From: Rhizobiales bacterium NRL2
GTDB lineage: Bacteria; Pseudomonadota; Alphaproteobacteria; Minwuiales; Minwuiaceae
Direction of reading: 5' to 3'
DNA length: 64,000 nucleotides
Assembly: GCA_001664005.1 (NCBI GenBank)
Contig: CP016093.1
Coordinates: forward strand, 999,001 to 1,063,000
Shown piece by piece: positions 1-64,000 of the stretch. A program made the position numbers and the translations under genes. Numbering within the stretch: the first letter of the stretch is position 1; every line of letters starts with the position of its first letter. The notes beneath the pieces are model-generated. The model searched no databases, had not been told where the DNA came from, and saw only the letters and a list, made by a program, of their open reading frames with translations.

Positions 1-628
1 GCAGCGGCTGATCGAGCGTCACCACTGCGCCGGCGGTGGCGACGGCCAGCGCGCCGGCCGCGCCGCCCGCATTGGGCAGCAGCACGAAGGTGTTGGCCTG
101 GGCCTCCGGCGCGGCCTTGCCGATCATCCGCGCGCCCTTGACGGTCACGGAGGCGACCGGCGTGCGCACCAGAAGCTCGCTCGCCGGCCCCTCCGTCGAA
201 TCGCGGTTGTCGACGGAGAACTCGCCCTGGATGACGAAGAACTGAGGCTTGGCCGCGGCTTCTGCCGGCTCCTCGATCAGGACCCGGCTCTCGCTGTCGA
301 AGAACAGCCTGGTGCCATCGGTCAGGGTAATCTCCAGCGCGCCGTCGCCCTGGGTCATGACCACGTCGCCGGGGCTGAGCTTCTGACCCGGCGCGGCCTG
401 GAACTGGCGGCCGTCGACGCCGATGATCAGAACCTCGCCGCGCACGTTCTCCACGCTGATCGGTCCTTCGCCGCCGGCCGTGGCCTGGGCCTGAACCAGC
501 GGTGTCGGCGCTTCGGGGGCCGTCGAGGCCGCGAGGCCGGGCACGACGAAGGCGGAACCGGCCGTCTCGCTTTCGCTGAAGACGGCTTCGGCCTCGATCG
601 TACGTGCGTTGTCCGGGCGCTGTTCCAT
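1..628 (-). CDS. FecR-domain protein, N-terminal part (cut by window edge)
   Basis: The reading frame starts at the ATG at 626-628, with AAGGAA about ten bases upstream, and runs off the left edge. I read about 209 residues. After an acidic, Ala/Pro-rich leader comes a FecR-like segment: VENVRGEVLIIGVDGR, then PGDVVMTQGDGALEITLTDG, then a stretch on exclusion of damage-free variants such as LLVRTPVASVTVKGARM. Such domains occur in anti-sigma regulators and at the N-terminus of long surface or adhesin-like proteins. There is no signal peptide and no sigma-factor gene next door, so a long surface or RTX-type protein is more likely than a FecR regulator. The C-terminus is not visible, so the role stays open. 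Confidence 0.72.
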   Translation of the reverse strand, partial: MEQRPDNARTIEAEAVFSESETAGSAFVVPGLAASTAPEAPTPLVQAQATAGGEGPISVENVRGEVLIIGVDGRQFQAAPGQKLSPGDVVMTQGDGALEITLTDGTRLFFDSESRVLIEEPAEAAAKPQFFVIQGEFSVDNRDSTEGPASELLVRTPVASVTVKGARMIGKAAPEAQANTFVLLPNAGGAAGALAVATAGAVVTLDQPL

Positions 629-744
629 CACGGCTTTCCTTGGCTCGCCTCGATCATAGGCGCTGGGCGGATCGTTTTCATCATCCGTCGACGTCTCATG
701 AAGCAAGCTTCGCGCCATGCAATCACGACGGGCGCGGGCCCCGT

Positions 745-3700
745 TCAGGCGGCCCGCTGCTCGATCATCCGGCCCATCTCCGCCAGCGTTCGCTCCGCGA
801 TGGTGCGGATTTCCTCTATCGCCTGGCGGGCATCTTCCAGCGGCCCGTCGTCACACAATCGTTCAATTTTTGCGGCTGCCTCGGAAAGTGACACGGCGCC
901 GACGGTGCCGGCGCTGCTCTTCAGGCTGTGGGCCTCCCGCCCCAGCCGGTCGGCGCTGGCATCGTCCAGGGGCTCGGACAGCCGTTCCAGCCGATCCTGG
1001 GTATCCAGCATGAAATCGCGCAGCAGTTCGGGCAGGTAGTCCTGACCGACATCCTCGCCGAACTGGTCGAGGATCGCGCGGTCGATCATCGATCCTTCCG
1101 CCTCGCCGGCCGGTTCCGGCGCCGCGCCGGCGGGAACCGGCCCGGCATCGGCGATCGGCGCGCCCGCCACCGTTCCCGTGTTCGGCGGGCCGCCGGTACC
1201 GGCCGCGCCGATCAGCGCCCACTTGGCGACGAGCTGCAGCAACTCGATCTTGTCGAAGGGTTTGGCGATGAAGTCGTCCATGCCCTTCGACAGGCATTCC
1301 TCGCGGTGTTCGGGCATGGCGTTGGCCGTCACCGCGACCACCGGCGTCGCGGCCCTGGCGCCGTCCAGGGCGCGGATCGCGGTGGTGACCTCGAATCCGT
1401 CCATGTCCGGCATCTGCACGTCCATCAGCACCACCTCGAAGTCGTTCTCGCCGATGGCGGCCAGAGCGCCGGCGCCGTCCTCGACCGCGGTGACCGCGTA
1501 GCCCGCCTTCTCCAGCATCACCCTGGCCACCTGCAGGTTGATGCGGTTGTCGTCGGCCACCAGCACCCGCGCACCCAGCGCAGCCTCGTCGCCTATTTGC
1601 TCGATCGTGGCGGCGGCATGGGCCTCCGCGGCGCTGTCGCGCCCGGTCAGCGCCTGGGCGAGGGCGAGCGGCCGGGGCGGGCGAAGCAGGAACTGGTCGA
1701 AGCCCCGGGCCAGGATCTGCTCGGCGCGGCCGCGCTGGGACGGGTCGATCGCCACCACCATGCGGCCGCCGACGCGGCTGCGCAGCCGGGCGATGTCCGC
1801 GGCGCCGGCGTGTTCGGCCAGGCCCCCGTCGATCACCAGGTGATCGACCGTGCGGGACGGCGCATCGAGGGAAGCGGCGTTGTGGGCGATCAGCAGGCCC
1901 AGGCCGCGCAGGCGCGCCGCCATCCCCTCCCGCAGGACAGGATTCGTGGCCAGGATCGCCGCCTGCCGGCCCCTGAGCATGGCGCTCAGCCGGTCCACCA
2001 TCTCGTGGGCCTCGCCCCTGTGCGCCACGTCCGCGACGCCCAGCGTGGCTTCGAACCAGAAGGTGCTGCCCCGGCCGACCTCGCTGTCCAGCCCGATATC
2101 CCCGCCCATCAGGTCGACCAGGCGCCTGGAGATGGCGAGGCCAAGGCCCGTCCCGCCATAGCGCCGCGCCGTCGAGGCGTCGACCTGGGTGAATTCCTGG
2201 AACAGGGCATCCTGGCGGTCCTGAGGAATGCCTATCCCGGTATCGGTGACGTTGAAACGCAGCTTCGGACGGTCGTTCTCGCTGCCGGCCAGCAGGATCT
2301 CGATGGTGACGCCGCCGGTCTCGGTGAACTTGATGGCGTTGCCGGCGAAGTTCAGCAGCACCTGGCGGATACGCGTGGGATCGCCGTAGAAGCGCTTGGG
2401 CAGGTCCGGGTCGTAGATCACCGCGATCTCGGTGCCGCGTTCGAAGGCGCGCGCCGAAAGCAGGTCGGCCACGCCGTCGGCCAGGTCTTCCAGGTCGAAG
2501 GCGACCTCCTCCAGCTCCAGCCGCCCGGCCTCCAGCTTCGAGAAGTCGAGGATGTCGTTGATGATGGTCAGCAGCGCCTCGCCGGACTTGTGGACGGTCT
2601 CGGCGTACTGGTGCTGTTCGCCACTCAGCCCGGTTTCCAGCAACAGGTTGGTCATGCCCAGCACGCCGTTCATGGGCGTGCGTATCTCGTGACTCATCAT
2701 GGCGAGGAAGCGGGACTTGGCGACATTGGCGTCCTCGGCCCGCTCCTTGGCCTCGCGCAGGGCCTCTTCATTGTCCTTCTGCGCGGTAATGTCGGTATGC
2801 ACGCTCACCCGGCCGCCCTCGTCGGTGCGGAACTCGCCGACCAGGATCCAGCGGCCGTCCACCAGCTCCTGCTCGAAGGGGCCGCCGGGCTCGCGGTGGC
2901 GCGCCACCCGCCAGGCGACCCAGGCTTCCGGGTCGGTGGTGGCGTCGACGATGTGGCGGCTGGCTGTGCGCCGCATGATGTCCTCGAAGCGCTGGCCGGT
3001 TTCGATGCCCGCCTGACCGGCGCTGCTGTAGAGCTCGCGGTATTTGGTGTTGAACAGGATCAGGCGGTCGTTCTCGTCGTAGAGGGCGAATCCGTCGTTC
3101 ATCGCCTCGATCGCTTCCAGCAGCTGCGTCCGGGCGGCGTTGGCGCGCGCCTCGGCGGCGGAGACCTGGCGGTAGAGACGGGTGGTTCGGCGGATTTCCC
3201 GGATCAGCAGCAGCACCAGCAGCGCCGCTGCCGCCATGGTGGCGATCGCCGAGATCAGCAGTTCCAGGTAGATCGGCCGCAACCGGTCGGCGCGCGACTG
3301 TGTGACCGTCAGCTCCGAGGAATTGGAGAGCTGCTGCAGTGCGTTGAACAGCGGCAGCAGGTCGTTGCGAAGCTGGTTGTAGGCCCGGTAGTCGCCGGCT
3401 TCCAGATTGTGCAGCCGGGCATCGTTGGCGCGCAGACGATCCTGGATGCCGCTCGCCAGGTCGCCGGCGCCGAGCGCGTCGTCCCGGTCCGAGCGCATGG
3501 CCTGGAGAAACACGGGCAGGCGCTGTTTCAGGTAGTTGTAGCGCTGCTGGAACTCGGCCTGGCTCATGCCCGAGGTGCCGAGCACGTAGGTGTCGAGCGC
3601 GGCGAGAAACAGCGAGAGTTCCGTGCGCGTGTGCGAAGCACCCCAGACGATGCTGTCATAGCGGCTGGAACTGGCGTTGTATTCCTTGCGCAGCGTCAGC

Positions 3701-3852
3701 ACCGAGAAGACCGTGGTGGAGAGAAGCACCACGACGGTCGCGAGCAGGACCGCCAGCGTTCTGTTCACGCCTGTCCGCTTGACGTCCCGAGCGCCCGGAG
3801 CGGCGGCCGCGCGATCCGATTCTGGGCCTTGAAGCTGCATTGTCAGCGACAT
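745..3852 (-). CDS. Membrane hybrid histidine kinase with receiver and Hpt domains
   Basis: A 1035-residue phosphorelay sensor. In order: TM1 (about 32-54), a periplasmic helical region, TM2 (about 198-217), a PAS-like segment (about 245-360, [13 protein letters not shown]), HisKA with SHEIRTP and phospho-acceptor His388, an ATPase domain with NAIKFTE, DTGIGI and GGTGLGLA, a degenerate receiver-like stretch, a true receiver (LVADDNRIN, Asp811 in DVQMPDMDG), and a C-terminal Hpt domain with EAHSLKSS (His near 975). All phosphotransfer residues are present, so a full His-Asp-His relay inside one BarA/LuxQ-like protein is expected. The open frame reaches upstream to 3984, but ATG 3852 (or 3840) better fits a short cytoplasmic N-terminus. 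It is divergent from a LuxO-like regulator, 121 bp away, which is the likely output partner. The sensed signal is unknown. Confidence 0.9.
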
Positions 3853-3973
3853 TCTATCATGCGACAACTTCGGGCAATGACCGAAAATTGGCGGTCGCGG
3901 GGAACGGTGAACCGGACGGCGGCAGAAGCCGGACGCCGACGCGGCCTTCAGCGCTTTGGGGGACGACAGGCCG

Positions 3974-5428
3974 ATGAGCCGCACGGCGAAGTCTCAGATT
4001 CTGCTCGTCGAGGACACGCCGACGCTGGCGCGGAGCTATATCCAGTTCCTGCGCGACGAACCCTATGACATCCGCCACGTCGAGACCGGCGCCGAAGCCC
4101 TGGCCGAGCTGGAGAAGGGGCGGCCCGACGTCATCCTGCTGGACCTCAGGCTGCCGGACATGGACGGCATGGAGATCCTGCGCCATGTCGGCTCGTTGGA
4201 TGAGGGCAGTAGCGTCATCGTGATCACCGCCCACGGGTCGGTGCAGACGGCGGTGACGGCGATGCGGCTGGGCGCCGCCGACTTCATCGTCAAGCCGTTC
4301 ACCGCCGACCGGCTGAAGGTCACGCTGCGCAACGTCCTGGAGACGACCAAGCTCAAGGAGATCGTCGAGACCTACCGCACTGAGATCGACCGCGGCGGAT
4401 TCGAGGGCTTCGTCGGCAGCGCGCTGTGCATGCAGGCGGTCTACCGCATCATCGAGGCCGCGGCGTCGTCCAAGGCCACCGTCTTCATCACCGGCGAAAG
4501 CGGCACCGGCAAGGAGGTCTGCGCCGAGGCGATCAAGAACCGCAGCCCGCGCCGCGACAAGCCCTTCATCGCCATCAACTGCGCCGCGATCCCCCACGAT
4601 CTGATGGAGAGCGAGATCTTCGGTCATGTGAAGGGCGCCTTCACCGGGGCCCTGGGCGAGCGCGAGGGCGCAGCGGCGATGGCCGACGGGGGCACGCTGT
4701 TCCTCGACGAGATCTGCGAGATGGACCTGGACCTGCAGGCCAAGCTGCTGCGCTTCATCCAGACCGAGACCTACAGCAAGGTCGGCAGCTCGAAGGTCGA
4801 GAAGGTGGACGTGCGGGTGATCTGCGCCACCAACAAGGAACCGATGGCGGAGGTCAAGGCGGGCCGGTTCCGCGAGGATCTCTACTACAGGCTGCACGTG
4901 ATCCCGATGCACCTGCCGCCGCTCAGGGAGCGCGACGACGACATTCTCCGGATCGCGGAGACCTTCCTGCGCCGCTACGCCGAGCAGGAAGGCAAGAGCT
5001 TCCGCGCCTTCGGGCCGGCGGCCGCGGCGATCCTGATGGCGCATGAGTGGCCCGGCAATGTGCGCGAACTGCAGAACGCGGTGCACAACATCGTGGTCCT
5101 GAACGACGCCGAGACGGTGACGCCGGAGATGCTGCCGGCCAACCTGCAGAAGGTGGAAGCGCTGGCGCCACCCCCGCCGGCCGCGGCATCGGCGGCGGAA
5201 CCCGAGACGGGACCGCCGCGCCCGGAGCGCCGCGCCGATGTGCAGTCGCTGTCCGAGGAGATCCGGCCGCTGGCCGCGGTCGAACGCGACTACATCGAGA
5301 ACGCGATCGAACGCTGCGCCGGCAATATCCGCACCGCCGCGGCGCTACTCGGCATCGCGCCGCAGACGATCTACCGCAAGCGCTCCGCCTGGGAGGAAGA
5401 GGACGCCGCCGCCGCCGCGGCGGAGTAG
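3974..5428 (+). CDS. Sigma-54-dependent response regulator, LuxO-like
   Basis: A 484-residue NtrC/LuxO-family activator. The receiver has the acidic pair in LLVEDTP and phospho-acceptor Asp57 in [11 protein letters not shown]. The AAA+ domain has Walker A GESGTGKE (174-181), an intact sigma-54-contacting GAFTGA loop (221-226), GGTLFLDEI and the NREDLYYRL-type sensor region. A Fis-like helix-turn-helix lies near 440-475 ([16 protein letters not shown]). It should remodel sigma-54 holoenzyme when phosphorylated. I chose ATG 3974, with GGGGGA eleven bases upstream, over an in-frame TTG at 3956. The divergent kinase ends in an Hpt domain, which would replace the separate LuxU phosphotransfer protein of Vibrio. 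Target promoters and any quorum-sensing role are not shown by the sequence. Confidence 0.92.
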
Positions 5429-5435
5429 GCGCCGC

Positions 5436-6275
5436 TCAGAACTTCCCGGCCTCGTAGTCGCGGAAGGCCTGGATGATCTCCTCCTTCGTGTTCATCACGA
5501 AGGGGCCGTAGCGGGCCACCGGCTCGCCGATCGGCTGTCCGGCAATGAGCAGGAATCTGGCTTCGCCGCCCCTGGCCCGCACCTCGACCCGCGCGCCGTC
5601 GTTCAGCAGCGCCATCTGGCCTTCCGAGAGCGTGTGGCTCCCGATACCCAGCCCGCCGCCATAGACGTAGACGAAAGCGTTGTGACCTTCGGGCACGGCC
5701 TCGTCGAAGCGCCCTTCGGCCGGCAGGGCGACGTCGTAGTAGAGCGGTTTCGTGGCGATGCCGCTGACCGGTCCGGCGACGCCGCCGAGCTCTCCGGCGA
5801 CGATGCGCACGCGCGCGCCGCCCGGGCGCTCGACCTCCGGAATGTCGCCCGGCTCGATGTCCTGGTAGCGCGGCGCCGTCATCTTGTCGGCGGCCGGCAG
5901 GTTGACCCAGAGCTGGAAGCCCCACATCAGGCCGTCCTCCTGCTCCGGCATTTCCGAGTGCACGATGCCGCGGCCGGCGGTCATCCACTGCGCCCCGCCG
6001 CTCTGCAGCAGGCCGGAATTGCCCTGATTGTCGCGGTGGCGCATGCGGCCGGCCAGCATGTAGGTCACGGTCTCGAAGCCCCGATGGGGATGATCGGGAA
6101 AGCCGGCGATGTAGTCGCCGGCCTGGTCCGAGCGGAACTCGTCGAGCAGCAGGAAGGGATCGAAATGCTGCAGGCGCGGACCGCCGAGGCTGCGCTTCAG
6201 CTTGACGCCTGCCCCGTCCTGCGCGTCGACGCCGGGGATCACGCCCAGCACGGTTCGGAAATCGGATTCGCTCAT
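5436..6275 (-). CDS. Pirin family protein
   Basis: A 279-residue bicupin of the pirin family. The N-terminal cupin carries the metal-binding pattern HPHRGFETVTYML, followed by a His in GRMRHRDNQG and SEMPE. These are the three-His/one-Glu iron-site residues typical of the family. Pirins of this YhhW type are cytosolic; some act as quercetin dioxygenases, most have no known substrate. The start at 6275 has AGGAG eight bases upstream; an upstream extension in the same frame lacks a ribosome site. It converges on the LuxO-like gene, with 7 bp between the stop codons. Family assignment is safe, activity is not. Confidence 0.92.
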   Translation of the reverse strand: MSESDFRTVLGVIPGVDAQDGAGVKLKRSLGGPRLQHFDPFLLLDEFRSDQAGDYIAGFPDHPHRGFETVTYMLAGRMRHRDNQGNSGLLQSGGAQWMTAGRGIVHSEMPEQEDGLMWGFQLWVNLPAADKMTAPRYQDIEPGDIPEVERPGGARVRIVAGELGGVAGPVSGIATKPLYYDVALPAEGRFDEAVPEGHNAFVYVYGGGLGIGSHTLSEGQMALLNDGARVEVRARGGEARFLLIAGQPIGEPVARYGPFVMNTKEEIIQAFRDYEAGKF

Positions 6276-6373
6276 GGCAACGCTCCTGCTCTGTTGCCGG
6301 CGGAGATGTGCAGGCGGCCCGGCGCCATCAATCGCGGCAATGGGAAACGGACTGTTTCCGGCGTGCGGCGGCC

Positions 6374-8299
6374 TCAACTGGAGGCGTGGCGCTGCCGCTC
6401 CGTCTCTTCCTTGTATTCCGGCACCAGCTCCCTGAGCAGGGTCAGCGTACGGTCGGTGCGCCGCGCCCTGGCATGGCCGGCCAGTTCGTCCAGGGCCCGC
6501 GTCAGAATCTGCCGCTCGACCACCCGCGGGGACGCGAGCATGACCCCCTCGATGTCCGTCTGGTCCAGCTTTTCCGAGCTGTGCAGCAGTTCCTCGTGCA
6601 GCTTCTCGCCGGGGCGCAGGCCGACATATTCGATCCGGATGTCGCGGTCCGGCGTCAGGCCGGCGAGGCGGATCATCATGCGGGCGAGGTCCTGGATGCG
6701 GACCGGCTCGCCCATGTCGAGCACATGGATGCGGCCCGTGTCGTCCTGGCGGAGACGGCTGCCGGCGGCGGCGGCGAGCACCAGCTCGACCGCCTCCCTT
6801 ATGGTCATGAAGTAGCGCGTGATGTCCGGATGGGTGACCGTCAGCGGTCCGCCCTGGGCGAGCTGGCGCTGGAACAGCGGCACCACGGAGCCGGTCGAGC
6901 CGAGCACGTTGCCGAAGCGGACAGTCACGAAGCGTGTGGCGCGCCCGGATTCGCGCGACTGATCGATGTCCTGGGACTGGGCGTAGGCCTCGGCCAGACG
7001 CTTGGTCGCGCCCATCACGTTGGCCGGGTTCACGGCCTTGTCGGAGGAGACCAGCACCATGACGTCCACGTCGTGGCGGATACAGGCGTCGGCGACGCGC
7101 CGCGTGCCGATGACGTTGGTCAGCACCGCCTCGTCCGGGTTGTGCTCCATCAGCGGCACGTGCTTCAGCGCCGCGGCGTGGAAGACGATCTCCGGGTGGA
7201 AGTCGGCGAAGACGTTGGCGACCCGCTCGGCGTCCCGGACGTCGGCCAGATACATGCGCCGCTCCAGCTCCGGATACGACTCTCCGGTTTCCTGTTCGAT
7301 GGTGTAGAGCGCGAACTCGGAGAGTTCGAGCAGCGCCAGGCTCGCCGGGGCGAGGGCCGCGATCTGGCGCACCAGCTCGCTGCCGATGGAGCCGCCGGCG
7401 CCGGTCACCAGGACGCGCCGGCCGGAAATCAGACCCCGCATGGCGTCGCGGTCCAGCGCCTTCTGGGGCCGGCCCAGCAGATCGCTGACGTCGATCTCGC
7501 GCACCGTGACCCGGTCGGTGACGCCGCTTTCCAGGGCGCTGAAATCGGGCACGCGGCTGATCGGCAGGGCCAGGTCCTGGGTGCGCTGCAGCAGATCGCG
7601 CAGCATGTCGGGCTCAAGCCGCCGGCGGGTGACGATCACCCGCTGCGGCCGCCGTCCGCGCGCGCCGAGCGTCTCCACGACATCGCCCAGATCGGCCAGG
7701 CCGCCGACCACCTTGCGTCCGCGGATGGTGCGGCCGATCTGGCCGCTGTCGTCGTCCAGGATGGCGACGGGGTCATAGGGCGCCGCACCGCGGTCGACCT
7801 CGCGCAGGAACAGTTCCGCCCCCCGTCCGGCGCCGACAAGTATCACCGGGACGTGTCCCGGCATCGGCCGCCGCCGCCCGGTGAGTGCGCCCACGCCGCC
7901 CTCCGCCGCCAGCCTGAGCAGCAGGCGCGGGCCGGCCAGCAGGGCGATCAGCACGAACAGGTTGATGAAGGGAACCGTCCGGGGCACGTCCTCCAGACGG
8001 TTGTAGGCGAACAGCAGCGGGAAGAAGATCAGCACCACCAGAACGGCGGCGCGCAGGATCGCCGAGAGGTCGCGCATGGACACATAGCGCCAGACCCCGC
8101 GGTGCAGGCCGGACAGGAAGAAGACCCCGGCGGCGATAGGCACCAGCATGGCGCTGGCCTCCAGCCAGAAGCCGGCGGTCTTCTCATAGCCGACCAGGCC
8201 GTAGCGCAGCATGAGCGCTGCGATGAACGCCACCGGCGCCATCGCCACGTCGTAGAGCAGTGCGCCGAAGGTCTTCAGTTTCGAGCTGTGTTTCGCCAA
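6374..8299 (-). CDS. Membrane nucleoside-diphosphate-sugar 4,6-dehydratase (WbpM/CapD/PglF type)
   Basis: A 641-residue long-type SDR. About four N-terminal membrane helices are followed by a CoA-binding-like nucleotide fold (VILVGAGRGAELF) and a second Rossmann domain with VTGAGGSIGSELVRQI. SSDKAVNPANVMGATKR shows the Ser-Met-Lys triad, with Met where short SDRs have Tyr, as in WbpM, FlaA1-like and PglF 4,6-dehydratases. RPGEKLHEELL is the family's C-terminal motif. It probably converts UDP-GlcNAc to the 4-keto-6-deoxy sugar for O-antigen, capsule or glycoprotein sugars. The start appears to be TTG at 8299, with GGGG seven bases upstream; the next ATG would cut into the first membrane helix. 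Other sugar genes of the pathway are not adjacent. Confidence 0.9.
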   Translation of the reverse strand: MAKHSSKLKTFGALLYDVAMAPVAFIAALMLRYGLVGYEKTAGFWLEASAMLVPIAAGVFFLSGLHRGVWRYVSMRDLSAILRAAVLVVLIFFPLLFAYNRLEDVPRTVPFINLFVLIALLAGPRLLLRLAAEGGVGALTGRRRPMPGHVPVILVGAGRGAELFLREVDRGAAPYDPVAILDDDSGQIGRTIRGRKVVGGLADLGDVVETLGARGRRPQRVIVTRRRLEPDMLRDLLQRTQDLALPISRVPDFSALESGVTDRVTVREIDVSDLLGRPQKALDRDAMRGLISGRRVLVTGAGGSIGSELVRQIAALAPASLALLELSEFALYTIEQETGESYPELERRMYLADVRDAERVANVFADFHPEIVFHAAALKHVPLMEHNPDEAVLTNVIGTRRVADACIRHDVDVMVLVSSDKAVNPANVMGATKRLAEAYAQSQDIDQSRESGRATRFVTVRFGNVLGSTGSVVPLFQRQLAQGGPLTVTHPDITRYFMTIREAVELVLAAAAGSRLRQDDTGRIHVLDMGEPVRIQDLARMMIRLAGLTPDRDIRIEYVGLRPGEKLHEELLHSSEKLDQTDIEGVMLASPRVVERQILTRALDELAGHARARRTDRTLTLLRELVPEYKEETERQRHASS

Positions 8300-8389
8300 G
8301 GACGGGCCCCGCCGGACAGGGAATTGTCGCCGAGAACTGGCATTAGCATGACGCGGCGTGTCCGAACAGGGGCCCGTGGAGCGCGCGGG

Positions 8390-8806
8390 TCAGTCCTTGG
8401 CGGCGGGCTGGCGCATCTCGTCGACGGCCTCGATCATCCGGGTGTTGATGATGTCGAAGACCTCGGTCTGGGAGCGGGCGACGATATCCTGCAACTCGCG
8501 CAGGTCGGCGGTGGCCTTCTCCATCGCGCCGCGGGCGGTGGTCAGCTGCGCCTCGAAATCGGGACCCTTGCCGCCCTCGGCCAGGTTGCGGATCGCCGAC
8601 TGGGCTTCGGCCGCCGAGGTCTGGGCGATCTCCGCCTGACGCTCGATCAGCGCGCGGAAGCCGTCGACCGCGACCTGGTTGGCGCGGGTCAGGGCCTCGA
8701 AGTTGCGGCGCTGCATCTCGGTGAAGGCGTTGAGGTCCATCGCCGGCCACTTGAAACCGGACAGGGTCTTGGTGAGATCGGCGAAGGGATTGGCGGGAAC
8801 GGGCAT
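8390..8806 (-). CDS. Phasin family protein (first of two)
   Basis: A 138-residue phasin. It has an NPFADLTK start, the amphipathic segment FTEMQRRNFEALTRANQVAVDGFRAL-type region typical of the family, and a long helical, Ala/Glu/Gln-rich body with no Cys. Phasins coat polyhydroxybutyrate granules and control their number and size. The start at 8806 has GGAGAG nine bases upstream. The protein is clearly paralogous to the phasin encoded at 8999-9415: same length, same NPFADxxK start and same NFEAxTxANQxAxD core. A palindrome GCTGCA-A-TGCAGC lies 67 bp upstream of the start. Confidence 0.92.
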   Translation of the reverse strand: MPVPANPFADLTKTLSGFKWPAMDLNAFTEMQRRNFEALTRANQVAVDGFRALIERQAEIAQTSAAEAQSAIRNLAEGGKGPDFEAQLTTARGAMEKATADLRELQDIVARSQTEVFDIINTRMIEAVDEMRQPAAKD

Positions 8807-8872
8807 CGGGGGGGCTCTCCGGTCTGGGGGTTGCGGCGCGCGGCGCGACCAGGGCACGGCGCGGCGGATGAT

Positions 8873-8885
8873 GCTGCAATGCAGC
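8873..8885. promoter_or_regulatory. Candidate PhaR-type operator of the first phasin gene
   Basis: A perfect 6-1-6 palindrome, GCTGCA-A-TGCAGC, between the two phasin genes. It contains CTGC-N3-GCAG, the form reported for PhaR repressor sites in Paracoccus and Rhodobacter phaP promoters. It shares the core TGCA-N-TGCA with the two sites upstream of the second phasin. Binding is inferred; no phaR gene lies in the window. Confidence 0.6.
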
Positions 8886-8940
8886 GCAAGCCGCTTATGG
8901 TCAACGCCTGCCGTTGCGTCAACCTCTTTCTCGCGATTGC

Positions 8941-8978
8941 AAAAGAAAGGGCCCGCCGGTTCCCCGGCGGACCCTTTC
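8941..8978 (-). terminator. Rho-independent terminator of the second phasin gene
   Basis: Read on the minus strand, a 15-base arm GAAAGGGTCCGCCGG, loop GGAA and the arm CCGGCGGGCCCTTTC (one mismatched pair) are followed by TTTT. It lies 20 bp after the stop codon of the phasin gene at 8999-9415 and should insulate the next phasin gene. Confidence 0.88.
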
Positions 8979-8998
8979 GAAGGCGGTCGTGAGGCGGT

Positions 8999-9415
8999 TC
9001 AGTTCAGCTTGAACTGGCCCTTCGCCTCCTCGATGCCGTCCAGCATGCGCTTGTGCAGGACGTCGAAGATCTCGTTCTGCGACTTGGAGACCATGTCGGA
9101 GAGCTCGCGCACATTGGCGGAGGCCTTCTCCATCGCGGCCTTGGTCTGCGTGGTCTGCTCGTCGACGTCCACCTTGGTCTTGCCTTCGGCCGCGCTCTTG
9201 ATGGCGGTCTGGGCTTCCTCGACGGACTCCTGGGCGATCTGTACCTGGCGCTCGAAGACGGCGCGGACGCTGTCCATGGCGAGCTGGTTGGCGGTGGTCA
9301 TCGCCTCGAAGTTCTTCTGCTGCATGGCCATGAACGCATCGACGTCGAACATCGGGGCCTTCATGTCCTTCATCATCTTGCCGAAGTCGGCAAAGGGATT
9401 GGCGGTCTTGGTCAT
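8999..9415 (-). CDS. Phasin family protein (second of two)
   Basis: A 138-residue phasin with NPFADFGKMM at the N-terminus, FMAMQQKNFEAMTTANQLAMD in the core, and an uninterrupted helical body. It should bind polyhydroxyalkanoate granules. The start at 9415 follows GAGGACAG. It has its own strong terminator at 8941-8978 and two palindromic TGCA-N-TGCA sites upstream, so it is likely a single-gene unit controlled by granule state. It is the tandem paralogue of the gene at 8390-8806; the pair may give two granule coats with different expression. Confidence 0.93.
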   Translation of the reverse strand: MTKTANPFADFGKMMKDMKAPMFDVDAFMAMQQKNFEAMTTANQLAMDSVRAVFERQVQIAQESVEEAQTAIKSAAEGKTKVDVDEQTTQTKAAMEKASANVRELSDMVSKSQNEIFDVLHKRMLDGIEEAKGQFKLN

Positions 9416-9459
9416 CGGTCTGTCCTCCGGACGGGCTGGAATATGTGGTTGCCGGTTAT

Positions 9460-9472
9460 GCTGCACTGCAAC
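9460..9472. promoter_or_regulatory. Candidate PhaR-type operator, proximal site of the second phasin gene
   Basis: GCTGCA-C-TGCAAC, a near-palindrome 45 bp upstream of the phasin start at 9415. It has the same TGCA-N-TGCA core as the sites at 8873-8885 and 9519-9533. Its position close to the start fits a repressor site. Confidence 0.55.
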
Positions 9473-9518
9473 GTGACCGGATAATGGGCATCGCCCGCCC
9501 CTGCGTCAACCAGTTTTT

Positions 9519-9533
9519 TTGTGCAGTGCACAA
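9519..9533. promoter_or_regulatory. Candidate PhaR-type operator, distal site of the second phasin gene
   Basis: A perfect 7-1-7 palindrome, TTGTGCA-G-TGCACAA, with its centre 60 bp from the centre of the proximal site. It is AT-flanked in an otherwise GC-rich gap. Two sites sharing one core suggest cooperative binding or a second promoter element. Confidence 0.55.
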
Positions 9534-9563
9534 TAATCCCTTCGCGGCCCATCCGCGCAAGGG

Positions 9564-9592
9564 AAAAGGCCGGCCCGGAATGCGGGCCGGCC
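9564..9592 (-). terminator. Rho-independent terminator of the porin-like gene
   Basis: On the minus strand, GGCCGGCCC, loop GCATTCC and GGGCCGGCC form a perfect 9-bp stem followed by TTTT. It lies 46 bp after the stop codon of the gene at 9638-10354. Confidence 0.87.
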
Positions 9593-9637
9593 TGCCGCCT
9601 GCCGCCGTCGCCGGCGGCCCCAGGAGGGCGGTCCGGG

Positions 9638-10354
9638 TCAGAAACTGCGCGAGACCGAGAAGATCACCGTGGCCCCGCAGCCGTCGCCGCAGGAGGATTC
9701 GTCGGTGTCGACATAGTTGAGCGCGAAGTCGAAGCCCCAATAGGAGCGCGACAGCCCGAGCGACCAGGTCAGGTAATCGGGCACGCCGAAGGTCGCCTCG
9801 TCGTCGATGAACTGGTAGCCGACGGTGCCGCCCAGTTCGAACTCGTAGGGCAGGGGCACCGCGACGCCGCCTTCGATGAACAGGGCGTCGCCGGAATTGC
9901 CGAAGTTCTCCGGCGAATAGTTGAAGCCCAGCGAGGTGGAGAAGCGCTCGAAATCGTAGCCCAGGCCCAGCGCGGCCTCGACGAAGTCGAAGTCGTTCCT
10001 GGCGCTGGCGCCCGGATACCAGTAGTAGATCAGGCCCAGATCGTAGGACAAGTTGTCGATCGAACCGGCGTAGCCGCCATAGAAGTCCATCTCGATATGG
10101 GCGTTGCCGAAGTTCACGTTCGACGCCCAGGTGCCCAGATAGAAGCCGCTGTCGTGGGACCAGTCGAACCCGCCCTGGATGGCCGGTTCGTTGTCGGTCT
10201 GCGTGATGCCGCGGAACCGGTAGTCCGTGACGATTCCGACATTGGCCGAGAACTCGCCCGGGATCATGGCCTCCTCTTCGGCATGGACCGGACCCGAAAA
10301 CGCGAACGCAGCCATGGCCACAGCCGTGGCCGCCGCGAGTGCCTTGAAATTCAT
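9638..10354 (-). CDS. TorF-type putative porin (outer-membrane beta-barrel)
   Basis: A 238-residue exported protein of the TIGR02001/TorF family. A signal peptide (residues 1-25, ending PVHA before EEE) is followed by the family opening FSANVGIVTDYRFRGITQTDNEPAIQGGFD, with alternating aromatic residues and a final beta strand ending in Phe (VIFSVSRSF), as expected for an outer-membrane barrel. I chose ATG 10354; an in-frame TTG at 10372 has no better ribosome site. The transported solute is unknown. It has its own terminator and lies divergent from the repeat-protein/cyclase operon. A degenerate TGCA-type site lies about 90 bp upstream. Confidence 0.88.
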   Translation of the reverse strand: MNFKALAAATAVAMAAFAFSGPVHAEEEAMIPGEFSANVGIVTDYRFRGITQTDNEPAIQGGFDWSHDSGFYLGTWASNVNFGNAHIEMDFYGGYAGSIDNLSYDLGLIYYWYPGASARNDFDFVEAALGLGYDFERFSTSLGFNYSPENFGNSGDALFIEGGVAVPLPYEFELGGTVGYQFIDDEATFGVPDYLTWSLGLSRSYWGFDFALNYVDTDESSCGDGCGATVIFSVSRSF

Positions 10355-10437
10355 GTGCTTGAACACTCCCAATTCCCAAAGGGACGCCGCCCCCTTGCGG
10401 CGTTGGCGCTTGACCTAGCAAGGCCGGGGCCATTTCT

Positions 10438-10449
10438 GTGCGCTGCAAC
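10438..10449. promoter_or_regulatory. Degenerate TGCA-N-TGCA site in the porin promoter region
   Basis: GTGCG-C-TGCAAC matches seven of the eight core bases of the palindrome found upstream of the phasins (TGCG-C-TGCA). It lies about 90 bp upstream of the porin start. Function is only inferred from the resemblance. Confidence 0.35.
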
Positions 10450-10546
10450 ATTCTTTCTAACTATCTGAAAAATATTGATAAAAATATGAACAAGAATTGG
10501 GCACGTCATCGATTGGCAGCATTTCGGCCATATATCTGCAGCAGGA

Positions 10547-10561
10547 TTGTGCAGTGCCGAA
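10547..10561. promoter_or_regulatory. Degenerate TGCA-N-TGCA site upstream of the repeat-protein gene
   Basis: TTGTGCA-G-TGCCGAA matches the first nine bases of the perfect palindrome at 9519-9533 and seven of eight core bases. It lies 227 bp upstream of the start at 10788. It could act on either divergent promoter, or be chance. Confidence 0.3.
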
Positions 10562-10787
10562 AAAGCAGGCAATCGCCGGGCGGGGAAGGGCTTCGCCGCA
10601 GCGGTTCCCGATCCGTCCTGCGGCGGCAGCAGGCCGCGCGTGCAGGGCGAAATCCGGCGGTCCAGCCCGCGCCCCGCGCGTGGCCACGAATCTTTCAGGA
10701 ATTCCGGCTACATGATAGTGTCGACAAGTGATTGAACCCGGTTGAGTTCGCCCATCCCATCTGCAACAGCGAGGCGGTCGGTCGACC

Positions 10788-11750
10788 ATGGCTCTGACGG
10801 CGCTGGACAAGGAAGCCGATATCCGGCACCTGCAGCGGACAGTGTCTGCGATGCGGGAGACGCTGGAGCAGAAGGACGTCGAGATCCGCCGCCGCGTCCA
10901 GAAGGCGGAGGCCGATGCCGCCGGCGAGATCCGTACGCTGAAGGATACCGCCCAGGCGCTGAGGGACGAGCTGGAAGAGGAGCGCCGGCGCGGCGCCGTG
11001 CTGGCGCAGCGGGAGCGGCAGTCGGCGGCGTCCGAGATCGGCACGCTCAAGGACACCGCCCAGGCGCTGCGGGATACGCTGGAGGACCAGCGCACGGAGA
11101 CCCAGCGCCTGGTGCAGGCGGAGAAGCAGGCCGCGGCGACCGAGATCCAGCAGCTGAAAGACACCGCGCAGGCGCTGCGCGACACGCTGGAGGACCAGCG
11201 CGCCGAAGCCCAGCGCATGGTGCAGGCGGAGAAGCAGGCGGCGGCGGCGGAAATCGGCCAGCTGAAGGACACCGCGCAGGCGCTGCGCGACACGCTGGAG
11301 GATCAGCGCGCCGAGGCCCAGCGCCTGATACAGGCGGAAAAGCAGGCGGCGGCGGCCGAGATCGGTCAGCTCAAGGAGACCGCCCAGGCCCTGCGCGATA
11401 CGCTGGAGGATCAGCGCGTGGAGACGCGCCGGCTGGTTCAGTCCGAGAAACAGGCAGCTGCGGCGGAGATATCGCAGCTCAAGGAGACGGTGCAGAACCT
11501 GCGCGACGAGATGGACGAGATCCGCCGCCGGGGCCAGGCCGAGACGCAGCGGGCGAAGGCGCTCGGCGCAGCGGAGGCCGGCCAGCTCAGACAGACCATC
11601 CAGTCGTTGCGCGACGAGATGGACGCCATTTGCGGCGAACACCGCGAGGAACGCCAGGCCATGGAGCGGGCGCAGAGGGACGAACTGAAGCAACTCAGGA
11701 CGACCATCCAGCGCCTTCGCGACCGCCTGGAGGAGATCGAGAATGTATGA
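10788..11750 (+). CDS. Coiled-coil protein built of 36-residue repeats, coupled to an adenylyl cyclase
   Basis: A 320-residue protein with no signal peptide and no membrane segment. From residue 11 to the end it consists of about 8.6 units of 36 residues. Units 2-5 are the most alike (core LKDTAQALRDTLEDQR), unit 0 and units 6-8 diverge. Proline is absent and there is one cysteine, Cys282 in DAICGEHREE. The whole chain should be one long helix, probably a dimeric rod. A 36-residue period is neither a heptad nor a hendecad multiple but equals two of each. The stop overlaps the next start by 8 bp (ATG at 11743), so it is translationally coupled to the cyclase. I do not recognise a named family; a scaffold or dimer clamp for the cyclase is an inference. 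Confidence 0.88.
   Translation: MALTALDKEADIRHLQRTVSAMRETLEQKDVEIRRRVQKAEADAAGEIRTLKDTAQALRDELEEERRRGAVLAQRERQSAASEIGTLKDTAQALRDTLEDQRTETQRLVQAEKQAAATEIQQLKDTAQALRDTLEDQRAEAQRMVQAEKQAAAAEIGQLKDTAQALRDTLEDQRAEAQRLIQAEKQAAAAEIGQLKETAQALRDTLEDQRVETRRLVQSEKQAAAAEISQLKETVQNLRDEMDEIRRRGQAETQRAKALGAAEAGQLRQTIQSLRDEMDAICGEHREERQAMERAQRDELKQLRTTIQRLRDRLEEIENV
10818..11747 (+). repeat. Tandem 108-bp coding repeats (about 8.6 copies)
   Basis: Units begin at 10818, 10926, 11034, 11142, 11250, 11358, 11466, 11574 and 11682 (last one partial). Copies 11034-11465 are the most alike at DNA level, with synonymous changes between them. This suggests expansion by recombination followed by drift under protein-level selection. 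Confidence 0.88.
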
Positions 11751-14031
11751 GAACCCGCGCGGCACGCGAAAGAACCAGAACCTTTCGCAGTCCGAGCACA
11801 TCAAGCAGCTGCAGATGCTGCTCGACGTTTCCCGTCAGGTCGCCGCGCTGGATACGCTGGACGCGGTGCTCGACACGCTGGTCAGCGTCGCGGTCGCCGA
11901 GACCAAGGCCGAGCGCGGCACCCTGTTCCTGCACGACGCGATGACGGGCGAACTGTTCTCCCGCGTCGCTCAGGGCCTCAAGCGCCACGAGATCCGCATC
12001 CTGGACAATGTCGGCATCGCCGGTCACACCTTCCAGTCGGGCGAAGGCCAGATCATTCATGACGCCTACAACGACGAACGCTTCAACCGCGACGTCGACG
12101 CCGAGACGGGCTTCACCACCAAGTCGATCCTCGCCGCGCCCGTGCGCAACGCCAAGGGCGAGGTGATCGGCGTCGCCCAGGTGCTGAACAAGAAGGAAGG
12201 TCAGTTCACGGAAATGGACCTGACCGTGCTGGAGGGCATGACCACCCAGTGCGCCATCACCCTGCAGTCGATGCAGCTCGTCGAGCGCATGGAAACGACG
12301 CGCCAGCGCGAGATCGAATTCCTCAACATCGTCTCCGACATGACCTCCGAACTCGAACTGACGCGCCTGCTGCAGCGGGTGATGTCGGAGGCGACGCGGA
12401 TGCTGGACGCGGAACGCTCGACGCTGTTCATCAACGACGAGAAGACCAACGAGCTGTTCAGTCATGTGGGAGAGGGGCTGGACTCGGTCGAGATCCGGTT
12501 GCCGAACCATCTCGGCATCGCCGGCGCGGTGTTCACGTCCGGCGATACGGTGAACATCCCCTATGCCTATGCCGACCTGCGCTTCAATCCGGGCTTCGAC
12601 AAGCAGACGGGCTTCTTCACCCGCTCGATCCTGTGCGTGCCCGTGGTCAACAAGGCCGGCAAGGTGATCGGCGTGACCCAGGCCCTGAACAAGAAGGGCG
12701 GGCCCTTCACCAGCGACGACGAGAGCCGGCTGAAGGCCTTCACCGCGCAGATCGCCATCGGTCTGGAGAACGCCAAGCTGTTCGGCGATGTCCAGGCGAT
12801 GAAGAACTACAACGAGTCCATGCTGCAATCGATGTCGAACGGCGTCATCACCTTCGACGAGGATGGCGAGAACAAGACCTGCAACGCCGCCGGTGCGCGC
12901 ATCATGCGTACCTCGGCCAAGGACATCCTGGGCAAGAAGCCCGAGGAGGTGTTCGGCGAGCAGAACCAGTGGCTGGTCGACAAGATCGCCCGCGTCGCCG
13001 AGACCGACGAGGGCGAAAGCATGCTCGATACCGAACTCAAGATCGGCGACGAGAAGGCGTCCGTGAACGTGACCGTCCTGCCCATGCAGTCGGGCGAGGG
13101 GGCCTCGCTCGGCACGCTGGTCATGATCGAGGATATCTCCGACGCCAAGCGCGCCAGGTCGACGCTGTCGCGTTACATGGATCCGGGACTGGCCGACCAG
13201 ATGCTGGCCGGCGGCAACCAGGACGACATCCTGGGCGGCAAGGACACCATCGCGACGGTGCTGTTCTCCGACGTGCGCAGCTTCACCACCATTACCGAGA
13301 AGCTGGGCGCGCAGGGCACCGTGGCGCTGCTCAACGACTATTTCGAACTGATGGTCGACTGCATCTCCGATCAGGGCGGCATGCTCGACAAGTTCATCGG
13401 CGACGCGATCATGGCCGCCTTCGGCATTCCGCTGCCCCATGACGACGACGAGGACCGGGGGCTCCGCGCCGGCATCAACATGATCAAGACATTGTGGGAC
13501 TGGAACAAGACCCGCGTCGCGAAGGGCGAGATGGCCGTCGACATGGGACTGGGGCTGAACACCGATTCCATCGTCGCCGGCAATATCGGCTCGAAGAAAC
13601 GCATGGACTACACGATGATCGGCGACGGCGTGAACCTCGCCGCGCGGCTGGAGAGCGCCTGCAAGCAGTACTCGGCGCGCATCCTGCTTTCGGAATACAC
13701 CGTCGCCAAGCTGAAGGGCGTCTACCGCCTGCGCGAGGTCGACAAGGTGGTGGTGAAGGGCAAGACCAAGCCGGTCGGCGTGTTCGAATGCCTCGACTAC
13801 CACACCGACGAGACCTTCCCGAACCTGATGGATGTGCTCGGCAACTTCAACGAAGGCGTCAAGCAGTACCGCAAGCAGGAATGGGACCGCGCCACCGGCT
13901 ATTTCAGGGAAGCGCTGAAGGCGAACGAGACCGACAAGCTCGGCAACATGTACATTGAGCGCTGCGAACTGATGAAGAAGGCGCCGCCCGGCGACGACTG
14001 GGACGGCGTCTGGATCATGACCGAGAAATAG
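11743..14031 (+). CDS. Class III adenylyl cyclase, GAF-GAF-PAS-CHD (CyaB1-like)
   Basis: A 762-residue cytosolic cyclase. Two GAF domains (about 30-185 and 205-355) are followed by a PAS-like segment (about 365-475) and the catalytic domain (about 500-690), then a short helical tail. Catalytic residues are all present: metal Asp510 (FSDVRSF) and Asp554 (FIGDAIMA), purine-selecting Lys550 and Asp622 (KRMDYT), transition-state Asn631 and Arg635 (NLAAR). Lys/Asp specifies ATP over GTP. GAF-B holds a full NKFDE motif (Asn316, Lys317, Phe322, Asp326, Glu327), the cyclic-nucleotide-binding signature; GAF-A has Leu160 in place of Glu. This order matches Anabaena CyaB1/CyaB2, where cAMP binding to GAF stimulates synthesis. 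It overlaps the repeat-protein gene and precedes folP by 15 bp. Confidence 0.93.
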   Translation: MYENPRGTRKNQNLSQSEHIKQLQMLLDVSRQVAALDTLDAVLDTLVSVAVAETKAERGTLFLHDAMTGELFSRVAQGLKRHEIRILDNVGIAGHTFQSGEGQIIHDAYNDERFNRDVDAETGFTTKSILAAPVRNAKGEVIGVAQVLNKKEGQFTEMDLTVLEGMTTQCAITLQSMQLVERMETTRQREIEFLNIVSDMTSELELTRLLQRVMSEATRMLDAERSTLFINDEKTNELFSHVGEGLDSVEIRLPNHLGIAGAVFTSGDTVNIPYAYADLRFNPGFDKQTGFFTRSILCVPVVNKAGKVIGVTQALNKKGGPFTSDDESRLKAFTAQIAIGLENAKLFGDVQAMKNYNESMLQSMSNGVITFDEDGENKTCNAAGARIMRTSAKDILGKKPEEVFGEQNQWLVDKIARVAETDEGESMLDTELKIGDEKASVNVTVLPMQSGEGASLGTLVMIEDISDAKRARSTLSRYMDPGLADQMLAGGNQDDILGGKDTIATVLFSDVRSFTTITEKLGAQGTVALLNDYFELMVDCISDQGGMLDKFIGDAIMAAFGIPLPHDDDEDRGLRAGINMIKTLWDWNKTRVAKGEMAVDMGLGLNTDSIVAGNIGSKKRMDYTMIGDGVNLAARLESACKQYSARILLSEYTVAKLKGVYRLREVDKVVVKGKTKPVGVFECLDYHTDETFPNLMDVLGNFNEGVKQYRKQEWDRATGYFREALKANETDKLGNMYIERCELMKKAPPGDDWDGVWIMTEK

Positions 14032-14046
14032 CGCACCGCCATCGTC

Positions 14047-14889
14047 ATGCATCCGACAGCGTCCGAGGCCGCGGCCCCCCCGGCCGTCATGGGCATCGTC
14101 AACGTGACCCCCGACAGCTTCTCCGACGGGGGCCGCGCCGCGGCCCCTGCCGCGGCTATCGCGCTGGCCCGGCGGCACCTGGCCGATGGCGCGGCGCTCG
14201 TCGACATCGGCGCGGAATCGACCCGGCCCGGCGCCGCGGAGATCCCGCTGGAGGAGGAGTGGCGGCGCCTCGCACCTGTGCTGGAAGTCCTGCTCGCCGA
14301 CGGCGCGCCGGTCTCCGTCGACACCCGCAAGGCCGAGATCATGCGCCGCGCCCTGGCGCTGGGCGCGCCGATGATCAACGACGTCAGCGCGCTCACCTTC
14401 GATGCGGCCGCGCTGGACATGATCGCCGGCGCGCCCTGCGCGGTGGTGCTGATGCACGCCCAGGGTCTGCCCGAGGACATGCAGGAGAATCCGACCTATG
14501 ACGACGTCGCCGCCGAGGTGCTGACCTATCTGGAGGCGCGCATCGCCGCCTGTGAGGCGGCGGGCATCGAACGTGGCCGCATCGTCGCCGATCCCGGCAT
14601 CGGCTTCGGCAAGACCTTCCGCCAGAACCTGGAGCTGATGGCGGCGCTGCCGCGCTTCCGCGAACTCGGCGTGCGGCTGCTGGTGGGCGCCAGCCGCAAG
14701 GGCTTCATCGGCTGGCTGACCGGCGTGAAGCAGGCCGACCGGCGTCTCGGCGGCTCGATCGGCGCGGCGCTCGCCGCTGCCGCCGGCGGGGCGGACATCC
14801 TGCGGGTTCACGACGTGGCCGAAACCGTCCAGGCGCTCGCCGTCTTCCATGCGGCGCGCAATGGACATCCTCCGCCGTCTGATCGATAA
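14047..14889 (+). CDS. folP: Dihydropteroate synthase
   Basis: A 280-residue TIM-barrel enzyme joining para-aminobenzoate to dihydropterin pyrophosphate in folate synthesis. The first signature [14 protein letters not shown] (about 16-29) and the second one ([13 protein letters not shown]) are intact, as are [16 protein letters not shown] and the terminal GASRKGFIG segment. It begins 15 bp after the cyclase stop and ends 31 bp before glmM. folP-glmM is a common pair in proteobacteria; the usual upstream ftsH is replaced here by the cyclase operon. Confidence 0.97.
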
Positions 14890-14920
14890 GGCGGAGCACC
14901 AGCGAGCGATCGGAGGGAAC

Positions 14921-16272
<1,352 letters not shown>

Positions 16273-16276
<4 letters not shown>

Positions 16277-17076
16277 CGGCGATGAGGGGACGCGTGCTGA
16301 TCGCCGCCGGCTCCGATTCGGGCGGCGGCGCCGGCATCCAGGCCGACATCAAGACCGTGACCGCGCTGGGCGGCTACGCGGCGACGGCGATTACCGCGCT
16401 GACGGCGCAGGACACCCACACCGTCCACGCCATCCACGAGATCCCCGTCGACTTCATCGCCGAGCAGTTCCGGCTGACCGTCGCCGACATCGGCGTCGAT
16501 GCGATCAAGACCGGCATGCTGCACAAGCGCGCGGTGATCGAGACGGTCGTCCGCTGCATCGACGATCACGGCAAGGGCGCAATGGTCGTGGTCGATCCGG
16601 TCATGGTCGCCAAGGGCGGCGCGCGCCTGCTCGATGCGGACACCACCGACGTGGTGATCGCCGAGCTGCTGCCCCGCGCCGATGTGCTGACGCCCAACCT
16701 GCCGGAGGCTGCGGTGCTGGCCGGCATGCCCATCGAGGATCTCGACGCCATGAAGCGCGCCGCCGAGCGTCTGCTCGGCTTCGGACCGAAGGCGGTGCTG
16801 CTGAAGGGCGGACACCTGAAGGGGGCGCGGCTGACCGATCTGCTGGCCACTGCCGACGGCTTCGAAGTCTTCGAGGGCAAGCGTATCGACACGCCGCACA
16901 CCCACGGCACCGGCTGCACCACCGCCTCGGCCATCGCGGCCGGTCTCGCGCAGCAGATGCCGCTCCGGGCGGCGGTCGAGCGCGCGCGCGCCTATGTGCT
17001 CGAGGCGATCCGCACCGCGCCGGGCTATGGCACCGGCCACGGGCCCCTCAACCACGCGCACACCGTGCGGGATTGA
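16273..17076 (+). CDS. thiD: Hydroxymethylpyrimidine/phosphomethylpyrimidine kinase
   Basis: A 267-residue ribokinase-fold enzyme of thiamine synthesis, phosphorylating HMP and HMP-P. It shows [17 protein letters not shown] at the N-terminus, DPVMVAKGG in the middle, and [14 protein letters not shown] with the anion-hole and catalytic residues near the C-terminus. The start ATGA overlaps the glmM stop by four bases, so it is co-translated. No other thi gene and no thiamine riboswitch is visible, which fits expression from the upstream operon. Confidence 0.96.
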
Positions 17077-17131
17077 GTTTTTCAGTTGCGCCGTGCGGGT
17101 CTTCGCGCCGCGCAGGACCCAGGCCCCGCCG

Positions 17132-17800
17132 TCAATCCGCCAGGCTGGCCGCGATGGTGTTCATGGTCTCGCGGCGGAAGTTGATCTTGGTCGCGTGATA
17201 GGTCGCCGACGGCATCTCGCCCAGAGCCTTCGCTATCTCGACCGCGCGGCCGATGACGGCGTCCGGGGCCACGGCCTCGTCCAGATAGCCTGCGGCCGCT
17301 GCGCCCGCCGCGTCGTAGAGCCGGGCCTGGATCACCGCCGGGGTCATCTCTGCCTGCGCCAGCCGGTCGCGGGCCAGCGCCAGCCCGAACACGGGCAGTT
17401 CGAGGCCGATCGCCGTCTCGTTCAGGCCGTATCTGAAGTCGCCGCCCGCGCCCACGCGCGTGTCGCAGGCCAGCAGCATCAGCGCGCCGAGCGCGATGCC
17501 GTGTCCGCTCGCCGCCGCCACCAGCGGCTTCGGATAGCCGTAGAGGGTCTGGATCATCCGCCCGCCGCGCCGCACCAGGCGGTCCACCTCGTCGGGCGTC
17601 GCGCCCTGCATCGTCTTCAGATCGAAGCCGCCGCAGAAGACGCCCTTGCGTCCGGTGAGAACCACGGCCCGGGCGGTCTCCGCCGCCTTCGCCAGCGCCG
17701 GCTCCAGCGCGTCCAGCATCTCGTGGCCGATGGCGTTCGCCTTGCCGTCGTCCATGGCGATGACGGCGACGCCGTCGGTGATTTCGGTGTTCACGAACAT
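17132..17800 (-). CDS. Small crotonase (enoyl-CoA hydratase/isomerase family)
   Basis: A 222-residue crotonase, shorter than the usual 255-265. The oxyanion-hole segments are VFCGGFDLKTM and GHGIALGALMLLACDTRVG. The catalytic Glu of true hydratases is not obvious: the region reads FRYGLNETAIGLELP, so isomerase, thioesterase or another crotonase activity is possible. The start at 17800 has GGAAGAA six bases upstream. It is divergent from an acyl-CoA synthetase 106 bp away, which suggests a shared role in CoA-ester degradation. The substrate is unknown. Confidence 0.88.
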   Translation of the reverse strand: MFVNTEITDGVAVIAMDDGKANAIGHEMLDALEPALAKAAETARAVVLTGRKGVFCGGFDLKTMQGATPDEVDRLVRRGGRMIQTLYGYPKPLVAAASGHGIALGALMLLACDTRVGAGGDFRYGLNETAIGLELPVFGLALARDRLAQAEMTPAVIQARLYDAAGAAAAGYLDEAVAPDAVIGRAVEIAKALGEMPSATYHATKINFRRETMNTIAASLAD

Positions 17801-17906
17801 TACGGTTCTTCCTCTCCCCATTCGGCCCGACCCTGATCTGCTGCCCGTTGGCGCGAAGGCAAGTCCGGCATAGTCTTGGCGCCACAGGCATCTTGGGGAG
17901 GACGCC

Positions 17907-19565
17907 ATGACCGACGATTTCGGCCTCGACGTCGAGAATTTCCACAATCGGCGCAACGACCGGCGATGGAACCGGGTTTCCGTCGGCGACGTCATCGAAC
18001 GCTATACCTGGAACGACCCGGACAAGCTGGCGATCGTCGCCGGGCCGGACGCCACGGTGAACCCGAAGAACGCCCGGGTCACCTATGGCCGCGCCAACGA
18101 ACTGATCAACCGCATGGCCAACGGTCTGCTGGCGCTGGGGCTGGAGCCCGCAAGCCGGATCGCGATGCTCTGCGACAATTCGGTGGAGGGCTGGCTGTCG
18201 AAGATCGCCATCGCCAAGGCCGGACTGGTCGCCGCGCCGGTCAACGCCATGATGGCGCCGGACGTGATCACCGATGCGCTGCAGCGGGTCGAGGCGCGCC
18301 ACGCCATCGTCGACGCGCCGCTCTGGGAGAAGCTGGGCGGGGCGTTCACCGCGGCCGGCGCGGAGCCTGTGGTCAGCATCGGCGGGGACAGGGACGGCGC
18401 GGTGCCGGATTACGACACGTTCGTCGACCGGCAGTCCGCGGAGGAACCCGACGTCACCATCCACGGCGACGACATCTGGGAAATCCTGTTCACCTCCGGC
18501 ACGACCGCCGCGCCAAAGGCGGTGATGATTTCCCACACCTACACCTATCTCTGCGCGATGGACGGCGCGGTCGCGATCAGCCGGGGCCTGGAGCACGAAA
18601 GCGACATGCGCCTGGGCGTCTTCACGCCGATGGTCTTCCACATCGGCGACCACATCTGCATCTTCCCGGCGCTCTTCTCGGGTGGTACGGCGGTGATCGG
18701 CCGGACCCCCGAGGGCCATCCGATGGCCAGCCTCTGTTCGGAGGAGCGGGTGACGACGCTCTTCGGCGGCTCGCCGCAATTCGTCGAAAGCATGGTCGCC
18801 GCTGTCCACGAGACGCCGCGCGCCTACGACCTGTCGTCGATGAAGCTCATGTTCTACGGCTGGGCGGCGATGGCGCCCGGTTCGGTCAGGGCCTTCCGCG
18901 ATCTCTGCGCGCCCGACGTGAAGATGTACCAGATGCTGGGCCAGACGGAGATCGTCCCCTGCCACCGTTTCCCGATCGACCGGAACCTGGATCTGTTTCA
19001 CCGCACCTCGCCCGGCCGCAACCATGTCGGCAAGCCGGCGCCGATCATGGCATCGACGGTGATGGACGAGGACGGCAACGATCTGCGCGGCAAGCCCTTC
19101 GAGGCGGGCGAGGCGGTCTACCGTTCGCCGGCCATGTTCTCGGGCTATTACCGCGACCTCGAGGCGACGGCCGAGGCCCTGCGGGGCGGCTGGTTCCACG
19201 GCGGCGACAGCTTCGCCTACGACGCCGAGCAGGAGCACCGCATCATGGTCGACCGCTACAAGGACATCGTGAAGTCCGGCGGCGAGAACGTCTCCTCGCT
19301 CCGCGTCGAGGCGGTGCTGCAGCAGCATCCGGCGGTGGAACGCGCCGCCGTGATCGGCCTGCCGGACGACCGCTGGGGGGAGGCCGTCACGGCCTGCGTC
19401 ATCGCGGCGAAGGGAAAACGACTGGACGAGAAGGAACTCATCGCCTTCGCCCGGGAGCGCCTGGCCGGCTTCGAGACGCCGAAGCGCGTCGTCGCCGTCG
19501 ACGCGTTCCCCACCACCGTCGGCGGCAAGATCCTGAAGTACAAGCTGCGCCAGCAGTTATCCTGA
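17907..19565 (+). CDS. AMP-dependent acyl-CoA synthetase/ligase
   Basis: A 552-residue ANL-superfamily enzyme that activates a carboxylic acid as an acyl-adenylate and then a CoA thioester. Motifs in order: P-loop A3 FTSGTTAAPKAVM (two family glycines are Ala), A5 MLGQTEI, A7 GGDSFAYD, A8 RYKDIVKSGGENVSS, and A10 GGKILKYKLR with the catalytic Lys. The start follows GGGGAGG by eight bases. A divergent crotonase lies beside it. The acid cannot be named from the sequence; a medium-chain or aromatic acid is typical for this subgroup. Confidence 0.93.
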   Translation: MTDDFGLDVENFHNRRNDRRWNRVSVGDVIERYTWNDPDKLAIVAGPDATVNPKNARVTYGRANELINRMANGLLALGLEPASRIAMLCDNSVEGWLSKIAIAKAGLVAAPVNAMMAPDVITDALQRVEARHAIVDAPLWEKLGGAFTAAGAEPVVSIGGDRDGAVPDYDTFVDRQSAEEPDVTIHGDDIWEILFTSGTTAAPKAVMISHTYTYLCAMDGAVAISRGLEHESDMRLGVFTPMVFHIGDHICIFPALFSGGTAVIGRTPEGHPMASLCSEERVTTLFGGSPQFVESMVAAVHETPRAYDLSSMKLMFYGWAAMAPGSVRAFRDLCAPDVKMYQMLGQTEIVPCHRFPIDRNLDLFHRTSPGRNHVGKPAPIMASTVMDEDGNDLRGKPFEAGEAVYRSPAMFSGYYRDLEATAEALRGGWFHGGDSFAYDAEQEHRIMVDRYKDIVKSGGENVSSLRVEAVLQQHPAVERAAVIGLPDDRWGEAVTACVIAAKGKRLDEKELIAFARERLAGFETPKRVVAVDAFPTTVGGKILKYKLRQQLS

Positions 19566-19632
19566 TCGCCTGGTGCGGTGGGCTCCCTTCGGCATGGAGG
19601 CTTGCGATTGTCAGGCCGCCGGGCCGCGCCCG

Positions 19633-20556
19633 TCAGGCGAATTTCGGCCGGATCTCGTCCATGATGCGGTCGATGATCACTTCGGCGTTCTCCGGCGTTT
19701 CGGGCACGATGTCGAAGCAGAACTCGGTCGCGCCGGCGTCCTCGTAGCGGCGCAGCGCGTCGAGGATATCCTGCGGCCGTCCCTGGGTCGGCAACTGCCC
19801 GTCCTGGGTCCGTTCCTCCTGGAACACCAGCGGCACCTTGGGACAGATCGGCAGGTCGTCGATTGACCGCCCCTCCGCCTCCAGCGCCTTCGCCAGGTCG
19901 CCGCGCAGATCCTTCACCTGGGCGTCGGTGACCCGGAACGGGTGCCAGACGTCGCCGTACTTCGCCACCCGCTTCAGCGCGCCCGGCGAGTGGCCGCCGA
20001 TGTAGATGGGCGGATGCGGATTCTGCACGGGCGTCGGCCCGACCACGCAGCCGGAAAAGCTGTAGAACTCGCTCTCGTGCGCCGCCGGCTCACCCGTCCA
20101 GAGCTTGCGGCAGATGGCGAGGCCGTCATTGGCGCGCTTGCCGCGTTTGCGGAACGGATAGCCCAGCGCGTCGTATTCGTCCTCGAACCAGCCGACGCCG
20201 ACGCCGAAGTTGGCCCGGCCCCGGCTGACCCGGTCCAGCTCCGCTACCTGGGCGGCGACCTCCAGCGGATTGCGCATGGGCAGGATCAGCACGCTGGTGC
20301 CCAGGCGGACATTGCGCGTGCGGCCGGCCAGGTAGTTCAGCACGCTGAAGGGCTGATAGTAGTAGCGCTTCCATGCCGGCGGCAGGCTGCCGTCTGGCGT
20401 ACCGGGATATTTCGACTTGTTCGGCGGCGCCATGACCAGATGGTCGCTGGCCCAGAGCGCGTCGAGTCCCGCCGCTTCCGCCTTGTCGGCGACACGGTCG
20501 AAGGTCTCCGGATTGGCGTCGTCGCCGCGGACCGGAATCGAAATGCCGAACTTCAT
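19633..20556 (-). CDS. Luciferase-like (LLM class) flavin oxidoreductase
   Basis: A 307-residue TIM barrel of the bacterial luciferase-like family: MKFGISIPVRG at the start, LWASDHLVMAP, RLGTSVLILPMRNPLEVA, GRANFGVGVGWFEDEYDALG and PIYIGGHSPGALKRVAKYGD. Such proteins use FMN or F420 and oxidise diverse substrates. Many alphaproteobacterial members are annotated F420-dependent only by similarity. The start has GGGAGGAG seven bases upstream. It converges on the acyl-CoA synthetase and lies just downstream of kdsB on the same strand. Substrate unknown. Confidence 0.9.
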   Translation of the reverse strand: MKFGISIPVRGDDANPETFDRVADKAEAAGLDALWASDHLVMAPPNKSKYPGTPDGSLPPAWKRYYYQPFSVLNYLAGRTRNVRLGTSVLILPMRNPLEVAAQVAELDRVSRGRANFGVGVGWFEDEYDALGYPFRKRGKRANDGLAICRKLWTGEPAAHESEFYSFSGCVVGPTPVQNPHPPIYIGGHSPGALKRVAKYGDVWHPFRVTDAQVKDLRGDLAKALEAEGRSIDDLPICPKVPLVFQEERTQDGQLPTQGRPQDILDALRRYEDAGATEFCFDIVPETPENAEVIIDRIMDEIRPKFA

Positions 20557-20618
20557 GGCCGCTCCTCCCTTGCTGGCCCTGTCGGGAAATTAGACCAGCG
20601 AAGGGGCGGGGTGTCCAA

Positions 20619-21374
20619 TTACTTGGGCGCCGGCCCGTCGCGTTCGGCGAACAGTCGCCGCGTCTTCTCCAGATCCTCCGGCGTGTCGACGCCCAGCGGT
20701 ATCGTGTCGACGCGGGCGGCGTCGATGCGCATGCCATGCTCCAGCGCCCGCAACTGCTCCAGCTTCTCGCGCTTCTCCAGCGGGCTGGGCGGCAGCTTCA
20801 CGAACCGCTCCAGCGACGCCCGGCGATAGGCGTAGAGGCCGATATGGTGCCAGTACGGGCCCTCGCCACCGGGTGCGCGCAGCCGCGTGAACCAGAGCGC
20901 ACGCGCGGTCCCGGCGCCGTCGGCGAAGGCGGTGACGACCTTCACTGCGTTGGGATCGTCCAGTTCCGCCGGATCGTGGATCTCGGCGACCAGCGTGCCG
21001 ATGTCGACCGACGGGTCGGCTTCCAGCGGCTTCAGCGCGGCGCGGATCGTCGCCGGCTCCAGGGCCGGTAGGTCGCCCTGCAGATTGACCACCGAATCGT
21101 GGCGGCCGTCCGGGTCCGCCCGGCCCAGCGCCTCGAAGATGCGGTCGGAGCCCGACGGATGGCCCGGATCGGTCAGCACCGCCTCGCCGCCGGCATCGCG
21201 CACCGCCTCCACGATCTCCGCCTCGGCGGCGGCGACCAGCACGGGGCCGATGTCGGCCTCCATGCCGCGTTTCCAGACCTGCACGATCATCGGCAGGCCG
21301 GCAATCTCGGCCAGCGGCTTGCCCGGCAGGCGGCTGGAGGCCATGCGGGCGGGGATCAGGACCACGGGATTCAT
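20619..21374 (-). CDS. kdsB: 3-deoxy-manno-octulosonate cytidylyltransferase (CMP-KDO synthetase)
   Basis: A 251-residue cytosolic enzyme that activates KDO with CTP for lipopolysaccharide core synthesis. The N-terminus [18 protein letters not shown] is diagnostic. [26 protein letters not shown] and [12 protein letters not shown] are further family motifs. ATG 21374 is chosen because homologues begin with this strand; a frame extension to 21431 adds no recognisable sequence. It is divergent from a membrane cytochrome c gene, an arrangement also seen in related genomes. Confidence 0.96.
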
Positions 21375-21521
21375 GAATGTTCTTCTGGACGGCTCTTCCA
21401 AAGGGCGCGATGCGGCGTTAGACCGCATCATTCAGGGGCGGGGCCAGAGGCTATCACCTTGCGCGAGGTGGCGAGGGGGATTCCGCCAAGTCAGCCATGG
21501 CTAACCGGAAGGGACGCGGCA

Positions 21522-22208
21522 ATGGACAGCATGCAGTTCAACAAGATCGCAGGCGCGGTATTGCTGACCGTTCTGATCGGATTCGTGATCACCGAGGTCT
21601 CGCACATCCTGGTTCATCCCGGCAGCCACGGTGAGGTCGCCTATCCGGTGCCCGAGATCGCCGAGGACGGCGCGGCCCCGGCCGAGGAAGAGGCGCCTTC
21701 GCTGGCGGTCCTGCTCGCCAATGCCGACGCCTCCGCCGGCGCCAGCGACTTCAACAAGTGCAAGGCGTGCCACACGATCGAGGAGGGCGGCCCCAACAAG
21801 GTGGGTCCGAACCTGTTCGGCGTGCTGCACAACGACATCGCCTCCCATGGCGGCTTCGCCTATTCGCCCGTCCTGTCCGACATGGAAGGCGAATGGACCT
21901 TCGAGAAGCTCGACGCCTTCATCGCCAATCCGCGCGGCTACGCCCAGGGCACCAAGATGGCCTTCGCCGGCATCAAGGACGCCGAGGACCGCGCCGACCT
22001 GCTGCTCTATATCCGTTCCTTCGGTGACGCCGACGCCGCGCTGCCCGAGCCGGAGGCGCCTGCCGCCACCGAGGGCGAGGCCGCCCCGGCGTCGGAGGAC
22101 GGCGACGCCCAGCAGCCCGCCAATGACGGCGCCGCGCCTGCCGCGGATCAGCCGGCCGACAACGCCGCGGAGCAGACCGAGAACGGCGAGGCCGCGACCA
22201 GCGAATAG
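21522..22208 (+). CDS. Membrane-anchored cytochrome c (CycM/c552-like)
   Basis: A 228-residue protein with an N-terminal membrane anchor (about 8-29), a flexible acidic linker and one class I haem domain. Haem attachment is C80-K-A-C-H84, and Met146 in GTKMAFAG is the likely axial ligand. After the haem domain comes a tail of about 55 residues made almost only of Ala, Glu, Pro, Asp and Gln. CycM-like cytochromes carry electrons from the bc1 complex to terminal oxidases at the periplasmic face. The start at 21522 follows GGAAGGGA. The acidic tail is unusual in length and may guide docking. Confidence 0.93.
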   Translation: MDSMQFNKIAGAVLLTVLIGFVITEVSHILVHPGSHGEVAYPVPEIAEDGAAPAEEEAPSLAVLLANADASAGASDFNKCKACHTIEEGGPNKVGPNLFGVLHNDIASHGGFAYSPVLSDMEGEWTFEKLDAFIANPRGYAQGTKMAFAGIKDAEDRADLLLYIRSFGDADAALPEPEAPAATEGEAAPASEDGDAQQPANDGAAPAADQPADNAAEQTENGEAATSE

Positions 22209-22229
22209 GACGGGACGCCGGACAGCGCG

Positions 22230-23006
22230 ATGACCGGCGACCTCCAGACCTTCGCGGACTTCGCGGGCGAACTGGCCGACCGTGCCGGCGATTTCATCCG
22301 GCCGCTCTTCCGCCAGCCCATCGAGATCGTCTCCAAGGCGGACGAGAGCCCTGTCACCGAGGCCGACCGCGGGGCGGAGCGCGTCATGCGCGGACTGATC
22401 GGCGAGCGTTTTCCCGACCACGGCATCGTCGGCGAGGAATTCGGCGCCGAGAACCCCGATGCGGAGTGGGTCTGGCACCTGGACCCGATCGACGGCACCA
22501 AGTCCTTCATCACCGGTTCGGCTCAGTTCGTCACCCTGATCGGGCTCACCCGCCATGGAAAGCCGGTGGTTGGCGTCATCAACCAGCCCGTCAACGGTGA
22601 GCGCTGGCTGGGTGTGTCCGGCCGCCCCACCGTCTTCAACGGGCGCCCGGTAACCACCCGCGCCTGCGCCGATCTGGGCGCGGCGGCGCTCTACACCTGG
22701 GGCGCGGAGTGCCTGGAGGGCGAGAATGGCCCGGCGCTGAGGCGGCTGACGGAGAGCGTCGGCCTCCGGCGTTTCAGCGCCGACGGCTACGCCTACGGCC
22801 TGCTGGCCATGGGCTTCGTCGACATCGTGGTGGACGACGACCTCAAGCCGCACGACTATCTGGCCCTCGCCCCGGTCGTGGAAGGCGCGGGCGGGTGCAT
22901 CTCGGACTGGGACGGCCGAGCGATCGAATTCGGCGTCGGCGCCCGTACGCTGGCCTGCGGCGACGCGGCGATCCACGCGCGGGCGCTGGAACTGCTCCGC
23001 GGCTGA
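22230..23006 (+). CDS. hisN: Inositol-monophosphatase family phosphatase, HisN-type
   Basis: A 258-residue Mg-dependent phosphatase. Metal-site motifs are GEEFG, DPIDGTKSF and DLKPHDYLALAPVVEGAGG. The last one, with Lys-Pro-His-Asp, is typical of the histidinol-phosphatase subgroup rather than of CysQ or SuhB, so histidinol-phosphate is the best guess for substrate. It starts 21 bp after the cytochrome gene and may be co-transcribed. No other his gene is nearby, so the symbol is provisional. Confidence 0.82.
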   Translation: MTGDLQTFADFAGELADRAGDFIRPLFRQPIEIVSKADESPVTEADRGAERVMRGLIGERFPDHGIVGEEFGAENPDAEWVWHLDPIDGTKSFITGSAQFVTLIGLTRHGKPVVGVINQPVNGERWLGVSGRPTVFNGRPVTTRACADLGAAALYTWGAECLEGENGPALRRLTESVGLRRFSADGYAYGLLAMGFVDIVVDDDLKPHDYLALAPVVEGAGGCISDWDGRAIEFGVGARTLACGDAAIHARALELLRG

Positions 23007-23100
23007 CCCCGGGCGGGGGTTGCCGTACTTCCGTCCGCCGCCCAACTCTGGTCATAATGCGCCGGCAAAGGGCGCGCGCATAACAACAGGGCGAGGTGAC

Positions 23101-24924
23101 ATGGTGCGGCGAGGTTTCCTGGGGGCGCTACTGGCGACGCTGTTCGCCATTCCGGCGACGGCAGGCGCCCAAGACGACATCGTCCGGTCCCATGCCCTGT
23201 CCCTGATCGGAGAGCCGCAATACGAGCAGGGCTTCGACCACCTGGATTTCGTCAATCCGGACGCTCCGAAAGGCGGCACGCTGCGCATGTCGGCGTTCGG
23301 CGGCTTCGATTCCCTCAACCCGTACATCCCCAAGGGCAATCCGGCGGGCGCGGCCAGCCTGGCCGTGGAGACCCTGATGGACCAGCATCTGGGAGAACCG
23401 TCGACCGAGTACGGCCTGATCGCGGAATCGGTGGAGCACCCGAAGGACCATAGTTGGGTGATCTTCAATCTCCGGCCCGAGGCGCGCTTCCACGACGGCA
23501 GCCCGGTCACCGCCGAGGATGTCGCCTTCAGCTTCGAGGTGCTGCGCGAAAAGGGCCAGCCCTTCTACCGCTACTACTACCGCAACGTGACCGAGGCGAA
23601 GGTGCTGGATACGCACCGCATCCGCTTCGACTTCTCCGAATCGGGCAATCGCGAGCTGCCGCAGATCATGGGTCAGCTGCCCGTCATGTCGAAGGCCTAC
23701 TGGGCTGACCGTGAATTCGGCGCCACCACCCTTGAAGCGCCGATGGGCTCCGGCCCCTACCGGGTTTCGGCCGTCGAGCCGAACCGGCGCGTGGTGCTGG
23801 AGCGGGTCGAGGACTACTGGGGCCGGGATCTCGGCATCAACCGCGGACGCTACAACTACGACCGCGTGCAGTACGAGTACTTCGCCGACCGCACCGCGGT
23901 GCTGGAAGCGTTCAAGGGCTATGTCTACGATTACCGCACCGAGAACAGCTCCAAGGACTGGGCGACCGCCTACGAGTTCCCGGCAGTCGAGCGCGGCGAC
24001 GTGAAGGTGGAACTGGTGCCTCACAGCCGGCCCACCGGCATGCAGGGCTTCATCTACAATCTGCGCCGTCCGCTGTTCCAGGACCCGGCGCTGCGCGAAG
24101 CTCTGTCCTATGCCTTCGACTTCGAATGGGCCAACAAGAACCTGTTCTACGGCCAGTACGAACGCACCGAGAGCTTCTTCTCCAACACCGAACTCGCCTC
24201 GCAGGGATTGCCGTCGGAAGCCGAACTGGAACTGCTCGAGCCATTGCGGGGCATGATCCCCGAGGAAGTCTTCACCGAGGCCTATTCGCCGCCGTCGACC
24301 GCGGAGAGCTCGCTCCGGGAGAACCTCGGCAAGGCGTTCCAGATCCTCCGCGAGGCCGGCTACAAGTTCGAGAACAAGACGCTGCTGACGCCCGAGGGCG
24401 AACCGGTCAGCTTCGAGATCCTGCTGGCCGACCCGCAGTTCGAGCGCATCGTGCTGCCCTTCATCGAGAATCTGAGGCGTCTGGGCGTCGACGCCAGCCT
24501 GCGCACGGTCGACGCCGCCCAGTACCAGAACCGGGTGCGCGACTTCGAGTATGACATGGTGGTCGGCTCCTATCCGCAGTCGGAAAGCCCCGGCAACGAG
24601 CAGCGCGACTTCTTCGGCTCGGAGGCGGCGACGCGGGCCGGCAGCCGCAACCTGGCCGGCATCCGGTCCGAGGCGGTCGACAGGCTGATCGACAACATCA
24701 TCTTCGCCGGGAACCGGGAAGCGCTGGTGACCGCGACCCGGGCGCTCGACCGGGTGCTGCTGCATTCGCACATCGTCATTCCGCAGTGGCACATCTCGGC
24801 GCTGCGCATCGCCTACTGGGACAAGTTCGGACGCCCGCCGGTCGACCCGGACTACGGCGTCGACGTGTTCGCCTGGTGGATCCAGCCCGAGAAGGCGGCC
24901 GAACTGGCCGAGACCTACAAGTGA
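23101..24924 (+). CDS. yejA1: ABC importer periplasmic binding protein, YejA-like (first)
   Basis: A 607-residue family 5 solute-binding protein. The signal peptide has an RRGFL twin-Arg-like motif and probably ends near residue 23 (AGA before QDD). HALSLIGEPQYEQGFDHLDF and DAPKGGTLRMSAFGGFDSLNPY are typical of the YejA branch that binds oligopeptides or peptide antibiotics. ATG 23101 follows GAGGTG. A CATAAT hexamer at 23053-23058 may be the -10 box, though no good -35 fits. The gene heads a five-component operon with a second binding protein, two permeases and a double ATPase. Ligand unknown. Confidence 0.93.
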   Translation: MVRRGFLGALLATLFAIPATAGAQDDIVRSHALSLIGEPQYEQGFDHLDFVNPDAPKGGTLRMSAFGGFDSLNPYIPKGNPAGAASLAVETLMDQHLGEPSTEYGLIAESVEHPKDHSWVIFNLRPEARFHDGSPVTAEDVAFSFEVLREKGQPFYRYYYRNVTEAKVLDTHRIRFDFSESGNRELPQIMGQLPVMSKAYWADREFGATTLEAPMGSGPYRVSAVEPNRRVVLERVEDYWGRDLGINRGRYNYDRVQYEYFADRTAVLEAFKGYVYDYRTENSSKDWATAYEFPAVERGDVKVELVPHSRPTGMQGFIYNLRRPLFQDPALREALSYAFDFEWANKNLFYGQYERTESFFSNTELASQGLPSEAELELLEPLRGMIPEEVFTEAYSPPSTAESSLRENLGKAFQILREAGYKFENKTLLTPEGEPVSFEILLADPQFERIVLPFIENLRRLGVDASLRTVDAAQYQNRVRDFEYDMVVGSYPQSESPGNEQRDFFGSEAATRAGSRNLAGIRSEAVDRLIDNIIFAGNREALVTATRALDRVLLHSHIVIPQWHISALRIAYWDKFGRPPVDPDYGVDVFAWWIQPEKAAELAETYK

Positions 24925-26756
24925 GGTGGCCGAGGGCGGGACTGGCGGCCGTCGGCCTGCTGCTGGCGGCGGCTTCGGCGACGGCGGAGCCGCGGCACGG
25001 CATTTCCGTCTTCGGGACTCTCGACTATCCGGCCGATTTCGAGCATTTCCGCTGGGCCGACCCGGACGCGCCCAGGGGCGGCACGTTGCGCCTGCGCGAT
25101 CTCGGCACCTTCGACACGCTCAATTTCTACATCCTGCGCGGTTCCAAACCGGCCTCGATCCAGCAGCACGAGATCCGACTGCACGACACGCTGATGGCGC
25201 GATCCTATGACGAGCCTGACGCCCACTACGCGCTGATCGCCAGGTCCGCCGACGTCGCCGAGGACGGCCGTTCCGCGGTCTTCGCGCTGGATCAGCGCGC
25301 GCGCTTCCATGATGGCTCCGCGATCACGGCGGCCGACGTCGTCTTTTCCCTGAACGTGATCAAGGAGAAGGGCCACCCGGTGCTGCGCAATATCTTCGAG
25401 CACGCCCAGGCCGAGGCGCTGGATGCGCATACCGTCCGCGTCCGGCTGCTGGAAGGCGCGGCACGCGATCTGCTGGTGCGCTTCGCCGGCAGCCTGCCGA
25501 TCCTGTCGAAGGCCTATTACGAGACTGTCGAGTTCGACCGCACGACGCTCGATCCGCCGCTGGCCTCCGGGCCCTACCGCATCACCGAGGTCGACCAGGG
25601 CACATCACTTACGCTTTCCCGTGTCGAGGACTACTGGGCTCGCGACCTGCCGGTGAACCGGGGGCTGTGGAACTTCGACCACATTCGGATCGACTGGTAC
25701 GCCGACCGTACCTCTGCGCTGCTCGCCTTCTTTGCCGACGAGTACGACTTCCGCGAGGAGTTCACCTCCAAGAGCTGGGCCACGGAGTACGACGACAAGC
25801 AGCCCGTGCAGGATGGCCGGATCGTCCGCCTGACGATCCCGGACGGACGGCCCTCGGGCATGCAGGGCTGGTTCTACAACACGCGGCGGGCCAAGTTCGC
25901 CGACCGCCGGGTGCGGGAGGCGCTCGATCTCGCCTTCGACTTCGAGTGGACCAACCGCAACATCTTCCACGGTCTCTACGGGCGGACGGAATCGATCTTC
26001 GAGAATTCGAACCTGGCTCATGACGGCCCGCCTTCGGAGGCGGAGCTGGCCCTGCTGAGGCCCTTCGCGGCGGACCTGCCGCCGGAGGTGATGGAGAAGC
26101 CCTTCAAGGCGCCGACCACCGACGGAGAGGGCGGCATCCGGGCCAATCTGCGCCGCGCCCACGGCCTGCTGAAGGCGGCCGGCTGGGAGATCCGGGACGG
26201 CGCGCTGCGCAACGCCGAAGGCGAGGCGCTGACCATCGAGTTTCTCAATTTCCAGCCCAGCTTCGACCGGATCATCGGCCCCTATGTGCAGAACCTGGAG
26301 CGCCTCGGTATCCGCGCAAGCACCCGTCTGGTCGACCCCGCCCAGTATGTCGAGCGGGTGAAGTCCTATGACTTCGACGCGGTCACCGCCCGCTTCTCGC
26401 CGCCCGAGACGCCGGGCGGCGAACTCTGGAGCTACTGGGGCAGCCGCCAGGCCGAGATCAACGGCACCAACAATTACGCCGGCGTGCGCGATCCGGCGGT
26501 CGACCGGCTGATCGAGGCGGCGCTGAACGCCGGAAGCCGGGAGGAACTGCTGACGGCGCTGCATGCGCTGGACCGGGTGATCATGTGGAACCGCTACATC
26601 GTCCCCCAGTGGTACAAGGGCGAGCACAACCTGGCTTTCTGGGACCGTTTCGGCCGGCCGGCGGCGGAGAAGCCGCCCTATCACAGGGGCGTCGTCAACA
26701 GCTGGTGGTTCGATGCGGCGAAGGCCGCCGCGACAGGCGGCCGGAATGGCGGCTGA
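24921..26756 (+). CDS. yejA2: ABC importer periplasmic binding protein, YejA-like (second)
   Basis: A 611-residue paralogue of the preceding gene. The start is GTG at 24921, overlapping the previous stop as GTGA; it gives a clean Sec signal (MRWPRAGLAAVGLLLAAASA, cleavage after ATA). Shared landmarks with the first copy include SDAPRGGTLRLRD-type openings (here DAPRGGTLRL), ARFHDGS, FSLNVIKEKG, GPYRITEVD, RPSGMQGWFYN and FDFEWTN. Two binding proteins feeding one YejBEF channel would widen or switch ligand range. The same yejA1A2BEF order occurs in rhizobia. Confidence 0.93.
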   Translation: MRWPRAGLAAVGLLLAAASATAEPRHGISVFGTLDYPADFEHFRWADPDAPRGGTLRLRDLGTFDTLNFYILRGSKPASIQQHEIRLHDTLMARSYDEPDAHYALIARSADVAEDGRSAVFALDQRARFHDGSAITAADVVFSLNVIKEKGHPVLRNIFEHAQAEALDAHTVRVRLLEGAARDLLVRFAGSLPILSKAYYETVEFDRTTLDPPLASGPYRITEVDQGTSLTLSRVEDYWARDLPVNRGLWNFDHIRIDWYADRTSALLAFFADEYDFREEFTSKSWATEYDDKQPVQDGRIVRLTIPDGRPSGMQGWFYNTRRAKFADRRVREALDLAFDFEWTNRNIFHGLYGRTESIFENSNLAHDGPPSEAELALLRPFAADLPPEVMEKPFKAPTTDGEGGIRANLRRAHGLLKAAGWEIRDGALRNAEGEALTIEFLNFQPSFDRIIGPYVQNLERLGIRASTRLVDPAQYVERVKSYDFDAVTARFSPPETPGGELWSYWGSRQAEINGTNNYAGVRDPAVDRLIEAALNAGSREELLTALHALDRVIMWNRYIVPQWYKGEHNLAFWDRFGRPAAEKPPYHRGVVNSWWFDAAKAAATGGRNGG

Positions 26757-26794
26757 GATGCAGAGGTCGGGCATGACGCATCGGAAGTCCACAA

Positions 26795-26883
26795 CCTCTC
26801 CCCGGATGGGGGGAGGTCGGCGCGCAGCGCCGGGAGGGGGACGACCGTCGCGATTGCGGGCCGATTTCCACCCCCTCCCCGGC
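26795..26883. repeat. Intergenic palindromic element between yejA2 and yejB
   Basis: Two nested hairpins. CCTCTCCCC / GGGGGGAGG (26795-26816, four-base loop) is followed by GCCGGGAGGGGG (26829-26840) paired with CCCCCTCCCCGGC (26871-26883). It resembles the mosaic REP-type elements of alphaproteobacterial gaps. Placed between binding-protein and permease genes, it may stabilise the upstream mRNA or attenuate read-through. Confidence 0.6.
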
Positions 26884-26933
26884 CGTCCTCCTTCCAGGCG
26901 ACAGGCGGCTGAAGGGCTCGGGAGGCGCATCGC

Positions 26934-28037
26934 ATGATCGCCTATCTGGTGCGTCGCATCCTGCTGATCTTCCCGACCCTGTTCGCCATCATGCTGGTGA
27001 ACTTCATCATCATCCAGTTCGCGCCGGGCGGACCCATCGAGCAGATCATCGCGGAAATCCAGGGCACCGCCGTCGGCGCCGGCGCGCGGGTCACCGGCGG
27101 CAGCGGCACCGAAACCTCGGGCGGCTCCTCCCAGGCCGCGGGGCAGGGCGACAGCTCCTATCGCGGCGCGCAGGGACTCGACCCGGAGTTCATCGCCGAG
27201 CTGGAGAAGCAGTTCGGCTTCGACAAGCCGCTGCACGAACGCTTCCTGATCATGCTGGGGAACTACGCCGTCTTCGACTTCGGCGAGAGCTATTTCAGGG
27301 ACCGCACGGTCTATGACCTGGTGCTGGACAAGATGCCGGTCTCCATCTCGCTCGGTCTCTGGTCCTTCCTGCTGGCCTATTCCATCTCCATTCCGCTCGG
27401 CATCCGCAAGGCGGTCAAGGACGGCCAGCCCTTCGACGTCTGGACCTCGACGGTGGTCGTCATCGGCTACGCCATTCCGGCCTATCTGTTCGCCGTGCTG
27501 CTGATCGTGCTTTTCGCCGGCGGTTCCTACTGGCAGATCTTCCCGCTTCGCGGCCTGGTGTCGGAGGACTACGACGAACTCTCGACCATGGGGCAGATCG
27601 CCGACTATTTCTGGCACATCTGCCTGCCGGTCGCCGCGCTGACCATCGGGGCCTTCGCCAACCTGACCATGCTGACGAAGAACTCCTTCCTCGATCAGAT
27701 CAACATGCAGTACGTCCAGACCGCCCGCGCCAAGGGCCTGACCGAGCGTCGCGTGCTCTATGGCCATGTCTTCCGCAACGCCATGCTGATCATCATCGCG
27801 GGCTTTCCCTCCGCCTTCATCGCCATGCTGTTCACCGGCACTTTCCTGATCGAGGTGCTGTTCTCGCTGGACGGTCTCGGCCGGCTGGGCTTCGAGAGCG
27901 TCGTCAACCGCGACTATCCGGTGGTCTTCGGCACGCTCTATGCCTTCACCCTGCTGGGGCTGGTGATGACCATCCTCCGCGACATCACCTACGCCTTCGT
28001 CGACCCGCGCATCGATTTCGAGCGCCGCGATGTCTGA
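26934..28037 (+). CDS. yejB: ABC importer permease, YejB-like
   Basis: A 367-residue inner-membrane permease. It opens with [19 protein letters not shown] and the family segment [19 protein letters not shown] long periplasmic loop (about 45-90), rich in Gly, Ser and Thr, follows TM1. The EAA-like ATPase-contact loop is [20 protein letters not shown]. The start has GGGAGG. It overlaps yejE by 8 bp. It should pair with YejE to form the channel energised by YejF. Confidence 0.96.
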
Positions 28038-29118
28038 TACCGCCGACACCCTGCCCGAGACCTATTCGGGGGCCGCGGTGCACCGCGTGCTGGGCCTGCG
28101 GGTCACCCCGATCAACCGTCGCCGGTGGGAGAATTTCCGCCGCAATCGGCGCGGCTACTGGTCGACGATCCTGTTCCTGGTGGTGTTCGTCCTCAGCCTG
28201 TTCGCGGAGGTCATCGCCAACGACCGGCCCCTTGTCGTCTCCTACGAAGGCGAGCTGAAGTTCCCGATCCTGTTCGTCTATACCGACGAGGAATTCGGCG
28301 GCTTCCTGCCGACCGAGGCGAACTACAAGGAACCGTTCTTCCGGGAAGCGCTGGAGGCCGGCGGCGGCTGGGCGCTCTGGCCCCTGATCGAATACGACTA
28401 CCGCACGCCGAAGGCCGAGGGCCCGTTCCCGCAGGCGCCGTCGGCCGAGAACTGGCTGGGCACCGACGACCAGGGCCGCGACGTGATGGCCAGGGTGATC
28501 TACGGCTACCGTCTGTCGGTGCTGTTCGGGATCATGCTGACGATCCTTTCCACCATCATCGGGGTCGCCGCCGGCGCGGTGCAGGGCTATTACGGCGGCT
28601 GGCTGGACCTCGTCGCCCAGCGCTTCATCGAGATCTGGGAAGGCATGCCCTTCTTCTTCATCATCCTGATCTTCTCGGCGCTGTTCGTGCCCGGCTTCTG
28701 GACCCTGCTCGCGATCCTGCTGGTGTTCTCGTGGACGGCGCTGGTGGCGGTGGTGCGCGCGGAGTTCCTGCGCGCGCGGAACTTCGACTATGTCCGCGCG
28801 GCGCGGGCGCTTGGCGTCTCCAACGCGGTGATCATGTTCAAGCACCTGCTGCCCAACGCCATGGTCGCCACCATCACCTTCATGCCCTTCCTCCTGACCG
28901 GCGCCATCACCTCACTGACCGCCCTGGATCTGCTGGGCCTCGGTCTGCCGCCCGGCTCGCCGTCGCTGGGCGAACTGCTGGCCCAGGGCAAGGCCAACCT
29001 GCAGGCGCCCTGGCTCGGCATCACCGGCTTCCTGGTGATCTCCTTCATGCTGACGCTGGTGATGTTCATGGCCGAGGCCGTACGCGACGCCTTCGATCCG
29101 AGGAAGACCTTCACATGA
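28030..29118 (+). CDS. yejE: ABC importer permease, YejE-like
   Basis: A 362-residue permease with the YejE opening [23 protein letters not shown], a large periplasmic loop after TM1 ([17 protein letters not shown]), and the ATPase-contact loop [41 protein letters not shown] is the dipeptide-permease signature. It is embedded in the operon with 8-bp and 4-bp overlaps on its two sides, which should fix subunit ratios. Confidence 0.96.
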
Positions 29119-30722
29119 GCCGGCTGCTGCAGGTCGACGATCTCTCGGTCACGTTCGGCGCCGGGCCGAAGGCGATCGAGGCGGTGCGCCACGTTTCCTT
29201 CTCCATCGACAAGGGCGAGACCCTGGCGCTGGTCGGCGAATCCGGTTCCGGCAAGTCGGTGACGGCGCTGTCTGTGATGCAGCTTCTGCCCTATCCCCAG
29301 GCCAGTCATCCGAACGGTTCCATCCGCCTGCAAGGGGAGGAACTGCTGAATGCGCCGGAGGCGCTGATGCGGACGATCCGCGGCCGGCGGGTCTCCATGA
29401 TCTTCCAGGAACCGCTTTCGGCGCTGAACCCGCTGCACACCGTCGAGAAACAGATTGCCGAGGTGCTCACCATCCATCGCGGCGTCGCCCGGAAGCAGGC
29501 GCGCGGACGGGTGATCGAACTGCTCGATCTGGTCGGCATCCGCGATCCGGAAGGCCGCCTGGCCGACTATCCGCACCAGCTTTCGGGCGGACAGCGCCAG
29601 CGCGTCATGATCGCCATGGCGCTGGCCAACGAGCCGGACCTGCTGATCGCCGACGAGCCGACCACGGCGCTGGACGTCACCATCCAGGCGCAGATCCTGG
29701 AGCTGCTGATCGACCTGCAGAAGAATCTCGGCATGGCGATCCTGTTCATCACCCACGATCTGGGCATCGTGCGCCGCATCGCCGACAAGGTCTGCGTCAT
29801 GACCGACGGGGAGATCGTCGAGCACGGACCCACCGCCCGGGTCTTCGACCACCCGGAACACGACTACACGAAGATGCTGCTGTCCGCAGAGCCGAAGGGC
29901 AAGCCGGTGCGCTCCGGCCCGACGCCCGAGACGGTGGTTGCCGCCGAGGCCCTGAAGGTCTGGTTCCCGATCCGGCGCGGCATTTTCCGGCGCACCGTCG
30001 GCCACGTGAAGGCGGTCGACGGCATCGACGTCTCGGTGCCCGCCGGCCGCACCGTCGGCGTCGTCGGCGAATCGGGCTCGGGCAAGACGACGCTCGGCCT
30101 GGCCCTGCTCCGCCTGATCCGCTCGGAGGGACCCATTGCCTTCGAGGACGAGCGCATCGACGGCTACGGCTTCTCCCAGATGCGGCCGCTCAGACGGCGG
30201 ATGCAGATCGTCTTCCAGGATCCCTTCGGTTCGCTCAGTCCGCGCCTGTCCGTCGGACAGATCATCGAGGAAGGGCTGCTGATCCACGACATGGCCGGCC
30301 CGAAGGCGGAGCGGCGCGGCGCCGTCGCCGCGGCGCTGGAGGAGGTGGGGCTGGAAGGCCACATGCAGGACCGCTATCCGCACGAGTTCTCCGGCGGCCA
30401 ACGTCAGCGCATCGCCATCGCCCGCGCCATCGCGCTGAAACCGAAGTTCATCGTCCTGGACGAACCGACCTCGGCGCTGGACATGTCTGTGCAGGCGCAG
30501 ATTGTCGATCTGCTGCGCGATTTGCAGAACCGCCACGGCCTGGCCTACATGTTCATCTCGCACGACCTGAAGGTGGTCCGGGCCATGTCGGATCACGTGA
30601 TGGTCATGAAAGACGGCAAGGTCGTGGAGGAAGGCGGCGTGGACCGGATATTCGACGATCCGCAGACCGACTACACGAAACAGCTCATCACCGCCGCGTT
30701 CGAGAACAGGTCGATGAAATGA
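29115..30722 (+). CDS. yejF: ABC importer double ATPase, YejF-like
   Basis: A 535-residue fusion of two nucleotide-binding domains. The first has Walker A GESGSGKS, signature [12 protein letters not shown] and Walker [14 protein letters not shown]; the second has [20 protein letters not shown] and [12 protein letters not shown]. Each carries the C-terminal oligopeptide-ATPase extension. Both ATP sites look competent. The start ATG 29115 overlaps the yejE stop. Its own stop overlaps the next start (ATGA), linking a metabolic enzyme to the transporter. Confidence 0.96.
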
Positions 30723-31651
30723 CGGTGCTGCTGTTCGCCTCCCACGCCGACCGGGACGACTGGTGGCGGGAAACCCTGCTGGCGGAGATGCCGGACCTGG
30801 ACTTCCGCACCTGGCCAGAGACGGGGGATGTCGCCGAGGTCGAATACGCGCTGGTCTGGAAGCCGGAGACCGGCCTGCTGGCCGGGCTGCCCAACCTGCG
30901 CGCCATCTTCTCCCTTGGGGCGGGCGTGGATCACATCTTCGCCGATACGCAACTGCCCGAGGGCGTGCCGATCTGCCGGGTGGTGAACCCCAACATGGCG
31001 CTGCGCATGCGCGAATGGGTGGTCATGCACGTGCTGATGCACCATCGCCGTCACCGCGAATACGACCGGCTGCAGAAGGCGCATGAATGGCGCGAACTGC
31101 CACAGCCGCACGCCGGCGAGCGCAGGGTGGGCGTCATGGGCCTGGGCGAACTGGGCGGCGACGCCGCGAAACACCTGGGTCTGCTGGGCTTCGATGTCGC
31201 CGGGTGGTCCAGGACGCCGAAGGCCATCGATGGCGTCACCGGCTTCCACGGCGGCGTCGGGCTGAAGGATTTCCTGGCGCGGACCGAGATCCTGGTCTGC
31301 CTGCTGCCGTTGACCCCGGCGACCGAAGGCATCGTCGATGCGGCGCTGCTGTCCGGCCTGCCCCGGGGCGCGACCTTCATCAACGCCGGCCGCGGCGGCC
31401 ACGTGGTCGAGGAAGACCTGCTGGCGGCTCTCGATTCGGGGCAGATCGGCGAGGCCACGCTGGACGTCTTCCGCACCGAGCCCCTGCCGGCCGGCAGCCC
31501 TTTCTGGGATCATCCCCGGGTCACGGTGACGCCGCATATCGCCGCCTTCTCCGATCCCCGCGCCCTGGTCGATCAGGTGATCGGGAACATCCGCCGCGAC
31601 CGGGCCGGCGAACCGCTCCTCAACACCGTGGACCCCAAGCGGGGTTATTGA
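30719..31651 (+). CDS. ghrA: D-2-hydroxyacid dehydrogenase, GhrA-like
   Basis: A 310-residue NAD(P)H-dependent reductase of the glyoxylate/hydroxypyruvate reductase A type. Visible are LRAIFSLGAGVDHIFAD, the nucleotide-binding GVMGLGELGGDAAKHLG, FINAGRGGHVVEEDLL with the catalytic Arg, TLDVFRTEPLP with the Glu, and VTVTPHIAAFSDP with the catalytic His. It overlaps yejF by four bases, so translation is coupled to the peptide importer. A link between imported material and 2-keto acid reduction is possible but not shown. Confidence 0.9.
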   Translation: MTVLLFASHADRDDWWRETLLAEMPDLDFRTWPETGDVAEVEYALVWKPETGLLAGLPNLRAIFSLGAGVDHIFADTQLPEGVPICRVVNPNMALRMREWVVMHVLMHHRRHREYDRLQKAHEWRELPQPHAGERRVGVMGLGELGGDAAKHLGLLGFDVAGWSRTPKAIDGVTGFHGGVGLKDFLARTEILVCLLPLTPATEGIVDAALLSGLPRGATFINAGRGGHVVEEDLLAALDSGQIGEATLDVFRTEPLPAGSPFWDHPRVTVTPHIAAFSDPRALVDQVIGNIRRDRAGEPLLNTVDPKRGY

Positions 31652-31871
31652 AGCAGGCAGACCGGCGCGCGAGGGATGGCATGGCTGCTCGTGCGCCTTC
31701 TGAATGGTGGAGACGGCGGGCTGCCCGACCCGGCGAATCCCCGGCCCGTCCGCGAACGGATCGGCGTCGATACTTCTGCGGGCCCACGCATCCACCTCAT
31801 GCGCAATGACCGGTGTTCTCGCGGCCCGCGATCAATAGACTGGCGGCGACCACGGACAGGGGAGGCATTTC

Positions 31872-32615
31872 ATGGCTTTGAGACTGGAAGGGCGCGCGGC
31901 GATCGTGACCGGGGCGGCGAGCGGCATCGGACAGGCGACGGCGGATCTCTTCGCCCGCGAGGGCGCGATGGTGCTGGCCGTCGACCGGCCGGGCACGGAC
32001 CTCGCCGCGAAGCACGGGCATTCCTACGTCACGGCGATGGAGCAGGATATCACCGAGCCGGAGGCGGCGGAGAAGATCGTGGACGCCGCCGTCGGCAAGT
32101 TCGGCCGGCTCGATATCCTCTACAACAATGCGGGCGTCAGCCGGAACGCGCTGGGCGAGCACATGACCGACGGCGAGTGGGACATCACGATCTCGGTCAA
32201 CCTCACCTCGGCCTTCAAGCTCGCCCGCGCGGCGATTCCGCACCTGAAGGACAGCCCCGCCGGCCGCATCATCTCGACGGCCTCGGTAATGGCGCGCATG
32301 ACCGACTACGGACTCACCGCCTACTGCGCCTCCAAGGCCGGGGTCGCGGGCATGACGCGGACCCTGGCGCTGGAACTCGGCAAGTTCGGCATCACCGTGA
32401 ACTGCATCGAGCCGGGCGCAATCCAGACCGGCATGACGGCTCAGAGTTTCGCCAACGAGGACATCGCGGCCATCTGGGCGAAGAAGGCGGCGCTCCGGCG
32501 GCTGGGCGATCCTCTCGACATCGCCCGCGCGGCGCTGTTCCTGGCGTCCGACGACGCCGGCTTCGTCTCCGGCCACAGCCTGACCGTCGACGGCGGCCTG
32601 ACGCTCAGGACGTGA
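31872..32615 (+). CDS. SDR-family NAD(P)-dependent oxidoreductase
   Basis: A 247-residue classical short-chain dehydrogenase. The cofactor motif TGAASGIG (TGxxxGxG), NNAG at the fold's fourth strand, catalytic Ser in STASVMA and Tyr-x3-Lys in YCASKAG are all present. DGGLTLRT closes the chain as usual. The ribosome site GGGGAGG is nine bases from the start. FabG-like members reduce many substrates, so no specific reaction is claimed. A 220-bp gap upstream holds nothing I recognise. Confidence 0.92.
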   Translation: MALRLEGRAAIVTGAASGIGQATADLFAREGAMVLAVDRPGTDLAAKHGHSYVTAMEQDITEPEAAEKIVDAAVGKFGRLDILYNNAGVSRNALGEHMTDGEWDITISVNLTSAFKLARAAIPHLKDSPAGRIISTASVMARMTDYGLTAYCASKAGVAGMTRTLALELGKFGITVNCIEPGAIQTGMTAQSFANEDIAAIWAKKAALRRLGDPLDIARAALFLASDDAGFVSGHSLTVDGGLTLRT

Positions 32616-32646
32616 GGCGGAGCGGCGGACATCCGGCCGCGGCGGA

Positions 32647-34176
32647 ATGAGCGTGGCCGACGGTCAGACGGCGCCGGCGCAGGTCATGACCCGCTTCGAG
32701 CGCGGGTGCCTGATCTTCACGCTGACCATGTCGACCATGCTCTACGCGATGACGGTGACCATCGCCAATGTCGCCCTGCCCAAGATGCAGGGGGCGTTCG
32801 GCGCGACCACCGACCAGATCGCGTGGGTCGTGACCTTCAACCTGGTGGCCACCGCCGTGGTCACGCCGATGACCGGCTGGCTGATCGCCAGGCTGGGCCA
32901 GCGCCGCGTGATGCTGATCTCGGCGCTGGGTTTCACCGGCGCCACGCTGGCCTGCGGCATGGCCAACTCGCTGCCCGAGATCGTCTTCTACCGCGTGCTG
33001 CAGGGCATGTTCGGCGCGCCCATGGTGCCGGGCAGCCAGTCCATCGTGCTGCAGGCCTTCCCGCGGGAGAAACACGCCTCGACGATGGCGGTCTTCGGCG
33101 TCGGCGTCGTTCTCGGCCCCATCATCGCGCCGACGCTCGGCGGCTACCTGTCGGAGACCTATGGCTGGCGCTGGGTCTTCTTCATGGTCGTACCCTGTGC
33201 CCTCGTCGCCATCGTCGGCATCCTGATGTTCGTGCGGGACCTCGACATTCCGGGCAAGGCGCGCCTCGACTGGACGGGTTTTCTCGCGCTCAGCGTGGCG
33301 GTGGCCGCGACCCAGCTGATGCTGGACAGGGGCGAGCGGGCCGACTGGTTCGAAAGCCCGGAGATCATCATCGAGGCCTGCATCGCTGCCCTCGCCTTCT
33401 GGATCTTCGTCAGCCACAGCCTGACGTCTTCGAAGAAGACCTTCCTTGACTTCCAGATGCTGAAGGACCGCAATTTCGCCTTCGGGATGTTCTTCATCCT
33501 GATCTTCGGCATGCTCAACTTCACGCCGATGGTGCTGTTCCCGCCCATGCTGCAGCAGCTGCGCGACTTTCCGGAGGGCGCCATCGGCTGGCTGCTGGCG
33601 ACCCGCGGCCTCGGCACGCTGGTCGGATTCATCATCATGATCTGGGCCTCGCGGCTCGATCCGCGCTTCTGGATGACCGTCGGCTTCGGACTTCAGGGCA
33701 TCGCCGGGCTCTACATCGCCAGCTTCGACATCAACCTGACCAGCTGGGACGTCGCCTGGACCAGCGCCATGCAGGGCCTGGGCGTCGGGCTCTGCTGGGT
33801 GCCGGTCACCCAGGTCGCGTTCGCCACGCTGGGCCCCGAGAAGGCCGGCGAGGGCAGCTCGGTGTTTCATCTGATCCGCAATTTCGGCTCCAGCTTCTTC
33901 ATCTCGGTCAGTGTTGCCGTGGTCATACGGACGTCGAAGTACAACTATTCGAACATGGCCGAGGAGATCTCGCCGATGAACGACGTGCTGCGCTATCCAT
34001 CCGTGATCGGCGGCTGGAACCTCGACAGCGAAAGCGGCCTCGCCGCGATGGCCGGTGAGATCACGCGGCAGTCGCTGATGGTCGGCTACATCAATGCCTT
34101 CTACCTGTTCGCCATCATCTCGCTGGCGACGATACCGTTCTTCTGGATGGTCAAGTGGCAGGGGCACGCGAAATGA
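32647..34176 (+). CDS. MFS drug/metabolite efflux pump, DHA2 (EmrB/QacA) family
   Basis: A 509-residue inner-membrane protein with about fourteen predicted helices. DHA2 landmarks are ANVALPKMQGAFG in TM1, WVVTFNLVATAVVTPMTGWL, LIARLGQRRVM (motif A) and GVVLGPIIAPTLGG (motif C, antiporter). It should export small molecules in exchange for protons. An EmrA-like periplasmic adaptor is not adjacent. The stop overlaps the following DMT-transporter start (ATGA), suggesting one unit with it. Confidence 0.92.
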   Translation: MSVADGQTAPAQVMTRFERGCLIFTLTMSTMLYAMTVTIANVALPKMQGAFGATTDQIAWVVTFNLVATAVVTPMTGWLIARLGQRRVMLISALGFTGATLACGMANSLPEIVFYRVLQGMFGAPMVPGSQSIVLQAFPREKHASTMAVFGVGVVLGPIIAPTLGGYLSETYGWRWVFFMVVPCALVAIVGILMFVRDLDIPGKARLDWTGFLALSVAVAATQLMLDRGERADWFESPEIIIEACIAALAFWIFVSHSLTSSKKTFLDFQMLKDRNFAFGMFFILIFGMLNFTPMVLFPPMLQQLRDFPEGAIGWLLATRGLGTLVGFIIMIWASRLDPRFWMTVGFGLQGIAGLYIASFDINLTSWDVAWTSAMQGLGVGLCWVPVTQVAFATLGPEKAGEGSSVFHLIRNFGSSFFISVSVAVVIRTSKYNYSNMAEEISPMNDVLRYPSVIGGWNLDSESGLAAMAGEITRQSLMVGYINAFYLFAIISLATIPFFWMVKWQGHAK

Positions 34177-35036
34177 CCGAGCGCCAGAAAGGACTGCTGA
34201 TCATGGTCGCCGGCGTCATGGCGCTCAGCCCCGACGCGCTGTTCATCAAGATGTCCGGACTGCCGGCCCTGCCCATGATCTTCTGGCGGGGCCTGTTCGT
34301 CGGCCTGATGCTGACCGTCGGCATGGCGCTCTGGTGGCGCGGCGCATTCCCCGCCCGGGTCCGGGCCATCGGCTGGCCTGGCATCCTGATCGCGGTGCTC
34401 TACGGCATCACCAACAACTGTTTCGTCGCCGCCAACACGCATACCGCGGCGGCGAACGTGCTGGTGATCATCGCCACCACGCCGCTGATCTCATCGATCG
34501 CCGGCTGGATCTTCCTGCGCGAGCGCGTCGCGCCGCGGACCTGGATCGCTTCCGTTTTCGCCCTGTCCGGCGTCGCCATGGTGGCGGGCGAGCAGATTTC
34601 GCTGAACGCCGGTCTGGGCGAACTCTTCGCGCTGATCTGCGTCATCGGCATTTCGCTGACCTTCGTGGTGATCCGCAGTTCGCGCGACGTCAACATGATG
34701 CCGGCCACGACGCTGGGGCTCTACATCACGGCCACGCCCGCAGCCTTCTTCGTGCAGATGCCGGCGACGGAGGTGGCCTGGTTCGCGGTGCTGGCTGGCG
34801 GCCTCGTGTTCATTCCGCTGGCCTATATCGGCATGACCATCGGGCCGCGCTATCTGCCGCCGGGCGAGGTCGGACTGATCCTGCTGCTGGAGACCGTCTT
34901 CGGCTCGCTCTGGGTCTGGCTGATCCTGGACGAGGCGCCCACACAGCTCGGATTCATCGGCGGTCTCGTCATCCTCGCGACGCTGCTCGGCCATACGCTG
35001 GTCGGGCTGAAACGCGAGCGCCGCGCCGCGGCCTGA
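34173..35036 (+). CDS. EamA-family (DMT) transporter
   Basis: A 287-residue membrane protein with ten predicted helices arranged as two EamA repeats (about 10-140 and 150-280). Typical segments are SPDALFIKMSGLPALPMIFWRG, near TM1-2, and PPGEVGLILLLETVFGSLWVW in the second repeat. Members export amino acids, nucleosides or other metabolites. I took ATG 34173, with AGGGG upstream and ATGA overlap, over a GTG at 34155. Substrate unknown. Confidence 0.92.
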   Translation: MTERQKGLLIMVAGVMALSPDALFIKMSGLPALPMIFWRGLFVGLMLTVGMALWWRGAFPARVRAIGWPGILIAVLYGITNNCFVAANTHTAAANVLVIIATTPLISSIAGWIFLRERVAPRTWIASVFALSGVAMVAGEQISLNAGLGELFALICVIGISLTFVVIRSSRDVNMMPATTLGLYITATPAAFFVQMPATEVAWFAVLAGGLVFIPLAYIGMTIGPRYLPPGEVGLILLLETVFGSLWVWLILDEAPTQLGFIGGLVILATLLGHTLVGLKRERRAAA

Positions 35037-35127
35037 GGCCGGCCGCTCAAGCGATCGTGCGCTCGCAGCGGCGCGGCCCCGAACCAATATGGTCCCGCAG
35101 GCAACCATGGAAGGGAATGCGCGGATC

Positions 35128-36036
35128 ATGAGGATCAGCCGCAGACGGATGCTTCTCGGCGCGCTGGGCGCCGCCGTCCTGCCCGTTCCGGCCATCGGAC
35201 AGACCGCGCCCGGGGAGACGCGCCGCGTCCCCTCGACCGGCGAGACGGTGCCGGCGGTGGGCCTGGGCACCTGGATCACCTTCAACGTCGGCCGCGATTC
35301 GCGCCTGCTGGAACAGTGCGCCGCCGTCATGGGCGCCTTCTTCGGCGAGGGCGGCGGCATGATCGATTCCTCGCCGATGTACGGCTCCTCACAGGATACC
35401 GTCGGTCATGGTCTGGAGAAGCTCGGCTTTCCCGAAACGCTCCTCTCCGCCGAGAAGGTCTGGACCTCATCGCCGGACGAGGGGCCGGAACAGATCGCCG
35501 AATCCCGCGCCGAGTGGCGGATCGACGGCTTCGATGTCATGCAGGTGCACAACCTGCTGGCCTGGCAGGGGCACCTGGAGCGCCTGTTCGCCATGAAGGC
35601 GGCGGGGCGCATCCGCTACGTGGGGATCACCACCTCCCACGGCCGGCGCCACGACCTGCTGGAGCGAATCATGCGGGAGCGTCCGATCGATTTCGTGCAG
35701 CTCAGCTACAATGTCGCCGACACGGAGCCGGAGGACCGCATCCTGCCGCTGGCGCGCGAGAAGGGGATCGGCGTCATCGTCAACCGGCCCTTCCGGCGCG
35801 GCGCGCTGATCCGCCGGCTGGAGGGCGAGCCGCTGCCGGCCGTTGCCCGGGATCTCGGTGCGGACGCCTGGCCGGAAGTCATCGTGAAGTACATCCTCTC
35901 CCATCCGGCGGTGACCGTGACGATCCCGGCGACCACCCGCGTCGACCATGTCCGCCAGAACAAGCGAGCGGCCCGGGGCGTCCTGCCCGACGAGCGCCAG
36001 CGGCGCGCGATCGTGCAGCATTTCCGGGATCTCTGA
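35128..36036 (+). CDS. Tat-exported aldo/keto reductase
   Basis: A 302-residue aldo/keto reductase-like protein with an N-terminal SRRRMLLGALGAAVLPVPA twin-arginine signal and probable cleavage near AIG. The catalytic tetrad is complete: Asp80 (MIDSS), Tyr85 (SPMYG), Lys110 (SAEKVW) and His141 (VMQVHN). Export by Tat would allow a folded protein carrying its nicotinamide cofactor, but most family members are cytosolic, so periplasmic catalysis is unproven. ATG 35128 is preceded by GGAAGGGAA; in-frame ATGs at 35089 and 35107 would bury the signal. It overlaps the downstream membrane gene by one base. Confidence 0.88.
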   Translation: MRISRRRMLLGALGAAVLPVPAIGQTAPGETRRVPSTGETVPAVGLGTWITFNVGRDSRLLEQCAAVMGAFFGEGGGMIDSSPMYGSSQDTVGHGLEKLGFPETLLSAEKVWTSSPDEGPEQIAESRAEWRIDGFDVMQVHNLLAWQGHLERLFAMKAAGRIRYVGITTSHGRRHDLLERIMRERPIDFVQLSYNVADTEPEDRILPLAREKGIGVIVNRPFRRGALIRRLEGEPLPAVARDLGADAWPEVIVKYILSHPAVTVTIPATTRVDHVRQNKRAARGVLPDERQRRAIVQHFRDL

Positions 36037-36692
36037 TGGCGGACTGGTCCACCTACAGCCTGCGCGATTTCCTGATGTTCTCGGCCGAGGTCTACTGGCG
36101 GCTGTTCGAACTGGCGAACCGGGCGCTCTGGCCTCTGCCCGCGGTCACGCTGGCGCTCGGCCTCGCCGCGATCGTTCTGCTGCTGTGGTCGGGGCCCCGG
36201 CGGCGCGCGCTTGTCCTGGCGGCGGCCGCCGCCGCCTGGCTCTGGGTGGGGTGGCGGTTCGTCTGGCTGAGCTATGCCCCGATCAAATGGGCCATGGAAT
36301 ATGTCGCGCCGCTCTTCGCGCTGCAGGGCCTGTTGCTCGCCGCCGCAGCGCTCAGGCCCTGGCGCAGGGAATGCCGGGGCGGGGGCGCCGTGCTCGGCCA
36401 CGGGCTGCTGGTCTACGCCGTGGCGCTGCATCCCCTGACGGCCGTCATCGCCGGGCGGCCGATCGCGGGCGCGGAGATTGTCGGCATTGCGCCCGATCCG
36501 ACGGCCATGGCGACCCTCGGCGTCGTCGTCCTCGTCGCCCCGCTGCGCTGGGCGGTGCTGCTCGTACCGTTGCCCCTGCTGTGGTGCGCCGGCAGCGCGC
36601 TCACGCTCTACACGATGGGCAATGCCTGGCAGGCGGCGATCCCGGCGGCGGCCGCGATTCTGGGACTCCTGGCGCTGGCTCTCAGGCGGTAG
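36036..36692 (+). CDS. Multi-pass membrane protein, DUF6064-like
   Basis: A 218-residue hydrophobic protein with about seven predicted helices. The N-terminal RDFLMFSAEVYWRLFELANR and WVGWRFVWLSYAPIKWAMEY resemble the uncharacterised DUF6064 family. The start overlaps the reductase stop (TGATG), so translation is coupled. No catalytic or transport motif is visible. The neighbouring exported reductase suggests a membrane partner, but that is inference. Confidence 0.78.
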   Translation: MADWSTYSLRDFLMFSAEVYWRLFELANRALWPLPAVTLALGLAAIVLLLWSGPRRRALVLAAAAAAWLWVGWRFVWLSYAPIKWAMEYVAPLFALQGLLLAAAALRPWRRECRGGGAVLGHGLLVYAVALHPLTAVIAGRPIAGAEIVGIAPDPTAMATLGVVVLVAPLRWAVLLVPLPLLWCAGSALTLYTMGNAWQAAIPAAAAILGLLALALRR

Positions 36693-36772
36693 GGCCTTCG
36701 AGCCGGCAGCCCGTATGATCTAACGCTTGAAAGCACCCGGATGCCCAGATTTCCGCGTTGTCGGGATGTCAT

Positions 36773-36788
36773 ACACCATATCTAGCTT
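36773..36788. promoter_or_regulatory. Candidate NrdR box 1 upstream of nrdJ
   Basis: ACACCATATCTAGCTT agrees with 12 of 16 positions of the NrdR consensus ACACWATATATWGTGT. It starts 44 bp upstream of box 2, about four helical turns, the kind of spacing seen for paired NrdR boxes at ribonucleotide reductase promoters. Confidence 0.6.
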
Positions 36789-36795
36789 TTTCCTG

Positions 36796-36832
36796 TTGAC
36801 GGTGAGTCTGCGCTTCTCCCAATATGTAGTGG
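36796..36832 (+). promoter_or_regulatory. Candidate nrdJ promoter with NrdR box 2
   Basis: TTGACG (36796-36801) is a good -35 box; the -10 region would fall at about 36820-36825 (CAATAT), inside box 2 (36817-36832, TCCCAATATGTAGTGG, 12 of 16 consensus positions). A repressor on this box would block polymerase directly. The start codon is about 95 bp further down. Confidence 0.55.
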
Positions 36833-36925
36833 TCGAATTGACCCTCGGCACACCAGAGCTGGGGGCGGCGGCAGGGCAAATCAGGGAAATTCCGGGCCGA
36901 AGCGGGCACCAGAAGGGGGAGCATC

Positions 36926-39900
36926 ATGCGTATCGAGCGTCGATTCACGACCGAGGGCGCGTCGCCTTACGACGCCATCGAATTCCGGACGACGACCAGC
37001 GAAATCCGCAATCCGGATGGCTCGATCGTCTTCAGGCTCGATGAGCTCCAGGTGCCGCGGCAGTTCTCCCAGGTGGCCGCCGACATCCTGGCCCAGAAAT
37101 ACTTCCGCAGGGCCGGTGTGCCCGCGAAGACCGTGCCGGTTGCCGAGGACGACGTGCCGCTGTGGCTGCAGCGCCGCGCCCCCGACGAGGACGGCATGGC
37201 GAAACTGTCGAAGAACCGCCGTTTCGGCGGGGAGACCGACGCGCGCCAGGTCTTCGACCGTCTCGCCGGCGCCTGGACCTATTGGGGCTGGAAGGGCGGC
37301 TATTTCGACGCCGAGGCCGACGCCCAGGCCTATTACGACGAGATGCGCTACATGCTGGCCCGGCAGATGGCGGCTCCCAATTCGCCCCAGTGGTTCAACA
37401 CCGGCCTGCACTGGGCCTATGGCATCGACGGCCCCGCCCAGGGCCATTACTACGTCGACTTCCAGACCGGCGAGCTCACCCAGTCCCGCAGCGCCTACGA
37501 ACACCCGCAGCCCCACGCCTGCTTCATCCAGTCGATCTCCGACGATCTGGTGAACGAGGGCGGCATCATGGACCTCTGGGTCCGTGAAGCGCGCCTGTTC
37601 AAGTACGGCTCCGGCACCGGCACCAATTTCTCGTCCGTCCGCGCCGCCAACGAGCCCCTGTCGGGCGGCGGCAAGTCCTCGGGCCTGATGAGCTTCCTCA
37701 AGATCGGCGACCGCGCCGCCGGCGCCATCAAGTCCGGCGGCACCACCCGCCGCGCCGCCAAGATGGTCACCGTCGACCTCGATCATCCCGACATCGAGGA
37801 ATACGTGATGTGGAAGGCGGTCGAGGAGCAGAAGGTGGCCGCGCTGGTCTCCGGCTCGACGCTCGCCAACAAGCACCTCAACCTGATCATCGCCGCGTGC
37901 TGGAACGACGCATTCGGGCCCGACGACAAGCGCCGCCTCGATCCCAAGGAGAATGCGGCGCTGAAATCCGAGATCATCGCCGCCCGCAAGGCCGTGATCC
38001 CGGAGAACTACATTCAGCGCGTCATCCAGTTCGCCGGTCAGGGTTACCGCGAGATCGACTTCCCGGTCTACAACAAGGACTGGGACTCGGAGGCCTATCT
38101 GACGGTCTCCGGCCAGAATTCCAACAATTCCGTGCGCGTCCCCAACGCCTTCCTCAACGCGGTCCAGCAGAAGGGCGACTGGAAGCTGAAATACCGCACG
38201 GTGGACGAGGTCGCGCGCACGCTGCCGGCCGAGGAGCTGTGGGAGAAGGTCTGCTACGCGGCCTGGGCCTCGGCCGATCCGGGCGTCCAGTACGACACCA
38301 CGATCAACGAGTGGCACACCTGCCCCAATGACGGGCGGATCAACGCCTCCAATCCGTGCTCGGAGTACATGTTCCTCGACGACACGGCCTGCAATCTGGC
38401 GTCGCTCAACCTGATGCAGTTCCGCGACGCCGAGGGCCGGTTCGATATCGCCGCCTTCGAGCACGCCGTCCGTCTCTGGACCGTGACCCTGGAAATCTCG
38501 GTGCTGATGGCGCAGTTCCCGTCGAAGGAAATCGCGGAGCTGAGCTACAAGTACCGGACCCTGGGCCTGGGCTACGCCAATATCGGCGGGCTGCTGATGT
38601 CGATGGGTCTGGCCTACGATTCCGACGAGGGCCGGGCGATCTGCGCCGCGATCACCGCGCTGATGACCGGCGAATCCTACGCCACCTCCGCCGAGATGTC
38701 GGGCGAACTGGGCGCGTTCCCGGGCTTCGCCAACAATGCGGATGCGATGATGCGGGTGATCCGCAATCACCGCCGCGCCGCCCATGGCGAAACCGACGGC
38801 TACGAGGATCTGGCCATCGCGCCGGTGCCGCTGGAAGCGGCGGACTGCCCCGAACAGGATCTGGTCGAGGCGGCGCGCCGGGCCTGGGACCGGGCGCTGG
38901 ATCTGGGCAAGATCAACGGCTTCCGCAATGCCCAGGCGACCGTGATCGCGCCGACCGGCACCATCGGTCTGGTGATGGACTGCGACACCACCGGCATCGA
39001 GCCCGACTTCGCCACGGTGAAGTTCAAGAAGCTCGCCGGCGGCGGCTATTTCAAAATCATCAACCGCACCGTGCCGGCGGCGCTAGCGAAGCTGGGCTAC
39101 AGCCAGTCCGAGTGCGAGGACATCATCAACTACGCCGTCGGCCACGGCACCCTGGACGGATCGCCGGGCGTGAACTTCGAAAGCCTGATGCAGAAGGGCT
39201 TCAACGAGGCGGTGCTCGAGCGCATCGAGGAGGGGCTGCAGAGCGCCTTCGACATCCGCTTCGCGTTCAACAAGTACACCATCGGCGAGGATTTCTGCCT
39301 GCGCGTGCTGGGCTTCGAGCCCGAACAGCTCGACGACTTCAGCTTCGACGTGCTCTCGGCGCTGGGCTTCTCCAAGGCCGACATCGAGGCCGCCAACACC
39401 TATGTCTGCGGGGCGATGACGATGGAGGGCGCGCCGCATCTGAAGGATGAGCATCTGCCCGTCTTCGACTGCGCCAATCCCTGTGGCCGCATCGGCAAGC
39501 GCTACCTTTCGGCGGAGAGCCACATCCGGATGATGGCGGCGGCCCAGCCGTTCATCTCCGGGGCCATCTCCAAGACCATCAACATGCCGAACTCGGCGAC
39601 GGTGGAGAACTGCAAGCAAGCCTACATGCTGTCCTGGCGGCTGGGCCTGAAGGCGAACGCCCTCTACCGCGACGGCTCCAAGCTCTCCCAGCCGCTCAGC
39701 GCGATCGCGCTCGAGGAGGACGGCGAGAGCCTGGAAGAAACCCTGGCGGACGCGCCGCTGGCGGAGAAGGCCCACGTGGTGGCCGAGCGCATCGTCGAGA
39801 AGGTGCTGGTGCACGAACGCCGGCGTCTGCCCGGCCGGCGCAAGGGCTACACCCAGAAGGCGCTGGTCGGCGGCCACAAGGTCTACCTGCGCACCGGCGA

Positions 39901-40645
39901 GTACGACGACGGCGAACTGGGCGAGATCTTCATCGACATGCACAAGGAAGGCGCCGCCTTCCGCAGCCTGATGAACAACTTCGCCATCGCCATCTCCATC
40001 GGCCTGCAGTACGGCGTGCCGCTGGAGGAGTTCGTCGAGGCCTTCACCTTCACGCGCTTCGAGCCCAACGGCATCGTCCAGGGCAATGACGCGATCAAGA
40101 ACGCCACCTCGATCCTGGACTACGTCTTCCGGGAGCTGGCGGTGAGCTACATGGGCCGCAACGACCTTGCCCATGTGGAGCCGAGCGATCTGCGCGCCGA
40201 TGCGCTGGGCCAGGGCGCCCACGAGGGCGAACTGCCCGCGACCGCGGCTCAGGAGGTTCGGGCCACCGACGAGGCGCTGGAAGCAGTGATGAAGGTCGCC
40301 TCGACCGGCTATGTCCGTTCCAACCTCTACGTGCTCAACCCCGACAAGCGGAAACAGACGACCCAGGCGGTCGAGCAGACCGCCGAGGCGATGCGGGCCG
40401 CCGGCGGCGCCGCTGGCGGTGCGGCCGCGGTGGCGACGTCGACCTATACCGAAGTCTCCATCGGTTCCGGCGAATCGCCGGCAGTGGTGCGCGGTGGCGG
40501 CGACGGGCGGGCGCAGCAGGCCGCGGTTGCGCGCATGAAGGGCTATGAGGGCGACAGCTGCGACGAATGCGGCAACTTCACCCTGGTGCGCAACGGCACC
40601 TGCCTGAAATGCGATACCTGCGGCGGGACCACGGGCTGTTCCTGA
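36926..40645 (+). CDS. nrdJ: Class II (adenosylcobalamin-dependent) ribonucleotide reductase
   Basis: A 1239-residue enzyme that reduces ribonucleotides to deoxyribonucleotides using a cobalamin-generated thiyl radical, so it works with or without oxygen. An NPCSE motif lies at 476-480 (Cys478), with [12 protein letters not shown] after it. [19 protein letters not shown] and the NSATVENC region match the long NrdJ subgroup. The C-terminus has two CxxC pairs ([16 protein letters not shown]), probably the redox or zinc-binding tail. Length fits the family. ATG 36926 follows GGGGGAG. Two candidate NrdR boxes precede it. No nrdAB or nrdD is in the window. Confidence 0.97.
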
Positions 40646-40664
40646 CCTTCGGGGACGGATGAAC

Positions 40665-40705
40665 GGAATGCGGCGCCATCCTCACCGGTGACGCCGTTTC
40701 CTTTT
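40665..40705 (+). terminator. Possible terminator of nrdJ
   Basis: GGAA-TG-CGGCG and CGCCG-T-TTCC form an interrupted stem around a 16-base loop, followed by TTTT. It starts 20 bp after the nrdJ stop and ends just before the ribosome site of the next gene. The stem is imperfect, so efficiency is uncertain. Confidence 0.42.
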
Positions 40706-40718
40706 GTGAGGGCCGGCG

Positions 40719-41171
40719 ATGAACATCACCTTCCGCAGCGCTACCGAGGACGACCTCGCCGCCATAGCCGCGCTGCTGGCCGATGACGGGCTGGGCAGGA
40801 CGCGCGAAACTCCGTCCGACCTTGAGCCCTATCGCGCGGCGCTGAGGGCCATGCAGGCGCAGACCGGCAACGAATACATCCTCGCCGTCGATGAGGGCGG
40901 CGCGGTCATGGGCTGCCTGCAGTACACGCTGATCCCGGGGCTCTCACGGGGCGGCATGCTGCGCGCCCAGATCGAGGGCGTGCGCGTGGCGGGCGCTGCG
41001 CGCGGGCGGGGACTGGGCGAGCAGATGCTCCGGCACGCGATCGAGCGGGCGCGTGCGGACGGCGCGGCGCTGGTGCAACTCACCTCGGATTTGAGGCGCA
41101 CCGACGCCATCCGCTTCTACGAGCGGCTGGGTTTCATCCATTCCCATGCCGGCATGAAGCTCGATCTCTGA
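40719..41171 (+). CDS. GNAT-family N-acetyltransferase
   Basis: A 150-residue acetyl-CoA-dependent transferase. The fold is complete: MNITFRSATEDDLAAIAALL at the start, EGVRVAGAARGRGLGEQML with the acetyl-CoA pyrophosphate loop, and DLRRTDAIRFYERLGFIHSH at the end. Genes of this subgroup often sit next to unrelated housekeeping genes and have no assigned substrate. It is convergent with a 42-residue membrane protein gene. Confidence 0.93.
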   Translation: MNITFRSATEDDLAAIAALLADDGLGRTRETPSDLEPYRAALRAMQAQTGNEYILAVDEGGAVMGCLQYTLIPGLSRGGMLRAQIEGVRVAGAARGRGLGEQMLRHAIERARADGAALVQLTSDLRRTDAIRFYERLGFIHSHAGMKLDL

Positions 41172-41188
41172 CGGATCAGGGGATTGAT

Positions 41189-41317
41189 CTAGAAGAAAGC
41201 CCAAGCGATGGCCAACGCGATCACCGCGCCGGCGACGCCGCCCAAAAGCATGGCGCGGACATGGCCCGACGTCTCGCCCTGACGAGCCTCTTCGACATTC
41301 AGTTTTTCGGAGGTCAT
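41189..41317 (-). CDS. Small single-span membrane protein (42 residues)
   Basis: A 42-residue reading frame with a very good ribosome site, AAGGAG nine bases from ATG 41317. The N-terminal half is charged and polar (MTSEKLNVEEARQGETSG), the C-terminal half is one transmembrane helix (AMLLGGVAGAVIALAIAWAFF). Similar tiny proteins with an ARQG...GHVR pattern before the helix are known from other alphaproteobacteria by general resemblance, with no function. It stands alone, convergent with the GNAT gene. Confidence 0.72.
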   Translation of the reverse strand: MTSEKLNVEEARQGETSGHVRAMLLGGVAGAVIALAIAWAFF

Positions 41318-41429
41318 GGTCCACTCCTTTCTTCTTCGTCCCCGACAGATGGGAGTGCAGACGCGGTCCTCCAACCCTGGCGACCGGTAACTCACAGAAA
41401 GTAATGGTGTTTTTGAATGCCAGACCGCC

Positions 41430-42899
41430 TCAGAGGGCGGAACGCAGCACTCGGTCGACGATCCGTTCAAGATGGCGCAGCGAGTTGCAGACCTCCACCT
41501 GGTGGCAGTTGGGCGCGTAGCGCAGCATCTCCGAATCGCCGGTGCCCCACTGGTTGCGGCCTTCCGGATTGAGCCAGATCAGCCGCTTCGAGCGGTCGTA
41601 GATCGTGCGCACCACCTCCGTCTTCGGATCGGAGTAGTTGGAGCGGGCATCGCCCAGGATGATCACCGTGGAGCGGTAGTCGACGTCGTCCAGCCCGATG
41701 TCGCGAAAGTCCATCAGCGACCGGCCATAGTCCGTCGGCATGTAGGCGAAATCCTCCAGCACGCTCGCCACCGCCTCCTCGATCGGCCGCGTCTCGAACA
41801 GCTTCGTGACCTCGCGCAGTTCGCCGGCGAAGGCGTAGGCGCGGACCTTGGGCAACACCTCCTGCAGCGAATAGAGGAACATCAGCAGGAAGCGCGCGAC
41901 ATTGGCGACCGAGCCGGAGACGTCGCAGAGCACATGCACGTCCGGACGGTCGATCTTGGTCCGCCGCCATTGCGGTTCCACGATCATGCCGTCATAGCCG
42001 TGGTTCTTACGCAGCGTGCGGCGGACGTCGAGCTGGCCGCGGTGCGACTTCTTCTTGCGCCGCGAATGCAGCACGACCAGTTTCCTGGCCATCTTGCGCA
42101 CCAGGTTCTGCATGACCAGGTAGTCGCGCCGCTCCACGTTGGTCAGGCGCATCTGCTCCAGCAGTTCCTCGCGCACGCGGCGGCTCTTGTTGGCGGCCTG
42201 CAGGGCGAGTTGCTGTTCGACGTAGTCACGGATGCGTTCCATCATCCGTCCGCGCAGCGCGTTCAGCCGCTGGCCCAGCGCCTCGGCCCGGCCGTCGCCG
42301 GCCAGGCCTGCGTCGCGCAGTTCGGAAAGATCGTCGTCCAGTTCCTGCAGCCCCATGCCCTCGGCGATGCGGCGGGTGAACTGGCCGATCTGGGTGAACA
42401 ACACGATATCGCGCACGCCCGAGACCTCGGCCGACTGGGCCATGCGGGTCTCCAGGCCGGGACGGTCGTTCTCCAGCAGCATGCGGGACAGTTCGGAGAG
42501 CTCGCCCGGCGCCGCGCTGGCCGGCGTCTCTGCCGGCTGACCGCCCGCGCCGCCACCGCCGCCTTCACCCTCGCCGCCTTCGCCGCCGCCCTCGCCCGGC
42601 AGGCCGGACCCCGCGGAGTCCTCTGACGGCTCGTTGTCGTCGTCGTTCGCCGGCTGGCGCTCGGTCTCGTCGGTGTCGAAGCTGTCGACCGCGAAGAACC
42701 GCTCGAAGCAGTGGTCGAAGCGCTCCTTCTCGAACTCGGACTTGGCCAGGGTGACAGCCAGCGTGTCCTTCAGCAGGTCGCGGTCGCCCCAGCCGACGAT
42801 GTCGATGGCGCGGTGCGCCTCCAGCGTCTCGGCGGGCGAGATCGGCACATCGGCCTCGCGCAGCGCCTTCAGGAAATCGGCCAGCATCGGCGTGATCAC
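41430..42899 (-). CDS. VWA-domain protein, CoxE-like
   Basis: A 489-residue protein with a metal-ion-dependent adhesion site in CDVSGSVANVARF, near its C-terminus, and an acidic, Gly-rich linker after residue 100. CoxE-like proteins work with a MoxR AAA+ ATPase to insert metals or assemble complexes, but no MoxR gene is nearby. I took GTG 42899, seven bases after GGGGAGA, rather than the frame extension to 42992, which lacks a ribosome site. It is the last gene after shc, about 100 bp downstream, so it may share the hopanoid transcript. Its own target is unknown. Confidence 0.88.
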   Translation of the reverse strand: MITPMLADFLKALREADVPISPAETLEAHRAIDIVGWGDRDLLKDTLAVTLAKSEFEKERFDHCFERFFAVDSFDTDETERQPANDDDNEPSEDSAGSGLPGEGGGEGGEGEGGGGGAGGQPAETPASAAPGELSELSRMLLENDRPGLETRMAQSAEVSGVRDIVLFTQIGQFTRRIAEGMGLQELDDDLSELRDAGLAGDGRAEALGQRLNALRGRMMERIRDYVEQQLALQAANKSRRVREELLEQMRLTNVERRDYLVMQNLVRKMARKLVVLHSRRKKKSHRGQLDVRRTLRKNHGYDGMIVEPQWRRTKIDRPDVHVLCDVSGSVANVARFLLMFLYSLQEVLPKVRAYAFAGELREVTKLFETRPIEEAVASVLEDFAYMPTDYGRSLMDFRDIGLDDVDYRSTVIILGDARSNYSDPKTEVVRTIYDRSKRLIWLNPEGRNQWGTGDSEMLRYAPNCHQVEVCNSLRHLERIVDRVLRSAL

Positions 42900-42999
42900 G
42901 GAAGTCTCCCCTGGTCGGTCCGCATCGGACGACGCCGACTTTTTATCGGAACGGCGGGCGGGGCGAAAGCGGCGCCGGGCGGGAGCCGCCATGCGCCCC

Positions 43000-44955
43000 T
43001 CAGATGCCGAACGCCACCTTGCGGTCGTTCTTCCGTTTCAGATTGCGGTAGCGCGCGATGGCCCAGAGCGGGAAATAGGCGCTGTAGCCGTAATAGCGGA
43101 GATAGAACACCCGCGGGAAACCGACGCCGGTATAGAGATCCTCGTCCCATTTGGCGCCGTCGCGCGGCCCCTGCATCAGATAGCCGATGCCGCGGGCGAC
43201 CGCCGGGTGATCCACTTCGCCGGCCGCCATCAGGCCGAGCACGGCCCAGGCGGTCTGGGACGGCGTGCTGCCGCGCGCGAAGCCGCGGCCGCCCGCCTCG
43301 TAACTCTCGCAGCCCTCGCCCCAGCCGCCGTCGTCGCGCTGCATGGACAGCAGGTAGTCGACGCCGCGGCGGACGAAATGGCGGCTCATGTCGTAGCCGC
43401 AGGCGTTGAACGCCGAAAGCGCCGACCAGGTGCCGTAGATGTAGTTGACGCCCCAGCGGCCGTACCAGCTGCCGTCCTTCTCCTGTTCCCGGCGCAGGAA
43501 TTTCAGCCCGCGGGCGACGGGCGGGCTGCCGATGTCATGACCGATCTGCGCCAGCATGGAGACGCAGCGCGCGGTGACGTCGACGGTCGGCGGGTCGAGC
43601 AGCGCGCCGTGGTCGGCGAAGGGAATGGCGTTGAGGTACTGGCGGTCGTTCTCGGCGTCGAAGGCGCCCCAGCCGCCATTGGACGACTGCATGCCGATGA
43701 CCCATTCCGCCGCGCGGCCGATGGCTCCCCGGTACCGCTCGGCGTCCATGCGGTGCAGCGCCATGACGACGACGGCCGTGTCGTCGACGTCCGGGTAGTG
43801 GTCGTTCCAGTATTCGAAGGCCCAGCCGCCGGGCTTCAGGTCCGGGCGTTTCCAGACCCAGTCGCCAACGACGTCGGTGATCTCCCGCTCCAGCAGCCAG
43901 TCGGCGGCCTGCAGCATCGGTCCGCTGTCCGGGGCCTCGCCGGCTTCCAGCAGCGCATGCATGCCCAGACACGTGTCCCAGATGGGCGACAGGCAGGGCT
44001 GGCAATAGGCCTCGAAACCGCGGTCGAGAATCAGCTTGTCCACCGCCGCGCGGGCGATCTTCCGGTCCGGGTCGTCCTTCGGGATGCCCAGCGCCTCGAA
44101 CGCCATCACCGTGTTGGCCATGGCGGGGAAGATGCCGCCCAGCCCGTCCTCGCCGTTCAGCCGCGGCTTGATGAAGGCGAGCGCCTCCTGCAGCGCCTTT
44201 TCGCGCTTGTTCCTCGGGAACAGCGGCTCCGCGCGCCGGACCAGCTTGTCCAGGCTGAGGAAGAAGCTGCCGACGGGCGATCCGGTCGGGTTGACGTTGT
44301 AGTCGCGGACGTCCTCGGGCGGCGTGCGGAACAACTCGCGGATGTCGACGCCGCGCGGGTTCGCCGCCAGCTTGCGCTTCGCCATCATGATCAGCAGCGG
44401 CGCGATCACCGTACGCGACCAGTAGCTCACCTTCGACAGGTGGAACGGGAACCACTCGGGCAACAGCATGATCTCGATCGGCATGGCCGGCACGGCCCGC
44501 CACGGCACCTGGTCGAACAAGGCCAGCGCGATCCGCGTGAAGACGTTGGCGCGCTCCGCCCCGCCGGCCGCCAGGATCGCCTTGCGCGCCCGGCGCATGT
44601 GCGGCGCATCCGGATCGTCGCCGATCAGCTTCAGGGCGTAATAGGCCTTCACCGTGCAGGAGAGATCCATCGCGCCGTCCTGGTAGAGCGGCCAGCCGTC
44701 GTGCTCGTCGGACTGGATACGGCGCAGATAGACGCCGATCTTCGCTTCCAGCGGATCGTCGATCTCGTCGAGATAATGATTGAGCATGACGTACTCGGCC
44801 GGGATCGTCGCGTCCGCTTCGAACTCGAAGATCCAGTGACCGTCGTCACGCTGCAGCTTCAGGTATTCCGACCGCGTATCCGCGATCAGATCCTCCAGCG
44901 CATCCAGGTCGACGCGCGGCCCGTTCTCCGCCTGTTTCAGAGCCGTGTCCGCCAT
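43000..44955 (-). CDS. shc: Squalene-hopene cyclase
   Basis: A 651-residue membrane-associated enzyme folding squalene into hopene. The protonating motif DVDDTA is at 389-394, with Asp391 in the place of the catalytic acid. Several QW-type repeats are visible (for example QSSNGGWGAF, QRDDGGWGEG, QTAWAVLGL). ATG 44955 avoids overlap with hpnE; an in-frame ATG at 45006 would overlap it by 23 bp, and neither has a clear ribosome site. It is the fifth gene of the hopanoid operon and completes the path from farnesyl diphosphate to hopene. Confidence 0.96.
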   Translation of the reverse strand: MADTALKQAENGPRVDLDALEDLIADTRSEYLKLQRDDGHWIFEFEADATIPAEYVMLNHYLDEIDDPLEAKIGVYLRRIQSDEHDGWPLYQDGAMDLSCTVKAYYALKLIGDDPDAPHMRRARKAILAAGGAERANVFTRIALALFDQVPWRAVPAMPIEIMLLPEWFPFHLSKVSYWSRTVIAPLLIMMAKRKLAANPRGVDIRELFRTPPEDVRDYNVNPTGSPVGSFFLSLDKLVRRAEPLFPRNKREKALQEALAFIKPRLNGEDGLGGIFPAMANTVMAFEALGIPKDDPDRKIARAAVDKLILDRGFEAYCQPCLSPIWDTCLGMHALLEAGEAPDSGPMLQAADWLLEREITDVVGDWVWKRPDLKPGGWAFEYWNDHYPDVDDTAVVVMALHRMDAERYRGAIGRAAEWVIGMQSSNGGWGAFDAENDRQYLNAIPFADHGALLDPPTVDVTARCVSMLAQIGHDIGSPPVARGLKFLRREQEKDGSWYGRWGVNYIYGTWSALSAFNACGYDMSRHFVRRGVDYLLSMQRDDGGWGEGCESYEAGGRGFARGSTPSQTAWAVLGLMAAGEVDHPAVARGIGYLMQGPRDGAKWDEDLYTGVGFPRVFYLRYYGYSAYFPLWAIARYRNLKRKNDRKVAFGI

Positions 44956-44983
44956 GGGATGCTGCGTAGCAGCAAAGCCGGAT

Positions 44984-46261
44984 TCAGGCAAGATTGCCGG
45001 GCGCATGATCGGCCGTCAGAACGTCCGCCGCGGCGCGGCCGGACTGGATCGCCCCTTCGATCGTCGCCGGCAGGCCGGTGGCGGTCCAGTCGCCGGCGAG
45101 AACGAGGTTGTCGTACCGGGTCCGGGGGCCCGGTCTGAGGCGTTCGTTGGCGGGCGTCTCGGCGAAGGTCGCCCGCTTCTCCTTCACCACCCGGCAGGGC
45201 GGCTCGGCCGCGCCGGAACAGCCCAGCGCCACCGCGACTTCCGGCCAGATCCGCCGTGCGATTTCCTCGGCCGGAGTGTCGGCGAAGGCGTCGGCGGCGC
45301 TGACCGTCACCGAGGCGATGTCGCCCTTGATGAACAGCCACTGCGCCAGGCTGCCGGTCAGACCGGTGATCGGCGGAATTCCGGGGTCCGGCGGCGCATC
45401 GAGGCGGAAATGCAGGTTCAGGATCATCCGCGCGCCCGCCGGGACCGCCTGGCCGGGCAGCAGGTCCGAAGCGGCCCAGGACGGCACGGCGAGCACGACC
45501 GCATCCTTCGCGCCGATCTCCAGCCGTTCGTCGCCGGCGCTCAGGCCGACGACCCGGTTCCCGTCCGCCTCCATCCCGCGCACCCGGGTGCGGTAGCGGA
45601 TCTCGACGCCCCGCCGCGTCAGTTCGGCGAGCGCCGGCTCCACCAGCGCCTCGGCCAGGTTGTTGCGGACGAAGACCGGCCGGGCGTGTTTTTCGCCCCT
45701 CGCGAAGGTACGGCGGTAGACTTCGGCCAGCAGCGCCGCCGCGCCTTCGTCGGGCGCGATGTTCAGCGCCGCGACCGTGAGCGGCTCCCAGAAGCGCCGC
45801 CAGAGCACGGTGTCGGTCTTCAGGCAATCGGCGACCGTCGCCTCCGGGCCGGCGGCGAGCAGATTCCGGCCGTCGAGCCAGTCGCCCAGGCGCGCGCCCT
45901 TCACGCTGCGCGAGCGTTTCAGGATCCACCACGGCAGGCGGCCGGCATTGGGCCTGAGCGTCCAGCGTTCGCCGGTGGCGACGTCGACGAAGGGGTAGCG
46001 GGCGGGCCTGGTCACCTCGACGCGGTCCCGCGCGCCGATCTCGTCGAGATAGGCAAAGACGTGGCGGTTCGCCGACATCATCAGGTGGTTACCGTTGTCG
46101 ATCACCCGGTCGAGGAAGGGATCGTGATAGCTGCGGCAGCGCCCGCCGGCGCGGCTCGCGGTCTCGTGGATCGTGACCTGCCGTCCCGCCGCCGAGAGCG
46201 ACAGCGCCGCCGCCAGACCGGCCAGGCCGGCGCCGACGACGTGGGCGCGGGCGGCGGTCAT
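44984..46261 (-). CDS. hpnE: Hydroxysqualene dehydroxylase
   Basis: A 425-residue FAD-dependent amine-oxidase-fold enzyme. The N-terminal dinucleotide motif is VVGAGLAGLAAALSL, with a second motif GGRCRSYHDP. The C-terminal FAD segment is LVLAGDWTATGLPATIEGA. With HpnC and HpnD it forms the three-step route from farnesyl diphosphate to squalene used in place of a single squalene synthase. Its start overlaps the hpnD stop by four bases. Confidence 0.95.
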   Translation of the reverse strand: MTAARAHVVGAGLAGLAAALSLSAAGRQVTIHETASRAGGRCRSYHDPFLDRVIDNGNHLMMSANRHVFAYLDEIGARDRVEVTRPARYPFVDVATGERWTLRPNAGRLPWWILKRSRSVKGARLGDWLDGRNLLAAGPEATVADCLKTDTVLWRRFWEPLTVAALNIAPDEGAAALLAEVYRRTFARGEKHARPVFVRNNLAEALVEPALAELTRRGVEIRYRTRVRGMEADGNRVVGLSAGDERLEIGAKDAVVLAVPSWAASDLLPGQAVPAGARMILNLHFRLDAPPDPGIPPITGLTGSLAQWLFIKGDIASVTVSAADAFADTPAEEIARRIWPEVAVALGCSGAAEPPCRVVKEKRATFAETPANERLRPGPRTRYDNLVLAGDWTATGLPATIEGAIQSGRAAADVLTADHAPGNLA

Positions 46262-47112
46262 CCCAGCCAGGCGCGCAGCGCCCGGCCCGCCTTGGCGAAT
46301 TTCGACAGGCGGACCGGCGCGGCCGGATTGTCGAAGCCGCGCGCCTCGAGCCGTTCCAGATAGCCGCGATAGACCGATCCCATGATCAGCGCCGGTTTCA
46401 GCTTGCGCCTGTCATGGCGGGTCAGCAGTTCGTCGGCGTCGCGGAAGCGCTGCCTAGCTTCCCCGGCGATCGCTTCGCAGACGGGTTTCAGGCGCGGGTC
46501 GCGGACGATTTCCGACGGTTCTTCGGCGGTGATGCCCTGTTCGCGGATCATTTCGATGGGCAGGTAGAGCCGGCCCTCGGCGGCGTCCTCGCCGATGTCG
46601 CGGAGAATGTTGGTGAGCTGCAGCGCATCGCCCATGGCCAGCGCGAACTGTGTCGCGTCGGGCTCACCGAAGATGCGCACCGACAGCAGGCCGACGGCGC
46701 CCGCGACGCGCCGGCAATAGAGATGCAGGCCGTCATGGTCCAGCCAGGTGCGGCGGCGGAAGTCCATGTCGACGTCCATCACCATGCCCTCGATCAGTTC
46801 CACGAACTCGCCGTGCGGCAGGTCGTAGGCGTCGATCGCCGGCAGCAGCGCCTGCGCCGTGGGTCGGGTGGGGCGGCCGTGATAGAGGGCGTCGATCTCG
46901 CGGCGCCATTCGTCCAGGGCGTCGCGCTTGGCCTGTTCCTCGCCCGGCTCGTCGGCGATGTCGTCGATCTCCCGGCAGAAGGCGTAGACGGCGTACATCG
47001 CGCGGCGCTCGGCTTCCGGGAGCACCCGCATCCCCAGCCCGAAGGAGGTGCCGGACGCCTTGACGATCCGCTCGGCGTGCGCCTGCGCCGCGCGCAATTC
47101 CTCCTCGTTCAT
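46258..47112 (-). CDS. hpnD: Presqualene diphosphate synthase
   Basis: A 284-residue all-helical prenyl-condensing enzyme. The two Asp-rich diphosphate-binding motifs are visible: REIDDIADE in the first half and LRDIGEDAAEGR in the second. It joins two farnesyl diphosphates into presqualene diphosphate. ATG 47112 overlaps the hpnC stop (ATGA); its stop overlaps hpnE. The tight coupling fits equal expression of the squalene-forming enzymes. Confidence 0.95.
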   Translation of the reverse strand: MNEEELRAAQAHAERIVKASGTSFGLGMRVLPEAERRAMYAVYAFCREIDDIADEPGEEQAKRDALDEWRREIDALYHGRPTRPTAQALLPAIDAYDLPHGEFVELIEGMVMDVDMDFRRRTWLDHDGLHLYCRRVAGAVGLLSVRIFGEPDATQFALAMGDALQLTNILRDIGEDAAEGRLYLPIEMIREQGITAEEPSEIVRDPRLKPVCEAIAGEARQRFRDADELLTRHDRRKLKPALIMGSVYRGYLERLEARGFDNPAAPVRLSKFAKAGRALRAWLG

Positions 47113-47954
47113 CTGCGCCCGCCCAGGTGGAAGCGCGCCAGCGCGCCCAGCGCGATCAGCGCCATTCGCGGCTTGCCGAAGGCGACGCGTTCGGCCAGCG
47201 GGTCGCGGCGGCGCAGCTCCCCTGTCAGGCGGTCGGCGAGCGCGACGATCACCGCCGATTCCGCGCCCAGCCTGCGGGACTTCAACTGCCCCGGCATCAA
47301 CCGCGCGCGGTCCATGAGTTCCTCGCAGCCGTCGAGGCACCGGTCCAGCACCTGCCGCAGCGCCGGGCTTGTGGCCGGCGCATCCAGCGCCGTGACGTCC
47401 GTCCCGGCCTCGGCCAGCCAGTCCTGCGGCAGGTAGACCCGATTCATCTCACGGTAGTCGTCCTGGCAGTCCTGCAGATGGTTGATCACCTGCAGCGCGT
47501 CGCAGAGCGGATCGGAGACGGCGTAATCCGCCGGGTCCTCGCCGTGCAGGTCGAGCAGATAGCGCCCGACCGGAGAGGCCGACAGCCGGCAATAGGCCAT
47601 CAGGTCGTCCCAGCTTTCGTAGCGCGTCTTGACCGCGTCCTGCCTGAAGGCGCGCAGCAGATCGCGGGCATGGACATCCGTCACGCCCGAGGCGGCCAGG
47701 CTGTCGCGCAGCCGGTCAGCCCTGGCGAGGTCCGGATCGCCGGAACCCTGCACCAGCGCCCGGTCGAAGGCGTCCAGGCGCGCGATCTTCTGGTCCGGGG
47801 AAAGCGCCGGGTTGTCGGCGATGTCGTCTGCGGCGCGGGCGAAGGCGTAGAAGCAGGCGACATGCGGGCGGAGCGGCTTCGGCAGCAGGAAGGAACCGAC
47901 GGGGAAGTTCTCGTCCCCCGCGCCCTTGCCCGACGGCGTCTCTACCGCAGCCAT
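47109..47954 (-). CDS. hpnC: Hydroxysqualene synthase
   Basis: A 281-residue paralogue of HpnD that turns presqualene diphosphate into hydroxysqualene. The first Asp motif reads ARAADDIADN, the second LQDCQDDYREMNR. The start at 47954 lies 2 bp after the hpnB stop, with GAGGAAGAAG upstream inside hpnB. An extended frame to 48014 would overlap hpnB and is less likely. Confidence 0.94.
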   Translation of the reverse strand: MAAVETPSGKGAGDENFPVGSFLLPKPLRPHVACFYAFARAADDIADNPALSPDQKIARLDAFDRALVQGSGDPDLARADRLRDSLAASGVTDVHARDLLRAFRQDAVKTRYESWDDLMAYCRLSASPVGRYLLDLHGEDPADYAVSDPLCDALQVINHLQDCQDDYREMNRVYLPQDWLAEAGTDVTALDAPATSPALRQVLDRCLDGCEELMDRARLMPGQLKSRRLGAESAVIVALADRLTGELRRRDPLAERVAFGKPRMALIALGALARFHLGGRR

Positions 47955-47956
47955 GC

Positions 47957-49096
47957 TCACGTCTTCTTCCTCGCCTGATAGCGGCCCTTCCAGCCGCCGC
48001 CCCTGCCGCGCCACTGCCTGACGGCGCTGTCGATGGTCATTAGCGTGTACATGAAGCCTGCAAGCGGGAGAAGGGGGGCGAACCAGACCGGCTGGCGGTA
48101 GAGCCGGAGCATGGGCACGAAGGCCAATGCCATCAGGCCCCAGGCGGCGAGGCCGGTGCCGGCGCCCGCGACCGCCAGCGCCACGGGTCCGGCGAGATAC
48201 AGAAAAGCCATGCCGATCACCGTGCCGGCCAGCAGGAGCGGTGAATGCCGGAGCTGCGTGAACGCTGAACGCGCCACCATCTGCCAGACGCCCTTCAGAC
48301 CCTCATAGGGCCGGGCGCTTTCGACGGTTTCGGTCAGGCCGAGCCAGATTCGCCCCGACCCGGCGTGATGCACCGCGCGCGCCAGGGCGCAGTCGTCGAT
48401 CAGCCGGTCACGAATGCTCTCCATCAGCCCCGCCTTCTCGACAATTGTCCGCCGCGCCAGCATGCAGCCGCCGGCGGCGGCGGCCGTCCCGTCCGACGGA
48501 TCGTTGACCCGGGCGAAGGGGTAGAGCTTGGCGAAGAAGAACACGAAGGCCGGAACCAGCAGCCGCTCCCAGAATGTCGCGACCTTCAGCTTCACCATCA
48601 GGGAAACGAGATCGCGGTCGTCGTCCAGGGCGAAGGCGACGAGACGGCGGAGCGCATCGGGCGGGTGATGGATATCGGCGTCGGTGAACAGGATCCAGTC
48701 GGGCTGTTCGGGCAGGCTGCGCAGATGCCTGAGGCCCTGTTCCATCGCCCAGACCTTGCCCACCCAGCCCGCCGGCCGTTCCCCGGCCCGCAGGACCGTG
48801 GTGCGTGTGTCGGCGGCGGCGCGGGCAGCCTCGCCGGTGCCGTCCTCCGAGCGGTCGTCGACGACGACGATCCACAAGGCGCCCGGATAGTCCTGCGCCG
48901 CCAGCCGCCGCACCGTCTCGCCGATCACTTCGGCCTCATTGCGCGCCGGCACGACGACCGCGACCGAGGGCCAGGCACCCGGCGTCTCGATATCGTCGGG
49001 CAACCGTTCGGCGGCGCGCCAGAACCGTCCGTGAAACGCCAGCAGGTAAAGCCAGGCGAGCGCGGAAAGGCCGGCAATGAAGGCGAGAGCGTCCAT
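47957..49096 (-). CDS. hpnB: Hopanoid-associated glycosyltransferase
   Basis: A 379-residue family 2 glycosyltransferase with an N-terminal membrane segment and three C-terminal helices. VAVVVPARNEAEVIGETV and VVVDDRSEDGTGEAA form the nucleotide-sugar fold; the metal-binding DxD-like site is FTDADIHH; RLIDDCALARAV holds the acceptor-side Asp pair. HpnB heads many hopanoid operons, and its exact acceptor is not established. It is divergent from an amidase across 99 bp that contain an imperfect palindrome. Confidence 0.93.
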   Translation of the reverse strand: MDALAFIAGLSALAWLYLLAFHGRFWRAAERLPDDIETPGAWPSVAVVVPARNEAEVIGETVRRLAAQDYPGALWIVVVDDRSEDGTGEAARAAADTRTTVLRAGERPAGWVGKVWAMEQGLRHLRSLPEQPDWILFTDADIHHPPDALRRLVAFALDDDRDLVSLMVKLKVATFWERLLVPAFVFFFAKLYPFARVNDPSDGTAAAAGGCMLARRTIVEKAGLMESIRDRLIDDCALARAVHHAGSGRIWLGLTETVESARPYEGLKGVWQMVARSAFTQLRHSPLLLAGTVIGMAFLYLAGPVALAVAGAGTGLAAWGLMALAFVPMLRLYRQPVWFAPLLPLAGFMYTLMTIDSAVRQWRGRGGGWKGRYQARKKT

Positions 49097-49195
49097 GCGC
49101 GGCTTGATAGCAGGGGCGCGCGGGACGGGCTATCGCGCCCTGCGCAAATCGCCGAAACTGCCGCCCGGCAGAAGAACAACAGGGGAGGGAGCCGC

Positions 49196-50659
49196 ATGGC
49201 CGCCACGCCATTGCATCGCCGCGACGCGCTGGGAATTGCCGAGGACATCCGCGAGGGCCGGACGAGCGCCGTGGAGGCGCTGGAGCATTTCAGGGACCGC
49301 GTCGAGCGGCTCAACCCGGCGATCAACGCCGTCATCGCCGACGACTTCGGCGGCGCGCGGGACGCGGCGGAAGGGCTCGACCGGCTGCAACGCCGCGGCT
49401 ATTCCCTGGGCCCCTTCCACGGCGTGCCGATGACGGTGAAAGAAAGCTACGACCTCACCGGTTTCCGGACGACCTGGGGCGACCCGGCCTATGCGGAGAA
49501 CGTGGCCGAAACGGACTCGGTGGTCGTGGAGCGCATCAAACGCGCCGGCGCCAATGTCTTCGGCAAGACCAACGTGCCGCTCAATCTCACCGACTGGCAG
49601 TCCTACAACGCAGTCTACGGCAGTTGCGGCAATCCCTGGGACCCGTCGCGGACGCCCGGCGGATCCTCGGGCGGCTCGGCGGCGGCGCTCGCGGCGGGCC
49701 TGACCGGGCTGGAGTTCGGTTCCGACATCGGCGCGTCGGTGCGTAATCCGGCGCATTTCTGCGGCGTCTTCGGCCACAAGCCGACCTACGGCATCGTGCC
49801 CAAGCGCGGGCACTGGAAGGCGCCGTCCATGGCGCCCTCCGATATCGCGGTCTGCGGCCCGCTGGCGCGCTCGGCCCGGGACCTGGAGGCGGCGCTGCTC
49901 GCCGTCGCCGGCGACGACCCCGTCTACGGCGCGGGCTGGAAGCTCGAATTGCCGAAGCCGGAGAAGGACGATCTGGGAGACTTCCGCGTCTGCCTGATGA
50001 CGACCTCGCCGGTCTCGGACGTGGAGCAGGAGTACCAGGACGCGCTGCGCGATCTGGCCGGGCGGCTGGAGGCCGCGGGCGCCACGGTCGAGGAGCGCGA
50101 CCCGATCGACGTCGACTGGTTCGAATATCACCTCGACTATTTCCGGCTGTTCCGCCCTGTCACCCACAGCCGCCTGCCGGCCGACGCCTATCGCGAATTC
50201 CAGGAACTTGTCGCCAACCTTAAGGACGATGACGACAGCTACTTCGCCATGAACGCCCGGGCGGGCACGATCACCTATTACGACTGGGCTGCGGCCGACC
50301 GGCGCCGCTACGGTTACCGCGACAAGTGGGCGGCGTTCTTCCGCGATTTCGACCTGCTGCTCTGCCCGCAGGCGGCTTCCGCCGCGTTCCCGCGGAACGA
50401 GGACCAGCCCAGGGAGGTGCGGGAGCTCGAGATCAACGGCCGCAAGGTGGGCTACAATGATCAGCTCTTCTGGGCCGGCATATCGGGCGCGGTCTACCTG
50501 CCGGGCACGGTCGCGCCCATCGGCCTCGGCGCGAAGAGCGGTCTGCCGCTGGGCGTGCAGATCGTCGGTCCGTACATGGGCGACCTGACGACCATCCGCT
50601 TCGCCCACCTGCTGGAACAGGCGTTCGGCGGCGTCCACGTTCCGAAGGGCTACGAGTAG
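49196..50659 (+). CDS. Amidase (amidase-signature family)
   Basis: A 487-residue Ser-cisSer-Lys hydrolase. Catalytic Lys lies in GVPMTVKESYDL, the cis-Ser in TPGGSSGGSAAALAAG, and the nucleophile in GSDIGASVRNPAHFCG. Members cleave varied amides; the substrate here is unknown. ATG 49196 follows AGGGGAGGG. It is the first gene divergent from hpnB and is followed by two hairpin repeats. Confidence 0.95.
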   Translation: MAATPLHRRDALGIAEDIREGRTSAVEALEHFRDRVERLNPAINAVIADDFGGARDAAEGLDRLQRRGYSLGPFHGVPMTVKESYDLTGFRTTWGDPAYAENVAETDSVVVERIKRAGANVFGKTNVPLNLTDWQSYNAVYGSCGNPWDPSRTPGGSSGGSAAALAAGLTGLEFGSDIGASVRNPAHFCGVFGHKPTYGIVPKRGHWKAPSMAPSDIAVCGPLARSARDLEAALLAVAGDDPVYGAGWKLELPKPEKDDLGDFRVCLMTTSPVSDVEQEYQDALRDLAGRLEAAGATVEERDPIDVDWFEYHLDYFRLFRPVTHSRLPADAYREFQELVANLKDDDDSYFAMNARAGTITYYDWAAADRRRYGYRDKWAAFFRDFDLLLCPQAASAAFPRNEDQPREVRELEINGRKVGYNDQLFWAGISGAVYLPGTVAPIGLGAKSGLPLGVQIVGPYMGDLTTIRFAHLLEQAFGGVHVPKGYE

Positions 50660-50672
50660 GGCAAGAGGCGGC

Positions 50673-50695
50673 GCCCTTGGACTTGATCCAAGGGC
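50673..50695. repeat. REP-like hairpin (CTTGA loop)
   Basis: A perfect 9-bp stem, GCCCTTGGA / TCCAAGGGC, around the loop CTTGA, just after the amidase stop. The neighbouring hairpin at 50716-50738 has loop TCAAG, its reverse complement, so the two are inverted copies of one element. Lying between convergent genes, the pair may also end transcription from both sides. Confidence 0.68.
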
Positions 50696-50715
50696 CCAGC
50701 AAATCGAAGGACTGG

Positions 50716-50738
50716 GTCCTGGGGTCAAGCCCCAGGAC
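50716..50738. repeat. REP-like hairpin (TCAAG loop), inverted partner
   Basis: A perfect 9-bp stem, GTCCTGGGG / CCCCAGGAC, around TCAAG. It lies 10 bp before the crotonase stop and 20 bp after the first hairpin, in opposite orientation. Confidence 0.68.
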
Positions 50739-50748
50739 GTCCCCAATG

Positions 50749-51546
50749 CTACTTGCCCGTGAACTTCGCCTTGCGCTTCTCGACGAAGGCGGCGACGCCT
50801 TCACGGTAGTCCTCGCGCGATGCGCAGGAGGCGAACATCTCGCCCTCCATCTGCAGCTGGCTTTCGAATTCGTTCTGCTGGCTGCGGTACATCAGCTTCT
50901 TGGCCTGGCCGTAGACGAAGGTCGGCCCGTTGGCGAGGCGGGTGGCCAGCCGGTCCGTCTCGTCGTCCAGCTCCGCGTCGGGCACGACGAAGTTGACCAG
51001 CCCGTGATCGGCCATCTGCTGCGCCGTGAAGCGGTCGCCCAGCAGCGTCATCTCCATGGTCTTCTTGATGCCCAGCGCACGGGGCAGGTGGAAGCTGGCG
51101 GAGCCGTCCGGCGTGGTGCCGATATGGACATAGGCGAGGGTGAAGAAGCTGCTTTCCGCGGCGATGATAAGGTCGCAGGCCGCGGCGACCGAGACGCCAG
51201 CACCCGCGGCCGCGCCGCGCACCTTGGCGACGATCGGCTTCGGCATCCGCCGCATGGCGAACATGATCGGATGCAGGTTGTGGATGCGGTTGACGAAGTA
51301 GTTCTCGATCTCCGGACCGGAAGCGGTCTTGAGATATTCGTGCATGTTCTTGACGTCGCCGCCGGCCATGAAGTGGTCGCCCGCGCCCTCCAGCACGACA
51401 CAGCGCACGCTGTCGTCCTGCTCCAGTTCGTGGAACGTCTCCGACATCATCGCCCGCATGTCCATCGACAACGCGTTGCGCGCGTCGGGCCGGTTCATCA
51501 CCACCCGCGCGATGCCGTTCTCGATGGTGGTTTCCAGATCCGCCAT
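50749..51546 (-). CDS. Enoyl-CoA hydratase/isomerase family protein
   Basis: A 265-residue crotonase. Oxyanion-hole segments are HFMAGGDVKNM and KVRGAAAGAGVSVAAACDLI. In the catalytic region, FTLAYVHIGTTPDGSASFHLP, the usual Glu pair of hydratases is not evident, and Asp in TPDGS suggests an isomerase-type site. The start has GGGGAGG seven bases upstream. It is the third minus-strand gene after argG and a DMT transporter, and it converges on the amidase. Substrate unknown. Confidence 0.9.
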   Translation of the reverse strand: MADLETTIENGIARVVMNRPDARNALSMDMRAMMSETFHELEQDDSVRCVVLEGAGDHFMAGGDVKNMHEYLKTASGPEIENYFVNRIHNLHPIMFAMRRMPKPIVAKVRGAAAGAGVSVAAACDLIIAAESSFFTLAYVHIGTTPDGSASFHLPRALGIKKTMEMTLLGDRFTAQQMADHGLVNFVVPDAELDDETDRLATRLANGPTFVYGQAKKLMYRSQQNEFESQLQMEGEMFASCASREDYREGVAAFVEKRKAKFTGK

Positions 51547-51616
51547 GATTGCCTCCCCTGCGTTTTCGGAACCTTGTTCCTGATCTAGCGCACCGCGGAG
51601 GCGGTGGAAACGCAAA

Positions 51617-52600
51617 CTAGCGCCGGATGGGCCTGCCATCGCGGCGTGGACGGTCGCGCGCCCGCTCGCGGGCAAGGACGTAGAGGCCCGCGCCCAGGAT
51701 CAGCGCGATGCCCGCCAGCGCCCTCAGGTCCGGAATCTCGCCGAAGATCAGGAAGCCCCACAGGCCGGCGAGCGGCAGGGCGACATACTCGAACGGCGCC
51801 ACGGTGGCGGCGCTGGCCGAGCGGTAGGCCTGGGAGAGCGCGTAGGCGATGACGCCCGAGGCGATGCCCAATGCCGCGAACAGCAGCCAGTCGTCCGCCG
51901 TGGGCCAGGTCCAGGCGCGGAACAGGAACACCAGGCTGCGGTTGTCGACGCCCTCGGCGAAGCGGCCGTCCCCGGCGACCGCGAAGAATGCCAGGCTGAC
52001 CGCCATGAACACCCCCTGCAGGTAGACCGCCATGGCGGACGCCTTGGAGATGCCGCCCAAGCGCCGGGTCATGATCTGGAACAGCGCGTAGCAGAGCGCC
52101 GCCAGGACCGGCAGGAGGGACACCAGCAGGCCCGGCCCCTCGCCGGCGGCGGACGGGCGCAGCATGACCAGTACGCCGGCGAAGCCGACGACGCAGGCGA
52201 TCAGGCGGCGCGGGCCCACAGGCTCGCCCAGCAGCGGGATCGACAACAGGGTGATGAACAGAGGCGCGACGAAGAATATCGCCGTCGCCTCGGCCAGCGG
52301 CATTACCGCCAGCGCCATGAAGAAGCAGAGATTGGCGACCACGATCAGCAGGCCGCGGAGGATGTGCAGGGCGGGCCGCCGGGTCTTCAGGATCGCCCAG
52401 CCGCCCTCGAACTGGACCAGGGCGAGGCTGATGGCGATGCCGATGCCGGAGCGGATGAAGACGATCTGGTGCAGCGGATAGCCGTCGGAGAGGTACTTCA
52501 CCAGCATGTCGTTGGCGGAAATCGCCATCATGCCGAGCAGGATGAAGAAGATGCCGACCAGCGGCCGGTTGCTCTCGTCCGTCGTTGCCGTTGCGCTCAT
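51617..52600 (-). CDS. EamA-family (DMT) transporter
   Basis: A 327-residue inner-membrane protein with ten predicted helices in two EamA repeats. LRGLLIVVANLCFFMALAVM-type helices and PLAEATAIFFVAPLFITLLS belong to the first repeat, and APFEYVALPLAGLWGFLIFGE to the second. ATG 52600 follows GAGGAG; a GTG at 52624 is in frame but has no site. It is unrelated in detail to the DMT protein at 34173. Substrate unknown. Confidence 0.92.
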   Translation of the reverse strand: MSATATTDESNRPLVGIFFILLGMMAISANDMLVKYLSDGYPLHQIVFIRSGIGIAISLALVQFEGGWAILKTRRPALHILRGLLIVVANLCFFMALAVMPLAEATAIFFVAPLFITLLSIPLLGEPVGPRRLIACVVGFAGVLVMLRPSAAGEGPGLLVSLLPVLAALCYALFQIMTRRLGGISKASAMAVYLQGVFMAVSLAFFAVAGDGRFAEGVDNRSLVFLFRAWTWPTADDWLLFAALGIASGVIAYALSQAYRSASAATVAPFEYVALPLAGLWGFLIFGEIPDLRALAGIALILGAGLYVLARERARDRPRRDGRPIRR

Positions 52601-52691
52601 CGTCTTCGGGCTCCTCGCGGACACCCTTCGCCCGTCCGCGCGCGGCGATCAAGGGCGGCATGGCGGAAATGCTCCGGCATCCCCAGGTGTC

Positions 52692-52712
52692 ATGCCCGCC
52701 TTGCGCGGGCAT
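52692..52712. repeat. REP-like hairpin ATGCCCGC type
   Basis: Stem ATGCCCGC / GCGGGCAT, loop CTTGC, in the gap between argG and the DMT gene. The same stem recurs at 54842-54862 with loop CTGGT, which supports a dispersed repeat family. Confidence 0.65.
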
Positions 52713-52750
52713 CGGGCGCAGGATGGACCCTCAAGCCAGACATCGCCCCG

Positions 52751-52782
52751 ATCCCCGCGCGCCGCTGCGCGGCGGCGGGGAT
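52751..52782. repeat. REP-like hairpin ATCCCCGC type
   Basis: Stem ATCCCCGC / GCGGGGAT around a GC-rich inner hairpin, 38 bp after the ATGCCCGC element. With it, it forms a two-hairpin composite downstream of argG. Confidence 0.55.
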
Positions 52783-52812
52783 GACATGGAAAAGGTCGGG
52801 GGTATGGCCGCC

Positions 52813-54024
<1,212 letters not shown>

Positions 54025-54207
54025 TTGTGGCCCCCGCAATCATGTTGTCATCCCCGCCGCCCAGCGGCGCGGAACGCCGGCAAGCCGGACCTGAGGTTCG
54101 AGGCCGTTCGCTATCGCCCCGCCTTCGAGCCGTCAAGCGGCGCGCGTCGGCGCAGGAGGCGGGCGAAGCCGATTGCCGGTCTTGTCTGCCCCTCCTATCG
54201 TCGCGGA

Positions 54208-54828
54208 ATGAGATCGCAGGACAATGGCGAAGGGGTGTCCCGGCTCGAGGTCCGCGGGCTGGGTTCGGCCGTCATCCGCGATGTCTCGCTCCGCCTCGGG
54301 GCCGGTGAGGGGCTGGCCGTCGTCGGGCCTTCGGGCAGCGGCAAGACCAGCCTGTTCCGCGCCATCGCCGACCTCGACCCGAACGAGGGTGAGGTGCTGC
54401 TTTCCGGCGAGGCGCGCAGCCGCATGCCGGCCCCGGAGTGGCGCCGGCGCGTCGCCTATGTGCCGGCCGAGCCGGCCTGGTGGCTGGAGACCGCAGGGGA
54501 GCACCTGCCCGAAGGTGGCGCGGCGATGGCGGAGCGGCTCGGGCTTGCGCCGGCGCTACTGGGAAAGCCGGTTGCGTCGCTTTCCACCGGCGAGCGCCAG
54601 CGTCTCGCCCTGGCCGCGGCCTTCGCCCGCGCGCCGCAGGTTCTGCTGCTCGACGAACCGACCTCGGCGCTGGACGAAGGCAATCGCGGCGATGTGGAGG
54701 ACGCGGTCCTGGAGATGCTGGCGGACGGCGCGGCGCTGCTGATCGCCAGCCACGATCCCGCGCAGGTGGCAAGGCTGGGGCTGGCTGTCCTGCACATGCG
54801 GGACGGCCGCGTGGAGGAGGAGGAATGA
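54208..54828 (+). CDS. fetA: ABC transporter ATPase, FetA/YbbL-like
   Basis: A 206-residue single ATPase domain: Walker A GPSGSGKTS, signature LSTGERQRLALA, Walker [13 protein letters not shown], switch His in LIASHDP. The short form and the partner gene 163 bp downstream, an UPF0014 permease, match the FetAB exporter, which in E. coli removes excess iron. ATG 54208 has only a weak ribosome site; a GTG at 54235 is in frame. The gap to fetB holds two hairpin repeats. Confidence 0.87.
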   Translation: MRSQDNGEGVSRLEVRGLGSAVIRDVSLRLGAGEGLAVVGPSGSGKTSLFRAIADLDPNEGEVLLSGEARSRMPAPEWRRRVAYVPAEPAWWLETAGEHLPEGGAAMAERLGLAPALLGKPVASLSTGERQRLALAAAFARAPQVLLLDEPTSALDEGNRGDVEDAVLEMLADGAALLIASHDPAQVARLGLAVLHMRDGRVEEEE

Positions 54829-54841
54829 GAAACTCGTTGTC

Positions 54842-54862
54842 ATGCCCGCCTGGTGCGGGCAT
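54842..54862. repeat. REP-like hairpin ATGCCCGC type
   Basis: Stem ATGCCCGC / GCGGGCAT, loop CTGGT, 13 bp after the fetA stop. The stem is identical to that at 52692-52712. Confidence 0.65.
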
Positions 54863-54914
54863 CCGGGAAGCGTCAATGGTGAGCTCTGCGTCTGGCTGTG
54901 ATGCCCAAACCGGA

Positions 54915-54933
54915 CCCCCGCACAGGGCGGGGG
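54915..54933. repeat. REP-like hairpin CCCCCGC type
   Basis: Stem CCCCCGC / GCGGGGG, loop ACAGG, between fetA and fetB and 53 bp after the ATGCCCGC hairpin. The layout, two different hairpins about 40-50 bp apart, parallels that at 52692-52782. Confidence 0.55.
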
Positions 54934-54991
54934 TGACGCAGTGGTTCCGGACCCCCATTGCTGGCCCGGGATGTCGGAAAGTCGAGTCGCC

Positions 54992-55783
54992 ATGACCATC
55001 GATCCGGAGAACTGGGAGGTCTTGCTCGCCGCGGTGTTCCTGGTGATCAACGCGGGACTGTCGCTGGCGCTGAATCTCGGCTTCGTGCGGCAGATGACGG
55101 TCGCGGCGCTGCGCATGGTGGTGCAGATGGCGCTGATCGGTCTGGTGCTGAAGGTGATCCTGACCACGAAGTCGCCGGGCCTGACGGCGCTGGTCGCGAC
55201 GGTGATGCTGGCGGTCGCAGGCTACGAGGTCATGGCGCGGCAGGAGCGGCGGCTGAAGGGAATCTGGGGCTATGGTCTGGGTGCCGCGACCATGCTGCTT
55301 GGCGCGTCCTTGGTGATGCTGTTCGCGCTCAATGTCACCATCCGCCCCGATCCCTGGTACGACCCGCGCTACGCCATTCCGCTGTTCGGCATGATGCTGG
55401 GCAATGCCATGACAGGCATTGCCATCGGCCTGAATGCGCTCGCCAACGACCTGGCCAGCCGCCGCGCGGCTGTGGAGGCCCACCTGCTGACCGGCGCCAC
55501 GCGCTGGCAGGCGCTGGCGCCCTCCATGCGGCGTGCGGCGCGGGCGGGGCTGATCCCGATCATCAACGCCATGGCGGCAACGGGCGTGGTCTCGCTGCCA
55601 GGTATGATGACGGGCCAGATCCTCGCCGGCGCAGACCCGGAGCAGGCCGTGCGCTACCAGATCCTGGTCATGTTCCTGATCGCCGGCGCGACCGGCATCG
55701 GTCTTGTCGTGGCCCTGTGGGGTGCAGCCTGGCGGCTTTCCGACCGCCGCCACCGCATCCGTCTGGACCGGCTGACCGGGTGA
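54992..55783 (+). CDS. fetB: ABC transporter permease, FetB/YbbM-like
   Basis: A 263-residue UPF0014-family membrane protein with about seven helices. Landmarks are MVVQMALIGLVLK, PLFGMMLGNAMTGIAIGLNAL and the highly conserved GVVSLPGMMTGQILAGADP near the C-terminus. With FetA it should form an exporter linked to iron homeostasis in E. coli; metal specificity here is not proven. ATG 54992 is preferred to ATG 54971, as it sits after GGAAAG. Confidence 0.9.
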   Translation: MTIDPENWEVLLAAVFLVINAGLSLALNLGFVRQMTVAALRMVVQMALIGLVLKVILTTKSPGLTALVATVMLAVAGYEVMARQERRLKGIWGYGLGAATMLLGASLVMLFALNVTIRPDPWYDPRYAIPLFGMMLGNAMTGIAIGLNALANDLASRRAAVEAHLLTGATRWQALAPSMRRAARAGLIPIINAMAATGVVSLPGMMTGQILAGADPEQAVRYQILVMFLIAGATGIGLVVALWGAAWRLSDRRHRIRLDRLTG

Positions 55784-55857
55784 GTCCTTGCCCGGTCTTG
55801 CCGGAATTGCCCGATCCCCCCACCTCAGAAGCCAGCAGGACATGATGGAGCGACCGA

Positions 55858-56232
55858 ATGACGAACAAGAAGAATGTCGTCCTGATCGCATTGCACCCGG
55901 ACGCCGTCGACTACGGTCGCTGGCCGGGTTTGGACGCCGATCAGCTGCGCCGGCAGCTGGAGGAGCAGAAGCACGCTCTCGAGGAGGAGGGCGTCGACGC
56001 CGCCCTCTGTCTCGTCGACAGCGCCCGCACGGCGTCCGAGGCCGTGACCGAGGCGCTGGACCGGCGGCCCTATGATTGCGTGGTGATCGATGCGGGTCTG
56101 CGCGCGGACGACGAGCGGTTCCCGCTGTTCGAGAAGGTCGTCAATCTGGTGCACGAGCACGCGCCCACGGCGAACATCTGCTTCAACACGGGTCCCGAAG
56201 ACACGGTGAACGCGGCGCAGCGCTGGCTCTGA
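55858..56232 (+). CDS. Uncharacterised 124-residue protein
   Basis: I do not recognise this gene. The start has TGGAGCG eight bases upstream. The chain looks like a compact alpha/beta fold resembling a receiver-like Rossmann core: strand KKNVVLIALHPD, helix DQLRRQLEEQKHALEEEG, strand DAALCLVD, strand YDCVVIDAGLR and a final ANICFNTGPEDTVNAAQRWL. Asp in VVIDAGL lies where receivers carry the phosphorylated residue, but other receiver residues are not evident. Two Cys-containing strands lack pairing. It precedes the flippase gene on the same strand. Function unknown. Confidence 0.75.
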   Translation: MTNKKNVVLIALHPDAVDYGRWPGLDADQLRRQLEEQKHALEEEGVDAALCLVDSARTASEAVTEALDRRPYDCVVIDAGLRADDERFPLFEKVVNLVHEHAPTANICFNTGPEDTVNAAQRWL

Positions 56233-56427
56233 GGCCGCTTTCCCGCGTTGGCGGGCGCGCGGATTCGCTCTAAGAATCGCCGGTCCGGCGTCGCCAGCAT
56301 CTGATTCGCCGATCCGCAGCAACGGGGCCCCGCCATCGCCGACCAAGGCCGCCATAACCGACGCCTCAGGGCGGGCGCGCTCTTCGGCCTGGTCAACCGG
56401 GCCGCGCTGGGCTTTCTCAACATCGCC

Positions 56428-57690
56428 GTGGCCATGGTGCTCACCCGGCTGCTGAGTCCGGCGGACTTCGGCTTCTACACGGTGTTCGCGCAGATCGTCG
56501 CCGTCGGCGCCATGATCCAGAGCTTCGGCATGCAGACCGGCGTCACCAAGCTGGCCGGCATCGCCGGCGGGGCGGGCGCGTGGGACCGGGCGGGGGCGAT
56601 CCTGAAGGCGACGGCGCTGATTTTCGCGGCCGTCGGCGTCGCGCTGACTGCGGTGCTGCTCGGTCTCTGGCCGGCGATGGAGACGTCGCTGTTCAAGCGC
56701 GAACTGGGCTGGCTGATGGCCGGCCTCATCGCCGTGGTGATCCTGACCCGTGCGGCCGAGGAGATCGGCTCCGCCTTCCTGCGCGGTGTCGGACGGGTGC
56801 GCTCGGGCGCGCTGCTGCTGTCGGCGCCGCGCGAGGGGCTGGTGTTTCTCGCGGCCCTCGCCCTGCTGGCCGGTGGCCAGGCCGCCGGCGTCTGGGCGGT
56901 TGTCGAGATCTACGCCGCGGCGTCGGCCCTGATCGCGCTGCTGACCATGGGGTTGTGTCTGCGTTTCGTGGCGCGTCACAGCGGCGGCCCGCCGGCGGAC
57001 GAGGCGTTCGGCGCGCGGCATCTCGCCGTGCTGTCGGCGCCCATGCTGCTGCATTCCTCCGGCGCGCTGGTGCTGAAGGCGACCGACGTCTGGATCCTCA
57101 GCCTCTACCGCGACGCCACGGAAGTCGCGCTCTATGGCGCGGCGATCCGGGTCACCAACCTGGTGATCTTCGGCCTGTCGGTGATCAACATGGCCCTGCC
57201 GCAGCTTCTCGCCGCGCTGCATGCGGAGGGGCGTATCCGCGACTTCGAGCGCATGGCGCGGATCGCGGCCACCTGGTCGACGGTCGTCTCGGTGCCGGTC
57301 TTCGTGCTGATCGTGCTGTTCGCCGAGCCCATTCTCGATCTGCTGTTCGGCGCTCCCTACGGCGATGCGGCGACGGTTCTCATCATCCTCGCGGCCGGTC
57401 ATGTGGTCAGCGCCGTGGTCGGCAGTCCCGGCATGATGCTGCAGATGGCCGGGCATCAGAACCTGATGTCGGCGCTGACGCTGGGCGCGCTGGCCGTGAA
57501 CGTGATCGCCAATATCCTGGTCGTGAAGCAACACGGCGCGACCGGCGTCGCCGTGGTCACTGCGCTGACCATCACCGCGCGCATGGCCCTGCATACCTAT
57601 TTCGCCTGGCGGCTGACCGGCGCGCTATCGCTGCCCGACCCGAAGACGCTGACCTTCGGCGCGTTGCGGTCTATCCTGCGCCGGCGATGA
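56428..57690 (+). CDS. Polysaccharide flippase (MATE/PST, Wzx-like); start codon uncertain
   Basis: A multi-pass membrane protein with about twelve to fourteen helices, of the family moving lipid-linked sugar repeats across the inner membrane. It shows TRLLSPADFGFYTVFAQIV near the N-terminus and LLFGAPYGDAATVLIILA later on. The first ordinary start is GTG 56428, but family-like sequence in the same frame (LFGLVNRAALGFLNIAVAMV) continues upstream to about 56335, and the frame stays open to 56305 without any ATG, GTG or TTG. So the first helix is missing from the called gene, and a rare start (ATC at 56335 or CTG) or a sequence error is likely. The stop overlaps the sulfotransferase start. Confidence 0.82.
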   Translation: MAMVLTRLLSPADFGFYTVFAQIVAVGAMIQSFGMQTGVTKLAGIAGGAGAWDRAGAILKATALIFAAVGVALTAVLLGLWPAMETSLFKRELGWLMAGLIAVVILTRAAEEIGSAFLRGVGRVRSGALLLSAPREGLVFLAALALLAGGQAAGVWAVVEIYAAASALIALLTMGLCLRFVARHSGGPPADEAFGARHLAVLSAPMLLHSSGALVLKATDVWILSLYRDATEVALYGAAIRVTNLVIFGLSVINMALPQLLAALHAEGRIRDFERMARIAATWSTVVSVPVFVLIVLFAEPILDLLFGAPYGDAATVLIILAAGHVVSAVVGSPGMMLQMAGHQNLMSALTLGALAVNVIANILVVKQHGATGVAVVTALTITARMALHTYFAWRLTGALSLPDPKTLTFGALRSILRRR

Positions 57691-58715
57691 CCGTCCCCCT
57701 CGAACAGCGCCAGATCGTCTTCCTGATGTACGAGAACAGGTCGGGCTCGACCTTTCTCGCCAGCCGCCTCGACCAGCACGGGGAAGTCGCGGTCACCATC
57801 GAGACGGAGGCTTTCGCGGATCTGCTGGAAACCGGTTCGGCGATCCGCTCGGCGGCGGACGTCGACCGGGTGGTGGAGACGCTCTTCGGCGACGAGAAGT
57901 TCGGCCAGTGGGGCGTCGGGCGCGAGGAGCTGCGCGCGCGGCTGGCGGGACTCGCCATGCCGGCGCCCTTCGAGGCGATCGTCCGCGCCGTGCTGGACCT
58001 GCATTTCGCCGGCGCGGCGGCGCCCTACTACCTGGTGAAGGGGACGCGTCTGACCCACCACATCTCCCGTCTCAGACGGGAGATACCGTCGGCCAGGTAT
58101 CTCCACATCATCCGCGATCCCCGCGGCGTCTTCGGCAGCCAGAAACAGTCTGTCGGCTCCTACACCGCGCGGTCGATGAACGAGGACCCGCTGGACGCCG
58201 CGCGGCGCTGGGCGGCCAATGCGCGGCGCGTGGACCGGGTGGCGGGCCCGGACCTGATGGAGGTCCGCTACGAAGACCTGATCACCGCCTATGACGCCAC
58301 CATGGCGGCGGTTCGGCGCTTTGTCAGCCGTGAGGACCTGCCGCCGTTGGGCAACGCCGCCGGCCCGGAAGGCGACGCCTATCTGGCGCGCATTCCGGAG
58401 GACCAGCGTCATCTGCACGGGAACCTCGCCGAGAAGCCGAAGGCCGACCGCATCGAGGCCTGGCGGCAGGAACTCACCGACGTGGAGATCGCGCTGACCC
58501 AGCAGGGCGCCGGCGAGATGCTTGCGAAGAAGGGATATGAACCCGACATGACCGCTGGACGCCGTGCCGGCCGCGTGAATCTTCTGGCGCAGCGATTCCG
58601 CCTTGCCGGACGCACGGCCTGGCGGCGGATCGCCAACGCCTGGCGCTATGCGGCGACGGGCAGGTTGCTCTGGCGCATACGGGTGGTCCTGTATCGCTGG
58701 CGCGCGGGCTGGTGA
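57687..58715 (+). CDS. Sulfotransferase-family protein
   Basis: A 342-residue protein with a PAPS-binding P-loop-like motif ENRSGSTFLASRL (residues 16-28) and the 3'-phosphate site LHIIRDPRGVFGSQKQSVG. The region GPDLMEVRYEDL and the C-terminal basic, amphipathic tail (about 290-342, rich in Arg and Trp) are notable, the tail perhaps binding membrane or polymer. It would transfer sulfate from PAPS to a carbohydrate or lipid. Translation is coupled to the flippase (ATGA), which suggests a sulfated surface glycan. The acceptor is unknown. Confidence 0.88.
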   Translation: MTVPLEQRQIVFLMYENRSGSTFLASRLDQHGEVAVTIETEAFADLLETGSAIRSAADVDRVVETLFGDEKFGQWGVGREELRARLAGLAMPAPFEAIVRAVLDLHFAGAAAPYYLVKGTRLTHHISRLRREIPSARYLHIIRDPRGVFGSQKQSVGSYTARSMNEDPLDAARRWAANARRVDRVAGPDLMEVRYEDLITAYDATMAAVRRFVSREDLPPLGNAAGPEGDAYLARIPEDQRHLHGNLAEKPKADRIEAWRQELTDVEIALTQQGAGEMLAKKGYEPDMTAGRRAGRVNLLAQRFRLAGRTAWRRIANAWRYAATGRLLWRIRVVLYRWRAGW

Positions 58716-58745
58716 CCGGCGGGCGGGGCGCGGGTCAAACATGCT

Positions 58746-58775
58746 TTGACATCCCTGCCGGACAGTGGCTATTGA
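58746..58775 (+). promoter_or_regulatory. Possible promoter of the FYDLN-acid protein gene
   Basis: TTGACA (58746-58751), an exact -35 consensus, is followed after 18 bp by TATTGA (58770-58775), a weak -10 match. The start codon is 51 bp downstream. The -35 match is the stronger part of the evidence. Confidence 0.42.
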
Positions 58776-58826
58776 CCGCCGTCCGAGAATCCATGGTTGA
58801 CACCGAACAATTGCGGAGCTGCCGTC

Positions 58827-59279
58827 ATGGCGAAACCCGAATGGGGCACCAAGCATAGCTGCAGCAATTGCGGCACGAAGTTCTACGACTTCAACAAGAC
58901 GCCACTGGTCTGCCCGAGCTGCGGCACGGAGAATCAGCCCGTCGTCGTGTTCAAGCAGCGCCGTCCGACGCAGGAGGAGAAGGTCAAGAAGCCGGCTCCG
59001 AAGAAGGTCGAGAAGGAAGTCGACGACGACGACGATGACGACGGCACGCTTCTGGAAGATGACGACGAGGACGAGGCCCTCATCGAGGACGACGACGACG
59101 ATGATGACGAGGACGACACCGCGTCCTCCGACGTCGACGCCGAGGACAACAACGAGCCGATGGATCTCGACGAGGAGAAGGAGGTCATCCTCGATCCGCT
59201 TGATTCCGATTCGGATTCCGACGACGACGAAGAAGACGATACCGCCGTCACCGACGACGAGGACGACGAGAAGCGGTAG
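58827..59279 (+). CDS. TIGR02300 (FYDLN acid) family protein
   Basis: A 150-residue protein with an N-terminal zinc ribbon (CSNCGTKFYDFNKTPLVCPSCG, shown here as two CxxC pairs at about residues 12-15 and 29-32). A Lys-rich linker follows, then an extremely acidic tail from about residue 63, mostly Asp and Glu in runs. It is confined to alphaproteobacteria and its role is unknown; nucleic-acid mimicry or metal binding have been suggested by the composition. The tRNA-Ala gene follows 84 bp downstream. Confidence 0.93.
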   Translation: MAKPEWGTKHSCSNCGTKFYDFNKTPLVCPSCGTENQPVVVFKQRRPTQEEKVKKPAPKKVEKEVDDDDDDDGTLLEDDDEDEALIEDDDDDDDEDDTASSDVDAEDNNEPMDLDEEKEVILDPLDSDSDSDDDEEDDTAVTDDEDDEKR

Positions 59280-59363
59280 GGTCCAATCCGGGCTTGCAAT
59301 CCCTTCGGGGCTTGCATAAAACCCGCTTCCTCGAAGGCACGGGCCGCGGCTTGTGCCCCCGGT

Positions 59364-59439
<76 letters not shown>

Positions 59440-59564
59440 TTTCCCCCTCCGTTCGCATCTGAGGCGCGCGACCTTCGGGCCGCTTGCGTCCCCTTCCGAC
59501 GAACCCATCTGACCTTCCAGCCGCGCCGCCCGGGCGCGCGCGATGGCGACAGCCGGAAGGGACA

Positions 59565-60413
59565 ATGGAACGCATCGGCACGATCAGGGCGGGCATGGCG
59601 CTGCTGGCGGGGCTGACGGCGTCCGTCCTGGCGCAGGGTGCGGGCAACGGGAACGGCGCGCCGCCCCCGTTGCCGCCGTCCAGACCGGCGGAAACGCCAC
59701 CCCCGCCGCCACCCGATGCCGCAGACAGGACGGAAGCCGCCGAAGCGCCGCGCGGGAACGCTGCAGATGACGCCGAGGCCACCGAAGCGGAAATCGCGCC
59801 TGCGCCGGGACCCGAGCCGCCGCCGATCCCCGCGCCGGAACGCCTCGCCGAACCGGACGTGGCGTTCGCGGCCTGTCGGGCGGCGCTGGATGTCTATGGC
59901 GCGGCCTACGAGATCGCCGACCGGATCGAAAGCGAGGACGCGAGCTGCGGCGTCGCCCGGCCGCTCAGGGTGACGGAGATCGTTCCCGGCGTCGTGCTGC
60001 GTCCTCCCGCCCGCATGCGTTGCGCGACGGCGCGCGCCCTGGCGGAGTGGGTGTCGGGCTTCGTCGTCCCGGCCGCCACGCATCTGCCGGACCGGGGTCG
60101 GCTGACCGGTCTGGATCACGGCTCGGTCTATGTCTGCCGCCGGCGGAACAATTCGGCCAGCGGGCGGCTTTCCGAACATGCGTTCGGCAACGCGGTCGAC
60201 GTCATGGGGTTCCGCTTCGCCGGCGGCGACAGTCTGGCGGTCGAGCCGCGCGAGGGGGAGGGCGACGCGGAAGAGGCGTTCCAGCAGGCCGTTCGCGCCG
60301 CTGCCTGCCTGAGCTTCACGACCGTGATCGGGCCCGGCACCGATGCGGCGCACGCCGACCACCTGCACCTGGACGTGAAGGTGCGCAGGCGCGGCTACCG
60401 CCTCTGCCAGTAG
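59565..60413 (+). CDS. Extensin-like C-terminal domain protein (putative peptidase)
   Basis: A 282-residue exported protein. A signal peptide (about 1-22) is followed by a low-complexity Pro/Ala/Glu linker (about 25-95) and an extensin-like domain. The metal-site pattern of M15-type enzymes is visible: SEHAFGNAVDVMGF and HADHLHLDVK. Family members are thought to act on cell-wall peptides in the periplasm, yet activity is unproven. ATG 59565 follows GGAAGGG. It converges on the phosphotransferase gene. Confidence 0.88.
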   Translation: MERIGTIRAGMALLAGLTASVLAQGAGNGNGAPPPLPPSRPAETPPPPPPDAADRTEAAEAPRGNAADDAEATEAEIAPAPGPEPPPIPAPERLAEPDVAFAACRAALDVYGAAYEIADRIESEDASCGVARPLRVTEIVPGVVLRPPARMRCATARALAEWVSGFVVPAATHLPDRGRLTGLDHGSVYVCRRRNNSASGRLSEHAFGNAVDVMGFRFAGGDSLAVEPREGEGDAEEAFQQAVRAAACLSFTTVIGPGTDAAHADHLHLDVKVRRRGYRLCQ

Positions 60414-60465
60414 GCCGCGCGGCGGCATTTGCCCGGGCTGTGCCGGCTTCGCGGCGGGCGCGGAG

Positions 60466-61479
60466 TCACAGGACGTCGATCAGGTCCAGGAAGTCGAGTT
60501 CGGTCTCGGCGACCCGCCGCCCGATGACCGCCTTCTCGACCGAGGCCTCGCGGCCGGAGGTGAACCGCTGGCCGATGGTCATGCACATGACGCCCCAGCG
60601 CAGCGTGCCGAGCACTTCCCAGTAGCGCACGATTTCCGGATCTATCGGGGCGCCGCCGGCGGCCTCGTAGGCCTCGAAGAACGTCTCGCGTGGTCCGACG
60701 CCGGCGAAGGGACGGTCGTCGCGCCCGAATCGCCAGGCGCGGACGGACGGCCAGGACAGGTCGACATGCCGGTCGCCCAGGTGGCCGACTTCCCAGTCGA
60801 GAATCCCAGCCAGGCCCTGCGTATCGACGATGATGTTGCCCATCCGGAAGTCGCCATGGGCGAAGACCGGCGCTTCGTCGGGCGGGCGATGCTTCTCCAG
60901 CCAGCGCAGACCGTATTCGAAGCCCGGTTGCGGCTGGCCGTATCCGTCCAGAATCGCCCGGAAGGCGGCCAGGTGATCATCCAGCCGGAAGGTGCGCAGC
61001 CGGGGCAGTTCCCGGGTCGGCACCGCGTGCAGGCGCGCCAGCGCCGCGCCCATTTCCGCGGGCAGGCGCGCCCGCGCCTTGGCCAGCGCCGGATCGCGCA
61101 GGATCTTCTGGGGCAGGGTCTCGCCCTCCAGCGCCTCCATGACGAAGGCTGCGCCGAGGCTGTCGGCGTCATCGGCGCAGAAGATCATCGCCGGCGCGTG
61201 GGCGCCTGCCGCGTGGGCAGCGGCGACGATCGCAGCCTCCGTCGGCCGGTCGGCGCCGAAACGGTTGTCGGGGTCGTCCTCGTCGTGGGCCGCGCCAGGG
61301 GGATCGCGTTTGAGAATCAGGGACCGCCGCCCGCCGTCGGGCGCGAGAACCTCGAAGATATAGGATTCACGGGACGCGCCGGCCGACAGGCGCTCCAGAC
61401 GCTCGACCGAGTGGCCGCCGCCGAACCGTCTGTCGAAGGCCCTGGCGAGGCGGGGGCCGAGGTCGTTTTCCTGTTCCAT
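60466..61479 (-). CDS. Phosphotransferase family protein (APH fold)
   Basis: A 337-residue kinase-like protein. Visible are the nucleotide loop LSAGASRESYIFEV, the catalytic HGDFRMGNIIVD, and the metal-binding LAGILDWEVGHLGDRHVDL. The subgroup is common beside acyl-CoA metabolism genes in alphaproteobacteria and is not an antibiotic-resistance enzyme in those contexts. The ribosome site is weak. Substrate unknown. A terminator of the upstream DUF465 gene lies just before its start. Confidence 0.9.
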   Translation of the reverse strand: MEQENDLGPRLARAFDRRFGGGHSVERLERLSAGASRESYIFEVLAPDGGRRSLILKRDPPGAAHDEDDPDNRFGADRPTEAAIVAAAHAAGAHAPAMIFCADDADSLGAAFVMEALEGETLPQKILRDPALAKARARLPAEMGAALARLHAVPTRELPRLRTFRLDDHLAAFRAILDGYGQPQPGFEYGLRWLEKHRPPDEAPVFAHGDFRMGNIIVDTQGLAGILDWEVGHLGDRHVDLSWPSVRAWRFGRDDRPFAGVGPRETFFEAYEAAGGAPIDPEIVRYWEVLGTLRWGVMCMTIGQRFTSGREASVEKAVIGRRVAETELDFLDLIDVL

Positions 61480-61492
61480 GGGGTCAGAATAA

Positions 61493-61521
61493 CAAAAGGC
61501 CCCGCCGTTCAGACAGGGCCT
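61493..61521 (-). terminator. Rho-independent terminator of the first DUF465 gene
   Basis: On the minus strand AGGCCC, a 13-base loop and GGGCCT are followed by TTTTGTT. It lies 26 bp after the DUF465 stop codon at 61547. Confidence 0.7.
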
Positions 61522-61546
61522 CCTGCGCGTGAGCCTCGAAGAGGGG

Positions 61547-61720
61547 TCAGGCGGCGCTGGACTCCAGAGCGGCCATCTCGTCCTTCAGCATGAGCTTCTG
61601 CTTCTTCAGTCGGGAAATCAGGGCCTCGTCCGGCAACGGACGCGCCTCTTCGCGTCGCAGGGCCTCGTCCAGGTCCGCGTGCTTCTTCTTCAACTGCTGG
61701 AATTCATGCTTCGCTGTCAC
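61547..61720 (-). CDS. DUF465 (YdcH-like) small coiled-coil protein, 57 residues
   Basis: A 57-residue reading frame starting with GTG 61720, with AAGGGGA seven bases upstream. Two short helices, QQLKKKHADLDEALRR and ISRLKKQKLMLKDEMAAL, carry the HxDLD and RLKKxKLxLKDE features of DUF465. It has its own terminator. The function of the family is unknown. A second member lies at 62668-62883, on the other side of a TIGR02444 gene. Confidence 0.9.
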   Translation of the reverse strand: MTAKHEFQQLKKKHADLDEALRREEARPLPDEALISRLKKQKLMLKDEMAALESSAA

Positions 61721-61870
61721 GTGCTTCCCCTTTGTTCAGGTTGAGTGACGCGGCAGCCGCGAACACGGCTGTCATCCAAATGCAATGTTGAGATTCGGAA
61801 GCGCGGGGTTCAAGCGCCGATTGCAAAAAAGTGATGCCGGCCGGACAACTTCCTGCCGCGCGAAACCGTC

Positions 61871-62485
61871 TCAGCGGCCAAGCACGCCCTCGTCGCCCGC
61901 CGTGAGCCGGAAGGCCATGCCCTGACACATCGAGGCGATGCGCTGGCGGTTTTCCTCGGGGAAGGCCGCGGCCAGCACCTCGACCAGTTCCTCGAAGCCT
62001 GCGTCCTCCGGCTCCACTTCCATAACGGTCAGGTAGCGCAGCAGGTTGGCGATCGAATCCTCGATCTGCTGGTAGCGGTCGAAGGTTCCCGTGCCGGGGC
62101 GCGCCATCGACCTGTGCAGGATCAGAATCTCGACATGTTCGGAATGGAGCTCGCATTCGACGACCACGCGCCTCAGGTCGTCGGAAAGCGGCCGGGGCGC
62201 CTCGCCGATGCCGCCCTTCAGCTGCCGGCGCAGTTCGCGCAGCGTTTCGACGACATGCACGCGCCACTCGGCGACGGCGTCCAGCGCACCTTCCAGTTCG
62301 TCCTTCCGGAAGGCGCCGCGGCCGCTCGATGCGACCCAGCAGCAATACAGAACGACGTTGACGTCCAGCCCGACGCGCTCCTGCAGGGTCAGACAGGCGT
62401 CCTTGGCGCGCCCGCGCGCATAGACGCGGGTCGTGTAGTCCCACAATTCATTCGGCGGAAAGACGCCTGCGGAGAACACCGCCAT
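61871..62485 (-). CDS. TIGR02444 family protein
   Basis: A 204-residue protein with the family opening NELWDYTTRVYARGRAKDACLTLQE and LDVNVVLYCCWVASSGRG. The rest is mostly helical (WRVHVVETLRELRRQLK). ATG 62485 follows GGGAG. The family is restricted to proteobacteria and has no known function. It stands between two DUF465 genes, divergent from the second. Confidence 0.9.
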   Translation of the reverse strand: MAVFSAGVFPPNELWDYTTRVYARGRAKDACLTLQERVGLDVNVVLYCCWVASSGRGAFRKDELEGALDAVAEWRVHVVETLRELRRQLKGGIGEAPRPLSDDLRRVVVECELHSEHVEILILHRSMARPGTGTFDRYQQIEDSIANLLRYLTVMEVEPEDAGFEELVEVLAAAFPEENRQRIASMCQGMAFRLTAGDEGVLGR

Positions 62486-62667
62486 AGAATTCGCTCCCGC
62501 TGCACGCCCTTCCAGGCTCAAAACCGTGATTGCGCGCCGGACCCGTGATAGAATTTCCCGGCCACGGCCGTTCGGCGCCGGCGGACTATGCCAGAAGCGC
62601 CGCCACGCGCAAAGCGGCTGTGATCGAGCCGTTCGATCGGCATCATTGACCAGCGGGAGCGAATGCC

Positions 62668-62883
62668 ATGACGGAAGTCGTCGGCGCGGATCGGCAAAGG
62701 ATCGAAGGGCGGCTGGCCGAACTCAGGGTCGCGCACAACGATCTGGATGCGGCTATCGACGCGCTCAGCCAGCGCGGCGCCTATGACGATCTGCAGATGC
62801 AGCGCATGAAACGGCGCAAGCTTCAGGTCCGCGACGAGATCCGCAAGCTGGAAGTGCTGCTGGAGCCCGACATCATCGCCTGA
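62668..62883 (+). CDS. DUF465 (YdcH-like) small protein, 71 residues
   Basis: A 71-residue protein with GGGAG eight bases before ATG 62668. AHNDLDAAIDAL and MQRMKRRKLQVRDEIRKLE match the two DUF465 helices and parallel the 57-residue paralogue at 61547-61720. No membrane segment or Cys. Function unknown. Confidence 0.92.
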   Translation: MTEVVGADRQRIEGRLAELRVAHNDLDAAIDALSQRGAYDDLQMQRMKRRKLQVRDEIRKLEVLLEPDIIA

Positions 62884-62890
62884 CGTTTCG

Positions 62891-63631
62891 TCAGGCCGCG
62901 TCGGCCTTCATCTGCCGCTTCTTCTCGTACATGCGCCGGTCAGCCTCGGCCAGCGCTTCGGAGGCGTCTTCTTCGGCGCGGAAGGGGAAGACCCCGTAGG
63001 CGACATCCAGCGGGACCGTTGCGTTGTCTGTCACCACCGGCCGGGCGCGGATGCTCTCGGCCAGTTCCTCCGCCTTCGCGTTCGCCACCTCGTCATTGGC
63101 CTGGGCCAGGATGACGCCGAACTCGTCGCCGCCCAGCCGGCCCACGACGTCCGATTCGCGGGTATTCTCCAGCAGCGCCTGCGCCACGTTCAGCAGCGCG
63201 CGGTCGCCGGCGGCGTGGCCGTAGCGGTCGTTGATGTCCTTCAGTCCGTTGACGTCGAAAAAGACGAGGCTGGACGGTACGCCGTAGCGGTCCGTGTAGG
63301 ACATCATCCGGCTCATGTCGCGGACGAAGGCGCGGCGGTTCGCAACCGGAGCCAGCGGGTCCTGGTCGGCCAGCTTCTCCAGTTCGCCGACGCGGCGCTG
63401 GGACGCATGCAGCTCCTGGCGCAGGGTCTCGACTTCCGCCATGAGGTTGAGGAAGGCCTGGCGCACCTTCGGCGTCAGTTCCGCATCCGGCACGCCGAAC
63501 AGCTCGGTGGTGTCGCGGATCTCGCCGATTCCACTGGAATCGACGGACGTCGACGCCGAGGACCGCGAGGCCGGGTGCTTCCTTTCGGTCGGGCGGACGT
63601 TCTGGACTGACGGATATCCGCCGATCTTCAT
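62891..63631 (-). CDS. Diguanylate cyclase (GGDEF domain)
   Basis: A 246-residue cytosolic protein. A disordered N-terminus and a short coiled coil (about 55-90, FLNLMAEVETLRQELHASQR) precede the cyclase domain (DPLAPVANRRAF to the end). The catalytic GGDEF is intact in RLGGDEFGVIL, with FFDVNGLKDINDRYGHAAGD upstream. RESD five residues before GGDEF is a consensus inhibitory RxxD site, so product inhibition by c-di-GMP is likely. It should make c-di-GMP from two GTP. It is divergent from purE. Confidence 0.94.
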   Translation of the reverse strand: MKIGGYPSVQNVRPTERKHPASRSSASTSVDSSGIGEIRDTTELFGVPDAELTPKVRQAFLNLMAEVETLRQELHASQRRVGELEKLADQDPLAPVANRRAFVRDMSRMMSYTDRYGVPSSLVFFDVNGLKDINDRYGHAAGDRALLNVAQALLENTRESDVVGRLGGDEFGVILAQANDEVANAKAEELAESIRARPVVTDNATVPLDVAYGVFPFRAEEDASEALAEADRRMYEKKRQMKADAA

Positions 63632-63724
63632 TGGTTGCTCCCGGTCGGGCCTCGGTGCTTGTCCGAGGTAGTCTGGTGCAGGAATGTTAACAAACGCTTT
63701 CCCGGCCTCTCCGGCTTTCCTCGC

Positions 63725-63752
63725 TTGCCTCGGGGGGTGCGCCGCCTATACT
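63725..63752 (+). promoter_or_regulatory. Probable purE promoter
   Basis: TTGCCT (63725-63730), 16 bp, TATACT (63747-63752). The -10 box differs from consensus at one position. The start codon at 63799 would follow a leader of about 40 bases. Confidence 0.6.
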
Positions 63753-63798
63753 CCGCCGCTTTCTTTTCCCGTCGAACGCACTGGGGGCGAGAGACGAC

Positions 63799-64000
63799 AT
63801 GAGCGCCAACCCGGCCGACGTGAAAGTCGGCGTCATCATGGGCAGCCAGTCGGACTGGGATACCATGGCGCATGCCGTGGAGATCCTCGAGGCGCTGGCG
63901 GTGCCCCACGAGGTCCGCATCGTCTCGGCGCACCGCACGCCCGACAGGATGGCCGACTATGCGCGGACGGCCCGCGAGCGGGGGCTGCAGGCGATCATCG
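63799..64000 (+). CDS. purE: 5-(carboxyamino)imidazole ribonucleotide mutase, N-terminal part
   Basis: The first 67 codons of purE, cut by the right edge. VGVIMGSQSDWDTM holds the phosphate loop and VSAHRTPDRM the CO2-moving His. The enzyme turns N5-CAIR into CAIR in purine synthesis. ATG 63799 follows GGGGGCGAGAG. purK would be expected downstream, outside the window. Confidence 0.95.
   Translation, partial: MSANPADVKVGVIMGSQSDWDTMAHAVEILEALAVPHEVRIVSAHRTPDRMADYARTARERGLQAII

Follow-up and report, generated by a model that had tools for sequence, protein, structure and literature searches.

The window, that is, the whole stretch of 64,000 nucleotides analysed from Rhizobiales bacterium NRL2, contains two adjoining genes on the forward strand. 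The first (10788–11750) encodes a coiled-coil repeat protein of 320 amino acids made of nine gapless 36-residue units, and the second (11743–14031) encodes, from an ATG start, a protein of 762 amino acids with the order GAF-GAF-PAS-class III cyclase, as seen from the open reading frame, Pfam and the predicted structure. The stop codon of the coil gene (TGA) and the start codon of the cyclase gene (ATG) share an overlap of 8 nt (11743–11750, forward strand), and translational coupling of the two genes is possible. The initial annotation had given the cyclase gene its exact coordinates, and Pfam and the model bore out its domains, but the accompanying coil gene upstream (10788–11750) had been overlooked. 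A putative TorF-family outer-membrane porin gene (9638–10372, reverse strand) diverges from the pair, and the region between it and the coil gene would hold the promoter. No sigma-70-like site was found upstream of the pair in a promoter scan, the sigma-70 model being uninformative for this organism. Downstream in the window lie folP and glmM. The neighboring ORFs of the family loci included no common downstream gene, and conserved neighbors other than the coil gene were rejected, folP and glmM not being kept across the family.

Tandem Repeats Finder identified a 108-bp repeat in 5.2 copies within the coil gene (10925–11485, forward strand), which encodes the 36-residue units. These units follow one another without gaps and read roughly E-I-x-Q-L-K-x-T-x-x-A-L-R-D-E-L-E, with arginine at positions 20, 56 and 92 in 72–73 of 73 sequences. 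The hydrophobic period was 3.60, and a unit of 36 residues corresponds to 10 hydrophobic steps. We read 36 as two heptads plus two hendecads, which would give a nearly straight coiled coil. Judged by register counts, the repeat number ranges from 2 to 11 among relatives, with nine in the window. The gene is under strong purifying selection (dN/dS of 0.03–0.10 between close relatives). The only Pfam match of the window protein was Ax_dynein_light at 23.1 bits, below the cut-off of 26.4, and the C-terminal segments of 34 coil proteins matched many unrelated coiled-coil families weakly and none consistently. No convincing match was obtained among solved structures, no sensor or membrane segment was recognisable, and the coil profile had no further match in the rest of the genome. 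Antisense ORFs over the coil gene also form a cluster, but only because they mirror it.

In the cyclase, Pfam recognized two GAF domains (8e-37), PAS_4 (2e-13) and Guanylate_cyc (4e-22). Together with the predicted structure, these matches place GAF-A at residues 39–176 (11857–12270), GAF-B at residues 206–343 (12358–12771), the PAS domain at residues 358–470 (12814–13152) and the catalytic domain at residues 497–690 (13231–13812), all on the forward strand and in the same order as in proteins of the CyaB1/CyaB2 type. A C-terminal segment (residues 695–746; 13825–13980, forward strand) forms three helices in the predicted structure; it had no Pfam match, and we read these helices as possibly TPR-like. 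The full-length AlphaFold model, in which PAS spans residues 366–465 and the cyclase domain residues 500–690, had a mean pLDDT of 82 and a pTM of 0.46, and its domain arrangement is uncertain because the pTM is low. Each of the six same-genus genomes searched had the protein at 82–99% identity, and a chance or frame artefact was ruled out by conservation, dN/dS and structure.

As the initial annotation had stated, every catalytic residue is present: the alignment shows the two metal-binding aspartates D510 and D554, the K550/T624 pair for adenine, and the transition-state asparagine N631 and arginine R635, and all six were constant in 64 aligned relatives except for one unread R635. The Lys/Thr pair is that of adenylyl cyclases such as CyaB1. 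The model of the catalytic domain superposed on Pseudomonas aeruginosa CyaB (3r5g) with Z 27.0 and rmsd 2.1 over 190 residues, and it also matched the adenylyl cyclase 1wc1. Judged from its residues, the enzyme probably makes cAMP.

The two GAF domains differ in their NKFDE motifs. GAF-B has the complete motif (N316, K317, F322, D326 and E327; 12688–12723, forward strand), while GAF-A has N149, K150, F155 and D159 with Leu160 in place of the Glu (12187–12222, forward strand); the alignment thus agrees with the residues first annotated. D326 and E327 were found in all 64 aligned relatives, and position 317 was K or R. At position 160, the same relatives had L (51), R (5), Q (4), M (3) or I (1), and never E. 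A looser count by regular expression over 109 loci gave DE in GAF-B in 109 and E in GAF-A in none. The asymmetry of an NKFD GAF-A lacking Glu and an NKFDE GAF-B is therefore a fixed trait of the family. Outside it, a rough scan of 60 genomes of the phylum, limited to the top-scoring Pfam GAF matches and sometimes reading the wrong frame, showed no complete NKFDE.

The claim that GAF-B senses cAMP has indirect support. The motif is insufficient for it: PDE5 GAF-B also bears NKFDE in the alignments and is not the cGMP-binding GAF of PDE5, so that NKFDE by itself does not establish cyclic-nucleotide binding. In addition, the NKFDE residues make no direct contact with the ligand (PMC11977230). The pocket speaks for the claim. 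In CyaB2 GAF-B, cAMP is contacted by R291, T293, I308, D356 and N359 (PMC4411481), and alignments with 1YKD set these against R225, T227, V242, D286 and T289 of GAF-B in the window, which are constant or nearly so among the 64 relatives; T289 replaces N359, and CyaB2 GAF-A likewise has T there. GAF-B was also the best-conserved domain (mean 0.85 vs 0.80 for the linker plus cyclase, 64 relatives). A separate model of GAF-B (pLDDT 81) matched PDE10A GAF-B best (Z 22.9, rmsd 2.3, 159 residues), followed by PDE2A GAF-B (22.5), an HD-GYP GAF (4mcw, 22.1), CyaB2 (21.5) and PDE6C (20.5), with the PtsP GAF (20.1) close behind. Fold and pocket residues favor a cyclic-nucleotide site in GAF-B, short of proof, and GAF-B is likely to bind cAMP. 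The equivalent pocket residues of GAF-A (R58, T60, V75, D119 and T122) look intact, so the absent Glu by itself is no proof that GAF-A is empty.

Relatives of the cyclase at 55–88% identity were found in Alpha-, Beta-, Gamma- and Zetaproteobacteria, Magnetococcia, Nitrospirota and Thermodesulfobacteriota, and beyond the genus scattered genomes of other families had it at 45–65% identity. Scanning species genomes brought up 473 tandem-GAF relatives, from which the best 80 were kept (64–88% identity over the tandem GAF region); all of these 80 came from phyla other than cyanobacteria. The named groups among these best 80 of 473 were Minwuia, Rhodospirillales, Erythrobacter, Rhodocyclaceae, Gallionella, Massilia, Duganella, Methylobacter, Mariprofundus, Magnetococcales, Nitrospirota and Syntrophales, and some of the bins were plainly mislabelled (e.g. 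Klebsiella and Bordetella). In even samples, the subfamily (at least 55% identity) was present in 26 of 398 genomes of the phylum and in 25 of 289 genomes of the class. In a tree of 87 proteins, sequences grouped mostly by class, and the window cyclase fell with Minwuia-like genomes. The initial annotation regarded the architecture as mostly cyanobacterial; for genomes this statement fails, because relatives are spread through Pseudomonadota, where the architecture is common, and occur in a few further phyla. A mainly cyanobacterial architecture, or a recent transfer from cyanobacteria, found no support in this tree of non-cyanobacterial proteins, in which proteobacterial groups cluster. A plasmid search returned only weak matches with partial query coverage. 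In Erythrobacter sp. NAP1 (L043), the pair is ~79–80% identical to that of the window, far closer than its order predicts, and transfer is possible. Among the best 80 of 473, iron oxidisers (Gallionella, Mariprofundus) are numerous as holders of the pair, as are lineages of magnetotactic bacteria (Magnetococcales, Magnetominusculus), which may be a sampling effect.

Clustering of neighboring ORFs gave a single family lying directly upstream of the cyclase on the same strand, at 73 loci including the window. Among relatives, the cyclase start overlapped the coil gene in 45 of 72 and lay at most 60 nt away in 69 of 72. At eight loci the coil gene was missed at first pass: it lay in an overlapping frame in five, only its 3′ end was present, at a contig edge, in two, and upstream DNA was missing in one. 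The coil gene preceded the cyclase gene at every informative locus, that is, wherever the contig was long enough. In two additional sets of genomes, a profile made from the last 96 residues of the coil matched all complete loci of the family, and the genomes with a profile match were identical to those with the cyclase (at least 55% identity): 26 of 26 among the 398 of the phylum and 25 of 25 among the 289 of the class (Fisher p ~1e-41 and ~1e-36, taking genomes as independent, which they are not). No profile match was found in genomes of these two samples that had divergent cyclases only (30–47% identity), the next subfamily out (42–47% identity) has no coil, and no free-standing coil gene was found in the sampled genomes. 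One genome of the same phylum (G089; L138:1045–3753) has a natural fusion, with coil repeats on the N-terminus of the cyclase in a single open frame; it is a single case from a draft genome on a long tree branch. The conserved gene order is evidence of functional linkage and no demonstration of contact. A literature search of open-licence papers yielded nothing relevant on GAF cyclases paired with a coiled-coil protein. The cyclase itself is of a known kind, and the strict coiled-coil partnership seems to be the new and unreported part.

Considering these results, we lean towards reading the locus as a two-gene signaling module that would consist of an adenylyl cyclase with a cAMP-binding, self-stimulating GAF-B and a dedicated coiled-coil rod that binds, clusters or positions it. 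In this proposal, the second gene would encode an adenylyl cyclase that is soluble and probably dimeric, and the helices joining GAF-A, GAF-B and PAS may control its catalytic output. GAF-B would most likely bind cAMP and raise activity, giving positive feedback as in Anabaena CyaB2, and GAF-A, with its intact-looking pocket, would probably serve in structure or as a secondary sensor. A long straight rod of 36-residue repeats would come from the first gene; it most likely attaches to the cyclase and gathers it into clusters or sets its position. The gene structure, the residues and their conservation, the gene order, the strict co-occurrence and the one fusion are direct results; from them we infer cAMP as both product and ligand, the feedback, and the contact between coil and cyclase. 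In the 4.7-Mb genome (G000) there are 13 class III cyclase domains, alongside about a dozen matches to cNMP-binding domains, which makes cAMP effectors plausible. More tentatively, the pair may be an undescribed second-messenger module in which a rod scaffolds an adenylyl cyclase that stimulates itself; it would be the bacterial equivalent of anchored cAMP signaling.

Other explanations of the locus concern the ligand and the coil. If GAF-B bound cGMP or another small molecule, the cyclase would be cross-regulated and not self-stimulated. The GAF fold and the NKF-D frame also occur in GAFs of other roles (4mcw and PtsP), 4mcw, whose ligand is unstated, fits GAF-B equally well (Z 22.1), and isolated CyaB2 GAF-B binds cGMP too (PMC4411481). 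Nevertheless, the R-x-T and D-x-x-T pattern of GAF-B is that of the cAMP-binding CyaB2, and the rough scan of 60 genomes brought no further complete NKFDE outside the cyclase family; we consider such a ligand unlikely. Similarly doubtful is a coil that makes no contact with the cyclase and is co-transcribed only for dosage or translational coupling, or that fills some other structural need of the pathway. Such an explanation would suit the generic nature of coiled coils and a repeat number that varies between 2 and 11, but the perfect co-occurrence, the want of a free-standing coil in the sampled genomes, the strong purifying selection and the natural fusion argue against it. Least probable to us is a coil that acts as regulator, sensing an input (e.g. 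mechanical, envelope or cytoskeletal) and switching the cyclase, with GAF-B setting the baseline only; its strict pairing with this cyclase subfamily alone would suit such a role, but the coil has no recognisable sensor, membrane segment or convincing Pfam match.

Among known systems, Anabaena CyaB1 and CyaB2 (CyaB2 GAF structure 1YKD) share the GAF-GAF-PAS-class III cyclase order and the NKFDE of GAF-B, and CyaB2 also the cAMP-contact pattern R-x-T, V/I, D-x-x-T/N. In contrast, CyaB2 GAF-A binds cAMP as well and its NKFDE is complete, whereas that of GAF-A in the window (Leu160) and in its relatives (Glu in 0 of 64) is not; this is a difference of detail from CyaB2 and not a requirement of the tandem-GAF cyclase kind. 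The family also differs from the Anabaena enzymes in its spread through Pseudomonadota, and in the non-cyanobacterial genomes sampled it has the coiled-coil partner gene. The tandem GAF regions of mammalian PDE2, PDE5, PDE6 and PDE10 resemble it in GAF fold, NKFDE and tandem order and supplied the top structural matches to GAF-B, but their output is a phosphodiesterase and feedback runs in the opposite direction. P. aeruginosa CyaB (3r5g) and Spirulina CyaC share the catalytic fold and residues, at 37% and 30% identity, respectively. In P. aeruginosa CyaB there is a membrane sensor and, to our knowledge, no tandem GAF. An alphaproteobacterial sister subfamily (L020, L164 and L165; 44–47% identity) has the same GAF-GAF-PAS-cyclase order, but the 36-residue-repeat gene is absent upstream and elsewhere in its genomes.

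Tandem-GAF cyclases were the model for the reading of cyclic nucleotides by GAF domains, but studies centred on Anabaena; a large proteobacterial branch is now seen, whose GAF-A/GAF-B asymmetry is fixed and which has a dedicated partner. Should the coil organize the cyclase, bacteria would own a built-in means of confining cAMP production. Being small and soluble and occurring in culturable genera (Massilia and Duganella), the pair is open to direct test. A related cyclase at L021:1501–4242 has membrane helices, a HAMP-like region, one GAF, a PAS and a cyclase domain, and has no coil gene. Moreover, records of Methylophilales phages of the Melnitz group (MZ577095–MZ577098) contain a class III cyclase catalytic domain with 31% identity to the window enzyme.
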